Made by a program: the position numbers and the translations under genes. From Hyphomonadaceae bacterium TMED5 (GTDB taxonomy: Bacteria; Pseudomonadota; Alphaproteobacteria; Caulobacterales; Hyphomonadaceae), in the NCBI GenBank assembly GCA_002173095.1, contig NHBK01000009.1:186001-250000 (forward strand): a stretch of 64,000 bases of DNA. The letters are read 5' to 3'. The notes below the pieces were generated by a model. The model searched no databases and was not told where the DNA came from. It worked only from the letters and a program-made list of their open reading frames with translations. Each line of letters starts with the position of its first letter. Positions within the stretch are counted from its first letter, which is position 1. Below are positions 1 to 64,000 of this stretch, one piece after another.

Positions 1-872
1 CTATTCTGGGGGACCGTTCGCGTGCGACGTCAGCCTTTGAGGCTGCGGTGGACGTGCTCGGCTATGAGAATAATGGCGACTATTATCAGACTTCGTTGCG
101 TGATCTGGCGGGTATTCTTTCGCTCGCAGCCGAGGTGAATATGACTGATGTCGTTGAGCAGATGTCAGAGCGTCTGGGCGATGATATTCGCGATGCGAAC
201 CGTCTCACCACACAGGAAAAAGCCTTCCTTCTGCTCGCGCTGGAAGCCATGACACAGGGTGAGGCTACGCCGCTTATCGAGACCGATATTGACGGTTCTG
301 CGGGCCGTTATGTCATCGGCACTGTTGAGGAAGCGTCTGAGGCGAGCTTCACCAACACGGCCGAAGCGCCTGTCTGGCAGACGACCTATGTGCGCGGCGC
401 GCCAGTTGAGGCTCCGCCAGCATCGTCTTCTGATTTCACCATCAATAAGCGTCTTTACTCCATGCAGGGTCGACGTCCGGATCTTGGTTCCGTTCAACGG
501 GGCGACAGGCTGGTCATTGCTCTGACGCTCTTGCCTGAACAGCGCCGGACTAATCCGATGATTGTGGAAGACTTACTGCCTGCGGGCTTTGAGATTGAGG
601 CTATTCTGCAGCCAAGTGACGGGGTGAGCGAAGACGGTGCCTTCAGCTGGATCGGCGATATCGCAGCACCGAAAATCGCTGAAGCGCGTGATGACCGGTT
701 CGTTGCGGCGATCGACGTGCGCGAAGATGCTGTTCAGCTTGCCTATGTGGTGCGCGCCGTCACTCCGGGCGAGTTCACCTTCCCGGGCGCCGTGACCGAA
801 GACATGTATCGGCCGGACGTTTTTGCGCGCTCTCAATCGCAGACTGTGACGATTATCGGTGATGAAGGCTAA
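1..872 (+). CDS. Bacterial alpha-2-macroglobulin family protein, C-terminal part (5' end outside window)
   Basis: The frame is open from the left edge, so only about the last 290 residues are present. They look like the C-terminal helical toroid and receptor-binding-like region of large bacterial alpha-2-macroglobulins (YfhM type). These are periplasmic or inner-membrane-anchored protease traps thought to protect cells after envelope damage. The thioester and bait regions would lie upstream and cannot be checked. The stop overlaps the start of pbpC by 11 bases. This A2M-PBP1C pairing is a well-known conserved arrangement and is the strongest support for the call. Family membership is recognised from sequence; the role is inferred from the family. 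Confidence 0.85.
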   Translation, partial: ILGDRSRATSAFEAAVDVLGYENNGDYYQTSLRDLAGILSLAAEVNMTDVVEQMSERLGDDIRDANRLTTQEKAFLLLALEAMTQGEATPLIETDIDGSAGRYVIGTVEEASEASFTNTAEAPVWQTTYVRGAPVEAPPASSSDFTINKRLYSMQGRRPDLGSVQRGDRLVIALTLLPEQRRTNPMIVEDLLPAGFEIEAILQPSDGVSEDGAFSWIGDIAAPKIAEARDDRFVAAIDVREDAVQLAYVVRAVTPGEFTFPGAVTEDMYRPDVFARSQSQTVTIIGDEG

Positions 873-2988
873 GGCTTCAGCTCTTTTGCGGCCTTTAAGT
901 CGGGCTGGCTTCTGGCTTAAAACCGGAGCCAGTCTCGCTGTCCTGGCCCTGACGATGGTCGCGCTGGATCTTGCCTTTCCGCCCCCGATGGAGGCGGCCA
1001 GATCTGGTTCTCTCATCGTGACGGATGCCCGGGGTATTCCGTTGCGGGCCTTCCCGACCGAAGATGGTCGCTGGCGACTGCGCGCTAATCTGGAAAATAC
1101 TGACCCGCTTTTCATTGAAGCGCTGATCGGCGTTGAGGATGAGCGTTTCTATTCCCATTGGGGCGTGGATGTTCTGGCTGTGGTGCGTGCCAGTGGACAG
1201 GCGCTGACAAATGGCCGGATTGTGTCAGGTGCATCCACCATCACCATGCAGACGGCGCGTCTGCTCGAGCCGCGCCCGAGAAATCTTGGCTCAAAACTGA
1301 TCGAGATGTTCCGTGCATTCCAGTTGGAACGCCGGCTCTCCAAAGATGAGATTTTAGAACTGTATCTCACACTCACGCCCTATGGCGGTAATCTGGAAGG
1401 ATTGCGGTCGGCGAGCTGGGCATATTTTGGCCGGGAGCCAGATCGTCTGTCTGATGATCAGATCGCGCTCTTGCTCGCTTTGCCTCAATCGCCAGAAGTT
1501 CGCCGTCCTGATCTGCGACTGGAAAATGCCCGCGCGGCCCGCGCCCGCCTTCTTGAGCGTATGACGGAATTGGAGCTGATTTCTGTTGCTCGCGCGGATG
1601 AGGCGGCAGAATTGCCTTTGCCGGGACGTCATGCATTCCCGGCGCTTGGCTGGCACGCCAGCGCGCAGATTCGAGACGCTGCGCTGACGGCACAGATCGA
1701 AGATGAGCGGTTCGGAATGCCGCTTGAAGATATCCGCTCCACGCTGGATGCAGGTCTTCAGACGGCGCTTGAAAGCATGCTGCGTGACGCCGCGCTTGAG
1801 CTTTCGCCTGAGGTGCAGATCTCAGCCATAGTTGTTGAAACTGAAAGCCGTTCGGTGCGCGCTATGGTTGGCTCTGCCAGCCGGGAACGGGCAGGGGGCT
1901 GGATCGATCTGACTTCGTCGGCGCGCTCGCCAGGGTCGACCCTCAAGCCCTTCATTTACGGCATTGCCTTTGATGATGGTGTGGCAATGCCTGACACCTT
2001 TATCGAAGACCTTCCGGCTCGGTTTAATTCCTACAGACCTGAAAACTTCGACCGATCCTTCCGTGGGCAGGTGCGTATCAGCGATGCGCTTCAGCATTCG
2101 CTCAATGTGCCTGCGGTTCTGGCGCTTGATCGTATCGGGCCAGAACGTTTCGCCTCATCGCTGGAGCTGGCTGGGGTGCCGCTTCGCATCCATGGGTCGT
2201 CCTCCCGCGATGCCGGGTTGGCGCTGGCGCTGGGCGGGGTTGGTATGACAGTTCAGGACTTGGCTCTGCTATATGCCGGCTTAGGCGATCATGGCCTGAT
2301 GCGTCCGCTGGCCTGGACGGAAGCGGAGCTGGCAGAGCGTGAAGGTGAAGCCGGGCGCCGCTTTATGAGCGATGGCTCTGCGCAGGAGATTATCGACATT
2401 CTGCAAAGCGCGCCGCAACCGTCCGGACGTATGCCATCACGCCTAACGCAGAACGCACCAGAAATCGCCTTTAAGACCGGCACGTCATATGGCTTCCGGG
2501 ATGCCTGGGCTGCGGGCATTGCGCGCGGGCATGTCGTGGTTGTCTGGGTGGGCCGGGCTGATGGGGCGCCGCGTCCGGGAGAGACGGGGCGTCTGGCGGC
2601 TCTGCCATTGCTGTTCAGCGTGTTCGACCGAGTGTCTGACGAGCTGGGCGTGACAGGTTCAGCGCAGGACCGGCTGGTGGCAGAGCAGGCGGATACGCCG
2701 CTTCACACCATGGCGCGATTTGGAAACCACGATGACCCGCCGCTTATCCTCTTCCCACCGGAAGATGTGACCCTGATGCAACGCAGCGCAGATCATCCGA
2801 ACCCGGGCTATGTTCTGGCCGGGCGCGGGTCTGGACCGCTTCGATGGTTTGTGGATGGCGAGCCGATTGAGGAAGACGCCGCAGGCGCGCCGTATTGGGT
2901 GCCTCAGAGTCCAGGTTTCTATGATTTGTCCGCTGTGGACCCCAATGGTCGTGAGGCGCAGGTTTCCGTAAGAGTACAAGCATTTTAA
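862..2988 (+). CDS. pbpC: Penicillin-binding protein 1C (glycosyltransferase/transpeptidase)
   Basis: Class A PBP of 708 aa that polymerises and may cross-link peptidoglycan at the outer face of the inner membrane. A single N-terminal membrane segment (about residues 20-40) is followed by a GT51 transglycosylase domain with the EDERFYSHWG motif and GASTITMQ box. The penicillin-binding domain has STLK with Ser359 as nucleophile, SLN at 413 and KTGT at 538. The last ~90 residues form the extra domain typical of PBP1C. An ATG at 862 is preferred over the GTG three bases earlier. It overlaps the alpha-2-macroglobulin gene, so the two are probably co-translated. Confidence 0.95.
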   Translation: MKAKASALLRPLSRAGFWLKTGASLAVLALTMVALDLAFPPPMEAARSGSLIVTDARGIPLRAFPTEDGRWRLRANLENTDPLFIEALIGVEDERFYSHWGVDVLAVVRASGQALTNGRIVSGASTITMQTARLLEPRPRNLGSKLIEMFRAFQLERRLSKDEILELYLTLTPYGGNLEGLRSASWAYFGREPDRLSDDQIALLLALPQSPEVRRPDLRLENARAARARLLERMTELELISVARADEAAELPLPGRHAFPALGWHASAQIRDAALTAQIEDERFGMPLEDIRSTLDAGLQTALESMLRDAALELSPEVQISAIVVETESRSVRAMVGSASRERAGGWIDLTSSARSPGSTLKPFIYGIAFDDGVAMPDTFIEDLPARFNSYRPENFDRSFRGQVRISDALQHSLNVPAVLALDRIGPERFASSLELAGVPLRIHGSSSRDAGLALALGGVGMTVQDLALLYAGLGDHGLMRPLAWTEAELAEREGEAGRRFMSDGSAQEIIDILQSAPQPSGRMPSRLTQNAPEIAFKTGTSYGFRDAWAAGIARGHVVVVWVGRADGAPRPGETGRLAALPLLFSVFDRVSDELGVTGSAQDRLVAEQADTPLHTMARFGNHDDPPLILFPPEDVTLMQRSADHPNPGYVLAGRGSGPLRWFVDGEPIEEDAAGAPYWVPQSPGFYDLSAVDPNGREAQVSVRVQAF

Positions 2989-3108
2989 CAAGTTGCGACT
3001 TTTTCATCACGCCAGTGTGACCAATGCATTACATTGCAGTCACATGTGCTTGAAAGGGGTAGAAATCGCCCCCGGCTATCACTTAATGAGCCTCAGAAAC
3101 AAAAATAA

Positions 3109-3128
3109 CCGACGGAAAACATCGTCGG
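3109..3128 (+). promoter_or_regulatory. Small hairpin in the msrA leader
   Basis: CCGACG and CGTCGG form a perfect 6-bp stem around an 8-base loop, 25 bases before the msrA start. No T-run follows, so it is not an intrinsic terminator for pbpC. It may be an mRNA-stabilising or regulatory leader element. Function is unknown. Confidence 0.35.
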
Positions 3129-3152
3129 ACTTGGGCAAATAAGAGAAGTTAC

Positions 3153-3821
3153 ATGCGTATCGCACAAAACTATGTGCTGGCGATGATTGTTGGCGCCGCA
3201 GCCGCTGGCTTTGCCTTTCTTGGGCAGGCCGCCACCAGCCAGGATTCACAAACCACGAGTTCAAACTCTGTATCTCAGGCGGACGCCGTTTTTGCGGGCG
3301 GATGTTTCTGGTGCGTAGAAGCTGACTTCTACAAGGTCGATGGCGTGCTTCAGACGATTTCTGGATATACCGGCGGAGACCTTGCTAATCCGAGCTATGA
3401 GCAGGTCAGCCATACAGACACCGGTCACCTCGAAGCCGTGCGTGTCATCTATGATCCGGAAATCGTAAGCTATGAGGAACTGGTTGACTATTTCTGGCGT
3501 CATATCGATCCGCTGAACCCGAACGGTCAGTTCTGTGACATCGGCCCAAGCTATCGCACCGCTATTTTTGTCGAGACACCAGAAGAGCGTGCCATCGCTG
3601 AGGCGTCTAAAACGGCACTCGATGAAGGCGGCACACTGGCGGGGCCTATCGTGACACGCATTATTGACCAGGAAACCTTCTGGCCTGCCGAGGGCTATCA
3701 CCAGAATTACTATATCGAGAATTCACGCCGGTATAACTTCTACCGCGAGCGGTGCGGTCGTGATGCCCGCATTGAAGCGGTCTGGCAGAACACGCCTGCT
3801 ATCGATATTGCGACCCATTAA
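3153..3821 (+). CDS. msrA: Exported peptide-methionine (S)-S-oxide reductase
   Basis: Repairs oxidised methionine (S-sulfoxide) in proteins. The 222-aa product begins with a hydrophobic segment (residues 8-27) that looks like a signal peptide or membrane anchor, then a linker, then the MsrA fold. The active-site motif GCFWC is at residues 50-54, with Cys51 as catalytic cysteine. Further matches include the GYTGG stretch, the HTDTGHLEAV segment and the YHQNYY motif near the C terminus. Export suggests repair of periplasmic or outer-membrane proteins, in keeping with the neighbouring envelope genes. No MsrB domain is fused. It is monocistronic, with a strong hairpin terminator 20 bases downstream. 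Confidence 0.95.
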   Translation: MRIAQNYVLAMIVGAAAAGFAFLGQAATSQDSQTTSSNSVSQADAVFAGGCFWCVEADFYKVDGVLQTISGYTGGDLANPSYEQVSHTDTGHLEAVRVIYDPEIVSYEELVDYFWRHIDPLNPNGQFCDIGPSYRTAIFVETPEERAIAEASKTALDEGGTLAGPIVTRIIDQETFWPAEGYHQNYYIENSRRYNFYRERCGRDARIEAVWQNTPAIDIATH

Positions 3822-3843
3822 GCAGAGCAGTTAGAGACATCAA

Positions 3844-3878
3844 AAAAGGCGAGCTGATACAGCTCGCCTTTTCTTTTT
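3844..3878. terminator. Bidirectional intrinsic terminator between msrA and the DUF3617 pair
   Basis: A 12-bp stem (AAAAGGCGAGCT / AGCTCGCCTTTT) with a 5-base loop is flanked by A-rich and T-rich tracts. It lies between convergent genes and should work in both directions. Confidence 0.9.
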
Positions 3879-3893
3879 CAGATTCAATTTGGG

Positions 3894-4328
3894 TTACTCG
3901 CACTCGCCAATGTGTTCGGCCGAGGCATTCATCCGCATGCGAAGCTCACCATTGACCTCGTCCAGATGGGAAATATCTGCGGAAACCGTTACCGCCTGTG
4001 CATCGTTAGTGGTCTCGAATGTGCCGGTTCCCGTCATCAAGACGCCGTACATGTCACAATTCAGATCATAGGCAATTGAAGTCGGCGTTTGCGACGTCGT
4101 GGTGATGGTGCAATCGCTGCCGTAAATGTCGCCGAGCGCAATTACCGCTTCGTCCTGCGGAATGCATTGAGTGAAGACGTTCTCCTGAGCTCCATCGCCT
4201 TCGCCATTAATGGTCTGCTCATAGGTCGCAGACATCTCCCAATTGCCCGGCGCAACCGGCAGGGACTGGGCCATAGCGGGCCCGGCAAGGATTGTGACGA
4301 GTGCGAAGGTGCCTGGGAGGTGTTTCAT
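3894..4328 (-). CDS. DUF3617 family secreted protein (copy 2 of tandem pair)
   Basis: A 144-aa protein with a clear signal peptide (MKHLPGTFALVTILAGPAMAQ) and a mature part beginning with the PGNWEMS motif of DUF3617. Cysteines are spaced as in the neighbouring paralogue. The start at 4328 is chosen because it gives the signal peptide and follows AAAGAGA. A longer frame from 4394 would bury the signal sequence. It ends in the same G-E-x-I-G-x-C signature as the upstream gene and lies 31 bases after it, so the two are tandem duplicates in one likely operon. Function is unknown; periplasmic location is inferred. Confidence 0.85.
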   Translation of the reverse strand: MKHLPGTFALVTILAGPAMAQSLPVAPGNWEMSATYEQTINGEGDGAQENVFTQCIPQDEAVIALGDIYGSDCTITTTSQTPTSIAYDLNCDMYGVLMTGTGTFETTNDAQAVTVSADISHLDEVNGELRMRMNASAEHIGECE

Positions 4329-4359
4329 TGACGTCTCTTTCAGTTTTGCTGTCTGCGCT

Positions 4360-4791
4360 TTACTGGCACTGGCCAATACGCTCACCTGCAACATTCACGT
4401 TGATCTGCATTGCGCCCATTTCGGTTTCGCCCTGCATGGATGTGGTCAGAGCGACAGAGTTTCCACCGTCCTCGACTGAAATGAAGACCTCGCCGGTCAT
4501 GGTTGTGCCTTCCGCGTCGCACATCATGGAATAGGTTTGAGACGTGGATGTGCTGTCGGTCAGTGAAAGTTCGCAATTCTCGTCGGCAATATCGTCGGAA
4601 TCAAAAACGGCGTCTTCTTCTGTGACGCATTCAGTTTCAGATTCTTCCGGAACGGGCATGTTCATTCCCATCATCTCCATCGTGCCGGAGGTCGTGTACG
4701 TCCATTCGCCCGGATTGATTTCAAGCGATTCTCCGTATGCGGTTCCAGCCAGAAAAAGAGCGGCCGTCGTGCCTGCGATTAGAAATTTCAT
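4360..4791 (-). CDS. DUF3617 family secreted protein (copy 1 of tandem pair)
   Basis: A 143-aa protein with a signal peptide ending near TAYG and the NPGEWTYT motif that opens DUF3617. It is met-rich (MEMMGMNMPVPEES) and acidic. The mature part keeps the same cysteine pattern and the C-terminal G-E-R-I-G-Q-C-Q as the adjacent gene. Family proteins are small periplasmic proteins with no proven role. It is first in a two-gene minus-strand unit ending at the terminator near 3844. Confidence 0.85.
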   Translation of the reverse strand: MKFLIAGTTAALFLAGTAYGESLEINPGEWTYTTSGTMEMMGMNMPVPEESETECVTEEDAVFDSDDIADENCELSLTDSTSTSQTYSMMCDAEGTTMTGEVFISVEDGGNSVALTTSMQGETEMGAMQINVNVAGERIGQCQ

Positions 4792-4888
4792 GAGTGCATT
4801 CCTCTATTGTCCCGAGGCACCGTATAGAAAGTGCCCTTGGATTTAAACGGGGGAACGCAGTCCGACCGGACATCTTTTCGCGATGAGC

Positions 4889-6412
4889 CTATTCCTCGGC
4901 TGAAGTGCGAGGTTGCGGGTTGAAGCCTGAGGCATGGAATACGCGGAAATGGCGTGTCCTGCCGCGGCCAAGGTCAATTTCGATTTCGCCGGCCGGTTCG
5001 AAGACTTCAAAGTCGCCGCTTAATAATGGCAAGTGCCGTGGTCGGACATTTAGAACCAGCGCGTTTTCAGCCTCTGCGGGGCTTATCGGCGTTTCTTCCG
5101 AAAAGCTCTGCGGAACCCCTGCGATTTGCCAGGAGCGCAATGGCAGGTCGACACTTCCGTCGCGGCCATAATAATCAAGGCCATGCCATATCTCACGTTC
5201 ATCCACGATTATGGATGTGGCGTTCATGTCGCGTGCCGCCTGCATAATCACATCGACCGTTTCTGGCCAGGCACGAACGCGCTTGAAGGCGTTTGAGAAC
5301 CCGGCAGCGTTGGCGACTGATGGCGGCGCGGTGACAAAATATGAAAACGCCATGGCCAGCACGAAGTTAAAGGCGAGCCCGCCCCAGAGAATGTATCTGA
5401 TCCAGCGCCCTGACGACTGTGTGACCCAGAGCGCTACAAGCACAGCCGCAGCAGGGTAGGCGGTTGCAGCCCAGTTTGCATGTGCGCGGCTGATGAACGC
5501 CTGAACCAGAATGATAAGCAGCGGTGGCAGAATGAAGCTCAACAGCATCCAGCCTCGAATGTCTCCGCGCAGTCTGCCTTTCATGAAAGCGAGCGTACCA
5601 ATGAGCATGATGAGCAGGAGAAAGCCGGTCGGACCAAATACGCCGAACTGATCGAAGAAGAAGGTCAGCATCTGATCGAGATTGAACAGATCCTGATCCT
5701 GTCCCCAATTCGCATTATCGGCGGTATGGCCGATGGTTTTGAAGCCGTTCGAAACGCTCCAGAGAATATGCGGTGTCAGGACGATAAGTGCTGCCCCCAG
5801 CGTGATCGCGCCTTTAGAGCTGAACAATGCTTTTCGTAACTCTCGGTCCAGAATGAGCGATAGCGCGATCCCGATCAGGAAATACACCATTGCGTATTTG
5901 GAGAGAAATCCGACGCCAATCGTTGCGCCGAGCGCGGCGGCCACCCAGACGCGGGGAGCCTCGCGCAGCTTGAACAGCAGATAGAGGGAGCTACTCCAGA
6001 AGGTAAGGAGGATCGCATCTGTTGAGATAATGGACGAGGAGAGCGTAACACCCGGCATAAGCAGGTAGATCAGGCCTGCCACGCAGCCTGTCTTCGCATC
6101 AGCAAGTTTGCGGCCCAGCAGAAACAGAACCAGCCCAGAAGTGGCGTGAAGAAAAGGTGCGAAAAGGCGTATGGCCCATTCCGCATCACCGAAAATAAAT
6201 GTAGACGCACCAATCACCCAGGCAATCATGGGAGGCTTGGAATAATATCCCCAATCGAAAATCGTCGACCAGCGCCAGTATTGCGCTTCATCCACACTCA
6301 GATTTAGCGACGAAAAAGCAATGGTAAGAAGGCGTACAATCAGGATGAATGCGCTGAAATATATGAAAATTTTCAGCCATCTTGCATCGCTGTTTGTATC
6401 TGTTAAAAACAC
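4889..6412 (-). CDS. GT-C glycosyltransferase (family 39/ArnT-like)
   Basis: A polytopic inner-membrane protein with about 10-12 hydrophobic segments. The early SVDEAQYWRWS sequence supplies the acidic DEAQYW motif of GT39-type (ArnT/PMT) transferases that use polyprenyl-phosphate sugars. The next loop has the YYSKPPMIAW motif. It probably adds a sugar to lipid A or another envelope glycan; the acceptor cannot be told. The GTG at 6412 has GGAG six bases before it and gives 507 aa. A GTG at 6457 would add 15 residues but has no good ribosome site. It stands alone between convergent and divergent neighbours. Confidence 0.85.
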   Translation of the reverse strand: MFLTDTNSDARWLKIFIYFSAFILIVRLLTIAFSSLNLSVDEAQYWRWSTIFDWGYYSKPPMIAWVIGASTFIFGDAEWAIRLFAPFLHATSGLVLFLLGRKLADAKTGCVAGLIYLLMPGVTLSSSIISTDAILLTFWSSSLYLLFKLREAPRVWVAAALGATIGVGFLSKYAMVYFLIGIALSLILDRELRKALFSSKGAITLGAALIVLTPHILWSVSNGFKTIGHTADNANWGQDQDLFNLDQMLTFFFDQFGVFGPTGFLLLIMLIGTLAFMKGRLRGDIRGWMLLSFILPPLLIILVQAFISRAHANWAATAYPAAAVLVALWVTQSSGRWIRYILWGGLAFNFVLAMAFSYFVTAPPSVANAAGFSNAFKRVRAWPETVDVIMQAARDMNATSIIVDEREIWHGLDYYGRDGSVDLPLRSWQIAGVPQSFSEETPISPAEAENALVLNVRPRHLPLLSGDFEVFEPAGEIEIDLGRGRTRHFRVFHASGFNPQPRTSAEE

Positions 6413-6560
6413 GGGGAACTCCAGTGGACGCTGGTGCGTATAAATTTTGCGCGACACTGTGAAAATCGAGCTTGCATGGCAAGCCCAAAATGATTATTTC
6501 CCCCGCTTCAAAACTACCGGGGCCGATGGTCGGCCCGAGTGAACAAAAAGGTGTTTGACT

Positions 6561-7034
6561 ATGGCTTATGGAGCCCCGGGACAACCGGATTTTGAGGTTC
6601 TCGACGAACAGGAGATTGCCGCGTCAGAGAAGCGTTCTGGCGCGGCGTCAGAAGAAGAGCGACTGGATTTCTTCATTAAGCGCGACGGTGTTGAATTCGC
6701 CGGAACCCATCTGATCATTGATCTGTGGGACGTGTCTCGTATTGATGATCCAGCTCACATTGAAAAATCGCTTTGCGACGCCGCAGTTCGCGCTGGCGCA
6801 ACTATTCTGAGTTCGGACTTTCATGTCTTCACGCCAAACAATGGTGTGTCAGGCGTGATCGTTCTCTCCGAGAGCCACATCTCCATCCATACATGGCCAG
6901 AACGCAATTTTGCGGCTGTGGATGTCTTCATGTGCGGTGCTGCTCAGCCACACCGTACGATTGAAGCTCTGAAAGAAGCCTTCTCCCCATCGCGGGTTGG
7001 CCTCACAGAACACCGCCGTGGACTGACGGTCTGA
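6561..7034 (+). CDS. speD: S-adenosylmethionine decarboxylase proenzyme
   Basis: Makes decarboxylated S-adenosylmethionine, the aminopropyl donor for spermidine. The bacterial class 1 core lies in residues 35-157. Self-cleavage should occur in LSESH (102-106), turning Ser105 into the pyruvoyl group. His110 lies in HTWPE and Cys125 in FMCG, as expected. About 40 polar residues precede the core, longer than in many family members of 120-130 aa. ATG 6561 is chosen over TTG 6555. A hairpin terminator follows. No speE is in the window, but agmatine-to-putrescine and ornithine decarboxylase genes lie within 9 kb. Confidence 0.95.
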   Translation: MAYGAPGQPDFEVLDEQEIAASEKRSGAASEEERLDFFIKRDGVEFAGTHLIIDLWDVSRIDDPAHIEKSLCDAAVRAGATILSSDFHVFTPNNGVSGVIVLSESHISIHTWPERNFAAVDVFMCGAAQPHRTIEALKEAFSPSRVGLTEHRRGLTV

Positions 7035-7083
7035 CCTGATATTCAGCACTCGCTGATTTCAAATTAACCAATTGTCACATTAG

Positions 7084-7110
7084 AAGCCGGGCGGTATTGC
7101 CCGGCTTTTT
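7084..7110 (+). terminator. Intrinsic terminator of speD
   Basis: A 9-bp stem (AAGCCGGGC / GCCCGGCTT) with a 6-base loop is followed by TTTTT. Confidence 0.9.
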
Positions 7111-7258
7111 CGATTCTGTTTACAACCCCTTGCAGTGGTTGGGTGTGACCTTAAAGCCGCATTGTTGAGTGATTGTGTGTTGAAAATGCGCACTGTCACA
7201 AAAGCTTAACAATCGCGTCATTTAAGCGTCATTCGGCACCGATAATGCCGCTGCAGTC

Positions 7259-7282
7259 TCACGTGAATTCGTTGTCACGTGA
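7259..7282 (+). promoter_or_regulatory. Repeated 8-bp palindrome in the TonB receptor leader
   Basis: The palindrome TCACGTGA occurs twice, at 7259-7266 and 7275-7282. The two copies can form an 8-bp stem with an 8-base loop that ends just before the ribosome site AGGGGAA of the receptor gene. It could be a tandem operator or an RNA hairpin that tunes translation. Neither role is proven. Confidence 0.5.
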
Positions 7283-7298
7283 CTATTAGGGGAATCTC

Positions 7299-10200
7299 AT
7301 GTCTAACTGGAAACTATTCAAGGGTGGCGTAGCGCTTGCAGCTCTCGCAGCTGCTTCTGCAGTTCCTGCGTATGCGCAGGTCACCACTTCCGAAATTCGT
7401 GGTGTGATCACGACTGAAGCCGGCTCGCCAATCAGCGGTGCCAGCGTTATCGTCACGCACGAGCCTACCGGCACAACATCTGCTGTTACGACAAACTCTG
7501 CGGGCGTCTACCTTGCGCGTAACCTTCGCGTTGGTGGTCCGTACACTGTTGTTGTCAGCGGCGCTGACATTCGTACTGTTGAAGTTACGGACGTTTATGT
7601 CGGCCTGAACGAAACTTACGACCTGTCTCTGCCAGTGTCTTCTGAGCGTACGCTCGAAGCTGTTGTTGTTACCGCGCCTGCTCTGGCTGCTGGTTTCATG
7701 GAAACTGGTATTTCTTCTACCTTCGGCCTGGAAGAGCTCGGTCGCGTCGTTTCTATCGACCGTGACATTGCTGACGCTGCTCAGCTTGACCCATTCGCGT
7801 CTATCAACGTTCAGTCTGGTGGCGGCAAAGAGCTTTCCATCGCGGGTGCGAACAACCGTTTCAACTCTCTCACGATTGACGGTATCGCTCTGAATGACCG
7901 TTTCGGCCTGAACTCTAACGGTTACCCGACACAGCGTTCGCCAATCCCTTACGACGCTATCGAATCCCTGACCGTTCAGACTGCTCCTTACGACACCCAG
8001 TTCAACGGCTTCACCGGCGGTACGATCAACGCTGTAACCCAGTCTGGTACGAACGAATTCCACGGTTCTCTGTCTTACTACACGACTGACGACAGCATGG
8101 CTGGCGATCGCGTCGGCGACACGACTGTGTCTCGTGAATTTGATGAAGAAAGCTACGCAATCACACTCGGTGGCCCAATCATCGAAGACAAACTCTTCTT
8201 CTTCGTCGCTTACGACCATTTTGAAGAATCTGCTGCTTTCCGCACCGGCCCAACCGGCACGAATGCTGTAAACATCATCGACATTCTGCCTTCAGAAGTC
8301 GCTGAAATCACGCAGATCGCTTCTGACGTTTATGGCCTGGACACAGGTTCATTCTCCGGCATTGACCCGGTAGAAGACGAGAAGTTCCTCGCGAATATCG
8401 ACTGGAACATCAACGAAAATCACCGTGCTCGCCTGACTTACATGCGTACGGAAGGTTCTTCTATCGCAGAGCAGAACGGTAACAACTTCGTTCAGGGCGC
8501 TGACGTTGCTTACCCATCTTCATGGTACAACCGTTCTGAGACTGTAGAAGCGTTCATCGGACACGTTTACTCTGACTGGACGGACAACTTCTCTACTGAG
8601 TTGAAGATTGCGTCTACGACACAGGCAACTGGTCAGGATTCACTCCTCGGTGCTGAAACTCCACAAATCTCCATCGGTGGCCTCGGTACAGACGGCCAGC
8701 AGGTTATTGCTTTCGGTCCAGACCGCTACCGTCACGGTAACGAGCTCGACCAGGAGTTCATGCAGTATAAAGCACTCGGTACTTACCTCTGGGGCAATCA
8801 CAGCTTCCAGTTCGGTTTCGAGCGTGAAGAAGTTGATGCAGACAACCTGTTCGCTCAGAACTCTGAAGGTACATATGCATTCGCGACGATCGACGATTTC
8901 CGCAACAACATTCCATCTGGCCTGACATACAACAACGCTGTCACCAATGATGAGAATGACCTGCGCGCAATCTGGGGCTACAACCAGAACTCTGTTTACT
9001 TCCAGGACACATGGGACGTTCTGCCTACCCTGACTCTGATGGGTGGTCTGCGTTACGACTGGTACGAGTCTGAAGGCACGATCCGCGAGAACCAGAACTT
9101 CATTGATCGCTATGGCTACACGAACACAACGGACCTTGAAGGTCTCGACGTGATCATGCCACGCTTCAGCTTCAACTGGGATGCGATGGAAAACCTCACC
9201 GTTCGCGGTGGTATCGGTCGCTTCTCCGGTGGCGCGCCAGCGGTTTGGGTATCTAACTCTTACTCCAACGATGGCGTAATCGCTGACAACGTTGACTATT
9301 ACTCTGGTGATGGCGGTGTAAACATCTACCTGCCAACGTCTCCGGACGCGACAACAGGTCAGTACATCCCGCCAGCAGTTCTCGCAGAACTCGCAGCTGG
9401 TAACCCAGATGGCCAGGTGAACGCACTTCACCCAGACTTCGAGATCCCATCGACCTGGAAAGCAAACATCGGTTTTGCCTACAACGTAGACCTCGGTCCA
9501 TCTGAAGACTGGACGTTCTCTTTCGACGTTCTCTATAACGACTATGAGAACGCACCATACTGGTTCTCTCCAGGTTGTACGCCAGACGGCACTGCGCCAG
9601 ACGGCCGTAACACCTACGAGTGTATTGATCAGTATGATATCGTTGTTGGATCTACCGACCAGGGCGAGAGCCTGCTCTACGCTGTGTCTGTAGATAAATC
9701 TTTCGAGAACGGCTTCGACCTGTTCGCGTCCTACACCCACCAGGATGTTGAAGATGTCGGTATGGGTACGTCTTCTACGGCGACGTCAAACTTCTCTGAC
9801 TCCGCACGTTACGACTACATCACTCCGACAGCAGGCACGTCTAACTTCCAGGTTGAGCACCTGTTCAAACTGCGCCTGAACTGGGAACATGAGTTTGTTG
9901 AGAACTTCCCAACAACCGTTTCTATGTTCGCTACGCGTCGTTCTGGCCAGCCTTACAGCTACACCTTCTATGAGAACAACAACTGTGTGTTCCAAGGTGG
10001 CGGCCGTTGTACGATTGAAAGCGCTGTGGACGATGCAGGTCACCTGCTCTACGTTCCATCAGGTCCTAACGATCCGCTCTTCTCTTCCGACTCCTTCGGT
10101 GGTGACGCTGCGGCTCAACAGGAATTCTTCGACTACATCAACAACTCTGAGCTCTCTCAGTACGCTGGTGGCATCGCGGAACGTAACGGCGACAACTCTC

Positions 10201-10490
10201 GCTGGAGCACAATCGTTGACCTTCGCCTCGAGCAGGAGTTCCCAGGTGTACTCGACGCACATCGCACGTTCTTCTTCCTCGACATCGAGAACCTCGGTAA
10301 CCTGATCAATGATGACTGGGGTCGTATCGAGCGTACACGTTACGAGTATGAGCGTTCTGTTGTGTCTGCAGAGATTGTAAACGGCCAGTACGTTTATGAT
10401 GACCTGCGCACACCAAGCCAGATCGAAAACTCTGAAATCCTGAACCAGTCTCTCTGGCAGGTTCAGCTGGGTGCACGTTACGAATTCTAA
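7299..10490 (+). CDS. TonB-dependent receptor, Oar-like, with N-terminal carboxypeptidase-regulatory-like domain
   Basis: A 1063-aa outer-membrane protein with a signal peptide (1-26, cut after AYAQ). A carboxypeptidase-regulatory-like beta-sandwich follows (about 30-105, GVITTEAGSPISGASV). The plug spans about 130-250 (LTIDGIALNDRFGLNSNG, GGTINAVTQSGTNEFHG) and a large beta-barrel ends in Tyr-Glu-Phe, the aromatic terminus expected for BAM insertion. This is the OmpA-related-protein (Oar) subclass; the ligand cannot be predicted. Codons are far more biased than in neighbours (TCT for Ser, CGT for Arg), suggesting very high expression. It has a strong GGGGAA ribosome site and its own terminator. 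It sits between polyamine genes, but a link is not shown. Confidence 0.93.
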   Translation: MSNWKLFKGGVALAALAAASAVPAYAQVTTSEIRGVITTEAGSPISGASVIVTHEPTGTTSAVTTNSAGVYLARNLRVGGPYTVVVSGADIRTVEVTDVYVGLNETYDLSLPVSSERTLEAVVVTAPALAAGFMETGISSTFGLEELGRVVSIDRDIADAAQLDPFASINVQSGGGKELSIAGANNRFNSLTIDGIALNDRFGLNSNGYPTQRSPIPYDAIESLTVQTAPYDTQFNGFTGGTINAVTQSGTNEFHGSLSYYTTDDSMAGDRVGDTTVSREFDEESYAITLGGPIIEDKLFFFVAYDHFEESAAFRTGPTGTNAVNIIDILPSEVAEITQIASDVYGLDTGSFSGIDPVEDEKFLANIDWNINENHRARLTYMRTEGSSIAEQNGNNFVQGADVAYPSSWYNRSETVEAFIGHVYSDWTDNFSTELKIASTTQATGQDSLLGAETPQISIGGLGTDGQQVIAFGPDRYRHGNELDQEFMQYKALGTYLWGNHSFQFGFEREEVDADNLFAQNSEGTYAFATIDDFRNNIPSGLTYNNAVTNDENDLRAIWGYNQNSVYFQDTWDVLPTLTLMGGLRYDWYESEGTIRENQNFIDRYGYTNTTDLEGLDVIMPRFSFNWDAMENLTVRGGIGRFSGGAPAVWVSNSYSNDGVIADNVDYYSGDGGVNIYLPTSPDATTGQYIPPAVLAELAAGNPDGQVNALHPDFEIPSTWKANIGFAYNVDLGPSEDWTFSFDVLYNDYENAPYWFSPGCTPDGTAPDGRNTYECIDQYDIVVGSTDQGESLLYAVSVDKSFENGFDLFASYTHQDVEDVGMGTSSTATSNFSDSARYDYITPTAGTSNFQVEHLFKLRLNWEHEFVENFPTTVSMFATRRSGQPYSYTFYENNNCVFQGGGRCTIESAVDDAGHLLYVPSGPNDPLFSSDSFGGDAAAQQEFFDYINNSELSQYAGGIAERNGDNSRWSTIVDLRLEQEFPGVLDAHRTFFFLDIENLGNLINDDWGRIERTRYEYERSVVSAEIVNGQYVYDDLRTPSQIENSEILNQSLWQVQLGARYEF

Positions 10491-10515
10491 GAATTCAACG
10501 CACTTACGATTTGAG

Positions 10516-10543
10516 AAAGGGCAGCTTTGGCTGCCCTTTTTTG
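10516..10543 (+). terminator. Intrinsic terminator of the TonB receptor gene
   Basis: A perfect 10-bp stem (AAAGGGCAGC / GCTGCCCTTT) with a TTTG loop runs into a run of Ts. Confidence 0.93.
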
Positions 10544-10600
10544 TTGGCTACGCGCTGCATATAAACTTGCGCTTCAGGGCGAAACTGATATGTGCGCGCC

Positions 10601-11629
10601 ATGACTACACATCTTCCTCCACCACCTCCGGAATGGGCGTCTCAGGACCAGTTGCTTATTGGCTGGCCCTCGCATTTCGATCCGTGGGATGAACCATTCG
10701 CTGAAGCCCAAAAGCAGATTGCGGCATTCGCAAATCAGATCATCGCGGCGGCTGAAGGCTTTTCCGGCAAAGCTACTGAAGTGGTGTTTGTGTTGGAGGG
10801 CGATGAGGCTGAAGCTAAAGCGCGCGCCTTGGTGCCCGGCGCGAAGATCATCAACATTCCATGCGGTGATACCTGGGTGCGGGATACCGCGCCGGTTTTC
10901 TCGCGGGTGAAAGGTGAGCTTCATGCGCGCACTTTCCGCTTTAATGGCTGGGGTGAGAAATATATCTATCCGGGCGATGCAGAGCTGTCCGTTGCGCTTG
11001 CGGAACGATTGAAAGCGCGCCGCATTGACAATGATTTTGTGCTCGAAGGGGGTAGCGTTGATTGGGATGATACGGGGTGTCTTCTGACAACAGATGATTG
11101 CGTTCTGAACCCGAACCGCAATGGCAATTGGTCCCGTGATGAGGCTGAAACGGCGCTGAAAAATGCCTTCGGCATGCGGCACATTATCTGGATTAAAGAT
11201 GGTCTTTTGAACGACCACACAGACGGCCATGTCGATAATATTGCCCGGTTTGTGGGCTCAAAACATGTTATTTGTCAGAGTGCTCAGACTGATGATCCGC
11301 ATGCGGAGCGTTTGTGCGCCATTGAAGAAACGCTGCGAAATTGGCGAAGCCCTGAGGGTGAGGCGTTGACGGTGACGACCATTCCGTCTCCAGGGCGAGT
11401 GCTCGATGAAGACGGTGATTTTGTGCCTGCAAGCCATGCCAATTTTGCGGTGACTAATCAGGCTGTTATCGTGCCAGCCTATAATCAATTTGCAGAAGAC
11501 GCGGTCGCGGCATTGCAGCCTCTTTTCCCGGGGCGCAAAGTTGTTGCCAGCCCTGCAGATGCAGTGCTTACGGGCGGTGGATCTTTCCACTGTATCTCTC
11601 AACAGATCCCGTCAGACGATACGGAGTAG
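10601..11629 (+). CDS. aguA: Agmatine deiminase
   Basis: Converts agmatine to N-carbamoylputrescine and ammonia. The 342-aa protein has the peptidylarginine-deiminase-like fold with its usual blocks: GDTWVRDTAPVF, FVLEGGSVDWD, NDHTDGHVDN and the catalytic GGGSFHCISQQIP with Cys331 as nucleophile. The length is typical. ATG 10601 is preferred over the in-frame GTG at 10592. Only three bases separate it from aguB, so they form an operon that turns arginine-derived agmatine into putrescine. Confidence 0.96.
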   Translation: MTTHLPPPPPEWASQDQLLIGWPSHFDPWDEPFAEAQKQIAAFANQIIAAAEGFSGKATEVVFVLEGDEAEAKARALVPGAKIINIPCGDTWVRDTAPVFSRVKGELHARTFRFNGWGEKYIYPGDAELSVALAERLKARRIDNDFVLEGGSVDWDDTGCLLTTDDCVLNPNRNGNWSRDEAETALKNAFGMRHIIWIKDGLLNDHTDGHVDNIARFVGSKHVICQSAQTDDPHAERLCAIEETLRNWRSPEGEALTVTTIPSPGRVLDEDGDFVPASHANFAVTNQAVIVPAYNQFAEDAVAALQPLFPGRKVVASPADAVLTGGGSFHCISQQIPSDDTE

Positions 11630-11632
11630 CAG

Positions 11633-12475
11633 ATGACCAAGGTAAAACTCGGTGTCATTCAGTGCGCGCTTGGCGGAACGTTGGATAGCAATCTGGAAAC
11701 GGTTGAGCGCCTGATCCGCGATGCAGCAGGTCAGGGCGCGCAGATTATTCTGACGCCAGAGCTTATTGAAGGACCGTATTTCTGCAAAACTCAGGAAGAA
11801 GACCGGTTTGATCTGGCACGGCCGCTCGATACTCATCCTGCAGTCGAGCGGTTTCAGGCGCTTGCGAACGAGTTAAACGTGGTATTGCCGGTCTCTGTCT
11901 TCGAGCGCGATGGCTCGCATACCTATAACACACTCGTCATGATCAATGCTGGTGGCGAACGCATGGGTATTTATCGCAAAAGCCACATTCCCGACGGGCC
12001 GGGTTATCAGGAAAAGTACTATTTCCGGCCGGGTAATACCGGTTTCAAAGTCTGGAACACGGCTTTTGGACGAATTGGCGTCGGCGTTTGCTGGGATCAA
12101 TGGTTCCCTGAGGCCGCCCGCGTGATGGCATTGAAAGGCGCTGAAATTTTGCTTTATCCAACGGCAATCGGCGCCGAACCTCATGACCCGGGCCTTGAAA
12201 CTTCAGCGCGCTGGCAGCGGGCTATGCAAGGGCATGCCGTTTCCAATTGTATGCCGGTCGCAGCGGCTAACCGGATTGGCGTTGAAGACGGGCAGGCCTT
12301 TTACGGCTCATCCTTCATTGCCGATCAGACGGGCGCGAAACTGGCAGAAGCTGGCCGCGATGATGAGGCTGTTTTGGTGCAGGAATTCGATCTCGCATTT
12401 CTGGAACGCGATCGCTCGGCATGGGGCTTCTTTCGAGACCGCCGAACCGAGCTTTATAAAGATCTGTTGGATTAA
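11633..12475 (+). CDS. aguB: N-carbamoylputrescine amidase
   Basis: Hydrolyses N-carbamoylputrescine to putrescine, CO2 and ammonia. It is a nitrilase-superfamily enzyme of 280 aa with the Glu43-Lys116-Cys153 triad in TPEL, YRKSHIPDGPGYQEKYYF and VGVCWDQWFPE. The motif around the lysine is typical of AguB rather than other nitrilases. It directly follows aguA. Its TAA stop shares the palindrome TTAA with the stop of the convergent HhH-domain gene, so the two coding regions overlap by four bases. Confidence 0.96.
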   Translation: MTKVKLGVIQCALGGTLDSNLETVERLIRDAAGQGAQIILTPELIEGPYFCKTQEEDRFDLARPLDTHPAVERFQALANELNVVLPVSVFERDGSHTYNTLVMINAGGERMGIYRKSHIPDGPGYQEKYYFRPGNTGFKVWNTAFGRIGVGVCWDQWFPEAARVMALKGAEILLYPTAIGAEPHDPGLETSARWQRAMQGHAVSNCMPVAAANRIGVEDGQAFYGSSFIADQTGAKLAEAGRDDEAVLVQEFDLAFLERDRSAWGFFRDRRTELYKDLLD

Positions 12476-13215
12476 GCTGCGGCTTTGAGCAGGTTCTGCG
12501 CTTGCTCTACCCAGCCTTCGCGCTGAACACGGCCTTTGAAAGCCAGTTTGTCGTCCAGCCATGCGATGTTCTCTGGAGACCAGCTCGCAATCTGTTCGAA
12601 GTGGAAGACACCTGTATCGTTCAGAACGGCGCACAGCTTAGGGCCGATACCCTTGATCTGGGAGAGGTCGTCCGGAGTGCCTTTCGCGGCTTTCAGAAGT
12701 TCCGGCATGTTTTCAGCAATGGTGGCTGCGCTCGTTTCAGCTTCTTCAGCGACAGTTTCAACGCTTTTAGCAACTGCTTCGGATGTGTTCGCCGCTGTCA
12801 TTGACATGGTTTCGACCATCGCTTCCACATTTGCTGGCGCGATGCCGTCAAACTTGCCGTCCTGCCATTGGTCAAACCATTTAGACCAGAATTCGCCCGG
12901 TACTTTGTAAGGGAGTTTCATCCAGCCCGGCACGGCTGCGTAGGCTTCCGCTGCTTTTTCCCAGGCCTTCATATTGGCATCTGCCATGAGGTGAAACGCT
13001 TCGCGGGTGGAGTCGGCTGAGGCTGCAGTGAATGAAAAGGTCGGGACCGGCATAGGCCCTTTCGTCCAGTTCATTTTCCACGGCATTTCCATTTTGGACA
13101 TCAGCTCGCCCTGACGCATCATGTTTTCCTGTGTGGTTTTTGCACTCTCCATAGAGGCCTGCATCATAGTCATTGCAGTTTTGTTTGCATCACGAAGGAA
13201 AGTCGGAAACAACAT
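12472..13215 (-). CDS. Phasin-like protein with C-terminal helix-hairpin-helix domain
   Basis: I recognise this only by domain. Residues 1-170 are rich in Ala, Met, Glu and Trp and predicted helical (repeated MSMTAANTSEAVAKSVETVAEEAETSA), resembling phasins that coat polyhydroxyalkanoate granules. Residues 185-247 form an HhH_5-type domain (LSQIKGIGPKLCAVLNDTGV, then PENIAWLDDKL), like the extra C-terminal domain of some alphaproteobacterial NuoE and L21 proteins. ATG 13215 follows AAAGGTG; the GTG at 13227 is less likely. It is a single gene, convergent with aguB. Granule or nucleoid association is a guess. Confidence 0.7.
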   Translation of the reverse strand: MLFPTFLRDANKTAMTMMQASMESAKTTQENMMRQGELMSKMEMPWKMNWTKGPMPVPTFSFTAASADSTREAFHLMADANMKAWEKAAEAYAAVPGWMKLPYKVPGEFWSKWFDQWQDGKFDGIAPANVEAMVETMSMTAANTSEAVAKSVETVAEEAETSAATIAENMPELLKAAKGTPDDLSQIKGIGPKLCAVLNDTGVFHFEQIASWSPENIAWLDDKLAFKGRVQREGWVEQAQNLLKAAA

Positions 13216-13297
13216 GGCGTAAGTCACCTTTCAGCTTGTTCATCAGTTTCATATCATAAAATTGTGCACTGCACAATAAATTCAAGAGAGAGTTGTC

Positions 13298-14110
13298 GTG
13301 CCACCCGAAGAGAGGCGTCCGCATTGTATGGTTTTTGACTCCGGAATGGGTGGCCTGACGGTCGTTTCCGAGTTGAAATCGCAGGGCTTTTCCGGAAAGA
13401 TTTCCTATGCGGCTGATACGGGCTTTTTCCCTTATGGCGATAAAACCGATACAGAGCTGACGGCGCGCATTCCGGAGCTGGCGGCCCGCCTTATCGCGAT
13501 TGCACAACCCGATATCTTCGTTATTGCCTGCAATACAGCCTCGACCCTGGCACTGGATGGTGTGAGGGCGCGCACCGATATCCCTGTGGTTGGTACGGTG
13601 CCGGCGATCAAGCCTGCGGCCAAGCTCACGCGAACAGGAACGATTGGTGTATTGGCAACGCCCGGCACACTACGGCGCAGCTATACGGACGCGCTGGTGC
13701 ATGAGTTTGCCAGGGATAGTCTGGTGCTCTCACATGGCAGTGTGAAGCTCGTGGAACTGGCAGAACGCTCTGCCATTGGTGAAAACGTTTCCGGTGAAGA
13801 GCTGAAGTCTGAACTTGAGCTCTTATTCAGGCAGGTCGGAGGGGACGTGATTGATGTGGTCGTTCTGGCCTGTACGCACTTTCCACTCTTAAAGGACAGG
13901 CTTTCAGCGATCGCAGGTGAGGGCGTCAGTTTTATCGATTCGGGCGCGGCTATTGCGCGCCGTGTCATGACGCTGTTGGGGGAGGTTAGAGCTGACGGCG
14001 ATGCCATGCTCGACAGAGTTTACATGACAGGGGCGTCGGCTTCTGCTGATCGCCTTATCCTGGCGACAGAGCGATTGGGGTTTGCAGGTCAGACCACTAT
14101 TGAGGTCTGA
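13298..14110 (+). CDS. murI: Glutamate racemase
   Basis: Supplies D-glutamate for peptidoglycan. The 270-aa protein has FDSGMGGL (Asp14, Ser15), the first catalytic cysteine in ACNTAS (Cys78) and the second in ACTHFPLL (Cys192), plus the FPYGDKT segment. All key residues are present. A GTG at 13298 is the likely start because the next ATG (13328) sits only three codons before the FDSG motif; GAGAGAG precedes it. It converges on the ornithine decarboxylase gene through a shared terminator. Confidence 0.95.
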   Translation: MPPEERRPHCMVFDSGMGGLTVVSELKSQGFSGKISYAADTGFFPYGDKTDTELTARIPELAARLIAIAQPDIFVIACNTASTLALDGVRARTDIPVVGTVPAIKPAAKLTRTGTIGVLATPGTLRRSYTDALVHEFARDSLVLSHGSVKLVELAERSAIGENVSGEELKSELELLFRQVGGDVIDVVVLACTHFPLLKDRLSAIAGEGVSFIDSGAAIARRVMTLLGEVRADGDAMLDRVYMTGASASADRLILATERLGFAGQTTIEV

Positions 14111-14123
14111 TGCCGCTCAAAGG

Positions 14124-14155
14124 AAAACGCAGCCCGGTGAACCAGACTGCGTTTT
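14124..14155. terminator. Bidirectional terminator between murI and odc
   Basis: AAAACGCAG and CTGCGTTTT form a 9-bp stem around a 14-base loop. A- and T-runs at both ends fit use on both strands. Confidence 0.8.
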
Positions 14156-14163
14156 GTGTCTAT

Positions 14164-15357
14164 CTATTGAAAACGGCTGAACCAATCGAGTGATGCAAGT
14201 TCATTGCGCGTATCGAAGACGGAGCCCCATGGCGCATCGCGGGACACGACGTCGAGCGTTTCGCCATAGCCGTTAAATCGGGTCTGCATGGTTACGCCAT
14301 AAGCGCCCAGCATGCCAATTTCGATCATGTCGCCTTCGCCAATGTCTTCAGGCAGGAAGATCGGGCCTTTAATGACGTCCTCAGAATCGCAGGTCGGTCC
14401 GAACAGCTTGAAAGCTTTCAGGCGCGCAGATGGCGTACCGGATGAACGGATTAGGCGTGTCGGATATGGCCAATCGCAATGGGCCGCGTCATAGAGCGAG
14501 CCGAACGCGCCATCGTTGATATAAACAGAATTGCCACGAACCAGATGAACTTCGGTGAGGATGGAGCCGCCTTCAGCAACCAGTGCACGGCCAGGCTCAC
14601 ACCAGAGTTCAGCATGTTGTGGCAATGGCATACGGTCAAAAGCTTCGCGGATCGCCGCTGTGAAGCGGTGAAGCGCAGGAGGCTCTTTGCCCGGATAAGA
14701 AACCGGGAAGCCGCCGCCGACATCGACAATATCAATGTCCACATCTGCTTCGGTGATCAGGCGGGACAGGAGTTCGCAATGCGCAGACCAAGCGAATGGG
14801 TCCATGCATTGGCTACCTGGGTGGAAACTGACGCCGAGGCGTTCAACCCGAGAACGCGCATCGCGCAGCAGGGTTGGTGTTTCAAAAGCGGTCGCACCGA
14901 ATTTGCCATCAATTGGCATTTCTGCGCCCTGATTTGAAACGGCGACGCGTAGGATCAGCGTGAGATCTTTAGCGTTTCCAGTTGCCGTGAAGATTTTCTC
15001 AAGCTCAGCTTCGCAGTCATAGGCAAACGTACGAATGCCGAATTCTTTATAGGCGCGTTCGATTGCCGGACGAGACTTCACCGGGTGCATGAATGACATG
15101 ACCGCGTCCGGGCAATATGCAGCAACGGCTTCCATTTCGCGCGTAGAAGCGACGTCGAAATGGCGCATAGCAGCGCTATAGAGCGTTTTTAGCACCCATG
15201 GTGCCGGGTTGGCTTTCACGGCATAAAGCGTGTCGCCAGAAAAGTGTGTGAGAAACCACTCGGCCGCCTGACGCACAAGATGCGGGCGGCAAACTGCGAT
15301 GGGCCTGTCAGGTTGTTCTTGCCGTATCAGGTCCCAGGGTGTGTCGTATGAATGCAT
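14164..15357 (-). CDS. Ornithine decarboxylase (PLP fold III)
   Basis: Decarboxylates ornithine (some relatives also lysine) to putrescine. It is a eukaryote-like fold-III enzyme of 397 aa common in alphaproteobacteria. YAVKANP gives PLP Lys48, HPGSQ and the glycine loop DVGGGFPVSY bind the phosphate, EPGRALVA follows, and the catalytic cysteine is Cys323 in GPTCDSED. ATG 15357 is chosen; a TTG three codons earlier is possible. Together with speD and aguAB it gives the cell two putrescine routes. Substrate preference between ornithine and lysine cannot be decided from the sequence. Confidence 0.92.
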   Translation of the reverse strand: MHSYDTPWDLIRQEQPDRPIAVCRPHLVRQAAEWFLTHFSGDTLYAVKANPAPWVLKTLYSAAMRHFDVASTREMEAVAAYCPDAVMSFMHPVKSRPAIERAYKEFGIRTFAYDCEAELEKIFTATGNAKDLTLILRVAVSNQGAEMPIDGKFGATAFETPTLLRDARSRVERLGVSFHPGSQCMDPFAWSAHCELLSRLITEADVDIDIVDVGGGFPVSYPGKEPPALHRFTAAIREAFDRMPLPQHAELWCEPGRALVAEGGSILTEVHLVRGNSVYINDGAFGSLYDAAHCDWPYPTRLIRSSGTPSARLKAFKLFGPTCDSEDVIKGPIFLPEDIGEGDMIEIGMLGAYGVTMQTRFNGYGETLDVVSRDAPWGSVFDTRNELASLDWFSRFQ

Positions 15358-15632
15358 GACACGCAATCCCCGTGTTTAAGTATTAAACCCAAACCGGCGT
15401 TAGTGCGGCCGCAGACCTATATTGCTTTCGCAGGGAAAGGAAAATTGGTCCGATGTCCGCCGGAAAAATGGCATTTAGTGATTTGCGGGCACGGAGTAAA
15501 CCCTTTTCCGTGTAACTGACAAGAAAAGTTCATCCAAAACGGTGCGGAATTGTGTACAAAGCCGCTTTCCAGTTGCGCCGGGCTTTCGCGGGTATTGCGT
15601 TCGAAAAGGCGTCGACTGTGGGGGATGTGTGG

Positions 15633-16691
15633 ATGAAGGCGTCAGGCGTCATCAATCTTGTTGTACTTGGAGCCAGCGTGCTGATGCTGGTGAATGCCTG
15701 TGATACGGGTCGCGCAACTGCGCCAATGGGGCTGAATGCGCGCGAATCAACACGCTTGCTGGTGGCTGGCAGTTCTACCGTTGCCCCTTTTATCACGGCC
15801 GCAGCTGAGTATTTCGGCGCGACCACAGACTTTGCCACACCAGTTGTCGAAACCACAGGCACAGGTGGCGGCTTCCGTTTGTTCTGTCAGGGCGATGACT
15901 TCGAAACGATTTCGATTGCAACCGCCTCCCGTCCCATCACGCGTAGTGAAGAAGAGCTGTGCGCTGAGCGCGGCGTGACCGACTATGTAGAACTGCAGCT
16001 TGGCAATGACGGTATTGTCTTTATCAATGCTCTGAACGGTCCTGACCTTGAGTTTACCGATCGGGATATTTTCCTGGCGCTCGCGCGGACCATTCCAAAC
16101 GCAGAAGGCGAGCTTGTGTCCAACCCGTACCAGTTCTGGTCTGAGGTGAACCCAGATCTGCCAGATATGCGGATTGAAGTGTACGGGCCGCCGCCAACAT
16201 CCGGTACGCGAGACGCATTCGTAGAGATTGTGATGGAGCGAGGCGCGCTTGCGCTGCCTCAGCTCGCAGAATTAAAAACAGAGGACCGCGCGGCTTTTGC
16301 ATCGATTTCGCATACAGTGCGTACGGATGGTAATTGGCTGGATGCGGGCGAGAACGACACGCAAATCATTCAGGCGCTGTTACGCAACTCTGAGGCCATT
16401 GGCGTTGTCGGGTTTTCCTATCTCGATCAGAGTGCTGACCGGGTAAAGCCGGCCTTGATTGATGGAACGGCGCCTAGCTTTGATTCCATCGTGTCTGGAG
16501 ACTATGTCGTCTCTCGTTCGCTGTTCCTTTACGTGAAGCGAAGTCATCTTGAGGCGCTGGAGGAGTTATCTGCCTTCCTGGACGAGGTTTATTCAGAGGC
16601 CGCCATGGGTGAGGGCGGATATCTGGTCGAGAGAGGCCTTATCCCGATTTCAGACCCTTTACGGGCTGAAATGCGTGACCGCTTCCGCTAA
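15633..16691 (+). CDS. PstS-like phosphate-binding lipoprotein
   Basis: A substrate-binding protein of the phosphate ABC-transporter family, 352 aa. The chosen ATG at 15633, preceded by GGGGGA, gives a lipoprotein signal (VLMLVNAC), so Cys22 should be lipidated. The mature part starts with the PstS signature AGSSTVAPF and contains TGTGGGFRLF, SRPITRSE and GPPPTSGTRDAF, which line the phosphate pocket in the family. No pstCAB or phoU is adjacent, so it may act with a transporter elsewhere or as a free phosphate binder. A frame from 15552 would place the signal internally. Confidence 0.88.
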   Translation: MKASGVINLVVLGASVLMLVNACDTGRATAPMGLNARESTRLLVAGSSTVAPFITAAAEYFGATTDFATPVVETTGTGGGFRLFCQGDDFETISIATASRPITRSEEELCAERGVTDYVELQLGNDGIVFINALNGPDLEFTDRDIFLALARTIPNAEGELVSNPYQFWSEVNPDLPDMRIEVYGPPPTSGTRDAFVEIVMERGALALPQLAELKTEDRAAFASISHTVRTDGNWLDAGENDTQIIQALLRNSEAIGVVGFSYLDQSADRVKPALIDGTAPSFDSIVSGDYVVSRSLFLYVKRSHLEALEELSAFLDEVYSEAAMGEGGYLVERGLIPISDPLRAEMRDRFR

Positions 16692-16711
16692 TCTACGTCA
16701 TCGAAATGAGA

Positions 16712-16745
16712 AAAAGCCCGCCAGAACGAACTGACGGGCTTTTGT
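16712..16745. terminator. Bidirectional terminator between the pstS-like gene and nrdB
   Basis: AAAAGCCCG and CGGGCTTTT flank a CAG/CTG inner stem with one mismatch and a 6-base loop. The site lies between convergent genes. Confidence 0.85.
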
Positions 16746-16767
16746 GTATCTGTGCTGCTGCGTTGAA

Positions 16768-17793
16768 TTATTCCGCGGCAGGAAGCTTGCGTTTGTCGAA
16801 CTGAGACCAGACGCCTTCATCACCGTGCCAGTCGCCCTGCGTCGCGCCTTTGGAGTATTCTGTCGCGCGTGCTTCGAAGAAGTTTGCGTGCTCCACACCG
16901 TTCAGAATTTCGGTGAGCCATGGAATAGGGTGTTTATCAACACCGAAGAGTGGCTTCAGCTTGAGCTGGCCAAGACGCCAGTCCGCAATATAGCGAATAT
17001 ATTGCTGAATATCCTCAGGCGTCATGCCTTCCACTTCGCCAGCTTCGAATGCCAGTTCGATGAATTTGTCCTCAAGGTTCACAACCGTGCGGCAGCTCTC
17101 AGTAATGCGTTCTGCCAGCTTATCATTCATGATGCCGGTTTCATCACAGAAGGTGTGGAACAGCTTGATCATGCCTTCACAGTGCAGGCTTTCATCGCGC
17201 ACAGACCATGAAACGATCTGGCCCATACCCTTCATCTTGTTGAAGCGCGGGAAGTTCATCAGCATGGCGAAAGAGGCGAACAACTGAAGACCTTCGGTGA
17301 AGCCACCAAAAACGGCCATAGATGTTGCGATGTCTTCATGCGTCTCGCACCCAAACTGACCGAGATAGTCATGCTTGGCTGCCATCTGCTCATATTCCAT
17401 GAAGGCCGAAAATTCAGTGTCCGGCATACCAATGGTTTCAAGCAGGAGTGCGTAGGCCGCGATATGGATCGTTTCCATATTCGAGAAGGCTGACAGCATC
17501 ATGGATACCTCTGTCGGTTTGAACAGAGGCATGTAGTTTTCCATATAGTTCGCGCCGACTTCTACGTCTGACTGCGTGAAGAAACGGAAAATCTGGGTGA
17601 GCAGATTACGCTCTTTGTCATTCAGCTTGACGGCCCAGTCTTTACAGTCCTCACCGAGCGGCACTTCCTCTGGCATCCAGTGAACCTGTTGCTGCTTCTT
17701 CCAGAAGTCATAAGCCCACGGGTAACGGAAAGGCTTATAAGCCCTGGATGGAATAAGAAGTCCGGGTTTGTCGGTCATCCGCCCGTCAGCCAT
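16768..17793 (-). CDS. nrdB: Class Ia ribonucleotide reductase, beta (radical) subunit
   Basis: Carries the diiron-tyrosyl radical used by NrdA to reduce ribonucleotides. The 341-aa protein has METIHIAAY, giving iron ligands Glu107 and His110 and the radical Tyr114. Asp76 lies in FTQSD and the later ligands in RDESLHCEGM. No ATP-cone is fused at the N terminus. ATG 17793 has GGAG six bases before it; an ATG at 17805 adds four residues without a good ribosome site. Two NrdR-like boxes and a DnaA-box-like pair lie upstream. nrdA is 2.7 kb away on the same strand, with three unrelated genes between. Confidence 0.95.
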   Translation of the reverse strand: MADGRMTDKPGLLIPSRAYKPFRYPWAYDFWKKQQQVHWMPEEVPLGEDCKDWAVKLNDKERNLLTQIFRFFTQSDVEVGANYMENYMPLFKPTEVSMMLSAFSNMETIHIAAYALLLETIGMPDTEFSAFMEYEQMAAKHDYLGQFGCETHEDIATSMAVFGGFTEGLQLFASFAMLMNFPRFNKMKGMGQIVSWSVRDESLHCEGMIKLFHTFCDETGIMNDKLAERITESCRTVVNLEDKFIELAFEAGEVEGMTPEDIQQYIRYIADWRLGQLKLKPLFGVDKHPIPWLTEILNGVEHANFFEARATEYSKGATQGDWHGDEGVWSQFDKRKLPAAE

Positions 17794-17817
17794 GATGTGC
17801 TCCATGAGTCGCGTTAA

Positions 17818-17833
17818 CTACCACATATAGTGC
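17818..17833 (-). promoter_or_regulatory. NrdR-like box 1 of nrdB
   Basis: CTACCACATATAGTGC matches the NrdR-box consensus acaCwAtATaTwGtgt at 11 of 16 positions. It lies 25 bases before the start of nrdB and 32 bases from a second similar site. Paired boxes at about three helical turns are the known NrdR arrangement. Confidence 0.6.
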
Positions 17834-17849
17834 GCTTCTTCGCAAAGCT

Positions 17850-17865
17850 GCGCAAGGTATGGTGT
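17850..17865 (-). promoter_or_regulatory. NrdR-like box 2 of nrdB
   Basis: GCGCAAGGTATGGTGT matches 11 of 16 consensus positions and is spaced 32 bases from box 1. On its own it is weak; the spacing is the main support. Confidence 0.5.
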
Positions 17866-17890
17866 CGCGACCTTTTGGCTAAGATTCGGG

Positions 17891-17921
17891 TTTTCCACTG
17901 ATTCAATCACGCTGTGGAAAA
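17891..17921. promoter_or_regulatory. Inverted DnaA-box-like pair with GANTC sites upstream of nrdB
   Basis: The right half read on the minus strand is TTTTCCACA, which fits the DnaA-box pattern TTWTNCACA. The left half is TTTTCCACT, one base off. GATTC sites at 17883 and 17900 are CcrM-type methylation sites. In related alphaproteobacteria DnaA and CcrM tie gene expression to replication; such control here is inferred. Confidence 0.45.
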
Positions 17922-18122
17922 AGGCCGCTAAGCTATACTAGCAAAACAATTGCCTGACTCATAGTCGCTCTATGCGCTGGAAAAAGTGCATGTCTGGCGG
18001 ATTTCAGGTCCGCTCACACCGCACGGTCGTATCGAGCTGAACCCTTAATGCGCGCGGAAACCCTCTGTATTTGCGAGTATTTCTACGCTGAGTGGCCTGT
18101 CGCCTTTTGCAAATGCTGACCT

Positions 18123-18785
18123 TTAAACGGCGCTGGTTCGGGGTTCGCCAGCGTTTTGGAAATTTGAGGCGATGTCAATTTTCAGCAGTCTTTGTTCCTG
18201 GAATTGCACATAGACCTGCCAACCTGCCGGTCCACCGCGGCCGCGCATAAATGGCGTATAGGAAAGCTCGATATAAATCGGGTCGACGGTGAAATCGAAA
18301 GTGTCAGCGCCCGGTCTGCCAGATGCAGGCTCAAGCAGATATTTGTGAAACACCTGATAGTCGGGGTTTTGAGTTGTTTCCTCAACAATCCAGTCCTCAC
18401 CAAGGCAAGCGGAAATGATTTCCAGCGCGCCCTCTGCCGCGGCGCGGGCTTCAACTTCATGGGTTTCACGATCAAGGTTTGAGCGTTCTGCATATAGCGG
18501 GCAGGAATAGGTGAAGACGTCCATATCGAAAAAGTCGCGGAGGACCGCAGTCTCGCAGCCTTCGCCAAAGGCAGATTGGTTCGCCGACCATGAATCTTCG
18601 ATTGGCATGTCGCCCAGCATTTCGGGCTCGCCGCGAAGCGCGCTGTAAGGCTCGGCCGCCTGTCCCGCCTGCATGATGGCGGTGACTGCGTCGCAGGTTT
18701 CCGGTTCGAACTCAGCCAATTCGCCTTGCGATGTGCCGCAAGCTGAGATCGCCAGCGCCGAAAAAACCAAAGCAATGCGTTTCAT
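18123..18785 (-). CDS. Predicted lipoprotein of unknown function
   Basis: I do not recognise the family. The 220-aa protein starts with a lipoprotein signal ending LAISAC, so Cys16 should be lipidated. The mature part is acidic and contains further cysteines (ETCDAV, GEGCETAV, YSCPLY, ISACLG) that could pair in the periplasm. The second half is beta-rich, with DFTVDPIYIELSYTPFMRGRGG and VYVQFQEQRLL. It lies alone between nrdB and a divergently read membrane protein gene. Confidence 0.75.
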   Translation of the reverse strand: MKRIALVFSALAISACGTSQGELAEFEPETCDAVTAIMQAGQAAEPYSALRGEPEMLGDMPIEDSWSANQSAFGEGCETAVLRDFFDMDVFTYSCPLYAERSNLDRETHEVEARAAAEGALEIISACLGEDWIVEETTQNPDYQVFHKYLLEPASGRPGADTFDFTVDPIYIELSYTPFMRGRGGPAGWQVYVQFQEQRLLKIDIASNFQNAGEPRTSAV

Positions 18786-18883
18786 GTGGAGTCCCCGAAA
18801 ATAAACGTGTTATCTCAAACCTATAAACGCGCAGCGGGCGCGCCATCCCCTGTTCAGGGGGATAGGAGTTCAGAGGGCAGGCT

Positions 18884-19546
18884 ATGTTCGCAGGACATTA
18901 TTCAACAGCACTTGCGGCAAGACGGATTGGTCCACCGGTGCCGCTCTGGCATTTGTTTATTGCCGTCCAATTGGTTGATTTTGTCTGGGCCGTTTTCATT
19001 ATGACCGGCGTAGAATATGTCAGCATCGAGCCGGGCTTTATGCAGGCGTCTATGCTGAATCTCTACCATATGCCCTATACCCATTCGCTTCTGGCGGGTG
19101 TGCTTTGGTCAGTCGGTGCGGGGCTTGCCTATGGTTTTGTGCGTTCTGGCGAAAAGCGCTGGCGAGCGGCGGGGATAATTGCGCTGGCCGTGGCATCTCA
19201 TTGGGTGCTCGACCTGATCGTTCATGCACCGGATCTGGAGGTTTATCCGGGCGGACCAAAAATCGGGTTGGGCCTCTGGCAGTCGCTGTTGTGGAGCCAG
19301 CTTTTAGAGATTGGGTTGGTACTTGTCGGGCTCGCTATTTATTTGAGCGCGACGAAGCCCAAATCTGCTGCGGGTAAATGGAGTCCGTTTGCGCTGGTTG
19401 GTGTGATGTTGCTCATGCAGCTCATCAATCATCTGCCGGTTGAGACGCCTCCAACCTCGTTCATACTGGGGGTGATGGCATTGTTCGCCTATAGTGTTCT
19501 CACGCTTCTGGCCTATTTCGCAGACCGAACGCGGCAGAGCGTTTAA
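18884..19546 (+). CDS. Polytopic membrane protein with conserved histidines (metal-dependent-hydrolase-like)
   Basis: A 220-aa inner-membrane protein with about six hydrophobic segments. Histidines in MFAGHYSTALAA, MPYTHSLLAG and ASHWVLDLIVH lie near membrane faces, the pattern seen in membrane proteins annotated as YdjM/DUF457-type putative metal-dependent hydrolases. Similarity is by pattern only; no reaction is known. The start follows GAGGG. Its TAA overlaps the stop of the next, convergent gene inside a TTAA palindrome. Confidence 0.7.
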   Translation: MFAGHYSTALAARRIGPPVPLWHLFIAVQLVDFVWAVFIMTGVEYVSIEPGFMQASMLNLYHMPYTHSLLAGVLWSVGAGLAYGFVRSGEKRWRAAGIIALAVASHWVLDLIVHAPDLEVYPGGPKIGLGLWQSLLWSQLLEIGLVLVGLAIYLSATKPKSAAGKWSPFALVGVMLLMQLINHLPVETPPTSFILGVMALFAYSVLTLLAYFADRTRQSV

Positions 19547-20334
19547 TGCGTCCAGCTGAGGGTGAGGGCGACGAACTTTTCTTCACCTGAACGTGAGATC
19601 GCGCCATTTCGATATTGGTATTCGCGCTCAATATAGCTGACGGACATTTGTCCTGCCGGGCTTTCAAATGCGACGCCTGCCTGCACATCTCCTACGGTGA
19701 CGCGGTCCTGCAGGGAGAACAGATCGCCATCGGCGATCCGGGCTGACCCGGCGCGCTGCACGTCCCAGACGACGGCTTCGCCATCTGCACCCGCAAAGAA
19801 GTACCAGTTTGAATTATCCGGTGTTGAGCCGCGTCGATCCAGATTTGCGCCGATGCGCACTTCTGCGCCGGCCCGTGTGGAGCGCATGCCGCCTGTCTGA
19901 TCGACGGATATGTGTGGATTGACCGACAGGTCCAGCCCCAGTCCGGTGCGTTCGCTGTTTGCGACCAGCCCATATTGCGCATCAATGGAGTTGGTTTCGC
20001 GGTCTGCACCTGAAAAATCATTTGAATAAGGTGACGCGATGCGTCCCTGACTGGCTTCTGCAAACTCAGAGACAGCCATATCGACACCGCTCACACGACG
20101 AGGGGTGCGGGTTATTGGATACGACGTCGCCGGACGCGTCGGGGTGGCCCGCTGCGCCTGGTGTGCATCTGACAGGCGAACCAATTCCGGGTCTTCAGAC
20201 CGGCCGGTAGAAGAATACTGCTGATCGGATGAGGAAGAGTGCAGAACAGATGGCGCAAGGCAGGCTGTACAGCTGAGGCCGAGTGCGCCAGCCGAGAAAA
20301 GGGTCAGTATTCTTCGCATACCCTGTTTCATCAT
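19543..20334 (-). CDS. Outer-membrane beta-barrel protein, LpxR-like C-terminal region
   Basis: A 263-aa exported protein. The N terminus has a hydrophobic signal with two cysteines (LGLSCTAC), neither in a textbook lipobox, then about 60 polar low-complexity residues. From about residue 95 the sequence is beta-strand-rich and resembles the last strands of the LpxR (DUF2219) lipid A deacylase barrel: NWYFFAGADGEAVVWDV, VGDVQAGVAFES and SVSYIEREYQYR. The N-terminal half of LpxR with its catalytic residues is not clearly present, so deacylase activity should not be assumed. ATG at 20334 or 20331 are both possible. Confidence 0.6.
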   Translation of the reverse strand: MMKQGMRRILTLFSAGALGLSCTACLAPSVLHSSSSDQQYSSTGRSEDPELVRLSDAHQAQRATPTRPATSYPITRTPRRVSGVDMAVSEFAEASQGRIASPYSNDFSGADRETNSIDAQYGLVANSERTGLGLDLSVNPHISVDQTGGMRSTRAGAEVRIGANLDRRGSTPDNSNWYFFAGADGEAVVWDVQRAGSARIADGDLFSLQDRVTVGDVQAGVAFESPAGQMSVSYIEREYQYRNGAISRSGEEKFVALTLSWTH

Positions 20335-20452
20335 GCCTTAATCTGTACTGATCTTTTGTTAAGTGTTGTTAAATAAGCCTGACAAAACGTTAACAGTAAA
20401 GGCGTAATTTCTACGTCTGCGTTAAGCTTCTACTGAAGTCGTACGGCACAAA

Positions 20453-20476
20453 AAAAGCGGGCCGGGGCCCGCTTTT
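20453..20476 (-). terminator. Intrinsic terminator of nrdA
   Basis: An 11-bp inverted repeat (AAAAGCGGGCC / GGCCCGCTTTT) preceded by an A-run becomes a GC-rich stem followed by Us on the minus strand, 24 bases past nrdA. Confidence 0.88.
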
Positions 20477-20500
20477 CCTATTGTTTTGTTTTCGCTGGCC

Positions 20501-22372
20501 TTATTGGCAGGCGAGGCATTCTTCATAGTCTGTCGGGGCCTCAACGGTCAGGCCCGATGTTTCCTGCTTTTCTTTACCTGCAAACGCGGCGCGCTGAACA
20601 GATTTGGATCGGCAGTAGTAAAGTGACTTCAGACCTTTCTCCCATGCCGTCCAGTGCAGCATGTGCAGATCCCATTTGTTGATGTCGCCCGGAAGGAAGA
20701 CGTTCAGGGATTGTGCCTGACAGATGTAAGGCGTGCGGTCAGCAGCCAGTTCGATGATCCAGCGCTGGTCAAGCTCGAATGCGGTCTTGAAGATGGCTTT
20801 TTCATCATCGCTCAGGCAGTCGAGGTGCTGAACTGAACCTTCATGTTCCAGCATGCTGCCCCAGACGTCTGGCGTGTTCATGCCCTTTTCCTCGAGCAGA
20901 GCTTCCAGCTGAGGGTTCTTCACGGTGAAAGAGCCAGACAGCGTTTTGTGGGTGTAAACGTTCGCCGGGATTGGTTCGATGCCCGCAGATGTGCCGCCAC
21001 AGATGATAGAGATAGAGGCTGTCGGCGCGATCGCCAGCTTGTGAGAGAAACGCGCCATAACGCCATTCTCAGCGGCATCCGGGCAGGCACCACGTTCTTT
21101 GGCGAGCTTCACGCTGGCAGCGTCTGCACCTTTGCGGATGTGTTTGAACATCGCATTGTTCCAGACTTTCGCCGTCGCGCTTTCCAGCGGTGCGCGTTGC
21201 GCTTGCAGGAAGGAGTGGAAGCCCATCAGGCCGAGACCGACAGAGCGCTCACGCTTTGCAGCATACACAGCACGCGCCATTTCAGATGGTGCACGCTGGA
21301 TGAAGTCTTCCAGAACGTTGTCGAGGAAACGGAAAACGTCTTCCAGGAACTGAGGATCAGATTTCCATTCGAGGAATTTCTCAGCGTTCAGAGAAGACAG
21401 GCAGCAAACAGCCGTACGCTCATTGCCGAGGTGGTCCGTGCCGGTTGGCAGAACGATCTCAGAGCAGAGGTTGGACTGTTTCACAGAAAGGCCGAGCTTA
21501 CGCTGGTGCGCTGGCATAGCGTTGTTCACTGTGTCGGTGAACAGAAGGTATGGCTCGCCCGTCTGCATACGAATCTCGAGGATTTTCTGCCAGACTTTAC
21601 GTGCGTTCAGCGTTTTGATGACTTCGCCGGATTTCGGGCTCATCAGCTCGTATTCGCCATTGTCGCGAACCGCTTCCATGAAGGCATCAGTGATGTTCAG
21701 GCCATGGTGCAGGTTCAGGGCTTTGCGGTTGAAGTCGCCAGACGCTTTGCGGATTTCGAGGAACTCCTCGATTTCCGGGTGGTGAATGTCGAGATAGCAA
21801 GCCGCTGAGCCGCGACGCAGTGAACCCTGGCTGATCGCAAGTGTCAGAGAGTCCATGACGCGGATGAATGGGATGATACCGGATGTCTGGCCATTCTGAC
21901 CGACTTTTTCGCCGATCGAACGGACATGGCCCCAATAGGTGCCGATGCCGCCGCCATTGGACGCAAGCCAGACATTTTCGTTCCAGGTTTCAACAATACC
22001 GTCGAGCGAATCATCGACCGTATTCAGGAAGCAGGAGATTGGCAGGCCGCGTTCCGCGCCACCATTGGAGAGAACTGGCGTCGCAGGCATGAACCAGAGC
22101 TTCGAGATATAGTCATAAATGCGCTGGGCGTGGTCAGCATCGTCGGCATAGGCCGTCGCCACGCGCGCAAACATACCTTGGAAGGTCTCGCCTGGCAGAA
22201 GATAGCGGTCTTCCAGCGTTCTCTTGCCGAATTCAGTGAGATTTGCGTCGCGGGACGGATCGATATGAACGCCCTCTACAACACGCAGATCCGCCTGCGC
22301 CCTGGGCTTACCCCGGCGAAGCTCGGCATTGTTTGTGGCCTGTTCTGTCTGTGCTGTAGTTGTAACGGACAT
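20501..22372 (-). CDS. nrdA: Class I ribonucleotide reductase, alpha (catalytic) subunit
   Basis: Reduces ribonucleoside diphosphates to deoxyribonucleotides. The 623-aa protein has the redox cysteine in PISCFLNT, the catalytic NLCSE motif, the partner cysteine in AVCCLSS, the radical-transfer tyrosines in LYYCRSK, and the C-terminal thiol pair ECLACQ. It lacks the ~100-residue N-terminal ATP-cone of E. coli NrdA, so dATP feedback through a cone is not expected. ATG 22372 follows AGGGA; a longer frame to 22432 would run through the NrdR-box region. Two NrdR-like sites lie upstream. Confidence 0.95.
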   Translation of the reverse strand: MSVTTTAQTEQATNNAELRRGKPRAQADLRVVEGVHIDPSRDANLTEFGKRTLEDRYLLPGETFQGMFARVATAYADDADHAQRIYDYISKLWFMPATPVLSNGGAERGLPISCFLNTVDDSLDGIVETWNENVWLASNGGGIGTYWGHVRSIGEKVGQNGQTSGIIPFIRVMDSLTLAISQGSLRRGSAACYLDIHHPEIEEFLEIRKASGDFNRKALNLHHGLNITDAFMEAVRDNGEYELMSPKSGEVIKTLNARKVWQKILEIRMQTGEPYLLFTDTVNNAMPAHQRKLGLSVKQSNLCSEIVLPTGTDHLGNERTAVCCLSSLNAEKFLEWKSDPQFLEDVFRFLDNVLEDFIQRAPSEMARAVYAAKRERSVGLGLMGFHSFLQAQRAPLESATAKVWNNAMFKHIRKGADAASVKLAKERGACPDAAENGVMARFSHKLAIAPTASISIICGGTSAGIEPIPANVYTHKTLSGSFTVKNPQLEALLEEKGMNTPDVWGSMLEHEGSVQHLDCLSDDEKAIFKTAFELDQRWIIELAADRTPYICQAQSLNVFLPGDINKWDLHMLHWTAWEKGLKSLYYCRSKSVQRAAFAGKEKQETSGLTVEAPTDYEECLACQ

Positions 22373-22425
22373 GAGGATTCCCTGCTGACTAAACCCTAAT
22401 GGAACATAATGATTTGAGTTGGACC

Positions 22426-22472
22426 CTGCCATATGTGGCGCATCGTTCCCAGCTCAACCCCATATATAGTGG
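22426..22472 (-). promoter_or_regulatory. Pair of NrdR-like boxes upstream of nrdA
   Basis: The distal box (22457-22472) matches 13 of 16 positions of acaCwAtATaTwGtgt around CATATATAGTG. The proximal one (22426-22441, core CCATATGTGG) matches only 8. They start 31 bases apart, the spacing expected for cooperative NrdR binding. The same arrangement occurs at nrdB. Confidence 0.65.
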
Positions 22473-22929
22473 TTCTAAGGTTAATCCTTGGTCAACACGT
22501 CTGGCCGCGTCTCGGGCCAAAATCGGTGCATAAAAGGTTAATGGCTGTTAACAACTTGCTTTAAACCACCCTTCAGGTGTCCGCATACGGAGGTCTGACT
22601 TAGCTAAACTCCCTGTAATTTCAGGAGGTCCGGGCTTTCACGTCAAAAGTTTGATACTTTCCACAGGGAAGTATGGTGGTTTGTGAATCTGCCCTGGGTC
22701 CGGACCAAAATTTAGGCAGAAAAAATGTAAAAATACCGCCTGAGGCTGCGGTTGGCTGGCGACTCAGCACCCGCGCTGCTCATCTTGCGGACACTATATG
22801 TTGTGTTAGGCAGCAATCGGGAAGAAATCGGGCGGGATGACATAATCTTTCCAAAATTTATTCGGATAACGAACTCCACAATATCTATTGAAGCCATGTA
22901 TCCGCATATCAGTAATAAAAATCGGGTGC

Positions 22930-23013
22930 CACACCGTGGGGGTCGGAACCAGCTGAGATGTAGAGCGTTGGTGACGAGTGTAGTCGTCAGGGCGGTGTGC
23001 CCTGATTTTTTTT
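22930..23013 (+). promoter_or_regulatory. Candidate attenuator or small RNA in the opgG leader
   Basis: Three helices can form: CACACCG (22930-22936) with CGGTGTG (22993-22999); TGACGA (22972-22977) with TCGTCA (22984-22989); and the terminator stem CAGGGC/GCCCTG (22988-23004). The first helix and the terminator share bases and cannot coexist, as in attenuators and riboswitches. No known riboswitch class is recognised. Confidence 0.45.
22988..23013 (+). terminator. Intrinsic terminator 28 bases before opgG
   Basis: The stem CAGGGC / GCCCTG with loop GGTGT is followed by A and eight Ts. No protein gene lies just upstream on this strand, so it ends either an unknown RNA or opgG transcripts prematurely. 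Confidence 0.8.
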
Positions 23014-23040
23014 GTCCGGGGACAAAAGGCGAGTAACTCC

Positions 23041-24792
23041 ATGGTGAATTCTCAAAGCTGGGCTGCGGCCCTTATGGCCGCAAGCATGTTGACGGCATGC
23101 GGATCGCAAACGGGTTCTGATGCGCAGCAGTCTGCAGTGACGGTTCCTGAGCCGTCGCCGGCTGTGTCTGAGTTGGGGGCGCCTGTGCCGCAGGCGACAA
23201 GATCTCTGACATCTGAAGATGAGCCTGCCTCAGCGCGTCGTCCTGCGCATATCCAGTCTGTGGATCAGGGCGCGGCTTTGCAACAGCAATACTTTCAGCT
23301 CGCATCGCTGACGACGGAAGGTGATAGCGAAGAGGCGGTGACCGACAGCGGCGGTGCTCGCAATGAAATTGATGTGTTCGATTTCGTTCAGGCGCGCGCA
23401 CGCCGTATGGCGAATGAGGACTATGTCGCGCCGCCGGAAGCGCCAGCCTATATTCGCAACCTCGACTATAATGACTATCGCCGTATTGGATATCGCCGCG
23501 ATTCAGCCCTGTTCGATACGTCGGTTCAGCCGTTCCGCGTGATGCTGGATAGCCGTGGCTCACTCTTCCAGACAGAGATCGGCATGAATGTCGTCACTGA
23601 GACGTCTCTGGACCCGATCAACTTTAATCCGGCTGACTTCAATTTTCACGATCTGGAGATTTCTCCGGCGGAGCAGTCAGGCCTTGGGCTTGCGGGTTTC
23701 CGTCTTCTGGCACCGCTCAATCAGTCCGGTCGTTTTGATGAAGTGATGAGCGTTAAAGGCGCGAGCTTCTTCCGTGCACTGGGCGCAGGCAATCATTATG
23801 GCACCTCTGCACGTGGCATTGCGGTCAACACCGCGTCTGCCGAGGGCGAAGAATTTCCGGTATTCAGCGAATTCTGGATGGAAGAGCCGGGCCCGAACGA
23901 TCAGACCTTCGTATTTTACGCGCTGCTTGATGGGCCAAGCGTGACGGGCGCTTATGAATTTCATGTCCGTCCCGGCGTGCAGACTCAGATTGATGTGAGC
24001 GCAGTTGTCTTCGCGCGTGAGGAAACAGACCAGATTGGTCTTGCGCCTCTGACATCCATGTTCGAATTTGCGCCGCAAGACCCGCAATCGCCAGTGACGG
24101 ATTTCCGTCCGCGCGTGCATGATTCTGAAGGCTTGTCGGCTGTCATGTCGAATGGCGAGTGGGTGTGGCGCCCGCTGACAAACCCGTCAACGCTTCAGAT
24201 TTCCAGCTTTGCCTCCGAAGTGCCTATGGGCTTTGGCCTGATGCAGCGTACGCGCGACTATAATGAGTATCAGGATATCGAAGGCGAATACGAAGCCCGC
24301 CCAAGTGTTTGGGTAACGCCTGGCGAGGGCTGGCGGGCTGGTCAGCTCATGCTGGTCGAGATCCCAACGCCGAACGAGTATAATGACAACATTATCAGCT
24401 ATTGGCGCCTGAATGATGCGTTGATGCCGGGCCAGAGCATTGCGTTCGACTATTCAATGAGCTGGGGTATGGATGCTCCGTTCAACTCGCCGCTTGCTAA
24501 TGTGCATGCCACACGCGTGGGACAGGCCGAAGGTAATTCGGGGCGCCGCCTGTTTGTCGTGGACTTCGAAATTGCTGATCTGGACTCTATGGAAGAGCTG
24601 GAGCCTGTCGTTTCCGCATCTGCAGGTGAAGTGTTCAACGTGGTTGCGACACCAGACCGCCGTAATGGACTTCTCCGTGTGAGTTTTGAGCTTCGCCCGC
24701 CAAATAGCGGTGCGGTGGAGCTTCGCGCGCTTCTAAATCATGTAGAAGAGCCGGTCTCTGAGACATGGCTCTATCGCTGGAGCCCTGCATAA
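23041..24792 (+). CDS. opgG: Glucan biosynthesis protein OpgG (MdoG), lipoprotein form
   Basis: Needed for osmoregulated periplasmic glucan synthesis, acting on the glucan backbone in the periplasm. The 583-aa protein begins with a lipoprotein signal ending MLTAC (Cys20), then about 90 low-complexity residues. The OpgG beta-sandwich fold starts near residue 110 (FDFVQARARRMANEDYVAP) and includes FNFHDLEISP, GASFFRALGAGNHYGTSARG and FGLMQRTRDYNEYQDIEGEYE. A lipid anchor is unusual, since classical OpgG is a soluble periplasmic protein. It is followed directly by opgH. A terminator-containing leader precedes it. Confidence 0.92.
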   Translation: MVNSQSWAAALMAASMLTACGSQTGSDAQQSAVTVPEPSPAVSELGAPVPQATRSLTSEDEPASARRPAHIQSVDQGAALQQQYFQLASLTTEGDSEEAVTDSGGARNEIDVFDFVQARARRMANEDYVAPPEAPAYIRNLDYNDYRRIGYRRDSALFDTSVQPFRVMLDSRGSLFQTEIGMNVVTETSLDPINFNPADFNFHDLEISPAEQSGLGLAGFRLLAPLNQSGRFDEVMSVKGASFFRALGAGNHYGTSARGIAVNTASAEGEEFPVFSEFWMEEPGPNDQTFVFYALLDGPSVTGAYEFHVRPGVQTQIDVSAVVFAREETDQIGLAPLTSMFEFAPQDPQSPVTDFRPRVHDSEGLSAVMSNGEWVWRPLTNPSTLQISSFASEVPMGFGLMQRTRDYNEYQDIEGEYEARPSVWVTPGEGWRAGQLMLVEIPTPNEYNDNIISYWRLNDALMPGQSIAFDYSMSWGMDAPFNSPLANVHATRVGQAEGNSGRRLFVVDFEIADLDSMEELEPVVSASAGEVFNVVATPDRRNGLLRVSFELRPPNSGAVELRALLNHVEEPVSETWLYRWSPA

Positions 24793-24794
24793 GC

Positions 24795-26888
24795 ATGAAA
24801 CCGGTTCGACCGCCGGAAACACCTCTCAATATGCCGGAACAGGCTTTGTCCTGGTCTGGTAAGGTTGGGGTGAGCGGCGCACGCTCAAATTTCTGGAGAA
24901 AGTTCGTCATTGTTGGCGCTGGCCTTTTGATGACGGCTTATCTGGGTTGGCTCATGTTCGACGTGTTGCGCGTGTCCGGACTAACGCACCTCGAATGGGC
25001 GCTGCTTGTAGTGTTCATCGTCAATATTGGCTGGATTGGTTTTGCGTTTGCCAGCGCGGTTGCGGGGTTTCTCGTCAGCTTGTTTACGCCGGTCAGTCGA
25101 CCGTCCGGTTCTGCTGCTCCGCTAAATTCAAAAACGGTCATTCTGTTTCCGGTCTATAATGAATCAGTGCGCGACGTGTTCGCGACGGTTGAGGCGACCG
25201 CTACAGCGCTGGCTGCTGCCGCGCCGGGAAAATTTGAATGCTTTATCCTGAGTGACTCCGTCAGCCCGGATGTCGCTCTGCAGGAAGAGGCAGGCTATCA
25301 GCGCCTCTCTTTGATGGTGACCGAAGACTGCCCGGTTTATTACCGACGTCGCACCATCAATCTGGCGCGCAAGGCCGGTAATATTCATGACTTTGTCGCG
25401 CGATGGGGTGGTCGATACGACCATATGCTCATCTTTGATGCGGACAGTTATATGGAAGCCGACACGCTGGTAGAGTTGGCGCGACGCATGGAGGCCCAGC
25501 CTGAAGTCGGGCTTATTCAAACCATTCCTAAGCTGATTGGTGGCAAAAGTCTGTTCGCGCGTGCGCAGCAGTTTGCAGGCTCTGTTTATGGCCCGGTTCT
25601 TGGACGAGGCATTTCATTCTGGTCCCAGAATGAAGGCAATTACTGGGGCCATAATGCTATCATTCGTACAAAGGCGTTTGCGGATGCCGCGGGTCTTCCG
25701 GTGATGCCGGGCCGGGCGCCATTTGGCGGGCATATTCTCAGCCATGACTTCGTGGAAGCGGCACTTTTGCGCCGCGCTGGCTGGAAGGTTCGTATCGCGC
25801 CAGACTTGGGCGGCTCTTTTGAGGAAGGCCCTCAGACGCTGATCGACCTGTCCATTCGTGACCGTCGTTGGTGTCAGGGGAATTTGCAACACACCGCAGT
25901 CCTCGCCCGCGCGCGAGGCATTTCCTTCACCAACCGGCTGCACTTCACGATTGGGATTATGTCTTATCTGGCATCGCCGCTCTGGCTGGTGCTCATTCTC
26001 GTCGGTATGGCGCTTTCGCTTCAGAACCGGTTTTTGCGACCTGAATATTTCAGTGATGACCCGTCGCTCACACCTAGCTGGCCTGTGATTGACCCGGCAC
26101 TCGCTTTGAATGTGTTCTTTGCGACCATGGCCATTTTGCTTCTGCCGAAAGTGTTCGGCGCTATCGTGACCATGGTGAAGGGACTACGCGGCGGCAAATC
26201 CTGGCTGATCGTGCCCGGCGCACTCGTCGAGACGCTGATCTCAGCTCTTGTGGCGCCAATCCTGATGGCGGCGCAGACCTCATCTGTCTTTACGATCCTG
26301 ACCGGTCAGGATTCTGGCTGGGCGCCGCAACAGCGCGGCTCGGATGGGTATCGATTTAAAGACGTCGCCCGTCGTCATGCCATGACAACCCTGATGGGGA
26401 TTGTCCTGACCTTCGCAGCGCTGATCATCTCCCCGATTTTCGCGGCATGGCTACTGCCCGCCTCGCTCGGTATGATCTTCGCAATTCCGTTGTCTTACTG
26501 GTCAGGAAAATCGCTGAAAGAAGATGGCTGGCTGGCAAACGTGCTGGCGACGCGTGAGGATATCACGCCACCAGCATCATTTACGGATGCTCTGGCGGTC
26601 CGTCATCGCTATGGCAAGCTGGCTTCGCTGTCGGCGGAGCGCGTGCTTTCAGAACCAGACATGGCGGCGCTACATACACGTATGGTCGACACGGTCTGGC
26701 CGCTGGACGCCAATGAAGTGCATGTGCCGCTGGCGATAGCTGAAGCCAAGATCGCCAGAGCTGAAACGCTGGATGGGTATCTCCTGGCGCTTTCGGCCAA
26801 AGAGCGTATGGCGCTTCTGAATTCGCCAAACACAATGGGGCGTGTCAGCCAGCGCTTTTGCGCGCCGGCATCTCAGACCGTCCATTAA
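24795..26888 (+). CDS. opgH: Glucan glucosyltransferase OpgH (MdoH)
   Basis: Inner-membrane processive GT2 enzyme that makes the linear beta-glucan backbone from UDP-glucose and exports it. About 697 aa with two N-terminal membrane segments and several C-terminal ones. The cytosolic domain has VILFPVYNES, IFDADSYME (DxD-like), the acidic HILSHDFVEAALLRR and RRWCQGN, the (Q/R)xxRW equivalent. ATG 24795 starts two bases after the opgG stop; an upstream ATG at 24765 would overlap opgG by 28 bases and cannot be excluded. It converges on the suhB-like gene. Confidence 0.94.
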   Translation: MKPVRPPETPLNMPEQALSWSGKVGVSGARSNFWRKFVIVGAGLLMTAYLGWLMFDVLRVSGLTHLEWALLVVFIVNIGWIGFAFASAVAGFLVSLFTPVSRPSGSAAPLNSKTVILFPVYNESVRDVFATVEATATALAAAAPGKFECFILSDSVSPDVALQEEAGYQRLSLMVTEDCPVYYRRRTINLARKAGNIHDFVARWGGRYDHMLIFDADSYMEADTLVELARRMEAQPEVGLIQTIPKLIGGKSLFARAQQFAGSVYGPVLGRGISFWSQNEGNYWGHNAIIRTKAFADAAGLPVMPGRAPFGGHILSHDFVEAALLRRAGWKVRIAPDLGGSFEEGPQTLIDLSIRDRRWCQGNLQHTAVLARARGISFTNRLHFTIGIMSYLASPLWLVLILVGMALSLQNRFLRPEYFSDDPSLTPSWPVIDPALALNVFFATMAILLLPKVFGAIVTMVKGLRGGKSWLIVPGALVETLISALVAPILMAAQTSSVFTILTGQDSGWAPQQRGSDGYRFKDVARRHAMTTLMGIVLTFAALIISPIFAAWLLPASLGMIFAIPLSYWSGKSLKEDGWLANVLATREDITPPASFTDALAVRHRYGKLASLSAERVLSEPDMAALHTRMVDTVWPLDANEVHVPLAIAEAKIARAETLDGYLLALSAKERMALLNSPNTMGRVSQRFCAPASQTVH

Positions 26889-26907
26889 GCGGAATTTGTA
26901 TCGACGC

Positions 26908-27720
26908 TTAGGAAGGCAATTTGGATTTTGCTGTTGCCAGTTTGGCCGAAATTTTCGGAGCCAGGCTTGCATTTGTCGCAAGGATATTTCCGGTTTTCAG
27001 GATTTCTCCGCCGTCCAGCTCCTGAACGATGCCACCTGCTTCGCGGACCAGAACGATACCGGCTGCAATGTCCCATGGCTTCAGGTTACGTTCCCAGAAG
27101 CCGTCAAAGCGACCTGCTGCGACATAGGCAAGGTCAAGTGCAGCGGCACCAAAGCGACGAATGCCTGACGTTTCCTGAGTGAGGTGTGCGAGCTCTGACC
27201 AGAAGAGCTGGTGGCGCTCCGGTGCATGGCCAACATAAGGTGTGCCCGTCGCCAGAACGGCGTCGGTCAGCTTGATGCGGGTTGCAACTTTCAGGCGCCA
27301 GTTTTCCAGCCATGCGCCATGACCACGCTCTGCCCAATAAATATCACCGCGAATAACGTCATAAACCACGCCTGCGTGCAGTTCGCCTTCGCGCTCATGG
27401 CCAATGGAAATCGCGAAGTGAGGAATGCCGTGCATGAAGTTCAACGTGCCATCCAGAGGATCGACGATGAAACGGTTGGTTTTATCCGTGCCTTCAACAA
27501 CACCGCGCTCTTCCATGACAAAGCCATAGCCCGGACGCGCGCGAGACAGCTCATTATAGATTACGTCTTCAGCGCGGTGGTCAGCATTGGTTACAAAGTC
27601 GCCCGGACCCTTTTTGGAGACCTGAAGGTTTTCGACTTCGCCAAAGTCGCGTGCGAGGCCTCGGCCAGCTGCGCGGGCAGCTTTGACCATAACAGTGATG
27701 AGTGGGCTTTGTCTGGACAT
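26908..27720 (-). CDS. suhB: Inositol-1-monophosphatase family protein (SuhB-like)
   Basis: Mg2+-dependent phosphatase of the IMPase superfamily, 270 aa. Metal ligands lie in MEERGVVEG (Glu), VDPLDGTLNFMHG (Asp, Asp) and the late PWDIAAG motif. The length and the FVTNADHRAEDVI segment fit bacterial SuhB. Relatives hydrolyse inositol phosphates, and in E. coli SuhB also takes part in rRNA antitermination; which role applies here is unknown. It is transcribed alone. Confidence 0.9.
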   Translation of the reverse strand: MSRQSPLITVMVKAARAAGRGLARDFGEVENLQVSKKGPGDFVTNADHRAEDVIYNELSRARPGYGFVMEERGVVEGTDKTNRFIVDPLDGTLNFMHGIPHFAISIGHEREGELHAGVVYDVIRGDIYWAERGHGAWLENWRLKVATRIKLTDAVLATGTPYVGHAPERHQLFWSELAHLTQETSGIRRFGAAALDLAYVAAGRFDGFWERNLKPWDIAAGIVLVREAGGIVQELDGGEILKTGNILATNASLAPKISAKLATAKSKLPS

Positions 27721-27975
27721 GTTTTCTGGTTTCGGTTCCTGAAATGCAGCGCAGCCGGTCTGCGCGCAGATCTTGTAAGGTTCGTGTGAGAAGGCGCCGT
27801 ATCGGTCCTTATGCGTCTGGTCAAGCCGAACGGGCTGTTATCCGGTCAAATCATGCGCTTATTTCTGCCATGACACGTTAAACTTTCCCTTATGTATGCA
27901 TTTAGAAGAACAGGGGTGTCAGTCTCTGATTATCGCCCCATCTATAAAGCAGATGACGGGTAAGAGAGTAAACGA

Positions 27976-28632
27976 ATGTCAGAACAGATATCTTTCCTTC
28001 GGTCGGGACTTCTCGCGGGGCTGTGCCTCATGGCTGCGGCGTGTTCCTCGGGCGACGAGGCCACCGGGTTTATCACTGAAAATCTGCCGCCACCGGCGAG
28101 TGCCGAAACGGCCGAGGGCGATGTGCCGCGCGATGAAAATGGGCGGCCTTATCAATACAGGCTTCTTGGCGAGCGCGTTCCTGCGTTCAGTGTAACAGCC
28201 GCTGATGGATCGACCATCACCCAGGATGATCTGGCAGGCCAGTGGACGATTGTCGATTTCTGGGGGCTCTGGTGCCCGGATTGTATTGTCGATGCGCCTT
28301 ATGTTGAAGAACTTGCCGAGACACTGGAAACCGTACCGGACATCCATCTTCTATCCATTCACTCACCGCCAAATGCGCGCCGCATAGCTGATGCCTTTGG
28401 TCGTTATGAAAACCTGGAAGATTATACCGCACAGACTGGGTACGGATCGCACTCGGCTATCGACGCGGATGCGAGTGCGAAAGAGGTATTCGACCTGCCA
28501 TGGGTGCCAATTTATCTGGTCGTGGACCCTGAGGGCACAATTCAGGCATTCCGAACAGATATTAGCGAAGGCGGAGATGACCCGGTTGCGGGCTTCATCG
28601 CAGATGTGCGCAGCGTGATGGCTGCAGGCTGA
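27976..28632 (+). CDS. TlpA/ResA-like thiol-disulfide lipoprotein
   Basis: A 218-aa envelope thioredoxin. The lipoprotein signal ends in MAAAC (Cys23). A Pro-rich linker leads to a redoxin fold starting near residue 75 (PAFSVTAADGSTIT), with the active-site motif WCPDC in DFWGLWCPDCIVDAP and a cis-proline region in PWVPIYLVVDPEG. It should reduce or reshuffle disulfides outside the inner membrane. The WCPDC dipeptide differs from the WCxPC of most TlpA proteins, with Pro placed first. No cytochrome c maturation genes are nearby, so the partner is unknown. Confidence 0.85.
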   Translation: MSEQISFLRSGLLAGLCLMAAACSSGDEATGFITENLPPPASAETAEGDVPRDENGRPYQYRLLGERVPAFSVTAADGSTITQDDLAGQWTIVDFWGLWCPDCIVDAPYVEELAETLETVPDIHLLSIHSPPNARRIADAFGRYENLEDYTAQTGYGSHSAIDADASAKEVFDLPWVPIYLVVDPEGTIQAFRTDISEGGDDPVAGFIADVRSVMAAG

Positions 28633-28803
28633 GCTGATACAGGGCTGTCACTCGCGTAACAATGTATGGCGCTATATGGTGCAGCACTGAATGTTCAATG
28701 ATTTTATTTTACTGAAGCCGGATTTTCGCGAACGGAAAGTCTTCCGACCGGCTTCATTCAGTGGTCTACTCGCTGTTAAGAACCAAGGCGGAGCGAGTAA
28801 GGT

Positions 28804-30258
28804 ATGCTGCACCCATCAACCAAACGGCTTATCGATAAGCTGATTGAGATGACGTCTGCGTCCAAAATTACATGGGCAGAAGGCGATGATGGCACATGCA
28901 TTTATGACACTGAAGGCTATCGCGTAACCATTGGTCAGTCGCCGAGCCGTGTTGTCCTTCTGGATGCAGGTGGGCGGGTGCTTGAAACGGTCAGCGATAG
29001 TCTGCTCGCCAATACGATCGACACGAACGGTCTCCAATATACGGTGAAAGTCGATCAGCTTGTCTCTACTGCGCGTCGTCAGATTACCGGTGCTACGGAT
29101 GTCATCGACCGTATAGTGACTGCGCTGGACCTCACTGGAAAGCGTGAACCGCCTGCGCCGCCAGTGGATGAAGCGCACACTGAGGAAGACGACGTCGAGG
29201 ACGAGGCGCCAGTCGCTCGGATGACCTTTCCGGACCAGCCAGAGATGGCGTCGCGCGTTGCCATGCTGGCAGAAAAGCTGAATGGCCATCTGCCGCCTGA
29301 TACCGAGACTGGAACTCTGGTGGTTGAAGAGGTTTCCTTAGAAGAGATTGATCTGGACGAGCTGGCGACGGATGACGACTCCGACCCGGACGAAGCGTCG
29401 GAAGAAAGCTCAGCCTGGACCTTGCCGGAAGGTGTCGGGACTGCACTTGAGGCTGAAACCGATGAAGTCATTGACCATGGCGACGATGCGATAGGGTTCT
29501 CCCCGACAGAAGTTCACTCGTCTGTAGAGCTGTCACCTGTCAAGGATGAGCCATCTGCGCCAGCCAAACCCGTCTTTGGGGCAATCCCGACTTTTGAGCA
29601 GATGGCGCCGATTAAGGTCACGCCTGTTGCGACGATCGGGCCAGAGATCGTTCCGGAAGAACCAGAAGTGTTTGTGGACATTGTTGCCGAGGCTGAGGCG
29701 GCTGAAGCACTGCTCGACGTCGTAGAAGAGGCTCTCGCTGAACCCGTCCTTTATTTTGCGCCAATTCTGGGCACATCTAGGGTGATTGATGCGCTCTCAG
29801 TGACGCCAGACATCTATACGACGCCATTGGTGCAGAGCGACATTATGGAGCGTGAGCTTTTAACGCCGACGGCTGCTGATCCGTATACGGAGGAGCTGCC
29901 TGATCCAATCGTTGAGCAATTGGTAGATGACGATGGTGAGGAAGATGAGTCAGAAGTGACTATTCTCTCCGAAACGACCTTGCGGATATCTGGCGGCACA
30001 TATGTCGACGAGCTCGCTGAACCGCAACTGGCGGAGAGCTCGGTCGCACCGCAGGAGGTTATCCCAGAGGATGAGCCTGTCTATGAAGCAGATCAGGCTG
30101 AAACATCCTCACCAGAGCTGGTGGAAGATGATGGTTTCGAAGTCGAAACGACTTTAGAGACCGTCACTGACGCCGAGCCGGAAAAGCCTGCGGAAGAAGA
30201 GCCGCCAGAACACCGCCCCGGGCGCCGTACCGTTTACAAGTATAATCCGTGGATGTGA
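28804..30258 (+). CDS. Very acidic low-complexity protein of unknown function
   Basis: I do not recognise a family. The 484-aa protein has a folded-looking N-terminal region (residues 1-110, KRLIDKLIEMTSASKITWAEG, then mixed strands and a helix). A long Glu/Asp/Pro/Val-rich, probably disordered stretch spans about 115-465, and a short basic, aromatic tail ends RRTVYKYNPWM. There is no signal peptide or membrane segment. The layout suggests a cytoplasmic scaffold or hub with binding ends and an acidic spacer. It has a start after GGAG and its own terminator. Codons are like those of its neighbours. Confidence 0.75.
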   Translation: MLHPSTKRLIDKLIEMTSASKITWAEGDDGTCIYDTEGYRVTIGQSPSRVVLLDAGGRVLETVSDSLLANTIDTNGLQYTVKVDQLVSTARRQITGATDVIDRIVTALDLTGKREPPAPPVDEAHTEEDDVEDEAPVARMTFPDQPEMASRVAMLAEKLNGHLPPDTETGTLVVEEVSLEEIDLDELATDDDSDPDEASEESSAWTLPEGVGTALEAETDEVIDHGDDAIGFSPTEVHSSVELSPVKDEPSAPAKPVFGAIPTFEQMAPIKVTPVATIGPEIVPEEPEVFVDIVAEAEAAEALLDVVEEALAEPVLYFAPILGTSRVIDALSVTPDIYTTPLVQSDIMERELLTPTAADPYTEELPDPIVEQLVDDDGEEDESEVTILSETTLRISGGTYVDELAEPQLAESSVAPQEVIPEDEPVYEADQAETSSPELVEDDGFEVETTLETVTDAEPEKPAEEEPPEHRPGRRTVYKYNPWM

Positions 30259-30283
30259 TTTTCTTGAAATTCAGGGCATAAGA

Positions 30284-30310
30284 AAGGCCGCGCAAGCGGC
30301 CTTGTTTTTT
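30284..30310 (+). terminator. Intrinsic terminator of the acidic protein gene
   Basis: AAGGCCGC / GCGGCCTT with a GCAA tetraloop, then G and six Ts. Confidence 0.92.
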
Positions 30311-30327
30311 CTAAAGCGCTGAAAGTC

Positions 30328-30894
30328 TTAGCTTTCCAGCTCGATATCCCAATAGAGATAGTCCATCCAGGTTTCATGCAGGTGATGCGGCGGGAAGCGT
30401 CGCCCCATATCCTGGAGCTGGTGATTGCTCGGCTGGCACGGCTTTCTGTTTGGGTGCATGTCTATCTCATTTGGCATGCGCCCACCTTTCTTCAGATTAC
30501 ACGGGCTGCAGGCTGTGACGATATTGTCCCAGCTGGTAATGCCGCCGCGTGAGCGCGGAATGAGATGGTCGAATGTCAGATCGTCCGGTGAGCCGCAATA
30601 CACGCAGGCAAAGGAATCTCGCAGGAAGACGTTGAAACGGGTAAAGGCGGGAGATCGATCCTGGCGCACAAACTCTCTCAGGCAGATCACACTCGGCAGG
30701 CGCATCTGGAATGAGGGCGACCGAACGACGTGATCATACTGAGCAACAACATCTACGCGCTGAAGGAAAACCGCTTTGACGACTTCCTGCCAGGGCCAGA
30801 CTGAAAGAGGGTAATAGCTCAAAGGTCGATAGTCCGCATTCAGAACAAGTGCGGGCCACCCGTTAGGAGAAGTTGTGGTTATGGAAGATGCCAT
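30328..30894 (-). CDS. HNH endonuclease family protein
   Basis: A 188-aa protein with the HNH/zinc core CVYCGSPDDLTFDHLIPRS, then GG, a Trp-Asp-Asn stretch and ACSPCNLKK. Two CxxC pairs would bind structural zinc and the His-Asn-His set the catalytic metal. The N-terminal part (ALVLNADYRPLSYYPLSVW) is the conserved lead-in of a small HNH family widespread in alphaproteobacteria, whose target is unknown. ATG 30894 is chosen because the family homology starts soon after it. Nothing suggests a mobile element, toxin or restriction partner. Confidence 0.85.
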   Translation of the reverse strand: MASSITTTSPNGWPALVLNADYRPLSYYPLSVWPWQEVVKAVFLQRVDVVAQYDHVVRSPSFQMRLPSVICLREFVRQDRSPAFTRFNVFLRDSFACVYCGSPDDLTFDHLIPRSRGGITSWDNIVTACSPCNLKKGGRMPNEIDMHPNRKPCQPSNHQLQDMGRRFPPHHLHETWMDYLYWDIELES

Positions 30895-31044
30895 ACTCAC
30901 TCTCACTTCGACCAGATCATGAGGGAGATATACCACATCTCCACCATTTCTGATTATTTTCTATATCTGATTCCCTGCGACAGCAGTGTGACAAAATTCA
31001 ACGCGAAGCATTGTTTTTCATTCTTTTGCTCAAAAATTGTCTGG

Positions 31045-31671
31045 CTACTGATTTTCTCCGCGCAGATGGCGCAGATATCCCCAGAGCAGATGCGCTGCCA
31101 TTCCGCGATATGGGCGCCAGTTTTCGGCATGGGCTAGAAACGCTTTAGCCGTGAGGCGCCTCTCATCATTCCGCAACACTCGCAAGGATTCCATCAGGCC
31201 GACATCGCCTTCCGGGAAGGCATCCATGCGTTGAAGTGAGCACATCAGGAAAAGTTCTGCAATCCACGGGCCAATCCCCATCACCGCGATCAGGAGTTTG
31301 CGGGCGTCTTTGTCGGATAGCGTATGCAGTTCATCAATGGGCAACATGCCGCTTCTGATAGCCTCTGCTACGGAAATAAGGTGGCGGACTTTCGGGCCAG
31401 ACAGGCCGCACGCTTTGATGTCGGCCTCGTCAGCGGAAAGAATAATCTCGGGTTTTACCTCTCCGCCCGCCCAGTTTTGCAGGCGTCCCCAAATGACGTC
31501 AGCGGCCCTGATGGAAATCAGTTGATAGACAATCGTTCGGGCAAGGCTGTGATAGTCGGGGCTCTGGATGCGCCAGTCAGGAAGGCCGATTGTGTCATAG
31601 GCGCGCGCGAGCGCCGGGTCAGACGCGCACAAAGCGTCACAAGCCGTCTGGCGCAGTGTTTGATCGACCAT
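31045..31671 (-). CDS. DNA-3-methyladenine glycosylase II (AlkA-like)
   Basis: Base-excision repair enzyme that removes alkylated bases. The 208-aa protein has the HhH-GPD fold: the helix-hairpin-helix MGIGPWIAELFLM and the catalytic aspartate in FPEGDVGLMESL. It lacks the N-terminal domain of E. coli AlkA, as in the shorter family members. ATG 31671 follows AAGGGAG; an upstream extension to 31737 is unlikely. It is a single gene downstream of the secreted-domain array and separated from it by a terminator. Confidence 0.88.
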   Translation of the reverse strand: MVDQTLRQTACDALCASDPALARAYDTIGLPDWRIQSPDYHSLARTIVYQLISIRAADVIWGRLQNWAGGEVKPEIILSADEADIKACGLSGPKVRHLISVAEAIRSGMLPIDELHTLSDKDARKLLIAVMGIGPWIAELFLMCSLQRMDAFPEGDVGLMESLRVLRNDERRLTAKAFLAHAENWRPYRGMAAHLLWGYLRHLRGENQ

Positions 31672-31748
31672 AGGCGTGCTCCCTTTGGCCTGATTGGGCG
31701 ACGGACGGGGTGAGCTGTCAATCTGGTTCTTGCGCAAGTGCAGAGCAC

Positions 31749-31780
31749 AAAAAAGCCGACACCCTGAGGGTGCCGGCTTT
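31749..31780 (-). terminator. Intrinsic terminator of the first secreted two-domain gene
   Basis: AAAGCCG-ACACCC and GGGTG-CCGGCTTT form a 13-position stem with one mismatch and a TGA loop. The A-run at 31749-31754 becomes the U-tract on the minus strand. Confidence 0.88.
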
Positions 31781-31803
31781 CTGTATCCCGAAGGAAAGAG
31801 CGC

Positions 31804-32700
31804 TTAGCGGCTCATGATCTCGGAAATCGTGAGCGTAGCTGGCTCAAAATCGCCCGCATAGCTGCCAACCCAGATGTCGTACTGACCAGACATTGGTGTG
31901 TCGAGTGAGATGGACGGGTTCATGTTTTCACCGCTGTCATCGTCGCAAATCCAGTTGCCGTCAGGTGCGTTCACAACGAGCGTTGTGTCGAACTCAGACA
32001 TAACTGACAGGATGAGCGGGAATTCTTCGCCAGCTGTGTAGTAGAGACGGAAGTCCGGAGCCGCAGCTACCATGCCTACGCAGCCAACAGATGCCGCATC
32101 AATAGGGCCGCCAGAGGTCAGCTCAACATTGTATGGGTCTTCTTCAAAACCGGTGACCAGTTCAATAGAGCCAAAGCCTGGTTCAAGAGAGAAGTCTGGA
32201 GCCGCGAATTCATCGTCAGAAGTCATGTCAGCGCCGAGGCTGAATGGCATGACTTCAGAAATGAAGAGCGTGGATTCTTCGAAATTGCCATCATAGCTGC
32301 CAACCCAGATGTCGTACTGACCGGTCATTGGCGTGTCGAGCGTGATAGCAGGGTTCAGGCTGTTCTCTGTGTCATCTGCACAAGCCCAGCTTTCGTCTGG
32401 CAGGTTTACGACGAGCGTTGTGTCGTCGTCAGATTCTACAGAGAGGATGAGTGGGAAGTCATCGCCAGCAACATAGTTAAGGCGGAAGTCTGGTGCGTCG
32501 GCAATCATGCCTGCGCAGCCAATGCCGGCAGCGTCGATCATGCCGCCAGATGTGATGGTGACTTCGTAAGGATCTGGAACGAAGCCATTTTCGAGTTCAG
32601 TGGCGCCGAAAGTTGGCTCCAGTGAGTAGTCCTGAGCGAACGCTGCGCCAGACAGAGTCATGATCGCCGTAGCGGCCAGCAGTGTAGTTGTGCGAGACAT
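31804..32700 (-). CDS. Secreted protein with two PPC-like domains (array gene D)
   Basis: A 298-aa protein with a signal peptide (cut after AFAQ) and two copies of one ~125-aa domain (about 24-150 and 168-296). Each copy runs: SLEPTFG-type start, DPY motif, GCAGM with PDFRL, FPLILSV, DTTLVVN, Trp-x-Cys with an Asp-rich turn, and GQYDIWVGSY, ending in an ISE strand. Two cysteines per domain could pair, and the Asp-rich turn could bind calcium. The pattern resembles bacterial pre-peptidase C-terminal beta-sandwiches. Similar alphaproteobacterial proteins are often labelled peptidase S1, but no protease residues exist here. It has its own ribosome site and terminator. Confidence 0.85.
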   Translation of the reverse strand: MSRTTTLLAATAIMTLSGAAFAQDYSLEPTFGATELENGFVPDPYEVTITSGGMIDAAGIGCAGMIADAPDFRLNYVAGDDFPLILSVESDDDTTLVVNLPDESWACADDTENSLNPAITLDTPMTGQYDIWVGSYDGNFEESTLFISEVMPFSLGADMTSDDEFAAPDFSLEPGFGSIELVTGFEEDPYNVELTSGGPIDAASVGCVGMVAAAPDFRLYYTAGEEFPLILSVMSEFDTTLVVNAPDGNWICDDDSGENMNPSISLDTPMSGQYDIWVGSYAGDFEPATLTISEIMSR

Positions 32701-32942
32701 CTTATTTCCTTGTTTCAGACTTTTTCGAAGCGAAACAACCAGAAATCATTTGGCGCCCAGCCCCATGATTTTCCAACGCGCAATTCCGTCTTCGTGCTTG
32801 ATTTTAAAGTGAAGAAGTAAACTCGGATAGTTCGATCTGCAGCGCGAACTGCAATTTATGATGGTTCGCTGTCCGGGATATTTGCTGATCACATCACCTT
32901 GGCGTGGGTGAGCGCCCATACATTCCAGAGTCAGCAGTCAAA

Positions 32943-32970
32943 AGGCTGCCCCGAAGCTGGGACAGCCTTC
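32943..32970 (-). terminator. Intrinsic terminator of array gene C
   Basis: AAGGCTG / CAGCCTT with an inner CC/GG pair and a 10-base loop; the flanking AAAA gives UUUU on the minus strand. Confidence 0.75.
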
Positions 32971-32987
32971 TGAAGTGTTCGTGAAAT

Positions 32988-33440
32988 CTATTCGACTTCA
33001 GAGATAGACAGAACAGAAGCAGCGTTGCCGCCTTCATAGTCGCCAACCCAGATGTCGTACTGGCCAGAAAGTGGGCTGGACAGGCTTACAACAGGGTTCA
33101 GGCCGTCTGTGTCGTCGTCGCAGATCCAAGAGCCGTCTGGAGCGTTGATGACCAGGGTTGTGTCATCTGCAGATGCAACAGAGATGATCAGCGGGAAAAT
33201 GTCACCAGCGTTGTAGTTGAGGCGGAAGTCTGGAGCGTCAGCAATCATGCCTGCGCAGCCTACGCTAGCTGCGTCGACGGTGCCGCCGGCGATGATTTCA
33301 ACTTGGTATGGATCTGGCTCAAAACCTGTGTCCAGAGCAACTGTGCCGAAAGACGGCTCGAGAGAGAAGTCCTGAGCGTAAGCAGCGCCAGAAGCAGATA
33401 CGATAACGGCACCTGCCGCGAATGCGAAATTGCGGTACAT
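32988..33440 (-). CDS. Secreted protein with one PPC-like domain (array gene C)
   Basis: A 150-aa protein: signal peptide ending in GAAYAQ, then a single copy of the array domain with GCAGM, PDFRL, DTTLVIN, WICDDDTDGLNP and GQYDIWVGDY. Its signal peptide (MYRN...SASGAAYAQ) is close to that of the other single-domain gene ending at 34815 and unlike those of the two-domain genes. AAGGGAAT precedes the ATG. Function is unknown; secretion and a disulfide-bonded beta-sandwich are inferred. Confidence 0.85.
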   Translation of the reverse strand: MYRNFAFAAGAVIVSASGAAYAQDFSLEPSFGTVALDTGFEPDPYQVEIIAGGTVDAASVGCAGMIADAPDFRLNYNAGDIFPLIISVASADDTTLVINAPDGSWICDDDTDGLNPVVSLSSPLSGQYDIWVGDYEGGNAASVLSISEVE

Positions 33441-33657
33441 TTGTATTCCCTTAAATTAGTCCCAATGGTGCGAAGATTTGCGTCTCCCATTCCCCCGAAC
33501 AGTTCAGCGAGACGCGAGCAGATGAGTCCATCTTCTGATCACGTTCTAGTGAGGGGTCGGTGATATGCAAGGAGAAATCTCAGCACAGATGCCGTGATAT
33601 ACAGTCGCACCTGAATGTATTCTGAATGAATTCAATGAAAGCAAGTAATTGAACGCA

Positions 33658-33682
33658 TTTACGGTGTATATCGAACCGTAAA
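33658..33682. promoter_or_regulatory. Operator-like inverted repeat in the array
   Basis: TTTACGGT and ACCGTAAA are perfect 8-bp arms separated by nine bases, giving a centre-to-centre distance of 17 bases, suitable for a dimeric regulator. It lies about 220 bases upstream of array gene C. Confidence 0.4.
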
Positions 33683-33769
33683 ATTCAACTCTTTGACGTG
33701 TGTATATATTTCAATATGCTGAAATACGGTTGGAAAATAGAATTCTATACTTGCGCATTTGTCCAGAAA

Positions 33770-33793
33770 AGAGCCCGCATTGTTGCGGGCTCT
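33770..33793 (-). terminator. Intrinsic terminator of array gene B
   Basis: A perfect 10-bp stem (AGAGCCCGCA / TGCGGGCTCT) with a 4-base loop; AAAA at 33767-33770 supplies the U-tract on the minus strand. Confidence 0.9.
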
Positions 33794-33813
33794 GGTGAGA
33801 TGTTGCGCTGATT

Positions 33814-34692
33814 CTACTTACTGTAGAGTTCGGAAATAGACAAAAGCGCTTCGTGATAGTCGTCTGAATAGCTGCCCACCCAGATGTCGTATTGTCCACT
33901 GGCAGGTTGGTCGAATGTGATGGATGGATTCAAGCCCTCGCCGCTATCATCGTCACAGACCCAGCTCGCATCCGGCGTGTTCACTACCAGTGTTGTATCG
34001 CCTGAAGAGTCTACCGAAAGAATGAGCGGAAAGACGTCGCCTGCGGAGTAGTTGAGGCGAAAATCTGGTGCTTCGGCAATCATACCGGTACAGCCAACAA
34101 CATCGGAATTAACCGACCCGCCGGATGTCAGACTCACATCGTATGGGTCAGGAGAGAAGCCCGCACTCAGATCGACATATCCATATCCTGGTTCAAGCAT
34201 ATAGTCTGGCCGAAGCGAGGAAGAGCTGCTTTGCACATCCAATTCGGAAATGTAGAGCGTCGCCGGGTCATAATTCCCGCCAAAACTGCCAACCCAGATG
34301 TCGTACTGTCCGGTCATCGGGTACTCGAAAGTGATTGCCGGGTTTAAGCCTTCACCGCTGTCGTCATCACATGTCCAGCCGCCATCTGGCGTGCTCACAA
34401 CCAGCGTCGTATCGCCGGTAGAGTCGACGGACAGGATGAGCGGGAAAGTGGTGCCCGCCGTGTAATAGAGACGGAAGTCTGGCGGATCGCTGATCATGCC
34501 GGCACAGCCCATACGCTCATGCGCGCTGACAGGACCACCTGAAGTGACCTCAATGCTGAACGGGTCGGGGGAAAAACCAGTATCCAGTTCAACGGAACCA
34601 TAAGTTGGCTGAAATTTGCTTGCCTGCCCGTGCGCTGTGCCCGCAGCGCAAATAACGATGGCCGCAGCCATCAATCCTGTGTGTCTAAACAT
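33814..34692 (-). CDS. Secreted protein with two PPC-like domains (array gene B)
   Basis: A 292-aa protein with a signal peptide ending AHGQ and two tandem copies of the array domain joined by a short Ser-rich linker (DVQSSSSSLRPDY). Both copies keep the GC-GMI, PDFRL, FPLILSVDS, GDTTLVV, CDDDSGEGLNP and GQYDIWVGS blocks. The second copy is slightly closer to the consensus; the first has an insertion (SAHERMGCAG). GAGGG precedes the start. It is independently terminated. Its two-domain form pairs it with the gene ending at 31804. Confidence 0.85.
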   Translation of the reverse strand: MFRHTGLMAAAIVICAAGTAHGQASKFQPTYGSVELDTGFSPDPFSIEVTSGGPVSAHERMGCAGMISDPPDFRLYYTAGTTFPLILSVDSTGDTTLVVSTPDGGWTCDDDSGEGLNPAITFEYPMTGQYDIWVGSFGGNYDPATLYISELDVQSSSSSLRPDYMLEPGYGYVDLSAGFSPDPYDVSLTSGGSVNSDVVGCTGMIAEAPDFRLNYSAGDVFPLILSVDSSGDTTLVVNTPDASWVCDDDSGEGLNPSITFDQPASGQYDIWVGSYSDDYHEALLSISELYSK

Positions 34693-34760
34693 TCAAAAGC
34701 CCTCATTCCCATATTTAGAGTATGGGTATTACAGCGTAAAATCGAATGTTAGGCAAAGAA

Positions 34761-34791
34761 AAAACCGACCTGCAGCGCGCAGATCGGTTTT
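34761..34791 (-). terminator. Intrinsic terminator of array gene A
   Basis: AAAACCGA / TCGGTTTT outer stem plus CTGC/GCAG inner stem with one mismatch; an A-run on the left becomes the minus-strand U-tract. Confidence 0.85.
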
Positions 34792-34814
34792 CTGTATTTT
34801 GATTTCAGCAGGTT

Positions 34815-35276
34815 TTAGTTGCTGGAAAGCTCTGAGATGGAGAGCGTTGAGTTGTTGTAGCCGCCGCCATAGCTGCCAACCCAGATGTCATACTGACCTG
34901 ATGGTGGGCTGGAGAGGTAAATGGAAGGGTTCAGGCCATTGCCGCTGTCATCGTCGCAAAGCCAGCTGCCGTTCGGCATGTTCACAACCAGTGTCGTGTC
35001 AGCATCTGATGCGACAGACAGAATGAGTGGCAGTGCATTGCCCGCGCCAAAATACAGGCGGAAGTCAGGTGCGTTTGCGACCATGCCCGCGCAGCCAATA
35101 TTGCCTGCATCAATGCTGCCGCCAGCTGTGATGCTCACATTGTAAGGATCAGGCGAAAAGCCCGAATTCAGAGAAGCAGAACCGTAGGTTGGTTCAAGAT
35201 TGAAATTCTGTGCGTATGCTGCCCCAGAAGCGGAAATGAGTACAGCTGCAGCTGCCATTGCCAATTTGCGATACAT
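34815..35276 (-). CDS. Secreted protein with one PPC-like domain (array gene A)
   Basis: A 153-aa protein: signal peptide MYRKLAMAAAAVLISASG ending AAYAQ, then one copy of the array domain with GCAGMVANAPDFRLYFG, DTTLVVN, WLCDDDSGNGLNP and GQYDIWVGSYGGG. ATG 35276 is chosen because it starts the signal peptide; the longer frame to 35339 does not. It is first in the direction of transcription and divergent from gluQ. Function is unknown. Confidence 0.85.
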   Translation of the reverse strand: MYRKLAMAAAAVLISASGAAYAQNFNLEPTYGSASLNSGFSPDPYNVSITAGGSIDAGNIGCAGMVANAPDFRLYFGAGNALPLILSVASDADTTLVVNMPNGSWLCDDDSGNGLNPSIYLSSPPSGQYDIWVGSYGGGYNNSTLSISELSSN

Positions 35277-35431
35277 GGTACGTCCCTCGTTTTGTAACCA
35301 TTCTATGCGAAGAAAAGGTTTGCCCTCATCAGTCCCCACCCCGTGATGTTTAGCCCGATGAACCTTAACGTCCTGGGAACATTACGAAACAGTTATGATA
35401 ATGCAAAGAGAATTCTTCAGCATTTTATAGA

Positions 35432-36337
35432 GTGTATAGAGCTGTGCCTGAACCCAGTCTGAATGTTTCGTTGCGGAAAACCCGCTTTGCGCCCAGCCCC
35501 ACAGGTTTGCTTCATATCGGGCATGCTCTGGCGGCGCGCGAAGTGTTTTCGTTTGCAGAATCAAGGGGGTGCGAGGCCCTTCTGCGTATAGAAGATATTG
35601 ATCAAACCCGGTGCCGGCCCGGCTATGAGGCTGCGATTTACGAGGATTTGCGGTGGCTTGGTTTTGATTGGCCAGACCCGGTTCGTCGACAGTCAGATCA
35701 CTATACGGAATATACTTCGGCGCTGGCTTTTCTGCAGAAACAGGGGCTGGTCTATCGCAGTTTTCTCACCCGCAGAGAGCTGAATGCGGATATGGAGGGC
35801 CGCAACGTGGTGATCTCGCCAGCCGGAGAACGACCATATCCGGGGCCGCTACAACCGCTCAGCCATGATGAAGAAGAAGCGCGTATCGCAGCGGGAGAGG
35901 CGTTCAGCTGGCGCCTTTCGCTTTCTGCTTCGAGAGATTATCTCGGCCACCGCTTTGATGCGTTGGCTTTTGAAGAAACCGGTGAATGCGAGGATGTGTC
36001 TCCCGGTCTCATCAAGGCCCGCCCGGACTGGTTGGGAGATGTAATCCTGGCCCGTAAAGATACACCGACAAGCTATCATCTTTCGGTGACCCATGATGAC
36101 CAGTTGCAGGGCATTAGTCATGTCATCCGGGGGCGCGATCTCTATCACTCTACCCACATCCATGTCCTGCTTCAGGCCTTGATGGGATGGGAAACGCCTA
36201 TCTATCGTCACCACGGGCTTATTCTTGGAGCGGACAAACGGAAATTTTCCAAGTCCGACGCTTCGAAAACCATTCGCAGCCAGCGAGAAGCGGGTGTAAG
36301 GCCGGAGGAGATTTTTCGGGACTGGACACTGGCATGA
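35432..36337 (+). CDS. gluQ: Glutamyl-Q tRNA(Asp) synthetase with altered zinc site
   Basis: Attaches glutamate to queuosine in tRNA(Asp). It is a 301-aa truncated GluRS-like enzyme without the anticodon domain. It has APSPTGLLHIGH (about 20-31), RIEDIDQTR and KRKFSKSDAS, the KMSKS equivalent. In E. coli GluQ zinc is held by Cys98, Cys100, Tyr115 and Cys119; here the aligned residues are Ser110, Leu112, Tyr136 and Leu140, so the site is lost. The start is uncertain: GTG 35432 is used, but GTG 35444 is possible. Its stop overlaps the next gene (ATGA). Confidence 0.88.
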   Translation: MYRAVPEPSLNVSLRKTRFAPSPTGLLHIGHALAAREVFSFAESRGCEALLRIEDIDQTRCRPGYEAAIYEDLRWLGFDWPDPVRRQSDHYTEYTSALAFLQKQGLVYRSFLTRRELNADMEGRNVVISPAGERPYPGPLQPLSHDEEEARIAAGEAFSWRLSLSASRDYLGHRFDALAFEETGECEDVSPGLIKARPDWLGDVILARKDTPTSYHLSVTHDDQLQGISHVIRGRDLYHSTHIHVLLQALMGWETPIYRHHGLILGADKRKFSKSDASKTIRSQREAGVRPEEIFRDWTLA

Positions 36338-37233
36338 CAGAATTGATCGTAGCGGAGCCTGATCCGCGCAGCCGGATGATTGGCGTTTTCCTGCTTCTTG
36401 TGGGTGGGTTGCTTGTCGGGTTTGCTGCGATCGGTTTGCGCCTGTCCGTTGTGGACGGCCTTGGTCCTCAGACGACGGCGTTCTGGCGTTTTGGGCTGGC
36501 TCTGCCAATGATCCTTTCGGTTTTTCTTGTTCGTGGAAAACTGCCCTCAAAGCCTTCAATATTTGCGATCCTGACCGGGTTTGCATTTGGTATGGATATC
36601 TCGATCTGGCATTTGTCGCTCACCATGACATCCGTGGCCAATTCAACTTTCATTGTGAATATGGGCAGTTTGTTTGTCGGGTTTCTGGCATGGATCGTCC
36701 TTAAAGACCGGCCGAGTGTGTTCTGGGGTGGTGCGGTTATACTGGCCCTGATTGGCGTGTACTTCCTCTCCACCGGGAAAACGGGCACCAGCGGCAGCGG
36801 AAATATCAGAGGGGATCTGGTCGCATTGATCGCCTCTTGCTTCCTGTCTTCTTATTTTCTGTTCGGCAAAATTGCGCGCAACACAATGAGCGCGCTTGAT
36901 GTTCTGTTCTGGGCGACGCTCACCATGTGCATTGTCGCCGGTGTAATGTGCTTTGTCTTTGGTGAGCCGATTTTGCCGCCGGAACCGCAGCAGCTGTCCT
37001 GGCCATTGGCGATTGCCTTCTTTTCTCACTTTCTGGGACAAGGCTGCATTATCGCCGGACTTGGTCGGGCCCCCGCCGCGATTGCGGGCGTGATGGTGAT
37101 TGTTCAGCCTGTCGCCTCAGCGATTATTTCATGGCCGGTCTTTGGTGAGGAGCTCGCACTGTTACAGCTTTTTGGTGCGGGGCTTATTCTTTCCGCGCTA
37201 TTGGTTGCGCAGATACCCTCAAAGCGGCGATGA
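36334..37233 (+). CDS. DMT-superfamily (EamA) transporter
   Basis: A 299-aa inner-membrane protein with ten hydrophobic segments in two EamA repeats. The first starts near residue 15 (GVFLLLVGGLLVGFAAIGLRLS) and the second near 155 (GDLVALIASCFLSSYFLFGK). Family members usually export metabolites or amino acids; the substrate cannot be told. ATG 36334 overlaps the gluQ stop by four bases, so translation is probably coupled. A much longer frame upstream belongs to the gluQ region and is not real. Confidence 0.88.
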   Translation: MTELIVAEPDPRSRMIGVFLLLVGGLLVGFAAIGLRLSVVDGLGPQTTAFWRFGLALPMILSVFLVRGKLPSKPSIFAILTGFAFGMDISIWHLSLTMTSVANSTFIVNMGSLFVGFLAWIVLKDRPSVFWGGAVILALIGVYFLSTGKTGTSGSGNIRGDLVALIASCFLSSYFLFGKIARNTMSALDVLFWATLTMCIVAGVMCFVFGEPILPPEPQQLSWPLAIAFFSHFLGQGCIIAGLGRAPAAIAGVMVIVQPVASAIISWPVFGEELALLQLFGAGLILSALLVAQIPSKRR

Positions 37234-37312
37234 TTGGTTGAGCCTTCGTACAAAACTGTCACACAGACATGTCAGACACTCACAAACTTCGTTTCTAAAT
37301 CTGGGGAACTTC

Positions 37313-38866
37313 ATGAAATCTGCTCTCGCCTTTTCAGGACTGATAACCGGTCTGATGCTGGCTGGTTGCGCCACACAGATCGCTACTGCACCCATTCAGG
37401 CGCAGGCACTATCTTATAACCGCACAGTCGTGACACCGGTTCAGGTGGAAGATTCCTATTATGTGATGGGGCATGATCGTGTGGCAGCGCGCGCAGAGGC
37501 TCGAAACGCCGGTCAGGCACGCAACGTCATCATCTTCGTGGGTGACGGCATGGGCATCTCCACCATTACGGCGGCGCGTATTTATGCTGGGCAGTCTCAG
37601 GGGCTGGACGGTGAAAGCTATCAGCTCACCATGGAAACCTTCCCGAATGTGGCGCTCTCCAAAACCTATTCAGACAACTTCCAGACGGCGGACAGTGCGG
37701 CGACGGCTGTTGCCATGATGACGGGCGTAAAAACCGATTCTGGCACATTGGGCTTTGACCATAATGTACAGGTCGGAAATTGCGGTGCCTCGCTTGGGCA
37801 TGAAGTCGATTCTCTGTTCAGCATGGCAGAAGCGCAGGGCTTTGTGACCGGTGTCGTTTCTACCGCGCGCATCACGCACGCGACGCCGGCGTCTACATAT
37901 TCACATTCGCCGTCGCGTGACTGGGAAGTTGATGGCGACCTTGGCGCTCAGGCACAGCTCGGCTGCCGCGATATCGCCTCTCAACTGATTGATTTCCCTG
38001 CAGGTGATGGTCTTGAAGTCGCTATGGGCGGCGGACGCCGCAACTTTATGAGGGTCGATCAGGCAGACCCTGAATATGACGGCCGCACGGGCTCGCGGAC
38101 GGATGGTCGGGACCTTGTCGGTGAGTGGACTGCAAAGTCTGAAGCGCACACTTTTATCTATGATCAGGCCGGATTTGACGCGATCGACTTTGATTCAGAT
38201 GTTCGCGTGCTTGGCCTGTTCGAGCCATCGCACATGCAGTTTGAACAGGACCGTGCCAATGATGGTGCAGGTGAGCCATCTCTGTCTGAGCTGACAGCCG
38301 CAGCCATTACGCGCCTGAACCGCGGCGAGGAAGGCTTCGTTCTGATGGTTGAAGGTGGTCGTATCGACCATGCTCACCATGGCGGCAATGCGCACCGCGC
38401 GCTTGTGGATGCCGTGGCTTTCGATGAGGCTATTCGCACCGCTGTTGAAATGACCGATGCATCGGAAACCATGATCCTCGTCACGGCTGACCATAGCCAC
38501 ACAATGACAATTGCGGGCTATGCCGCACGCGGTAACCCAATTCTGGGTCTGGCGCGAAGCGAAGTCGGCGCATTGCTGCGCGCTTCTGACGGGCGTCCAT
38601 ACACGACGCTTGGCTATGCAAACGGCCCGGGCGCTGTGTGTGTGTCTGACGAGAACGCAGCCTGTGAGCGTGAAGACCTGACAGACATTGATGTAGAAGC
38701 GCCGAACTATCTGCAGCAATCAACCTATGCGATGGGGTCTGAAACGCATGGTGGTGAAGATGTTGCAATCTTCGCAACGGGCGCAGGCTCAGAACGTGTT
38801 GGCGGTGTTATGGAGCAGAATGAAATCTTCCATGCACTGGCTCAGTCGCTCGGCATTGTCGAATAG
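37313..38866 (+). CDS. Alkaline phosphatase (PhoA family), lipoprotein
   Basis: A 517-aa zinc/magnesium phosphomonoesterase outside the cytoplasm. The lipoprotein signal ends LMLAGC (Cys19). Metal and catalytic motifs are all present: IIFVGDGMG, TADSAATAVAMMTGVKT with the nucleophile Ser, VEGGRIDHAHHGGNA, TADHSHTMTIAGY and SETHGGEDVAIFATG. ATG 37313 follows GGGGA and gives the signal; the frame upstream is spurious. A lipid anchor would hold the enzyme at the envelope. No convincing Pho box was found upstream. Confidence 0.93.
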   Translation: MKSALAFSGLITGLMLAGCATQIATAPIQAQALSYNRTVVTPVQVEDSYYVMGHDRVAARAEARNAGQARNVIIFVGDGMGISTITAARIYAGQSQGLDGESYQLTMETFPNVALSKTYSDNFQTADSAATAVAMMTGVKTDSGTLGFDHNVQVGNCGASLGHEVDSLFSMAEAQGFVTGVVSTARITHATPASTYSHSPSRDWEVDGDLGAQAQLGCRDIASQLIDFPAGDGLEVAMGGGRRNFMRVDQADPEYDGRTGSRTDGRDLVGEWTAKSEAHTFIYDQAGFDAIDFDSDVRVLGLFEPSHMQFEQDRANDGAGEPSLSELTAAAITRLNRGEEGFVLMVEGGRIDHAHHGGNAHRALVDAVAFDEAIRTAVEMTDASETMILVTADHSHTMTIAGYAARGNPILGLARSEVGALLRASDGRPYTTLGYANGPGAVCVSDENAACEREDLTDIDVEAPNYLQQSTYAMGSETHGGEDVAIFATGAGSERVGGVMEQNEIFHALAQSLGIVE

Positions 38867-38890
38867 GCTGATACCCCACGCTCAAGAAAT

Positions 38891-38919
38891 AAAGCCCCGC
38901 AGTTTGCGGGGCTTTTTCT
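38891..38919 (+). terminator. Intrinsic terminator of the alkaline phosphatase gene
   Basis: A perfect 11-bp stem (AAAGCCCCGCA / TGCGGGGCTTT) is followed by a T-run. It abuts the stop codon of the convergent acyl-CoA synthetase gene and may also serve that strand. Confidence 0.92.
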
Positions 38920-40715
38920 TAGAAGCTGATCTCGCCAGAATTGATACGGGTCAGAATATCCTGGGTGACGGGCTCGAACGTGTCCTCATGTGGCAGTCGC
39001 ACATAAACCGGCTCTTCGATTTGTGTGATGTCATAGCCCTGCTTCACCAGATCCACCTTTTTGAACTTAAATGTGCCCGTGGTTTCGGCCTCTGGCTGGA
39101 TGCGGATAAAGATCGGGCGTGCAAATGAGGGCAGGCTCTGGTCGATATGGCTCGCTAGCGCAGACCAGTCAGGCAGTTCTCCATCCTTCAGATTGACGGC
39201 GGCCATACCGGCCCGGCCATCCGTTTCAGGCATGGCCACGCCATAGACATTTGGCAATTCAATGCCCTCAAAGCTCGCCAGAGCTTCAGCAACTTCATTG
39301 GTAGAGACGTTTTCGCCCTTCCAGCGGAAGGTGTCTCCGATACGGTCGACGAAATAGACATAGCCATGCTCGTCTTTCTTCATCAGATCGCCCGTGCGGA
39401 ACCACATATCTCCCGGTTCGAAAACATCCCGCAGGATTTTCTTTTCGGTTTGTTTCGGGTCGTCATAGCCGTCAAAGCGCTGACGAGGCGCATCAGCGAT
39501 TTCACCAATCGCTTCACCAACCTCATTGGGTTCAGTTTCGATGCAGAAGCCATCTTCACCGCGAATCGGCTTTTCTTCGGCGACATCAAACTTCACAAAA
39601 CGGGTTTTGATTTTGTCTTTCATATAGTCCGGCAGTCGGCCAACCGCGCCAATCTTGCCGTCATAATTGGCAAAGCTGACATTGCCTTCGGTTGAGCCGT
39701 AAAACTCCACCAGATGCGGAATGTTGAACCGGTCAACAAACTTCTGCCAGACCTCGGTTCTCAGGCCATTGCCGAAGCCCTTGCGAATAGAGTGATTGCG
39801 CTCAAGCGGGTGTGTTGGCGTCTTCAGAAGATAGCGGCAGAGTTCGCCAATATAGACAAAGCTGGTCGCTTTGTGATTGACGGCGTCTTCCCAGAAATGG
39901 GTGGCCGAAAATTTGCGCGCCAGAATGAGAGTCGCGCCTGTGAGCAGAGCCTGTCCGACGCCGCAAATGCCACCTGTTGCGTGATACAGCGGCAAAGTCA
40001 CGTAAATGCGGTCGCGCTCAGTGATCTTACAGGAATCGATAAACGCGCCCATCATGCCAAGCACGCGCACCTGGCTTAGCTTTGCTGCCTTTGGCAGGCC
40101 GGTCGTGCCGGAGGTATAAATATAAAGGCAGAGGTCTGATGCGCGCATATGCGCGCGAATGCTTGGGTCCGGGCGTTCAGTGGAAAGCTGCGGGAAAAGC
40201 GGATCAATCGCGCTTGCGCCATCCATATCAAATCCGAGCGTCCAGGCGGCAACCCCTTCGCCCAGCGCGTCTTTCGCGCTGAGATACAGGTCTTTCTGTT
40301 CTTCACCTAAAATGATGGCGCTGGCTTTAGAAATGCCGACACAATGTGCAAGTCCCTGGCCCTGAAGGCTGTTGTTGATGAGTGCTGAGACGACGCCAAC
40401 CTTGGACAGGCCATACCAGATCGCGATGTAATCGGGCTTGTTCTCCATGAACAGCGCCACGGCGTCACCCGGCTTGAAGCCCTGCTTCAGCGCCCAGTCT
40501 GCATACTGGTTCGCGCGCTCATCAAGCTCGCGATAGGTGAACAGTTTATCTTCGAAGCGGATAGCGACATTGGCTTTGTGCTTGTCGACATTTTCCTCGA
40601 TCACATCGGCAAGTCGGACAGGGTCATCAGGAGAAACCGCTGTGAGGCGTTTCAGTGCCTTGCGGATATTTGTGAGATAGGTCCATTCGCGCGTAATGGT
40701 GTCGAATATAGCCAT
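38919..40715 (-). CDS. Long-chain acyl-CoA synthetase, FATP (SLC27)-like
   Basis: Activates fatty acids to acyl-CoA with ATP. The 598-aa protein has the AMP-binding motif YIYTSGTTGLPKAAKLS, the EFYGSTEGN block, FRTGDLMKKDEHGYVYFVDR and the FATP-type signature DRIGDTFRWKGENVSTNEVA. It is closer to fatty-acid-transport-protein synthetases than to FadD and may accept very long chains or steroid-type acids. The ATG follows GGAGGGAG. It stands alone, so it may be a housekeeping uptake/activation enzyme. Confidence 0.9.
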   Translation of the reverse strand: MAIFDTITREWTYLTNIRKALKRLTAVSPDDPVRLADVIEENVDKHKANVAIRFEDKLFTYRELDERANQYADWALKQGFKPGDAVALFMENKPDYIAIWYGLSKVGVVSALINNSLQGQGLAHCVGISKASAIILGEEQKDLYLSAKDALGEGVAAWTLGFDMDGASAIDPLFPQLSTERPDPSIRAHMRASDLCLYIYTSGTTGLPKAAKLSQVRVLGMMGAFIDSCKITERDRIYVTLPLYHATGGICGVGQALLTGATLILARKFSATHFWEDAVNHKATSFVYIGELCRYLLKTPTHPLERNHSIRKGFGNGLRTEVWQKFVDRFNIPHLVEFYGSTEGNVSFANYDGKIGAVGRLPDYMKDKIKTRFVKFDVAEEKPIRGEDGFCIETEPNEVGEAIGEIADAPRQRFDGYDDPKQTEKKILRDVFEPGDMWFRTGDLMKKDEHGYVYFVDRIGDTFRWKGENVSTNEVAEALASFEGIELPNVYGVAMPETDGRAGMAAVNLKDGELPDWSALASHIDQSLPSFARPIFIRIQPEAETTGTFKFKKVDLVKQGYDITQIEEPVYVRLPHEDTFEPVTQDILTRINSGEISF

Positions 40716-40966
40716 GCGTCTCCCTCCAGATGGTATTGTTATATTTCTCGGGCCTCAGAATAGCATTTCCAGCCACCAAGTCGAATTTTCAAGGTATGGT
40801 GGTTTTCGCGAATTCAAAGCCTTTTGATGGCATACACATCAGAGATAACAGAACCGTGTCGGTTTTGGTTCCGAGAGTGGCGATTTCACTTGCACCTTCC
40901 ACGTGTGAGGTGTCGCGAAACCGGGAATCATTGGAAACCCTTACTCGCATTCAAAAAGGAAAAGGC

Positions 40967-41314
40967 ATGTCTCTCACGCTTTATGGTCTCAAAAACTGTG
41001 ACACCTGCAAAAAGGCGCTGAAAGCGCTGGAGGCTGCGGGCAAAGAGGTTCGCTTTGTCGATATCCGCGCTGAGGCTGATCTGAGTGAGAAAGTGCCATA
41101 TTGGCTGAGCGCGGTCGGTGCAAAGCCGCTGGTGAATAACCGTTCCACCACATGGCGTGGGCTTTCTGACGCTGAAAAAGCAAAGGCCGAAACCGATGAG
41201 GTTTCAGCCCTTCTGATTTCTAATGCGACGCTGATCAAACGCCCGGTTATAGAGGCAGGCGATAAAGTCTATGTCGGCTGGACCAAAGCGGTTGAAGCCG
41301 AACTTACCGCTTAA
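40967..41314 (+). CDS. ArsC/Spx-family protein (YffB-like)
   Basis: A 115-aa thioredoxin-fold protein of the arsenate reductase-like family. LYGLKNCDTCKKAL gives the active-site cysteine plus a second Cys three residues later, and LIKRPVI is the conserved Arg-Pro segment. The sequence is nearest YffB-type proteins, which have not been shown to reduce arsenate; a glutathione-linked thiol role is proposed for them. ATG 40967 follows AAGGAAAAGG; upstream frame extension is unlikely. Its stop shares TTAA with the kdsA stop. Confidence 0.88.
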   Translation: MSLTLYGLKNCDTCKKALKALEAAGKEVRFVDIRAEADLSEKVPYWLSAVGAKPLVNNRSTTWRGLSDAEKAKAETDEVSALLISNATLIKRPVIEAGDKVYVGWTKAVEAELTA

Positions 41315-42162
41315 CTCCGAACCAGCTCGTGAATGGCTTTGAGTTGAGAGAGTAGGCCTTCTGCCGCATCAAGCGGCAGGCAGGACGGTCCATCGCAAAG
41401 CGCTTTGTCCGGATCTGTATGGAACTCAAGGAACACACCATCAGCGCCCGCCGCGACAGCTGATTTTGCGATGATTGGCACGCCTTCACGGCGGCCACCA
41501 GTTGAGCCGCCTGCTGTGCGCGGGTCAGCGCCCGGCAGCTGTACCGCATGGGTGGCGTCAATCGTCACAGGCACGCCCAGCGCTTTCATGGCCGGAATAC
41601 CCAGCATGTCTACGACAAGGTTGTTATAGCCAAAGCTTGCGCCGCGCTCACACAATAGGGTCGGGTTGTTCGTGGTGACTTCGCCAACTTTGGTGATGAT
41701 GTTCTTACAGTCCCAAGGGGCGAGGAATTGTGCTTTTTTGACGTGGAGCCAGCCGCCTTTGGCTTCAATCGCTTTCGCGCCAGCCACGACAAGGTCTGTC
41801 TGACGGCAGAGGAAGGCGGGCACTTGCAGCACTTCGGCAACTTCACAGACAGGCTCTGCCTGATCAATCTCGTGATAATCCGTCACGACAGGGGTGCCGA
41901 GTTCTGCTTTCACCTTTGAAAGGATGTTGAGGCCGTCATCGAGGCCCGGTCCGCGATAGGAGGTGATGGAAGAGCGGTTCGCTTTATCCCAGCTTGCTTT
42001 GAAGATGTAAGGCAGGCCTAGTTTCTCGCAGACCGCTTTCAGGTGCGCGCCAACGGTCATCGCCAGTTCTTCATTTTCCAGAACATTCAGGCCAGCCATA
42101 ACGACAAGCGGATGACCTTCGCCAATTGTGATGCCGTATTTGTCGAGTGAAAGCGTGCTCAT
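41311..42162 (-). CDS. kdsA: 3-deoxy-8-phosphooctulonate synthase
   Basis: Condenses phosphoenolpyruvate and arabinose-5-phosphate to KDO-8-phosphate for lipopolysaccharide. The 283-aa length is typical. Motifs include AGLNVLENEELAM, FKASWDKANRSS, GPGLDDGL, PVTIDATHAVQLPG and EFHTDPDKALCDGP. An Asn in AGLNVLE replaces the Cys of metal-dependent forms, so this should be the non-metal class, as in E. coli. ATG 42162 is chosen. It confirms that the cell makes KDO-containing LPS. Confidence 0.95.
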   Translation of the reverse strand: MSTLSLDKYGITIGEGHPLVVMAGLNVLENEELAMTVGAHLKAVCEKLGLPYIFKASWDKANRSSITSYRGPGLDDGLNILSKVKAELGTPVVTDYHEIDQAEPVCEVAEVLQVPAFLCRQTDLVVAGAKAIEAKGGWLHVKKAQFLAPWDCKNIITKVGEVTTNNPTLLCERGASFGYNNLVVDMLGIPAMKALGVPVTIDATHAVQLPGADPRTAGGSTGGRREGVPIIAKSAVAAGADGVFLEFHTDPDKALCDGPSCLPLDAAEGLLSQLKAIHELVRS

Positions 42163-42238
42163 GAGCCTGACCTGCTGTGTTCTTGGATTTATGTGCGCCC
42201 ACATGCCTGAAAACGCGGGCTAGGTGAAGGGGGCAGCT

Positions 42239-43690
42239 TCAGTAAGACCAGAAACGTGGCGTCAGTACGACGAAGATCGTGAGGAGCTCAAGGCGTCCGA
42301 GGATCATGCAGGCCGAACAAATCCATTTCGCAAACGGTTCTAAAGGCTGGAAGGTACCTGATGGGCCAAAAATGGAGCCAAGGCCCGGGCCAACGTTGGA
42401 GATCGAGGTTGCTGCGGCTGAGACCGAGGACAGCGTGTCGAGCCCGGTTAGGGACAGAAGGACAGCTGCCACTGAGAAGATGAAGAGATAGAGGAAGATG
42501 AAAATCATCACCGAAATCAGCACTTCATCGCGCACGGGCTGGCCGCCATATCGGACAATCAAAACCCGGTTCGGGCTCAGCATCTGGCGGGTATAGGTCC
42601 AGATGGTGCGGCATAGAATGTCGATGCGGAAAATGTTAATGCCGCAGGCTGCAGAGCCTGCGCACCCGCCAAGGAACATCAGTGTGAAAAAGATCAGTTC
42701 TGGCAGGCTGCCCCATTGTCCAAAATCGGTGGAGGCATAGCCCGTACCGGTAATGACGGAGATCACGCTGAAGATCGTGTCCCGCAATAAATGCTCATCA
42801 TAGCGGATGAAGGCGGTTTGCGGGTGAAAGCGGACGCAGATGTAGAGAATGATGACTGCGGCGGCACATACCGCAAAAAAGAAGCGCGGCTGAGGGTCTT
42901 TCCAGAGCGATAGATACCGCCCATGCATCATCAGAACCATAGAGCCGAATGGCAGGCCTGCGATAAACATGAAAACGATACAGACTTCGATAATGCGGCT
43001 GTCAGCGAATTTGCCCATAGACTGGTCGGACGTGGAATAACCGCCTGCCGCCATGGTCGTCATGGCGTGGTTCACGGCATCGAACAAATTCATGCCTGCG
43101 ATCATATAGCAAATGCCGCAGAGCACGGTCAGGCCGACATAGAGCCATACAATTTGCTTTGCGATTTCGGCCACACGCGGCAGAAAGCGGCCCGAAACGT
43201 CAGAGCTTTCCGCCTTGAAGAGCTGCATACCGCCAACGCGCAGAACGGGCATAATCGCGATCGCGGTCACGATGATACCAACTCCGCCAATCCATTGCAG
43301 AATGGATCGCCAGAGGAGTAGGCCGCGCTGTTCCTCATCAAGGCCGGTCATGATGGTCGCGCCAGTTGTGGTCAGGCCCGACACAGCCTCAAACACACCG
43401 TCTGTGAAGGTGAAACCCAGTGCCAGAAAGGGCAGGGCAGCAGCAACAGGCAAAATCGCCCAGACGAGCGCCGTCATGAGGAAGGCCTCTCGGGCACCCG
43501 TGCGCGGTGAGTATTTGCCACTGGCAATGTTCAGAATGCCGCCTAGGCCGATCAGCAGGAATCCGGTCAGCCCGAAAACGCCCCAGGTCTCAATGCCGGT
43601 GAAGACGTCGACCACGGCACAGGGCAGCATGGCTGCCCCTGTCAGCATCAGGAGTGTTCCCAGAGCGGAGAGGATAGGCTGAAGCTGCAT
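42239..43690 (-). CDS. trkH: Potassium uptake protein TrkH
   Basis: The ion-conducting subunit of a Trk/Ktr K+ transporter, 483 aa with about ten membrane spans in four M1-P-M2-like repeats. Selectivity glycines are visible in SGLTTTGATIM, MTTMAAGGYSTSD, SVITGTGYASTDFG and SISNVGPGLGS. The C terminus GRLELLTIFVVLTPRFW is the family signature. It lies 15 bases after apaG as the last gene of a metZ-apaG-trkH unit. No trkA is in the window. Confidence 0.94.
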   Translation of the reverse strand: MQLQPILSALGTLLMLTGAAMLPCAVVDVFTGIETWGVFGLTGFLLIGLGGILNIASGKYSPRTGAREAFLMTALVWAILPVAAALPFLALGFTFTDGVFEAVSGLTTTGATIMTGLDEEQRGLLLWRSILQWIGGVGIIVTAIAIMPVLRVGGMQLFKAESSDVSGRFLPRVAEIAKQIVWLYVGLTVLCGICYMIAGMNLFDAVNHAMTTMAAGGYSTSDQSMGKFADSRIIEVCIVFMFIAGLPFGSMVLMMHGRYLSLWKDPQPRFFFAVCAAAVIILYICVRFHPQTAFIRYDEHLLRDTIFSVISVITGTGYASTDFGQWGSLPELIFFTLMFLGGCAGSAACGINIFRIDILCRTIWTYTRQMLSPNRVLIVRYGGQPVRDEVLISVMIFIFLYLFIFSVAAVLLSLTGLDTLSSVSAAATSISNVGPGLGSIFGPSGTFQPLEPFAKWICSACMILGRLELLTIFVVLTPRFWSY

Positions 43691-43705
43691 CTGGGAGGTC
43701 CGCCG

Positions 43706-44125
43706 TTAATTGCGGCGTGCAGTCTCGTGTGGGCTGTCGAGCGAGAAGGCCGGAATCGTGACGTCGAATTCCTCGCCATCATCACGGCGCATCGCATAGC
43801 GCCCAAGCATCATGCCAGATGGCTCGCTCAGCGGGCAGCCGCTGACATAGACGAAGCTCTCGCCCGGCGCGAGCACGGGTTGTTCGCCGACCACGCCTTC
43901 ACCTTCGACGGTTGTCCGGCGACCGCGTGCATCGGTGATTTCCCAATGGCGCTTCAATAGCTGGATCGTCTGGTCCACATTGTTTTCAATCTGGACGGTG
44001 TAGCGCCAGATGAACTGGTGGTCTTCCGGCAGGGATTCATCATCCATGTATTCCGGAAGTACGCGAACCATTACGCCCCAGGTTTCCGCCTCATAGGGGA
44101 AAACATCATTTTCTTCGATCATCAT
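43706..44125 (-). CDS. apaG: ApaG (Co2+/Mg2+ efflux-associated) protein
   Basis: A 139-aa protein with the fibronectin-III-like ApaG fold: WRYTVQIENN, LLKRHWEITDARGR, GEGVVGEQPVLAPGESFVYVSGCPL and GMMLGRYAM. Members are linked to divalent cation resistance in enterobacteria, but the biochemical role is unsettled. It begins five bases after metZ ends and precedes trkH. The metZ-apaG neighbourhood is common in alphaproteobacteria. Confidence 0.94.
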   Translation of the reverse strand: MMIEENDVFPYEAETWGVMVRVLPEYMDDESLPEDHQFIWRYTVQIENNVDQTIQLLKRHWEITDARGRRTTVEGEGVVGEQPVLAPGESFVYVSGCPLSEPSGMMLGRYAMRRDDGEEFDVTIPAFSLDSPHETARRN

Positions 44126-44130
44126 GTATG

Positions 44131-45330
44131 TCAGGCCCCCGCCGCTACATCGAGCGCGTAGAGAAGGTCTTCAGACAGATCCTCTACATCTTCCAGACCA
44201 ATTGATACACGAATCCACGATCCATCAAGCCCCATGCTGGCCTGTTCTTCTTCAGAAAGTGCACGGTGCGTAGTTGATGACGGGTGGCAGGCCAGAGATT
44301 TGGCATCGCCCAGATTGTTTGAAATGCCGACAAGGTTCAGCGCATTCAGGAATTTGAACGCCGCTTCCTGGCCGCCAGCCAGAGAAATCGCCATCATTGT
44401 GCCGCCAGACGACATTTGCTTGGCGTGAACTTCATAATGCGGGTGGTCTTCGCGGCCCGGATAACGGATCGCGGCCAGTGCTTTATGGTCTGCCATACGG
44501 TCAGCCAGAATAGCTGCGCTTTCAGACTGTTTCGCGACGCGCAGAGGCATGCTCTCAAGGCCTTTGAGGACAACCCATGCGTTGAAGGGCGAAATGCTTG
44601 GACCGGTATGGCGGATGTATGGATCGATAATTTCTTCCATATCCTTTTGTGGGCCCATGATTGCGCCAGCCAGAACACGGCCGCCGCCATCCATATGCTT
44701 GGTCGCAGAATAGAAGACCCAGTCAGCACCGAGCTCAAAAGGACGTTGCAGAAGCGAGGTCGCAAACACATTGTCGACGATCAATTGCGCGCCAGCTTCA
44801 TGAGCGAGCTCTGCAACGGCAGCGATATCCACTGCGTCCAGAAGCGGGTTGGCCGGGCTTTCAACGAGCACGAGCTTGGTCGGCTTGGACAGCGCACGCT
44901 TCCAGCCTTCCATATCCATGCCATCAACGAATTCGGTTTCAACGCCGTATTTCGGCAGTTGATTGGCCAGCAGCCAGCGGCACGAGCCAAACAGAGCGCT
45001 TGCGCCAACAACGCGGTCACCCTGTTGGATAGGGGCCGTCAGAAGAGAAGACATCGCACCCATGCCGGAGGCCATGGCGCGGCAAGCCTCAGCGCCTTCC
45101 ATCAGGCGCAGGCGCTCTTCCAGCATGGAAACGGTTGGGTTGTTATAGCGTGAATACACATAGCCTGGCAGATCGCCCGCCATGCGCGCCTGAGCCTGCT
45201 CAGCGGAATCATACATATAGCCCGATGTGAGGATCAGCGCTTCGCTGGTCTCCCCCCATTGGGTACGTTCTGTTCCACCATGAACCAGAGTGGTTGCAGG
45301 GCGATACTTCGGCGTGTTTCCGGAACTCAT
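44131..45330 (-). CDS. metZ: O-succinylhomoserine sulfhydrylase
   Basis: PLP enzyme of the cystathionine gamma-synthase family, making homocysteine from O-succinylhomoserine and sulfide. The 399-aa protein has YSRYNNPTVSMLEERL, the PLP-lysine motif FYSATKHMDGGGRVLAG and CHPSSTTHRALSEEEQ. The TLVHGGTERTQWGETSEAL start is typical of MetZ. ATG 45330 is chosen; TTG 45336 is possible. A perfect AAAAGGCCTTTT palindrome (45335-45346) covers the likely ribosome site. I could not match a SAM-II riboswitch in the short leader. Confidence 0.93.
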   Translation of the reverse strand: MSSGNTPKYRPATTLVHGGTERTQWGETSEALILTSGYMYDSAEQAQARMAGDLPGYVYSRYNNPTVSMLEERLRLMEGAEACRAMASGMGAMSSLLTAPIQQGDRVVGASALFGSCRWLLANQLPKYGVETEFVDGMDMEGWKRALSKPTKLVLVESPANPLLDAVDIAAVAELAHEAGAQLIVDNVFATSLLQRPFELGADWVFYSATKHMDGGGRVLAGAIMGPQKDMEEIIDPYIRHTGPSISPFNAWVVLKGLESMPLRVAKQSESAAILADRMADHKALAAIRYPGREDHPHYEVHAKQMSSGGTMMAISLAGGQEAAFKFLNALNLVGISNNLGDAKSLACHPSSTTHRALSEEEQASMGLDGSWIRVSIGLEDVEDLSEDLLYALDVAAGA

Positions 45331-45334
45331 TTGC

Positions 45335-45346
45335 AAAAGGCCTTTT
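45335..45346 (-). promoter_or_regulatory. Palindrome over the metZ ribosome-binding region
   Basis: AAAAGGCCTTTT is a perfect 12-bp palindrome ending four bases before the metZ ATG and containing its only purine-rich AAAAGG stretch. A second hairpin, AAGGC/GCCTT, lies at 45355-45380. Regulation of metZ translation is possible but unproven. Confidence 0.35.
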
Positions 45347-45437
45347 CAAACTCCAAGGCGCGGGAATAGAGACTTGCCTTAGGCCGCGTCAAGGTGAAGG
45401 TTGGATTAGCTTTAGTACAAACGAGTCGGACATAATA

Positions 45438-46442
45438 GTGGATTTTCCAGCAGGCATTCTTGCAGACCATCAGATCGAAGCTGCGTTAGAGGCAGGTTTC
45501 ATCCATTCTGGAGCACCGCTTGCGCCGCTTCAGGTGCAGCCGGCCAGCCTTGATCTGCGTCTGGGCGAGAAAGCCTATCGCCTGCGTGCCAGCTTTCTGC
45601 CCAATGGGCGAACAGTTGAAGACTGCCTGACCGATGACATTGTTATGCATGAGGTCGACCTGAGTGATGGCGCCGTGCTGGAGACCGGGTGTGTGTATCT
45701 CGTGCCGCTTCAGGAAAGTCTGGCGCTGCCTGCCGGTCTGACGGCGACTGCCAACCCAAAAAGTTCTACCGGACGTGTCGATGTGTTCGTCCGCCTGACT
45801 GCAGACGGTGTGTCGCGCTTTGATGGTGTGCCTGAAGGCTATGAAGGTCCGCTCTATGCGGAGGTCAGCCCACGAACCTTTTCGGTGCTGGCGCGTCCGG
45901 GGGACCGGCTTTTGCAAATGCGTTTCCGGTCTGGAGAGCATCAGCCAACGCATTCTCTGGATTTCTCCGTACATCTGGAGCCGCTGCAGGATGGACTGAT
46001 TGGCTATCGTGCGCGCCGCCATGCACGCGTTCTGGACCTGTCCAAAGTGGGTGGCCATCGCATCGCCGATTATTGGGAGCCGGTCTATGCGCAGGATGAC
46101 AGGCTGATCCTCGACCCGGATGAGTTCTACATTCTCGCATCCAAGGAATTCGTCACCATTCCGGTCGATCGCGCCGCTGAAATGGCACCCATTGCGCCGG
46201 ATCTTGGTGAGTTTCGCGCTCACTATGCGGGCTTTTTCGATCCGGGTTTTGGCTGTGAAGGTGTCGAGGGGCGCGCTGTTCTGGAAGTGCGCGGACGCGA
46301 TGTGCCGTTCATTCTGGAGCATGGCCAGCCCGTTGGTCGGCTGGTGTATGAACCTATGTCAGAGCTTCCGGCTAAACCATACGGCACTGAAGGCTCCAAC
46401 TATCAGGGGCAGGGGCTGAAGCTCTCCAAGCATTTCGCCTGA
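45438..46442 (+). CDS. dcd: dCTP deaminase, fused two-domain form
   Basis: Deaminates dCTP to dUTP for thymidylate synthesis. The 334-aa product is about twice the usual ~190 aa. The N-terminal half has PASLDLRLGEKAYRL, NPKSSTGRVDVFVRL and PRTFSVLARPGDRLLQMRFR. The C-terminal half repeats the dUTPase-like fold with DEFYILASKEFVTIP, RAHYAGFFDPGFGCEG and EHGQPVGRLVYE. Such fused forms are standard in alphaproteobacteria. A GTG at 45438 is the likely start because upstream codons have no homology. It is divergent from metZ. Confidence 0.88.
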   Translation: MDFPAGILADHQIEAALEAGFIHSGAPLAPLQVQPASLDLRLGEKAYRLRASFLPNGRTVEDCLTDDIVMHEVDLSDGAVLETGCVYLVPLQESLALPAGLTATANPKSSTGRVDVFVRLTADGVSRFDGVPEGYEGPLYAEVSPRTFSVLARPGDRLLQMRFRSGEHQPTHSLDFSVHLEPLQDGLIGYRARRHARVLDLSKVGGHRIADYWEPVYAQDDRLILDPDEFYILASKEFVTIPVDRAAEMAPIAPDLGEFRAHYAGFFDPGFGCEGVEGRAVLEVRGRDVPFILEHGQPVGRLVYEPMSELPAKPYGTEGSNYQGQGLKLSKHFA

Positions 46443-46472
46443 CTATCTGATTTATGATATAACTGCCGGGCT

Positions 46473-46745
46473 ATGAGTTATGATGTTGGCCGCGGTGATC
46501 TTGTTCTTTGCGTCAATGCCTCCCCGAACCATGTGACGGGCGAGCCCGTTCCTCTGGTGGCGGGTGAGACCTACACTGTTTATGATCTCTGGCTTTTTGC
46601 CTGTCCGTGTGGGCGGTCTGATGCGCTTCTGGATGTCGGCGTCGGGTTTGCCTGGTGCCAGTCACGCTTTCGCCTTCTGCCAAAGCCGAAGGCGAAAGAT
46701 AAACGACGCAAGGTGTCCGTTCCGAAGGAATTGGAAAAGGTGTGA
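46473..46745 (+). CDS. Small protein of unknown function
   Basis: A 90-aa protein. The first 65 residues are beta-rich with a Cys trio (LVLCVN, FACPCG) and a second Cys near AWCQSRF, compatible with a small metal-binding or SH3-like fold. The tail is very basic (KPKAKDKRRKVSVPKELEK). The segment VLCVNASPNHVTGEPVPLVAGETYTVYD resembles short proteins of phages and alphaproteobacteria with no known role. It begins 30 bases after dcd with no obvious ribosome site, so it may be co-transcribed. Confidence 0.65.
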   Translation: MSYDVGRGDLVLCVNASPNHVTGEPVPLVAGETYTVYDLWLFACPCGRSDALLDVGVGFAWCQSRFRLLPKPKAKDKRRKVSVPKELEKV

Positions 46746-46748
46746 GCC

Positions 46749-47849
46749 TTAGCCTTTTACGACAACGCCAATCCAGCCAAGACCGTCATAGCCTTCATAT
46801 CCCTGAGTGCGGGCGTAATAGATATGCTTGTCGCCATCTATATAGCTGCCTGTTGGCTCTGCGCCCATCTGAAGGCTGAAGCGTTCGGAAATGCCCTGAC
46901 GGTCAGACGATGCAATGCAATAATGATCGCTATTCAGCAGAAGCACGCGGGTGTTTTCCCATTCGGCTTTGGTGAAAGGTGGCTCGTCATGGACAACGCT
47001 ATAGCCCTGTTCTGACCAGTTGAAGTGGACGCCAAGAACGCCAAGCATTTCACCCGTGCGCGCGCCATTGGCGCGAACGCCGGTGGCATAGGTTAGAATG
47101 CGCTTATCATCATAATCGCGTGTGCGATAAACGCGAGAGACCACATAATCATCGCCGCTTTGCGTACCCATGGCTTCCTGGAACCAGGGCTCGCTCGACA
47201 TGTCTTTGCCAATGAGGTGGCGCGCTTGCGGGTTGGCGCAGGCAAACAGAATGCCGTTTCGGTCAATCAGAACCAGGTCGCGATACACTGTGTAATAGCG
47301 GTGGATGACGCCGAGACGTTCAGCAGCATTATGTTGTTTAATGTTGTTTTCTGGCTCAAGGAGCGCGTCCCAGAAGGCAGCGTCCGTCGCCCACCAGCGC
47401 ACGTCTGCTGTGCGCTCAAAGAGGTTGCGCACGATGAGCTGAACAGTTGAAAGCGCAATGTCTTTCATACGCTGATCGCCGATTACTTTGGCGACTTCAA
47501 CGCATTGTTCCAGCGGGGGGACTACGTTTTCTTCGAACTTTTCAGCCGCGATTTTGGCCTGGTCGGCGAGCGCTTTGACCTCGCCTGCAACAACCTCAAA
47601 TCCCTTGCCGGCTTCACCTACACGGGCGGCCTCGATCGTGGCGTTGAGTGCGAGCAGGCGCGTTCTGTCAGAAATTTCGCGGTTTTGTCGGGAAAAGCTG
47701 AAAACCGAGCTGCGTAGCGCTTCCAAGCTTTCTTCCATATCCATATTGCTGTCAGCCCCTTTAACCTTTCCCTTTGTAGGGACTTTAGGGTGAGAGCTGT
47801 AAGAAAACTGCTTTTGAGCAAAGGCCACTTTGGAAACCCCCGTATCCAT
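46749..47849 (-). CDS. Soluble protein with short MCP hairpin and C-terminal Cache-like sensor
   Basis: A 366-aa protein without membrane segments. Residues 52-115 match the hairpin tip of methyl-accepting chemotaxis proteins ([20 protein letters not shown], then [14 protein letters not shown]), the region that binds CheA and CheW. Residues 140-366 look like a Cache sensor ([42 protein letters not shown], then repeated small strands). The order is reversed from usual chemoreceptors and the coiled coil is very short. ATG 47849 is used, but ATG 47744, after AAAGGGG, is a plausible start. No che genes are nearby. Confidence 0.75.
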
Positions 47850-48025
47850 CTTTATGGCGCCGTATCTGCGCCTCTACGGGGCAATATCTAGCTGAATATT
47901 CTGAGTATTTGCTTAACCCTAAAAAATTTCTGAGTATTAAGCGTAAACCATTCAGAAGCATATACATGTTCACCTCCAGCGATTACTCATCGCCGAAGGT
48001 GAATACTTCAGTCAGCCCTGACTGT

Positions 48026-51000
48026 TTAGTGTAGGTTGAGCAGTTCCGGGTCTCCGCCCTGAGCTGCGGTATTGGTTGTTACGGTCCGCTCTACTGCAAA
48101 GCGTTGCAGATAATGCGGGCCGCCAGCTTTTGGTCCGGTGCCTGAAAGGCCTTCGCCGCCAAATGGCTGCACGCCGACGACGGCACCTGTCATGGACCGG
48201 TTCACATATGTGTTGCCAACCTTGATTTTGCCGCGCACTTCGCGGGCAAAGCTTTCAAGGCGCGAATGAACACCAAGCGTCAGGCCATAGCCTTTGGCGC
48301 GCAGTTGCGGTGCAACTTTATCCATCTTGTCCGGATCATAGCGAACGACGTGCAGGATCGGTCCAAAGGTTTCGCGGGTCAGTGATTCAATGCTTTTCAG
48401 CTCAACCAGTGTCGGTGCGAAGAACGTCTGTTCAGCTGGCAGATGATCTGTCGTGACGCGGTGATGAATCTTCGACTTCTTATCCAGTGTGTTCAGGTGC
48501 TTGGCCAGATTATCGCGCGCATCCGCGTCAATGACCGGACCAATATCTGTGCTTGGCAGGCTCGGATCGCCCAGCTTTAGCTCATCCATCGCGCCTTTAA
48601 TGCCCTCAATCAGCATGTCGGCGGTGCCATCCGGGATGAAGGCGACACGCAGGGCGGAGCAACGCTGACCGGCAGACCCGAAAGCGGACAGGACAATGTC
48701 GTCGACCACTTGTTCGCGAAGGGCGGTCGTGTCCACAAACATGGCGTTCATGCCGCCCGTTTCCGCGATGAGCGGGAGGATTGGGCCTTCCCGCTCTGCC
48801 AGAGTGCGATTGATCAGGCGGGCCACTTCAGTTGAGCCGGTAAAGCATACGCCGCCAAGATCGTCATGCTTGGTCAGTGGCGCACCAATGGTTTCGCCAT
48901 CGCCCGGCAGAAGGTGGAGTACACTGTCTGGCAGGCCTGCTTTCTGGAACAATTTGACGGCTTCGAAGGCTGTCAGCGTAGTCTGTTCTGCAGGTTTTGC
49001 GATGACGGTATTGCCCGCCGCCAGAGCTGCTGCGAGCTGGCCGGTGAAAATCGCCAGCGGGAAGTTCCATGGCGAGATGCAGACGAACACGCCCCGGCCA
49101 TGAAGGCTCAGGAAATTCGTCTCACCAGTAGGACCGGGAAGGCGTTCTGGCTGGTTGAAATGGGTTTCGGCCTGGTGCGCATAATAACGGCAGAAGTCGA
49201 CAGCCTCTCGGACTTCGGCAATGCCGTCCGGGAAGGTTTTGCCGCCCTCGCGCGCCATAATGGCGATAAGGCGGGGCATATTGTCTTCAAGGGCTTGTCC
49301 CATTGCGCGGAGAATATCTGCGCGTGCAACGCCGCCTTTAGCATCCCAGTCTGGCTGAGATTTCTTTGCTGCTGAAAAGGCTTTGTCGATGTCAGACGGT
49401 GAGGCCCATTTCACTGTGCCTGCAATGTGGGAATGATCGTGCGGGCAGGCGACTTTGTGGCTGCCGCCTGTGCTGGCTTTGCCATTGATGATCGGGCCAG
49501 CTTCGAGCGCCTTTCCATTATCAAGTGACTTTACAGCATCGGTCAGGATTTTGCGTTCGCTGCGCTGCGCGAGATCCATGCCGACGGAGTTGCGTCGTTC
49601 GCCGCCAAACAAAGCGCCCGGACGGGCAATGCGGGCATGACGCCGATTGCCGGCTTCGACATGTGAAATGCCGTCATAAACGACATCTTCTACCGACACA
49701 TCTTCATCAAGGAAGGTGTTCACGAAAGAAGAGTTCGCGCCGTTCTCAAGAAGGCGGCGTACCAGATATGGCAGAAGGTCTTTATGCTTGCCGACTGGTG
49801 CATAGACGCGAACGCGGTTGTTTTCGCCAGCCGCGCGGTAGAGCGCTTCGCCCATGCCATGCAGGCGCTGGAACTCATATTGTTCAACGCCCAGTTCGTC
49901 TGCCATAAGGCGCACAGCAGAAAGCGTATGTGCGTTGTGCGTGGCGATTTGCGGATAGATATGAGGGGAGGCTTCCATAAGGAGGCGCGCGCAATACAGA
50001 TAATTCAAATCTGTTGCGTCTTTAGTGGTGAAGACCGGGAAGTCATCAACGCCTTCATTCTGGCAATGTTTGATTTCTGTATCCCAGTACGCGCCTTTGA
50101 CGAGGCGCACCATGAGTCGTCGCTTCGTCTCCATAGCGAGTTGCGTCAGATTGCGAACGACCAGAGGCGCGCGCTTTTGATACGCCTGAACTGCAAGTCC
50201 GAGGCCCTTCCAGCCTTCCAGAGAAGGTTCGCGAGCGAGCTTGTCAACAATTTGCAGCTGGAGAACCAGGCGGTCTGCTTCCTCGGCATCGATGCAAAGA
50301 TGGATGCCGCGCTTATGCGCCATCTGACAGAGTTCCAGAATGCGCGGATACATCTCTTCCATGACGCGCTCAGTGTTTACCGCTTCAAAGCGCGGGTGGA
50401 GCGCGGACAGTTTCACCGAGACACCATTTTCCAGCTCCGGTGGATGGCCTTCTGTGGCGTCATCAATCGAGCGGATAGAATTTCGATAGGCTTCCAGATA
50501 GCGCTCAGCATCTTTTGCGGTGCGGGCGCCTTCGCCAAGCATGTCGAAAGAGAAGTGAGCCGCTTCATCTTCGCGGATCATTTTCTTGCCGCGCTTGATC
50601 GCGGCATCAACCGTGCGTCCCAAGACGAATTGTTCGCCCATAATACGCATGGCTTGCATCATGGCGGTGCGAATAACGGGCTCGCCGCTCTCACGTACCA
50701 GGCCCTGAACGAATTTCGCGGGGCTGCGCACAGCTTCCGCAGACGGGCCAATAACCCGACCGGTCAGCATCAGACCCCAGGTCGACGCGTTGACGAGCCA
50801 GCTTTCAGATTGATTCAGGTGGGAGGACCAGTCGCCGGACCGGATTTTCTCTGCGATCAGATCGTCGCGGGTTTCGGCATCGGGAATACGAAGCAGGGCT
50901 TCGGCCAGACACATCAGGGAAATGCCTTCTGAATTTGAAAGTCCAAATTCTTCGAGGAAGGATTCCATCATGCCTTTGCGCTTCGCGCCTGCGCGCGCAT

Positions 51001-51151
51001 CAAGAACAATCTGCTGACCGATGCGTACGGCCTCTTTGCGCTGACCTTCGCTGAGCGGCAGGTCAGAAAGGAGATTGCTTACAACATCCTCTTCCAGAGC
51101 ATATTTGTTCTGATCAATCTCGTTCCAGTCGATATTCGATGCTGATGTCAT
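48026..51151 (-). CDS. putA: Bifunctional proline dehydrogenase / P5C dehydrogenase PutA
   Basis: Oxidises proline to glutamate in two steps. In the 1041-aa protein the proline dehydrogenase barrel (about 190-480) has LVKGAYWDTEIK and RVYAPVGKHKDLLPYLVRRL for FAD and substrate. The aldehyde dehydrogenase domain (about 540-1010) has LIAETGGMNAMFVD and FGSAGQRCSALR with the catalytic Cys. The C-terminal end keeps the conserved GPKAGGPHYLQRF. The N terminus lacks a ribbon-helix-helix DNA-binding domain, so this PutA does not repress itself and no putP or putR lies next to it. Confidence 0.95.
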   Translation of the reverse strand: MTSASNIDWNEIDQNKYALEEDVVSNLLSDLPLSEGQRKEAVRIGQQIVLDARAGAKRKGMMESFLEEFGLSNSEGISLMCLAEALLRIPDAETRDDLIAEKIRSGDWSSHLNQSESWLVNASTWGLMLTGRVIGPSAEAVRSPAKFVQGLVRESGEPVIRTAMMQAMRIMGEQFVLGRTVDAAIKRGKKMIREDEAAHFSFDMLGEGARTAKDAERYLEAYRNSIRSIDDATEGHPPELENGVSVKLSALHPRFEAVNTERVMEEMYPRILELCQMAHKRGIHLCIDAEEADRLVLQLQIVDKLAREPSLEGWKGLGLAVQAYQKRAPLVVRNLTQLAMETKRRLMVRLVKGAYWDTEIKHCQNEGVDDFPVFTTKDATDLNYLYCARLLMEASPHIYPQIATHNAHTLSAVRLMADELGVEQYEFQRLHGMGEALYRAAGENNRVRVYAPVGKHKDLLPYLVRRLLENGANSSFVNTFLDEDVSVEDVVYDGISHVEAGNRRHARIARPGALFGGERRNSVGMDLAQRSERKILTDAVKSLDNGKALEAGPIINGKASTGGSHKVACPHDHSHIAGTVKWASPSDIDKAFSAAKKSQPDWDAKGGVARADILRAMGQALEDNMPRLIAIMAREGGKTFPDGIAEVREAVDFCRYYAHQAETHFNQPERLPGPTGETNFLSLHGRGVFVCISPWNFPLAIFTGQLAAALAAGNTVIAKPAEQTTLTAFEAVKLFQKAGLPDSVLHLLPGDGETIGAPLTKHDDLGGVCFTGSTEVARLINRTLAEREGPILPLIAETGGMNAMFVDTTALREQVVDDIVLSAFGSAGQRCSALRVAFIPDGTADMLIEGIKGAMDELKLGDPSLPSTDIGPVIDADARDNLAKHLNTLDKKSKIHHRVTTDHLPAEQTFFAPTLVELKSIESLTRETFGPILHVVRYDPDKMDKVAPQLRAKGYGLTLGVHSRLESFAREVRGKIKVGNTYVNRSMTGAVVGVQPFGGEGLSGTGPKAGGPHYLQRFAVERTVTTNTAAQGGDPELLNLH

Positions 51152-51480
51152 ATTCGTTTGAACACTCCCTTGCTCTGTATGACCTTGCCCCAGCGTCTGC
51201 GAACTTCAAGGGGCTGGACCTTAAACTGCAATCTGGAGATCAAATCGCCCATATCAGTGGAATATCTGACCGCTCAACTGCGTCTTCGCGCAATGGGATT
51301 GCTTTGTCCTGAACGCGTTATCTTCTGGCCCTGTTCCCGAAAACTCGATAGGGGACGTTTTAGCGTTAAGGGCTGGCTGTGCCAGATTGTCAGAGAATGC
51401 GGCACTGCCTTGCTTTTGTCTCGATGATTTGGAAAAGCTGTCCCTCAGTATAGTGATTGTGGACTTCAGGAGTTCCCCGC
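51152..51480. other. Intergenic region between divergent putA and GT4 genes
   Basis: This 329-base region contains the putA ribosome site (AAGGGAG) near its left end and AGGAG before the GT4 gene at its right end. A small CTGGC/GCCAG hairpin occurs near 51373-51385. I see no gene, tRNA or clear operator. Confidence 0.5.
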
Positions 51481-52575
51481 ATGAAAATCATGCTCGTCAC
51501 GGATGCCTGGCATCCTCAGGTGAATGGCGTTGTTCGAACGCTGACCCGAGTGATCGAAGAGTGCGAAGCTATGGGGCATACCTTTGAAGTCGTTTCGCCT
51601 GCGGACGGGTTCAAAACCATTCCTCTGCCGACCTATAACGAGATCCAGCTGGCGGTAGGCGCGAAGAAGGCCATCGTTGAACGGTTCAATTCGTTTGAGC
51701 CAGAGGCTGTCCATATTGCGACGGAAGGTACGCTGGGCATGGCGGCGCGCGCGATGTGCCTGAAAATGAAATTCCCTTTCACGACGAGCTATCACACGCG
51801 CTTTCCGGAATATGTGTCTGCACGTTTCCCTGTGCCGCTGAGCTGGGGGTATTCCTTCATGCGTTGGTTCCACCGCTATTCCGGTCATGTGATGGTGGCG
51901 ACCCCGTCCATGCGTGAAGAGCTGGAGCAGCATGGCTTTGGCAATGTGGTGTCATGGTCGCGTGGTGTGGACACTGAATTGTTCCACCCGGACAAGCGCA
52001 ACACAATGCCAGACCCGTTTGAAGGGCTGGAGCGCCCAATCTTTCTCAATGTCGGCCGTGTGGCGGTAGAGAAGAATATTGAGGCGTTTACCGAGCTTGA
52101 TCTGCCGGGCACGAAAGTGGTTGTCGGCGACGGACCTCAGCTGGAAGAGCTGAAGAAAGAATATCCGGAAGTGAAGTTCCTTGGCGCGAAGTTCGGTGAA
52201 GAACTGGCGGCCTGTTTCGCACACGCGGATGTTTTCGTGTTCCCAAGTCTGACTGACACATTTGGCCTGGTTATTCTGGAGGCGATGGCTGCGGGCACAC
52301 CTGTTGCGGGCTATGTGGCGCCGGGCCCCAAAGACCTGATCCCGGGCAGCAATGCGGGCGCCGTATCAGATGATTTGCGCGCAGCGGCGATTGAGTGTCT
52401 GGATAAAGATCGCGCGACCTGCCGATCCTATGCGGAAGGGTATTCCTGGCAGGCCTGCGCAGAGACTTTCCTGCGCAATCTGGAGCCACTGCCAGTGCCG
52501 GAACGTCGTCGTTTCTGGAACCGCCTGCGCCGCCTTCGCCGTCGTCAGGAGCGCGATCAGGAAAGCGTTTTGTAG
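51481..52575 (+). CDS. GT4-family glycosyltransferase
   Basis: A 364-aa GT-B retaining glycosyltransferase. The N-terminal domain starts MKIMLVTDAWHPQVNGVVRTL, typical of enzymes such as sulfoquinovosyl-, glucuronosyl- or mannosyl-diacylglycerol synthases. The C-terminal domain has VGDGPQLEELKK and the donor-binding E-x7-E in TDTFGLVILEAMAAGTPV. It probably makes a membrane glycolipid; the sugar is not determinable. The tail is strongly basic (RRRFWNRLRRLRRRQERDQ), fitting membrane attachment. ATG 51481 follows AGGAG. A terminator lies downstream. Confidence 0.9.
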   Translation: MKIMLVTDAWHPQVNGVVRTLTRVIEECEAMGHTFEVVSPADGFKTIPLPTYNEIQLAVGAKKAIVERFNSFEPEAVHIATEGTLGMAARAMCLKMKFPFTTSYHTRFPEYVSARFPVPLSWGYSFMRWFHRYSGHVMVATPSMREELEQHGFGNVVSWSRGVDTELFHPDKRNTMPDPFEGLERPIFLNVGRVAVEKNIEAFTELDLPGTKVVVGDGPQLEELKKEYPEVKFLGAKFGEELAACFAHADVFVFPSLTDTFGLVILEAMAAGTPVAGYVAPGPKDLIPGSNAGAVSDDLRAAAIECLDKDRATCRSYAEGYSWQACAETFLRNLEPLPVPERRRFWNRLRRLRRRQERDQESVL

Positions 52576-52666
52576 CCAGAATTTTGGCTCGCCTGCTGCC
52601 TTTGAGGAGTGGCGAGGACTGGCTGTCGAACTGATTTGCCCTTCAGGACTTAAATCAGACATGGTT

Positions 52667-52697
52667 AAGGCAGGAGTTTTCGCTCCTGCCTTTTTAT
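52667..52697 (+). terminator. Intrinsic terminator after the GT4 gene
   Basis: AAGGCAGGAG / CTCCTGCCTT, a 10-bp stem with loop TTTTCG, runs into further Ts. Confidence 0.92.
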
Positions 52698-52818
52698 TTG
52701 GAATCATAAACCCTCATATATTTGTAATGCGACATACGCGCCTTCAAATAAAAGAAATGGTAGAAATATCTTTTGCAAAATGGTAATGGTGGGGCATTAT
52801 CTGCTTGAAGAATGAGCC

Positions 52819-53460
52819 ATGACCGACCTTTCCGCCCCTCTGAACCTCAAAGACGAAGAAAAAGAGTCCATGAAGCATAAATGGTATGAAGATGTTTTCG
52901 CCATCCTGCTCGGGTCTGTTTTTATTGGCATGGGCGTTGCCGTTTTTTCTGATGCTATGCTGCTGACGGGCGGCGTGGCGGGTATGTCGCTCATCCTGTC
53001 TTATGTGACGCCGCTGACGTTCGGCATGTTCTTCTTTCTTCTGAACCTGCCTTTTTACATTCTGGCGATTATGCGTATGGGCTGGGAGTTCACGCTGAAA
53101 ACGGTTGTGGCGGTAACGCTGGTTTCGCTGTTCCCGATGTTTGTCGGCGACTGGATTGAAATTCATACGCTGAACCCGCTCTTCGCGGCCTTCCTCGGTG
53201 GTGCTTTGATCGGCATGGGCATGATTGCGCTCTTCCGTCATGGCGCGGGCATTGGTGGCGTGAGCATTCTCGCGCACTTCCTTCAGGAAAAAGGAATTAT
53301 GCGCGCAGGCTGGGTCCTTCTCACCATTGATGCGTTCATTCTGTTTGCCGCCTTCTTCGTGTTGCCTTTTTCCAACCTGATCTATTCGGTTGTCGGCGCG
53401 CTGGTTCTGAATGTTATGGTCGGCATTAATCACCGTCCTGGTCGCTATTCCGGTAGCTAA
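52819..53460 (+). CDS. YitT-family (DUF161) membrane protein
   Basis: A 213-aa inner-membrane protein with about six hydrophobic segments. The family pattern is visible in AILLGSVFIGMGVAVFSDAMLL, then TGGVAGMSLIL, FFLLNLPFYILA and the second-repeat-like GGALIGMGMIALFRHGAGIGG, VSILA. Members are YitT/YczE-type proteins of unknown transport role, here the short form without a C-terminal DUF2179 domain. It is a single gene with moderate ribosome site. Confidence 0.85.
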   Translation: MTDLSAPLNLKDEEKESMKHKWYEDVFAILLGSVFIGMGVAVFSDAMLLTGGVAGMSLILSYVTPLTFGMFFFLLNLPFYILAIMRMGWEFTLKTVVAVTLVSLFPMFVGDWIEIHTLNPLFAAFLGGALIGMGMIALFRHGAGIGGVSILAHFLQEKGIMRAGWVLLTIDAFILFAAFFVLPFSNLIYSVVGALVLNVMVGINHRPGRYSGS

Positions 53461-53602
53461 TTCCCAATGGCCGACATGAAGGCGTTCGTGTCGGCTTTCT
53501 CGTAAACGTGAATTGACAATATCACTAAATAGATGAGTGTTGAGGGATTAAAAGATCGCTCTGCACCCTCTTTTGCGGTCAGCGGAGCGCGAGGGAGGAA
53601 AT

Positions 53603-55030
53603 ATGTTCTGGAAACTTCTGGCAGCCAGCAGTGCTGCTTTTGCTCTGTCGACGGCAGCATATGCCAATCATCACGAGGAGGGGCATACGCCTGAAGTTGG
53701 CTATTCGCCGACAGACCTGATCGACACTGCCGTTGTGGAAACCGCAGATGGTCGACTGGTGGGTGAAGATATGGGCGACGTGCATGTTTTTCGCGGTGTT
53801 CCCTATGCTCAGCCGCCTGTTGGTGATCTGCGCTGGCGCGCGCCGGAACCGGTAGAACCTTGGCAGGGCGATCGCACCGTTATCGAGTTTGAAGCACCAT
53901 GCGTTCAGCCCATGGTTCCAGATCCAAGCCAGCCCAATGGCGGCGGGGTTGTTGGGGTGAAGTCTGAAGACTGTCTTTATCTTGAGGTGTATGCGCCTGA
54001 AGACGCAGAAAACGCGCCGGTTATGCTGTGGATGCACGGCGGTGCTGGCTTTCTGGGGGCAGGACATCTGGGCTCTTATGACGGCACGGCAAACGCGCAG
54101 AATGGCGTCATTACCGTCTCTATCAATTATCGGCTCGGACCGCTTGGCTATTTCGCACATCCGGCGCTGACGGCTGAGGGAGGTCCGACCGGCGATTTTG
54201 CCCTTATGGACGCAGTTGCTGCCCTTGAATGGATTCAGCGCAATATCGGCGCGTTTGGCGGCGATACCAGCAATGTCACGATTGCCGGCCAGTCCGCAGG
54301 CGGCGCTATGGTGATGCAACTCCTGTCCATCCCATCCGCTGAAGGTCTGTTCCACAAGGCGATTGTTCAGTCAGGTGCACGCATTTCACCAGGGCGTGCG
54401 CTCGAAGACGCCGAACAGATGGGTGTTGATGGTATGGCCACGCTGGATATTCCGGCTGATGCCGATACGGATACGCTGCGAAGTGTGACCGCACAGACCC
54501 TTGCCTATAACCCGTCTCTGCGACGCGGTATTTCAGGTGCACTTGATGAGGAGTTTCACCCCTCCTCCACCCGTGATGCGATGGATAATGGCACGGAATT
54601 CGATGTGCCTGTTCTGGTTGGCTCGAACATGGGCGAGGGCGGGTTTTCCCGTGCCACGGAAGTTGCCCGTCTGGCGGGTGATGAAGGCGCAGCGGCGTTT
54701 CTCTACCACTTCCGCTATATGCCGGAGTTTCGTCAGGCATCATGGCAGAATGGCCCAATTCACTCCGCTGAGCTGATGTTCACATTTGACTCACTGGAAA
54801 CATCCAGCTGGGGGGCGGGCATGACTGAGGCGCAAGATGAAGCCTATGCGGACATCGTCAATTCCTGCTGGACGAATTTCATGAAAATGGACCCGGCATC
54901 AACCAGCATAAGCTGTGCAAACGGGTTTGAATGGCCAGCCTATTCTGCAGAGACAAATGCCGTTGCGGTGTTTGACGAGGAGATAACCGTCGGGGATGCG
55001 TCCGCCATCCCTGATGGTCCTCAGAGCTGA
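53603..55030 (+). CDS. Secreted type-B carboxylesterase
   Basis: A 475-aa alpha/beta hydrolase of the cholinesterase/carboxylesterase family. The signal peptide ends near AAYAN, followed by a His-rich stretch (HHEEGH). The fold markers are FRGVPYAQPPVGDLRW, EDCLYLEVYAPE and WMHGGAGFLGAG. The catalytic Ser is in IAGQSAGGAM, the acid in GSNMGEGGF and His in GPIHSAELMF. The C-terminal half is shorter than the usual 500-550 aa. ATG 53603 follows GGGAGGAA. It should hydrolyse esters in the periplasm or outside; substrate unknown. Confidence 0.92.
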   Translation: MFWKLLAASSAAFALSTAAYANHHEEGHTPEVGYSPTDLIDTAVVETADGRLVGEDMGDVHVFRGVPYAQPPVGDLRWRAPEPVEPWQGDRTVIEFEAPCVQPMVPDPSQPNGGGVVGVKSEDCLYLEVYAPEDAENAPVMLWMHGGAGFLGAGHLGSYDGTANAQNGVITVSINYRLGPLGYFAHPALTAEGGPTGDFALMDAVAALEWIQRNIGAFGGDTSNVTIAGQSAGGAMVMQLLSIPSAEGLFHKAIVQSGARISPGRALEDAEQMGVDGMATLDIPADADTDTLRSVTAQTLAYNPSLRRGISGALDEEFHPSSTRDAMDNGTEFDVPVLVGSNMGEGGFSRATEVARLAGDEGAAAFLYHFRYMPEFRQASWQNGPIHSAELMFTFDSLETSSWGAGMTEAQDEAYADIVNSCWTNFMKMDPASTSISCANGFEWPAYSAETNAVAVFDEEITVGDASAIPDGPQS

Positions 55031-55075
55031 TTTCAGTTCCTCCCCAGACGCTGTCCCTGGCGTCTGTCTGCAAGG

Positions 55076-55121
55076 CACCCCATTCCGCTCCTCTCTCTTC
55101 ATCGGCGGAATGGGGTGTTTT
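55076..55121 (+). terminator. Intrinsic terminator of the carboxylesterase gene
   Basis: A perfect 13-bp stem (CACCCCATTCCGC / GCGGAATGGGGTG) with a 16-base pyrimidine-rich loop is followed by TTTTC. Confidence 0.88.
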
Positions 55122-55163
55122 CTCATGGTTGTTTAATTCGGTGGCGACCTTGCTTCATGGAAA

Positions 55164-55179
55164 AATGTAATATTACATT
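55164..55179. promoter_or_regulatory. Perfect 16-bp palindrome before a small secreted protein gene
   Basis: AATGTAATATTACATT reads identically on both strands and ends 19 bases before the ATG at 55199. It is a good operator candidate for a dimeric regulator. No regulator gene is adjacent. Confidence 0.5.
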
Positions 55180-55198
55180 GATGAAACGGGGGATTTTC

Positions 55199-55735
55199 AT
55201 GTTTAAAAACACACTTCTGGTTCTGGGGGCTATGGCGTTGTTTGGTGGCGCGGCCTTTGCGGATGGCTGTGCGACAACATCGTCTGAATCGATTTCTTTC
55301 GGTGACAATTACATCATTGAAGCGGTCGCCATTGGTGATACCTGTGAGCATAGCATTGCGGTGATTGTCGTGCGTGATGGCGATGGTGCGCCTCAGTATA
55401 CTGAGGCATCTCCAACCCAATTCCTGTTCGGCTTTGATGGCGTTTCCACTGAGCAGGAAATGGCCGGGGCGCTGGATGAGTATATCGGTGTGCCGATGAT
55501 GGATGGCGGTGTTTTCAGCAGTGCTGAACTGCCAGACTGGCCGGAGGGCGCTGATTATCCGGGCGATGAATTCCCATTCTATCCTGAAGAATGGGTGGAT
55601 CGGGCTGAATATTTGCGTCTTCAGAGCCTTGAGGCGCCAGTCTGGTGCCACGTGCAAGGCATGGAAAGTTCATCCTGTCTCGTGCTCGATGGTGAGTATC
55701 TTTACAAGATTGGCGTTCAGTCCTTTCCGGGCTGA
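55199..55735 (+). CDS. Small secreted protein of unknown function
   Basis: A 178-aa protein with a signal peptide (MFKNTLLVLGAMALF, cut after AAFA). The mature form starts DGCATTSSES and has four cysteines in two likely pairs (GC, DTC; VWC, SSC). It is acidic, with an aromatic-rich middle (YPGDEFPFYPEEWVDRAEYL) and a short beta-rich C terminus. I do not recognise a family. ATG 55199 follows GGGGGA; an upstream ATG would spoil the signal peptide. A perfect palindrome lies in the leader, suggesting specific regulation. Confidence 0.75.
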   Translation: MFKNTLLVLGAMALFGGAAFADGCATTSSESISFGDNYIIEAVAIGDTCEHSIAVIVVRDGDGAPQYTEASPTQFLFGFDGVSTEQEMAGALDEYIGVPMMDGGVFSSAELPDWPEGADYPGDEFPFYPEEWVDRAEYLRLQSLEAPVWCHVQGMESSSCLVLDGEYLYKIGVQSFPG

Positions 55736-55753
55736 GGCCGGCCTCACGGCGCT

Positions 55754-56917
55754 TCAGCGTGTTTCGCTGAAGCGTGTTACGAGCGAGACCAGCAGATCGC
55801 GGCCTGTTTCCAGTGTATCATCATTGAAATCATAGGCTGGATGGTGAAGCGGTGTGGCCTCTATGCCAGCGCCGAGCCAGATATAAGCGCCCGGTACATT
55901 CTCTAGCATGACTGAAAAGTCTTCTGACGCCATGCTGGGACGGAAGCTGGTATCGACATTACCTTCGCCGACGACGCCCTTGGCGACGTCTGCTGCGAAC
56001 AGGGCCTCGGTCTCGGTATTTATGGTGCTCGGATAACCGAATTCATATTCAGCGTCATAGTCAATCTGATGCGCCGCGCAGACGGATGCCAGAATGCGGT
56101 CGATCTCATCCCGAATGAATGTGCGAACTTCCGGGTCAAAGCATCGCCAGGTGCCTTTCACTTCGCACTGACCGGGAATGACATTGAATGTCTCTCCGCC
56201 TTTCATCTGGGTGACGGATAAAACGGCCGGGTCATGTGCGCTCAGTTTCCGGCTCACAATGGTCTGCAATGCCAATACAAACTCTGAGGCGGCCACTAGC
56301 GGGTCACGCGCCTTTTCAGGCATGGCGGCATGTCCGCCAACGCCTTTCAAGACGATGTCGAAAGTGTCAAAAGACGCCATCATCGGGCCGGGTTGAACCG
56401 CGATTTTGCCTGCCGCGAGACCGGGCCAGTTATGCAGCGCGAAGATCGCATCACATGGAAAGCGCTCAAACAGGCCTTCTTCGACCATGACGCGTCCGCC
56501 GCCTTTGTTCTCTTCGGCAGGTTGGAAGATGAAATAGACATTGCCCTTGAAGGCGCGCGAGGCGGCGAGCGCCTCTGCCGCGCCGAGCAGCATGGCGGTG
56601 TGACCATCATGCCCGCAGGCATGCATCACCCCGTCATGCGTAGATTTATGGTCCGCACCACCGGCCTCCAGAATGGGCAGGGCGTCCATGTCTGCGCGCA
56701 GGCCTATGCTTGGGCCGTCGCCATTTCTGAGCACACCCACAAGGCCCGTGTCCGCAATTCCGCGATGAACCTCAATGCCCGCGGCCTCGAGTGTGCGCGC
56801 AACGAGATCTGATGTGCGCTTTTCTTCAAAGGCGAGTTCTGGATGGGCGTGAATATCGCGGCGCAGTGTCTTCATCCGCTCGGCGTCGGAATTGGAGAGA
56901 AGGGATGTGTCTGTCAT
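55754..56917 (-). CDS. M20-family amidohydrolase (hippurate hydrolase-like)
   Basis: A 387-aa metal-dependent amidohydrolase of peptidase family M20D, which cleaves N-acyl or indole-acyl amino acids. Metal-binding motifs are LRADMDALP, HACGHDGHTAMLLGAA, FQPAEEN and the late His in PLHHPAYDF; the dimerisation domain lies around 185-300 (GVGGHAAMPEKARDP). It starts 54 bases after hutC ends, on the same strand, so it is probably the last gene of a hutF-hutC-amidohydrolase unit. A role with N-acylated histidine or histidine products is an inference. Confidence 0.9.
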   Translation of the reverse strand: MTDTSLLSNSDAERMKTLRRDIHAHPELAFEEKRTSDLVARTLEAAGIEVHRGIADTGLVGVLRNGDGPSIGLRADMDALPILEAGGADHKSTHDGVMHACGHDGHTAMLLGAAEALAASRAFKGNVYFIFQPAEENKGGGRVMVEEGLFERFPCDAIFALHNWPGLAAGKIAVQPGPMMASFDTFDIVLKGVGGHAAMPEKARDPLVAASEFVLALQTIVSRKLSAHDPAVLSVTQMKGGETFNVIPGQCEVKGTWRCFDPEVRTFIRDEIDRILASVCAAHQIDYDAEYEFGYPSTINTETEALFAADVAKGVVGEGNVDTSFRPSMASEDFSVMLENVPGAYIWLGAGIEATPLHHPAYDFNDDTLETGRDLLVSLVTRFSETR

Positions 56918-56971
56918 TCTGCCATTATAGCGTTCACGCGGTCAGACGCGAAGCGAAATGGTAGGTTGAGC

Positions 56972-57688
56972 TCAGCTGGATGATGTAGGGCCGAAGCGCG
57001 CAACCAGATCATAAGCGTCTGAAAGGAAGACCTGACGTACATAAGTGATGGGGTCGCTGGCGCGCCAGGTGCGGCGCTCAATACAAAGACATGGTGTGCC
57101 GGGTTTTTGCTTCAGCAAGTCTGCTTCAAGGCCTGAAAGTCCGCAGGCTGAGATTTTTGTCTCAGCTTCGGTCCAGGGCACGTTCTGCAAAAGCCAGCTA
57201 CCCGGCGTTATCGCGCTGAAATCGACATCCAGCGCAGAGGGGACAGACCGAGCGCTGATCAGACGATGCTCATAGGCAATGGGGCGATCATCGGCGAGGT
57301 GAATGCCATCCAGCTGCAATAGATCATCTGCGCCTTTGCTGAGCCATGCTTCTGGTTCCATGCGTGTATCCGGCGCGCGAACCCGCGTCAGATGAGGCGT
57401 GTAGGCATGGATATGACCTTGCTCTGACAATTGCGCGGGCAGGTCGGGGATATCCAGAATCATGGAATGCACGCGAGGACTGGATACAAACGTCCCCGCT
57501 TTTTTGCGACGGTCGATCAGCCCGGCAGACACCAGTGCAGACAGGGCTTTGTTTACGGTCATGCGCGAGCAGTCATACTGCTCCATGAGTTCTTTTTCTG
57601 TTGGAAGTCTGTCGCCGGGCGCGCGCCGACCCGAGAGAATATCGTCCTCGAAATCCGTTCTTATCTTTTCGTGGAGCGATAGCTTCAT
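56972..57688 (-). CDS. hutC: Histidine utilisation repressor HutC (GntR family)
   Basis: Represses hut genes until urocanate binds. The 238-aa protein has an N-terminal GntR winged helix (about 1-70: LPTEKELMEQYDCSRMTVNKAL and LIDRRKKAGTFV) and a UTRA effector domain (about 90-235). ATG 57688 overlaps the hutF stop in ATGA, so translation is coupled and repressor level follows the operon. The extension to 57790 lies inside hutF and is not used. The matching operator is between hutF and hutI. Confidence 0.93.
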   Translation of the reverse strand: MKLSLHEKIRTDFEDDILSGRRAPGDRLPTEKELMEQYDCSRMTVNKALSALVSAGLIDRRKKAGTFVSSPRVHSMILDIPDLPAQLSEQGHIHAYTPHLTRVRAPDTRMEPEAWLSKGADDLLQLDGIHLADDRPIAYEHRLISARSVPSALDVDFSAITPGSWLLQNVPWTEAETKISACGLSGLEADLLKQKPGTPCLCIERRTWRASDPITYVRQVFLSDAYDLVARFGPTSSS

Positions 57689-59052
57689 GTCGTCAGGGCC
57701 AGCAAGGTGTCTTTGAACTTCTGGCTCAGCACATTGCGGGCACGGTGTCGACCATTCGTCACCTCCCGTTGTCCAAAACGCCAGACGCAATCAATCGCCT
57801 TTTGCCCTGCCGCAAAGATAAAGGCATCGAGGATCTGGCTGTCTGTTTTCCCGATGAGAGAGTCATCAGACATATTGAGACTTACAATGTCTGCTGCATT
57901 TCCGACGCGCAGCCCGGCACTTCTCCCAAGCGCCTGAGCGCCGCCATTCAGCGCAGCATGGAACAGGGTCTCACCCGTCGATTTGCAGGTCTCGCTGGAT
58001 AATACATTCCTTCGCTGGCGGCTCAGGCGTTGGCCATATTCAAACAATCTCAGCTCTTCGCTCGCATCAATTCTGATGTTGGAATCAGAGCCGATGCCTA
58101 GCTTTCCGCCAAGAGCGAGATAGTCCTCTGCGGGAAAAATGCCGTCGCCCAGATTGGCTTCCGTAATGGGGCAGATGCCTGCGACGGCGCCACTTTCGGC
58201 AAGGCGGCTGGTTTCTTCCGCGGTGATATGCGTTGCATGGACAAGGCACCAGTTCCCGGACACTTTGGCATGGTCAAATAGCCAGTCCACTGGGCGTTGT
58301 CCGCTCCATTTTTTGCAGGCTTCGACCTCTGCCATCTGTTCAGCAATATGGATGTGAATTGGATTATCTCTGCCGAGTTCTGTCAGTTGCCCCAGTTCTT
58401 CAGGCGTGACGGCACGCAAGCTATGAGGCGCGAGGCCGAGCACGCCATCATCCAGAACGGAAATGCGGGTTCGCACCTGATCGAGCAATCTGGAAAAGCC
58501 ATCTATATCGTGAATGAAGCGGCTTTGATCCGGATTTGGAGGCAGGCCGCCAAATCCGGCGTGCGCATAGAAAACAGGGAGCAGCGTCAGCGCTATGCCA
58601 GTCTCCTCAGATGCGCTCATAATCGCCTGGCTCATTTCAGATGGATCGGAATAGGGCTGTCCGTCTGGCGTATGGTGCAGATAATGAAACTCACCGACGC
58701 GCGTAAAACCATTTTCCAGCATTTCCATGAAGGCCAGCGCCGCAATGTCCTTCATTTGCTCGGGCGAGAGCTTGCCCACGAAGTGGTACATGATCTTCCG
58801 CCATGTCCAGAAACTGTCAGACGACGATCCACGCAGCTCAGACAGCCCCGCCATGCCCCTTTGAAATGCGTGACTGTGAAGGTTTGGAAGGCCGGGCAGA
58901 GCGCAAGCATGGCGTTCATCGTCAGGCTGAATTGAGGCGTCAGTCTCGATTTCAATGATCCTGCCTTCGGCGATGCCAATGCGGACATTTCGCGCCCAGC
59001 CTGAGTGGAGAAACGCCTGATCAAAGAACAGGTTTAAGCGGTGTTTAAGCAC
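57685..59052 (-). CDS. hutF: Formimidoylglutamate deiminase
   Basis: Converts N-formimidoyl-glutamate to N-formylglutamate and ammonia, the step that feeds HutG. It is a 455-aa amidohydrolase-superfamily enzyme with a metal site in LPGLPNLHSHAFQRGMAGL, HIHIAEQMAEVEAC, VHATHITAEE and the Asp of GIGSDSNIRIDASEELR. A GTG at 59052 is the likely start. It is the first gene of the minus-strand hut operon, divergent from hutI, and overlaps hutC by four bases. Confidence 0.94.
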   Translation of the reverse strand: MLKHRLNLFFDQAFLHSGWARNVRIGIAEGRIIEIETDASIQPDDERHACALPGLPNLHSHAFQRGMAGLSELRGSSSDSFWTWRKIMYHFVGKLSPEQMKDIAALAFMEMLENGFTRVGEFHYLHHTPDGQPYSDPSEMSQAIMSASEETGIALTLLPVFYAHAGFGGLPPNPDQSRFIHDIDGFSRLLDQVRTRISVLDDGVLGLAPHSLRAVTPEELGQLTELGRDNPIHIHIAEQMAEVEACKKWSGQRPVDWLFDHAKVSGNWCLVHATHITAEETSRLAESGAVAGICPITEANLGDGIFPAEDYLALGGKLGIGSDSNIRIDASEELRLFEYGQRLSRQRRNVLSSETCKSTGETLFHAALNGGAQALGRSAGLRVGNAADIVSLNMSDDSLIGKTDSQILDAFIFAAGQKAIDCVWRFGQREVTNGRHRARNVLSQKFKDTLLALTT

Positions 59053-59083
59053 GATTTGAACCCTTGAGAATGTCTGCCTTCCA

Positions 59084-59101
59084 TTAATGTCTATACATTA
59101 A
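59084..59101. promoter_or_regulatory. HutC operator between divergent hut operons
   Basis: TTAATGTCTATACATTAA is an 18-bp palindrome with one mismatched pair. Its centre GTCTATAC fits the GTMTAKAC pattern of the HutC subfamily of GntR regulators. It lies 32 bases from hutF and 45 from hutI, well placed to control both promoters. Confidence 0.8.
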
Positions 59102-59145
59102 AAGTCTCTTTGTGCAATGATCACCTAAAGCGTTTGGAGGCTTTG

Positions 59146-60354
59146 ATGCTTTGTGATTGCATTTGGACGAATGCCAGGTTGGCGACGATGGCGGGTGACG
59201 CCACTGGTCTGATCGAAGATGGCGTGCTGGCCGCGCGACATGGTCGGCTTGTTTATGCCGGGCCTGCCGACGGCGCGCCGGCATTCACCTCTGACCAGCA
59301 CATTGATTGCGAAGGTCGCCTTGTTACGCCCGGTTTGATCGATTGCCATACGCACCTCGTTTATGCGGGCAATCGCGCCGATGAGTTTGAGAAGCGCCTT
59401 GAGGGTGTCAGCTATGAAGAGATCACCCGCAATGGGGGTGGCATAGCCTCAACGGTCACAGCGACACGTGCGGCATCAGAGCAAGAACTGATGTCTGAAA
59501 GTCTACCGCGTCTGGATGCATTGCTGGCCGAAGGCGTCACGACACTTGAGGTGAAATCTGGTTACGGGCTGAATCTGGAAGCTGAGCGGCGCATGCTTTC
59601 GGTCGCAAGGGCTCTTCAGAGTGAACGGAAAGTCCGTATCGCCACCACGTTTCTGGGCGCCCATGCTGTGCCGAAAGACTTTCAAGGCGCGGCGGATGCG
59701 TATGTGGATCTCGTCGTCAGTGAAATGCTGCCATCAATCGCTGAGGCCCAGCTCGCTGATGCAGTAGACGGGTTTTGTGAGACCATTGGTTTTTCTACAG
59801 AGCAGATCCGGCGCGTCTTTGAGGCTGCCCGCGAGCTCGGCCTTCCGGTCAAGCTACATGCTGAACAGCTGTCTGATCAGAATGGGTCCGCGCTCGCGGC
59901 CGAATTTGGTGCGCTGTCTGCTGACCATCTGGAGTATCTGAGCGAGTCTGGTGTTCAGGCTATGGCGCAGTCAGGCACGGTCGCGACACTTCTGCCCGGC
60001 GCATTCTACGCCACGCACGAGACCAAATTGCCGCCAGTGGAGGCGCTCCGCCAACACGGTGTGCCAATGGCAATCGCGACTGACTGCAATCCGGGGACAT
60101 CGCCGCTGACGTCAGTTCTGCTCGCCATGAATATGGCAGCAACCTTGTTCCGCATGACCGTTCAGGAATGCCTGCAGGGCGTCACCATCAATGCAGCCAA
60201 AGCGCTTGGCCTTCAGGACAATATTGGAAGTCTGGAAGCGGGTAAGTCCTGTGATCTTGCGATCTGGGATGTCCGCTCGCCCTCCGACCTCGTCTATCGA
60301 ATTGGGTTTAACCCCCTGCATGCGCGTGTTTTTCAAGGGGAGACGGTATCATGA
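59146..60354 (+). CDS. hutI: Imidazolonepropionase
   Basis: Hydrolyses 4-imidazolone-5-propionate to N-formimidoyl-glutamate. The 402-aa amidohydrolase has the metal motif [18 protein letters not shown], substrate loop [32 protein letters not shown] and the Asp in [13 protein letters not shown] 59146 follows GGAGG. It is the first gene of hutI-hutH-hutG-hutU, and its stop overlaps the hutH start. Confidence 0.96.
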
Positions 60355-61871
60355 TGATATCTCCGGGAAGTGTATCTCTTAGCCAATGGCGTGCCGTATA
60401 TGACGGCGAAACGGCCTGTCTGGACCCTGCCTGTAAGACGCAGGTTCAGGCGAGCGCAGATGCTGTCGACCGCATTCTTGCCAACGGTGATCCCGTTTAC
60501 GGGATCAATACCGGGTTTGGGAAGCTCGCCAACGTTCAGATTGAACACGATGATCTGGCGGTTCTTCAGAAGAATATTGTTCTGAGCCATGCCGCCGGCA
60601 CAGGCGAGTGTGCCCAGGTGTCAGTCATCCGTCTTATGATGGCGTTGAAAATGGCGAGCCTTGGTCGTGGCGCATCCGGGGTTCGTCCTGAGACGTTGTC
60701 CTTCCTTGAGGCCATGCTTGAAAAGGACCTGATACCGGTTGTCCCGGCGCAGGGCTCAGTGGGCGCAAGCGGTGATCTGGCGCCACTTTCGCATATGGCA
60801 GCTGCCATGCTGGGTGTGGGTGAAATCATTCTGAAAGGTGTTCGCCAGCCTGCGGCGGATGCTTTGAAAAAGGCTGGCATGTCACCACTTGAGCTTGGTC
60901 CAAAAGAGGGGCTCGCTCTGCTCAATGGTACTCAGTTTTCGACCGCATTTGCGCTGGCTGGATTGTTCGAGGCTGATCGCCTTTACCGGACGGCGCTCGT
61001 GTCGGGCGCGCTGTCGACAGAGGCTGCAAAAGGGTCCGATACCGCTTTTGACCCGCGCATTCATCAACTGCGAGGTCATGCTGGTCAGATCGAAGCCGCT
61101 GAAGCGCTGCGCGCTCTGATGGATGGGTCAGACATTCGCGCAAGCCACTTGGAAAATGATGCGCGGGTTCAGGACCCGTACTGTCTGCGTTGTCAGCCAC
61201 AAGTGATGGGCGCGGTGTTGGATCTGCTGCGTCAGGCAGGGCGTACGCTGGAAATCGAAGCAAATGGCGTTTCAGATAATCCGCTCATTTTCCCGGAGAC
61301 GGATGAAGCTTTGTCCGGCGGAAACTTCCATGCAGAGCCGGTCGCTTTCGCGGCAGATATGATCGCTATGGCGCTGTGCGAAATCGGGTCTCTATCAGAG
61401 CGTCGCATTGCCATGCTGGTCGACCCGGCTCTGTCCGGTCTGCCCGCTTTTCTAACGCCACGGCCGGGCCTGAATTCAGGCTTTATGATCCCGCAGGTCA
61501 CGGCGGCAGCCCTGGTATCTGAAAACAAACAGAGTGCCTTTCCGGGCAGCGTGGATTCAATCCCGACCTCTGCCAATCAGGAAGATCATGTCTCTATGGC
61601 CGCCCATGCCGCGCGCCGCCTGATGCGAATGTCCGACAATGTTGTGGCGGTTCTTGGCATTGAGCTAATCGCAGCCGCGCAAGGGTGTGACTTCCTGCTA
61701 CCGCTTCGCTCCAGCGTCTCTCTGGAGGCCGTACGTCGCACGGTTCGCGAATTGATCCCGACGCTTGAAGATGACCGGTATTTCCATCCAGACCTTGAGG
61801 CGGCTAACGGACTTATTCGTCAGAACGCCATTGTCACGGCCGTACCTGTTGAGCTGCCGGGAGTGGCTTGA
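60351..61871 (+). CDS. hutH: Histidine ammonia-lyase
   Basis: First step of histidine breakdown, giving urocanate and ammonia. The 506-aa protein carries the self-made MIO cofactor at Ala139-Ser140-Gly141 in [14 protein letters not shown]. Other blocks are [33 protein letters not shown] and the closing [11 protein letters not shown]. The ATG overlaps the hutI stop by four bases (a second ATG follows at once), and its own stop overlaps hutG by one base, so the operon is tightly translation-coupled. Confidence 0.97.
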
Positions 61872-62698
61872 TGGACTGGTTGAACATCTCGCGCGGAAAT
61901 GCGCCGCTCATCATTGCCGTACCACATGCTGGAACCGTCATTCCTGACGATATTGCCGCTCGGTTTCATTCTGCCTGGCTGGGGCGCAAGGATGCGGACT
62001 TCTATGTGGATCAGCTCTATGATTTTGCACGCGACGCTGATGTCACGCTTATTTCGACCGACATTTCCAGAAGCGTGATCGACGTCAATCGCGACCCGTC
62101 CGGGGCTTCGCTTTATCCCGGCATGGCAACCACCGGCCTTTGTCCGCTGACCAGTTTTGACGGTGAGCCATTGTACTCGGGTGCTGAGCCTGATGAGGCT
62201 GAGATCGCCCAGCGCCGTGCGAAATGGTTTGAGCCCTATCATGGGGCCATTCAGGATGAGCTTGATCGGCTGCGGCAAACCCATCGCAATGTCGTCCTGT
62301 ATGATGCGCATTCCATCCGATACCGAATTCCACGCCTGTTCGAGGGCGACCTGCCAATGTTCAACATCGGCACGAATGGCGGCGCGACCTGCGATGAGCG
62401 CCTGCAAAACGCCGTCGTCGAAATATGTGAGGCCAGTGGTCTGGAAACCGTTCTGAACGCCCGTTTCAAAGGCGGATGGACAACCCGTCATTATGGGCGA
62501 CCCGAGGATGGCATCCACGCCATTCAGATGGAGCTGGCCATGCAGGGCTATCTCGATGAGCCCGAAACACCAACGCCTGAAAACTGGCCAACGCCCTATG
62601 CCGCATCACGCGCGGCTCAAACCGTTTCTGTCCTGAAATCTGTCATCGGGGCCTGCCTCAATTTCGCCGGACCCCTCTCTCATGGAGACAAGATATGA
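61871..62698 (+). CDS. hutG: N-formylglutamate deformylase (amidohydrolase)
   Basis: Last step of the HutF/HutG route, releasing formate and glutamate. The 275-aa protein is of the N-formylglutamate amidohydrolase family: [34 protein letters not shown] and [24 protein letters not shown] with metal-binding His and Glu. It is unlike the arginase-type HutG of enterobacteria, consistent with the presence of HutF. It overlaps hutH by one base and hutU by four. Confidence 0.95.
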
Positions 62699-64000
62699 AC
62701 CGTTTTGACAATAGCCGTGTCATTCGCCCGGCGACAGGTACTGAGCTGACAGCACGGTCCTGGCAGGCCGAAGCCCCTTTGCGTATGCTCATGAACAATC
62801 TGCACCCGGATGTTGCCGAACGTCCCGAGGAGTTGGTGGTCTATGGCGGTATCGGCCGTGCGGCTCGCGATTGGGAAAGCTATGACAAAATCGTCGAAAC
62901 ACTGCGTCGATTGGATGATGACCAGACTCTTCTGATCCAGTCTGGCAAGCCAGTTGGCGTCTTCCAAACCCATAAGAATGCCCCACGTGTTCTCATCGCG
63001 AACTCCAATCTCGTACCGAAATGGGCGAATTGGGAACATTTCAGCGAACTGGATCGCAAAGGCCTCGCCATGTACGGCCAGATGACCGCCGGCTCCTGGA
63101 TTTACATCGGCACGCAGGGCATTGTTCAGGGGACTTACGAGACCTTTGTTGAGATGGGGCGCCAGCATTTTGGTGGAGACTTGTCTGGCAAATGGCTTCT
63201 GACGGCGGGTCTTGGTGGCATGGGCGGCGCTCAGCCTTTGGCGGCGGTCATGGCGGGCGCATCCTGTCTGGCGATTGAATGCCAGCCAAGCCGCATCGAA
63301 ATGCGCTTGCGCACAGGGTATCTCGACGAAGCCGCCGAGACTCTCGAAGAGGCAATGGCCATCATCGAAAAGAGCAATGCGGAAAAGAAACCGGTATCGG
63401 TGGGGCTGCTGGGCAATGCGGCCGACATTCTGCCTGAAATGTTTGAGAAGGGTATTCGCCCGGACCTGCTGACAGACCAGACATCTGCTCATGACCCGGT
63501 GAACGGTTATCTGCCATCTGGCTGGAGCCTTGAGGACTGGTTCTCTAAACGGGAGTCAGCGCCAGAGGATGTCGCTGAGGCCTCAAAGAAATCCATGGCG
63601 GCACATGTTCGCGCAATGCTGGACTTCCAGGCCGACGGTGTGCCGACGGTCGATTACGGAAACAATATTCGTCAGGTTGCACTGGATGAAGGTGTCACCA
63701 ACGCATTTGATTTTCCGGGCTTCGTTCCGGCGTATATCCGCCCGCTATTCTGCCGAGGCATCGGGCCTTTCCGCTGGGCCGCGCTGTCTGGCGACCCGGA
63801 AGATATTTATCGCACGGACGAGAAAGTAAAAGAGCTGATGCCGGATGACGCGCATCTGCACCGCTGGCTGGATATGGCGCGCGAGAAGATCAAGTTTCAG
63901 GGGTTGCCCGCGCGGATTTGCTGGGTGGGTCTGGGCGATCGCCATCGATTGGGCCTCGCTTTCAACGAAATGGTCGCCAAGGGCGAACTAAAAGCGCCTG
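62695..64000 (+). CDS. hutU: Urocanate hydratase (3' end outside window)
   Basis: Converts urocanate to imidazolonepropionate using tightly bound NAD+. The first 435 of about 555 residues are present, from ATG 62695, which overlaps the hutG stop (ATGA) and follows GGAGA. The start [15 protein letters not shown] is followed by the NAD-binding [40 protein letters not shown] and the active-site cysteine region [18 protein letters not shown]. The open frame continues to the right edge without a stop, so this is truncation by the window, not a pseudogene. Fourth gene of the plus-strand hut operon. Confidence 0.96.

Follow-up and report, generated by a model that had tools for sequence, protein, structure and literature searches.

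What would a run of exported proteins do if each were built from copies of a single domain and carried no enzyme? The question is raised by four adjacent minus-strand ORFs, read from 35276 to 31804, in the window, the 64,000-nt stretch analysed here of a contig from Hyphomonadaceae bacterium TMED5, an organism of marine type. Each ORF comprises a putative signal peptide and one or two copies of a PPC-type domain. ORF reading and domain alignment place the array where the first-pass annotation had put it and yield the same copy numbers, in transcription order one in g1, two in g2, one in g3, and two in g4. The features, in that order, are as follows.

34815..35276, minus strand: g1, apparently exported single-domain protein (from ATG, 153 aa)
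35208..35276, minus strand: putative g1 signal peptide (MYR...SASGAAYAQ), read by eye
34827..35207, minus strand: g1 PPC-type domain (domain cut; model pLDDT 92.2)
34759..34793, minus strand: hairpin and T run after g1 (-21.3 kcal/mol for a 60-nt stretch)
33814..34692, minus strand: g2, apparently exported two-domain protein (292 aa)
34240..34620, minus strand: g2 domain 1 (domain cut)
33826..34206, minus strand: g2 domain 2 (domain cut)
33770..33793, minus strand: hairpin and short T run after g2 (-19.4 kcal/mol for a 56-nt stretch)
32988..33440, minus strand: g3, apparently exported single-domain protein (150 aa)
33372..33440, minus strand: putative g3 signal peptide, same type as in g1, read by eye
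32994..33371, minus strand: g3 PPC-type domain (domain cut)
32938..32973, minus strand: hairpin and short T run after g3 (-27.2 kcal/mol for a 53-nt stretch)
31804..32700, minus strand: g4, apparently exported two-domain protein (298 aa)
32251..32631, minus strand: g4 domain 1 (domain cut)
31816..32196, minus strand: g4 domain 2 (domain cut)
31750..31782, minus strand: hairpin and T run after g4 (-27.8 kcal/mol for a 59-nt stretch)

The six domains, of 126-127 aa each, share 55-66% pairwise protein identity and 51 invariant columns, far beyond chance. The motifs by which the domain was initially described are recognisable but approximate, and several vary between copies: GMI reads GMV in g1 and g4 domain 2, DTTLVVN reads DTTLVVS in g2 domain 1 and DTTLVIN in g3, and CDDDSG is missing from g3 (CDDDT) and g4 domain 1 (CADDT). 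The array was also said to lack any protease or other catalytic motif, and indeed none of the catalytic families in Pfam or NCBIfam scores above its cut-off in g1-g4; the NCBIfam profiles return nothing usable.

The resemblance to pre-peptidase C-terminal domains, first put forward as conjecture, is correct: the array domain is of PPC type (PF04151), in a version that has diverged and bears cysteines. Alone among the four genes, g2 passes the Pfam PPC cut-off (26.4 bits versus 25.9), with no Pfam PPC match in g1, g3, or g4. In the wider family, 57 of 116 domains match PPC at E≤0.1 and 37 of 125 frames do so at E≤0.001. An hhalign comparison with the eight PPC repeats of a 950-aa protein from the same genome, six of which match PPC at E≤0.01, gives a probability of 93.9 and an E-value of 1.6e-7 over 74 columns. 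Shared with PPC are the sequence profile, the β-sandwich fold, the Asp-rich turn, and an SGxY-type strand; the array versions differ in standing alone behind a signal peptide with no peptidase and in having two conserved cysteines, and their N-terminal ~50 residues, which include the first cysteine, lie outside the Pfam match. The g2 Pfam match and the hhalign result rule out a new, unrelated domain family, and the match to a characterised family removes most of the novelty of the domain. Because g1-g4 lack a catalytic domain, we file theirs as a PPC-type domain and not as a peptidase tail.

Predicted structures agree with this assignment. The AlphaFold2 model of the g1 domain (pLDDT 92.2) has the PPC/CBD β-sandwich fold, and its best-scoring structures in VIA are collagen-binding/PPC domains of collagenases: ColG 1nqj reaches Z 9.4 (rmsd 2.7 over 100) and 5sv5 reaches Z 8.9. 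The collagen-binding domains ColG s3a/s3b and ColH s3 (1nqd, 2o8o, 5iku, 3jqw) combine the best VIA fold matches with a tandem arrangement, but the array domains are only 11-18% identical to them and come with no collagenase. The C-terminal domains of KP-43/SubHal and Tk-SP (1wmd, 5fax, 3afg, 9ues) are also similar in fold (VIA Z 8.2-8.9), and the KP-43 sequence aligns with the array domain over the Asp-rich strands at E 0.17; unlike the stand-alone array domains, these are tails of subtilases. Foldseek orders the neighbours differently: PPC 5sv5 ranks fifth (E 4.6e-4), after a pair of subtilases, PliG, and a row for a toxin domain, and the query TM-scores of the first rows are only 0.45-0.54. 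We take the PirA, claudin-toxin, and CUB rows as common β-sandwich likeness. For the two-domain model, Foldseek places the ColG tandem CBD 5iku first (E 1.8e-7), and the linker, residues 133-142, has pLDDT values under 50. Among viral structures, a single match passes E≤0.001, to a phage protein of 1225 aa; g1 has no match among phage records.

A calcium site and a disulfide between the two conserved cysteines had been suggested as checks, and residue conservation and mapping onto the ion channel DeCLIC support both as predicted features. Across 215 aligned domains, D71 is kept in 212, D87 and D88 in 209 each, Tyr107 in 213, and both cysteines in all 215. The diverged relatives L142-L144, from one other family of the class and added after this count, have no Cys ahead of DDD, their cysteines lying at other positions; thus, the candidate disulfide is not universal. 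In the profile alignment, dddsgegl of the family falls on the DeCLIC stretch DDDGGKGY (chain positions 122-129); the E-value of 0.22 is not significant alone. DeCLIC calcium site 1 is described as comprising Asp76, Asp123, Asp124, and the carbonyls of 77, 123, and 129, and a looser site as comprising the carbonyls of 124, 126, and 128, in a domain said to resemble collagenase CBD, Tk-SP, and PliG (PMC12664993). D71 would correspond to Asp76 when mapped across a helical insert. N-terminal domain 1 of DeCLIC resembles the array domain in its jelly-roll fold (VIA Z 7.6) and DDxGxG calcium turn; it differs in being part of a channel and in having helices inserted between the calcium strands. The calcium ligands look conserved in the array domains. 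Calcium is not needed by every PPC, as a Grimontia PPC domain is reported to bind collagen even with EGTA (PMC6168687).

By eye, the N-termini of g1-g4 all look like signal peptides ending in AxA-Q or AxG-Q, and the four proteins are on this basis apparently exported, either periplasmic or secreted. The MYR...SASGAAYAQ type is common to g1 and g3, as the first-pass annotation had noticed. It also gave each gene its own terminator: a hairpin follows all four genes (stretch energies -19.4 to -27.8 kcal/mol), and the T run, clear for g1 and g4, consists of just four T's after g2 and g3. A simple terminator scan listed none of the four hairpins downstream of g1-g4. Judged from the hairpins, separate expression of the four genes is plausible.

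The shared signal peptide type had suggested that a one-plus-two gene pair was duplicated as a unit. Trees of the six domains join g1 with g3, albeit weakly (58/48 protein, 57/68 DNA). In contrast, a larger tree makes g3 the sister of all Ponticaulis-type double-gene domains (98/91), not of g1, and groups the g4 double with the relatives' double gene (87/84), not with g2. AU tests do not decide. In the larger tree, p is 0.418 for g1 with g3, 0.5 for the first domains of g2 and g4, and 0.124 for g2 and g4 grouped as whole doubles; in the six-domain trees, it is 0.387 (protein) and 0.0884 (DNA) for the first domains of g2 and g4 and 0.391 (protein) and 0.215 (DNA) for their second domains. The opposite pattern, in which neighbouring domains of one gene are closest relatives, is seen at low support in the six-domain trees, for g2 alone (56/60, 72/80), but not in the larger tree, where same-gene pairing is also not rejected (AU p 0.36 for g2, 0.406 for g4). 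Duplication of the pair in the window lineage is therefore neither supported nor rejected, and we do not favour it. The window genome belongs with Ponticaulis. Its g1 is the orthologue of a same-locus gene in three other Ponticaulis-type genomes (72.5% identity, shared gluQ/alkA flanks), so that single-gene synteny is conserved in four genomes. The nearest relative of g4 is the double gene of the three other genomes, which sits between argD and a DUF805-like gene, a locus that is empty in the window genome.

The family is thinly scattered across Alphaproteobacteria: of 289 sampled genomes, 15 carry it, counting that of the window. No catalytic domain is found in 125 frames of relatives at 80 loci, and multi-domain forms reach seven family domains in one frame. 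Elsewhere, the domain is fused in a few proteins to trypsin-like, caspase-like, kinase, or OmpA domains (Pfam partners Trypsin, Trypsin_2, Peptidase_C14, and Pkinase); a peptidase-tail layout thus exists in relatives, with Trypsin and caspase fusions in L146. Long N-terminal extensions in 11 frames appear by eye to be stop-to-stop artefacts. The single gene is under purifying selection in two pairs of relatives (dN 0.0035, dS 0.28-0.31) and in a third (dN 0, dS 0.10). No neighbouring gene is conserved across clades, flanks being shared solely within them. The second largest cluster of nearby frames (112 frames, 61 loci) does not represent a neighbouring gene: 79 of its frames lie opposite a family gene, overlapping it on the complementary strand, and the remaining 33, on the minus strand, were read as shadow frames. 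In Tistrella, one distant relative is flanked by tssA and hcp within a type VI secretion cluster.

With a probability of roughly 0.5, we propose that g1-g4 encode exported, calcium-stabilised, disulfide-held PPC-type modules that bind a protein or peptide ligand. The proposal builds on the gene anatomy, the PPC homology, the predicted fold, residue conservation, and purifying selection; export, disulfide, calcium, and ligand binding are its conjectural steps. The proteins, periplasmic or secreted, would consist only of PPC-type β-sandwich domains, each held by one disulfide, with calcium bound by the conserved Asp that starts the DTTL strand and by the Asp-Asp of the CDDD turn. The calcium-rigidified face and the conserved SGxY tyrosine may then bind a protein or peptide, as protease PPC domains do with protein substrates; one-domain proteins would be one-headed binders and two-domain proteins two-headed binders with a flexible linker. 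Isolated PPC domains are reported to bind proteins, with conserved Asp and Tyr/Trp residues being important (PMC3327674). The fusions to Trypsin, Trypsin_2, Peptidase_C14, and Pkinase domains fit a recognition module. A bolder extension, which we consider doubtful, is that Alphaproteobacteria share the cysteine-locked subfamily as a module for recognition outside the cytoplasm, mounted on OmpA anchors, receptor kinases, and proteases of the trypsin-like and caspase-like types, and that stand-alone arrays are free soluble versions competing with, shielding, or regulating such receptors and enzymes.

The collagenase-like fold also invites a reading as a surface or matrix adhesin, whose tandem CBD-like domains would attach to an insoluble polymer of biofilm or of an algal or animal matrix, in the way that ColG s3a-s3b attaches to collagen. 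Collagen-binding domains are the best VIA matches, the ColG pair is the first Foldseek row of the two-domain model, and the array and the multi-domain forms, with up to seven family domains per frame, would suit such a role; however, no anchor or sorting signal was noticed on reading the four proteins by eye, and the window genes include no enzyme to be targeted, making an adhesin unlikely. That the proteins are detached tails of former peptidases, now functionless relics, would agree with the C-terminal position of the domain behind peptidases in relatives. Strong purifying selection on the single gene, its synteny in four genomes, and intact frames without a catalytic domain at 80 loci argue otherwise, and the dN/dS of the single gene effectively rules relics out.

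Inhibitors of peptidoglycan-cutting enzymes, or immunity proteins against them, offer a further comparison: as in PliG or Xanthomonas XAC2610, the SGxY loop would plug a lysozyme-like active site, and copies would multiply as in immunity arrays. The periplasmic lysozyme inhibitor PliG of A. hydrophila (4dzg; periplasmic by its title) has a fold that may be related and ranks third in Foldseek (E 3.0e-4), XAC2610 is described as having a calcium loop together with a conserved Tyr that, by prediction, blocks the active site (PMC10933484), an SGxY-like stretch of E. coli PliG aligns with the family over 22 columns, and the Tistrella relative has a secretion context. The VIA match to PliG (Z 7.5), however, is below the tool's distinctive level and the collagenase PPC rows. 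In sequence, hhalign against the single E. coli PliG sequence gives a probability of 2.0 (E 0.024), and the eight families matched by 116 members include no PliI/PliG-type name. NF007464, a 'hypothetical protein' model matched by one of the 116 (E 0.0013), was suspected to be the PliG model, but E. coli PliG matches no NCBIfam model at E≤0.01. Furthermore, no effector or secretion gene was seen by eye beside the array among window ORFs of at least 150 aa, Tistrella provides the only secretion context elsewhere, and protease and kinase fusions do not suggest an inhibitor. We judge this role improbable.

PPC papers such as PMC3327674 treat the domain as the tail end of secreted proteases. In this family, a PPC-type domain makes up the whole, apparently exported protein, is strongly constrained by purifying selection in Ponticaulis, and is often multiplied. 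Although the domain is known in kind, its stand-alone versions scattered through Alphaproteobacteria seem little studied: no paper on such a family was among the matches listed for open-licence PMC papers. The ligand of one single-domain protein, if solved, would indicate what the domain recognises without any enzyme. Public annotation can mislabel family members, as in Tistrella, where a 163-aa protein is annotated 'peptidase S1' though Pfam finds nothing in it.

Four minus-strand genes were found at the coordinates assigned in the first-pass annotation, with the 1, 2, 1, 2 arrangement of domain copies that it described:

34815–35276, minus strand: g1, one domain
33814–34692, minus strand: g2, two domains
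32988–33440, minus strand: g3, one domain
31804–32700, minus strand: g4, two domains

The six copies, each 126–127 aa long, share 55–66% pairwise identity and 51 invariant columns when aligned, and the four proteins carry apparent signal peptides (called by eye). Separate terminators had also been proposed: a hairpin lies 3′ of all four genes, with a clear T run for g1 and g4 and four T's for g2 and g3, and the four hairpins are absent from the output of a simple terminator scan. On one side of the array lies a gene resembling DNA glycosylase genes (alkA), on the other a gene resembling glutamyl-Q synthetase genes (gluQ); both names, as well as argD and DUF805 below, were assigned by reading ORFs. 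Elsewhere in the window (23041–26888), adjacent genes resemble a periplasmic glucan pair of the OpgG/OpgH type.

A resemblance to pre-peptidase C-terminal (PPC, PF04151) domains, initially only suggested, is borne out by sequence and by fold. The g2 protein matches Pfam PPC above the cut-off, and Pfam gives no relevant match for g1, g3 or g4; a set of 116 related domains, made up of the window's six and 110 taken from 168 non-redundant ones, contains 57 with a PPC match at E ≤ 0.1. Profile comparison with eight PPC repeats from a 950-aa protein encoded elsewhere in the same genome (Pfam PPC, E 1.7e-36) gave E 1.6e-7 over 74 columns. This exported protein, with about eight PPC repeats, is encoded at 2114–4966 of locus L007 (C16:503500-509500); a ~897-aa frame with PPC-like repeats adjoins it, and a 949-aa frame of its kind is kept in three genus relatives.

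The AlphaFold2 model of the single domain (pLDDT 92.2, pTM 0.89) was matched by VIA to collagen-binding/PPC domains of ColG, ColH and a Bacillus collagenase (Z 8.3–9.4) and to subtilase tails (Z 8.2–8.9); in Foldseek's E-value order, two subtilases, the lysozyme inhibitor PliG and a toxin-domain row rank above the Bacillus PPC domain. The first Foldseek row for the two-domain model (pLDDT 90.6, pTM 0.62, with a low-confidence linker) is the ColG tandem domain pair. The array proteins are a stand-alone, cysteine-bearing PPC variant, and the observation, which is real and was well described, is thereby mostly explained.

One report describes, in the N-terminal domain of DeCLIC, a calcium held by Asp76, Asp123, Asp124 and the carbonyls of 77, 123 and 129, and a second site formed by the carbonyls of 124, 126 and 128 (PMC12664993). 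HMMER aligned the family's dddsgegl with DeCLIC DDDGGKGY (chain positions 122–129; E 0.22, a match that carries meaning only in combination with the fold), which places D87, D88, G90, G92 and L93 (g1 model numbering) at DeCLIC 123, 124, 126, 128 and 129; D71 would correspond to Asp76. Among 215 distinct domains with coverage of at least 80% (237 hits less 22 short or duplicate rows), D71 is conserved in 212, D87 and D88 in 209 each, G92 in 158 and G90 in 106 (62 gaps). Y107 is present in 213 and both cysteines in all 215; the diverged relatives L142–L144, outside this count, lack the cysteine before DDD.

Purifying selection is strong on both gene forms. Pairs of relatives gave dN 0.0035 and dS 0.28–0.31 (two pairs) or dN 0 and dS 0.10 (a third) for the single-domain gene, and dN 0.035–0.057 and dS 0.48–0.67 for the double gene. 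One study (PMC3327674) shows protein binding by PPC domains in isolation, with a requirement for conserved Asp and aromatic residues. The most likely reading, to which we assign a probability of about 0.5, is that the array encodes exported, calcium-stabilised protein-recognition modules. A role as adhesins is unlikely, and inhibition of lysozymes or effectors is a reading to which we give little credence: PliG reaches Z 7.5 in VIA, but direct comparison with E. coli PliG yielded no sequence support.

A genome-collection scan found relatives at 170 loci, of which 80 were kept; judged from record titles, these belong to Caulobacterales, Maricaulis-/Oceanicaulis-type bacteria, sphingomonads, Acetobacteraceae and a few others. 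Of their 125 family frames, 74 are single-domain, 35 are two-domain and 16 have three to seven domains. No catalytic family of Pfam was matched by any of the 125 at E ≤ 0.001; the matches at this threshold are PPC (37), PKD_3 (one) and Y_Y_Y (one). Counting the window's genome, members occur in 13/105 sampled genomes of its family (E ≤ 1e-15), where its six domains are the most, in 15/289 of the class sample (E ≤ 1e-15) and in 22/398 of the overlapping phylum sample (E ≤ 1e-10). Other groups of the class reach at least seven (class sample) or at least ten (phylum sample) domains per genome, lower bounds because scoring was limited to each genome's top 14 or 10 candidates; the window's six are therefore not exceptional. 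Three of seven genus genomes (G003–G005) lack a close family member.

The window's genome shares its genus with G001, G002 and G006. The match coordinates in these three coincide with those in Ponticaulis koreensis DSM 19734, Hyphomonadaceae bacterium UBA1849 and Ponticaulis sp. SP186, hence our label Ponticaulis-type. At the gluQ–alkA place, the three other Ponticaulis-type genomes carry two single-domain genes, the first a g1 orthologue (72.5%), the second from an older clade also represented in Maricaulis (support 95/88) that includes no window domain. The double gene of all three relatives has argD on one side and a DUF805-like gene on the other; in the window's genome this interval is 186 bp and holds no family member. 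In a tree of 53 domains, drawn from the window and 17 loci selected among the 80 (domains below 60 bits excluded), g4 domains 1 and 2 group with domains 1 and 2 of the relatives' double gene (86/76 and 91/76, respectively). All of these together have g3 as their sister (98/91), and g2 takes no firm position among them. Duplication of a one-plus-two gene pair, as first proposed, finds a mixed outcome: six-domain trees weakly join g1 and g3; with both domains combined, g4 joins the relatives' double gene (87/84), and a single g2+g4 clade is not rejected (AU p 0.124). The opposing pattern, domains within a gene being closest, appears weakly for g2 in the six-domain trees. In our reading, the double form predates the split of Ponticaulis-type species and one copy changed place; the 5′ end of g3 may have been taken from g1, with which it shares its signal peptide type.

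A few relatives in the whole-genome samples are fused to other domains; the examples were picked for long frames and give no fusion frequency. Pkinase (eukaryote-like serine/threonine) precedes a C-terminal PPC-type domain in L142 (2–2005) and L143 (2964–5429); a membrane segment and coiled coil between them, noted by reading, make these apparently receptor kinases with the domain outside. L124 (579–4406) joins a PPC-type domain, Sel1 repeats and an OmpA-type end in one large frame, which lies at a contig end and may be incomplete. Adjacent genes in L146 (2198–5025) encode Trypsin then the domain and Peptidase_C14 then the domain, possibly a trypsin-like/caspase-like two-protease pair with a common recognition module. 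A single-domain relative in Tistrella mobilis pTM1 (L118, 3905–4396), flanked by hcp and tssA in a type VI secretion cluster, is annotated 'peptidase S1'; Pfam finds no protease domain in it. The domain is followed by Trypsin_2 in L126. Two genomes of different classes, at L126 (1305–2789) and L145 (2787–3545), share a short repeat around DGECDDPRF located after the PPC-type domain; it may be another metal-binding repeat, and in L126 it connects to the trypsin-like protease.
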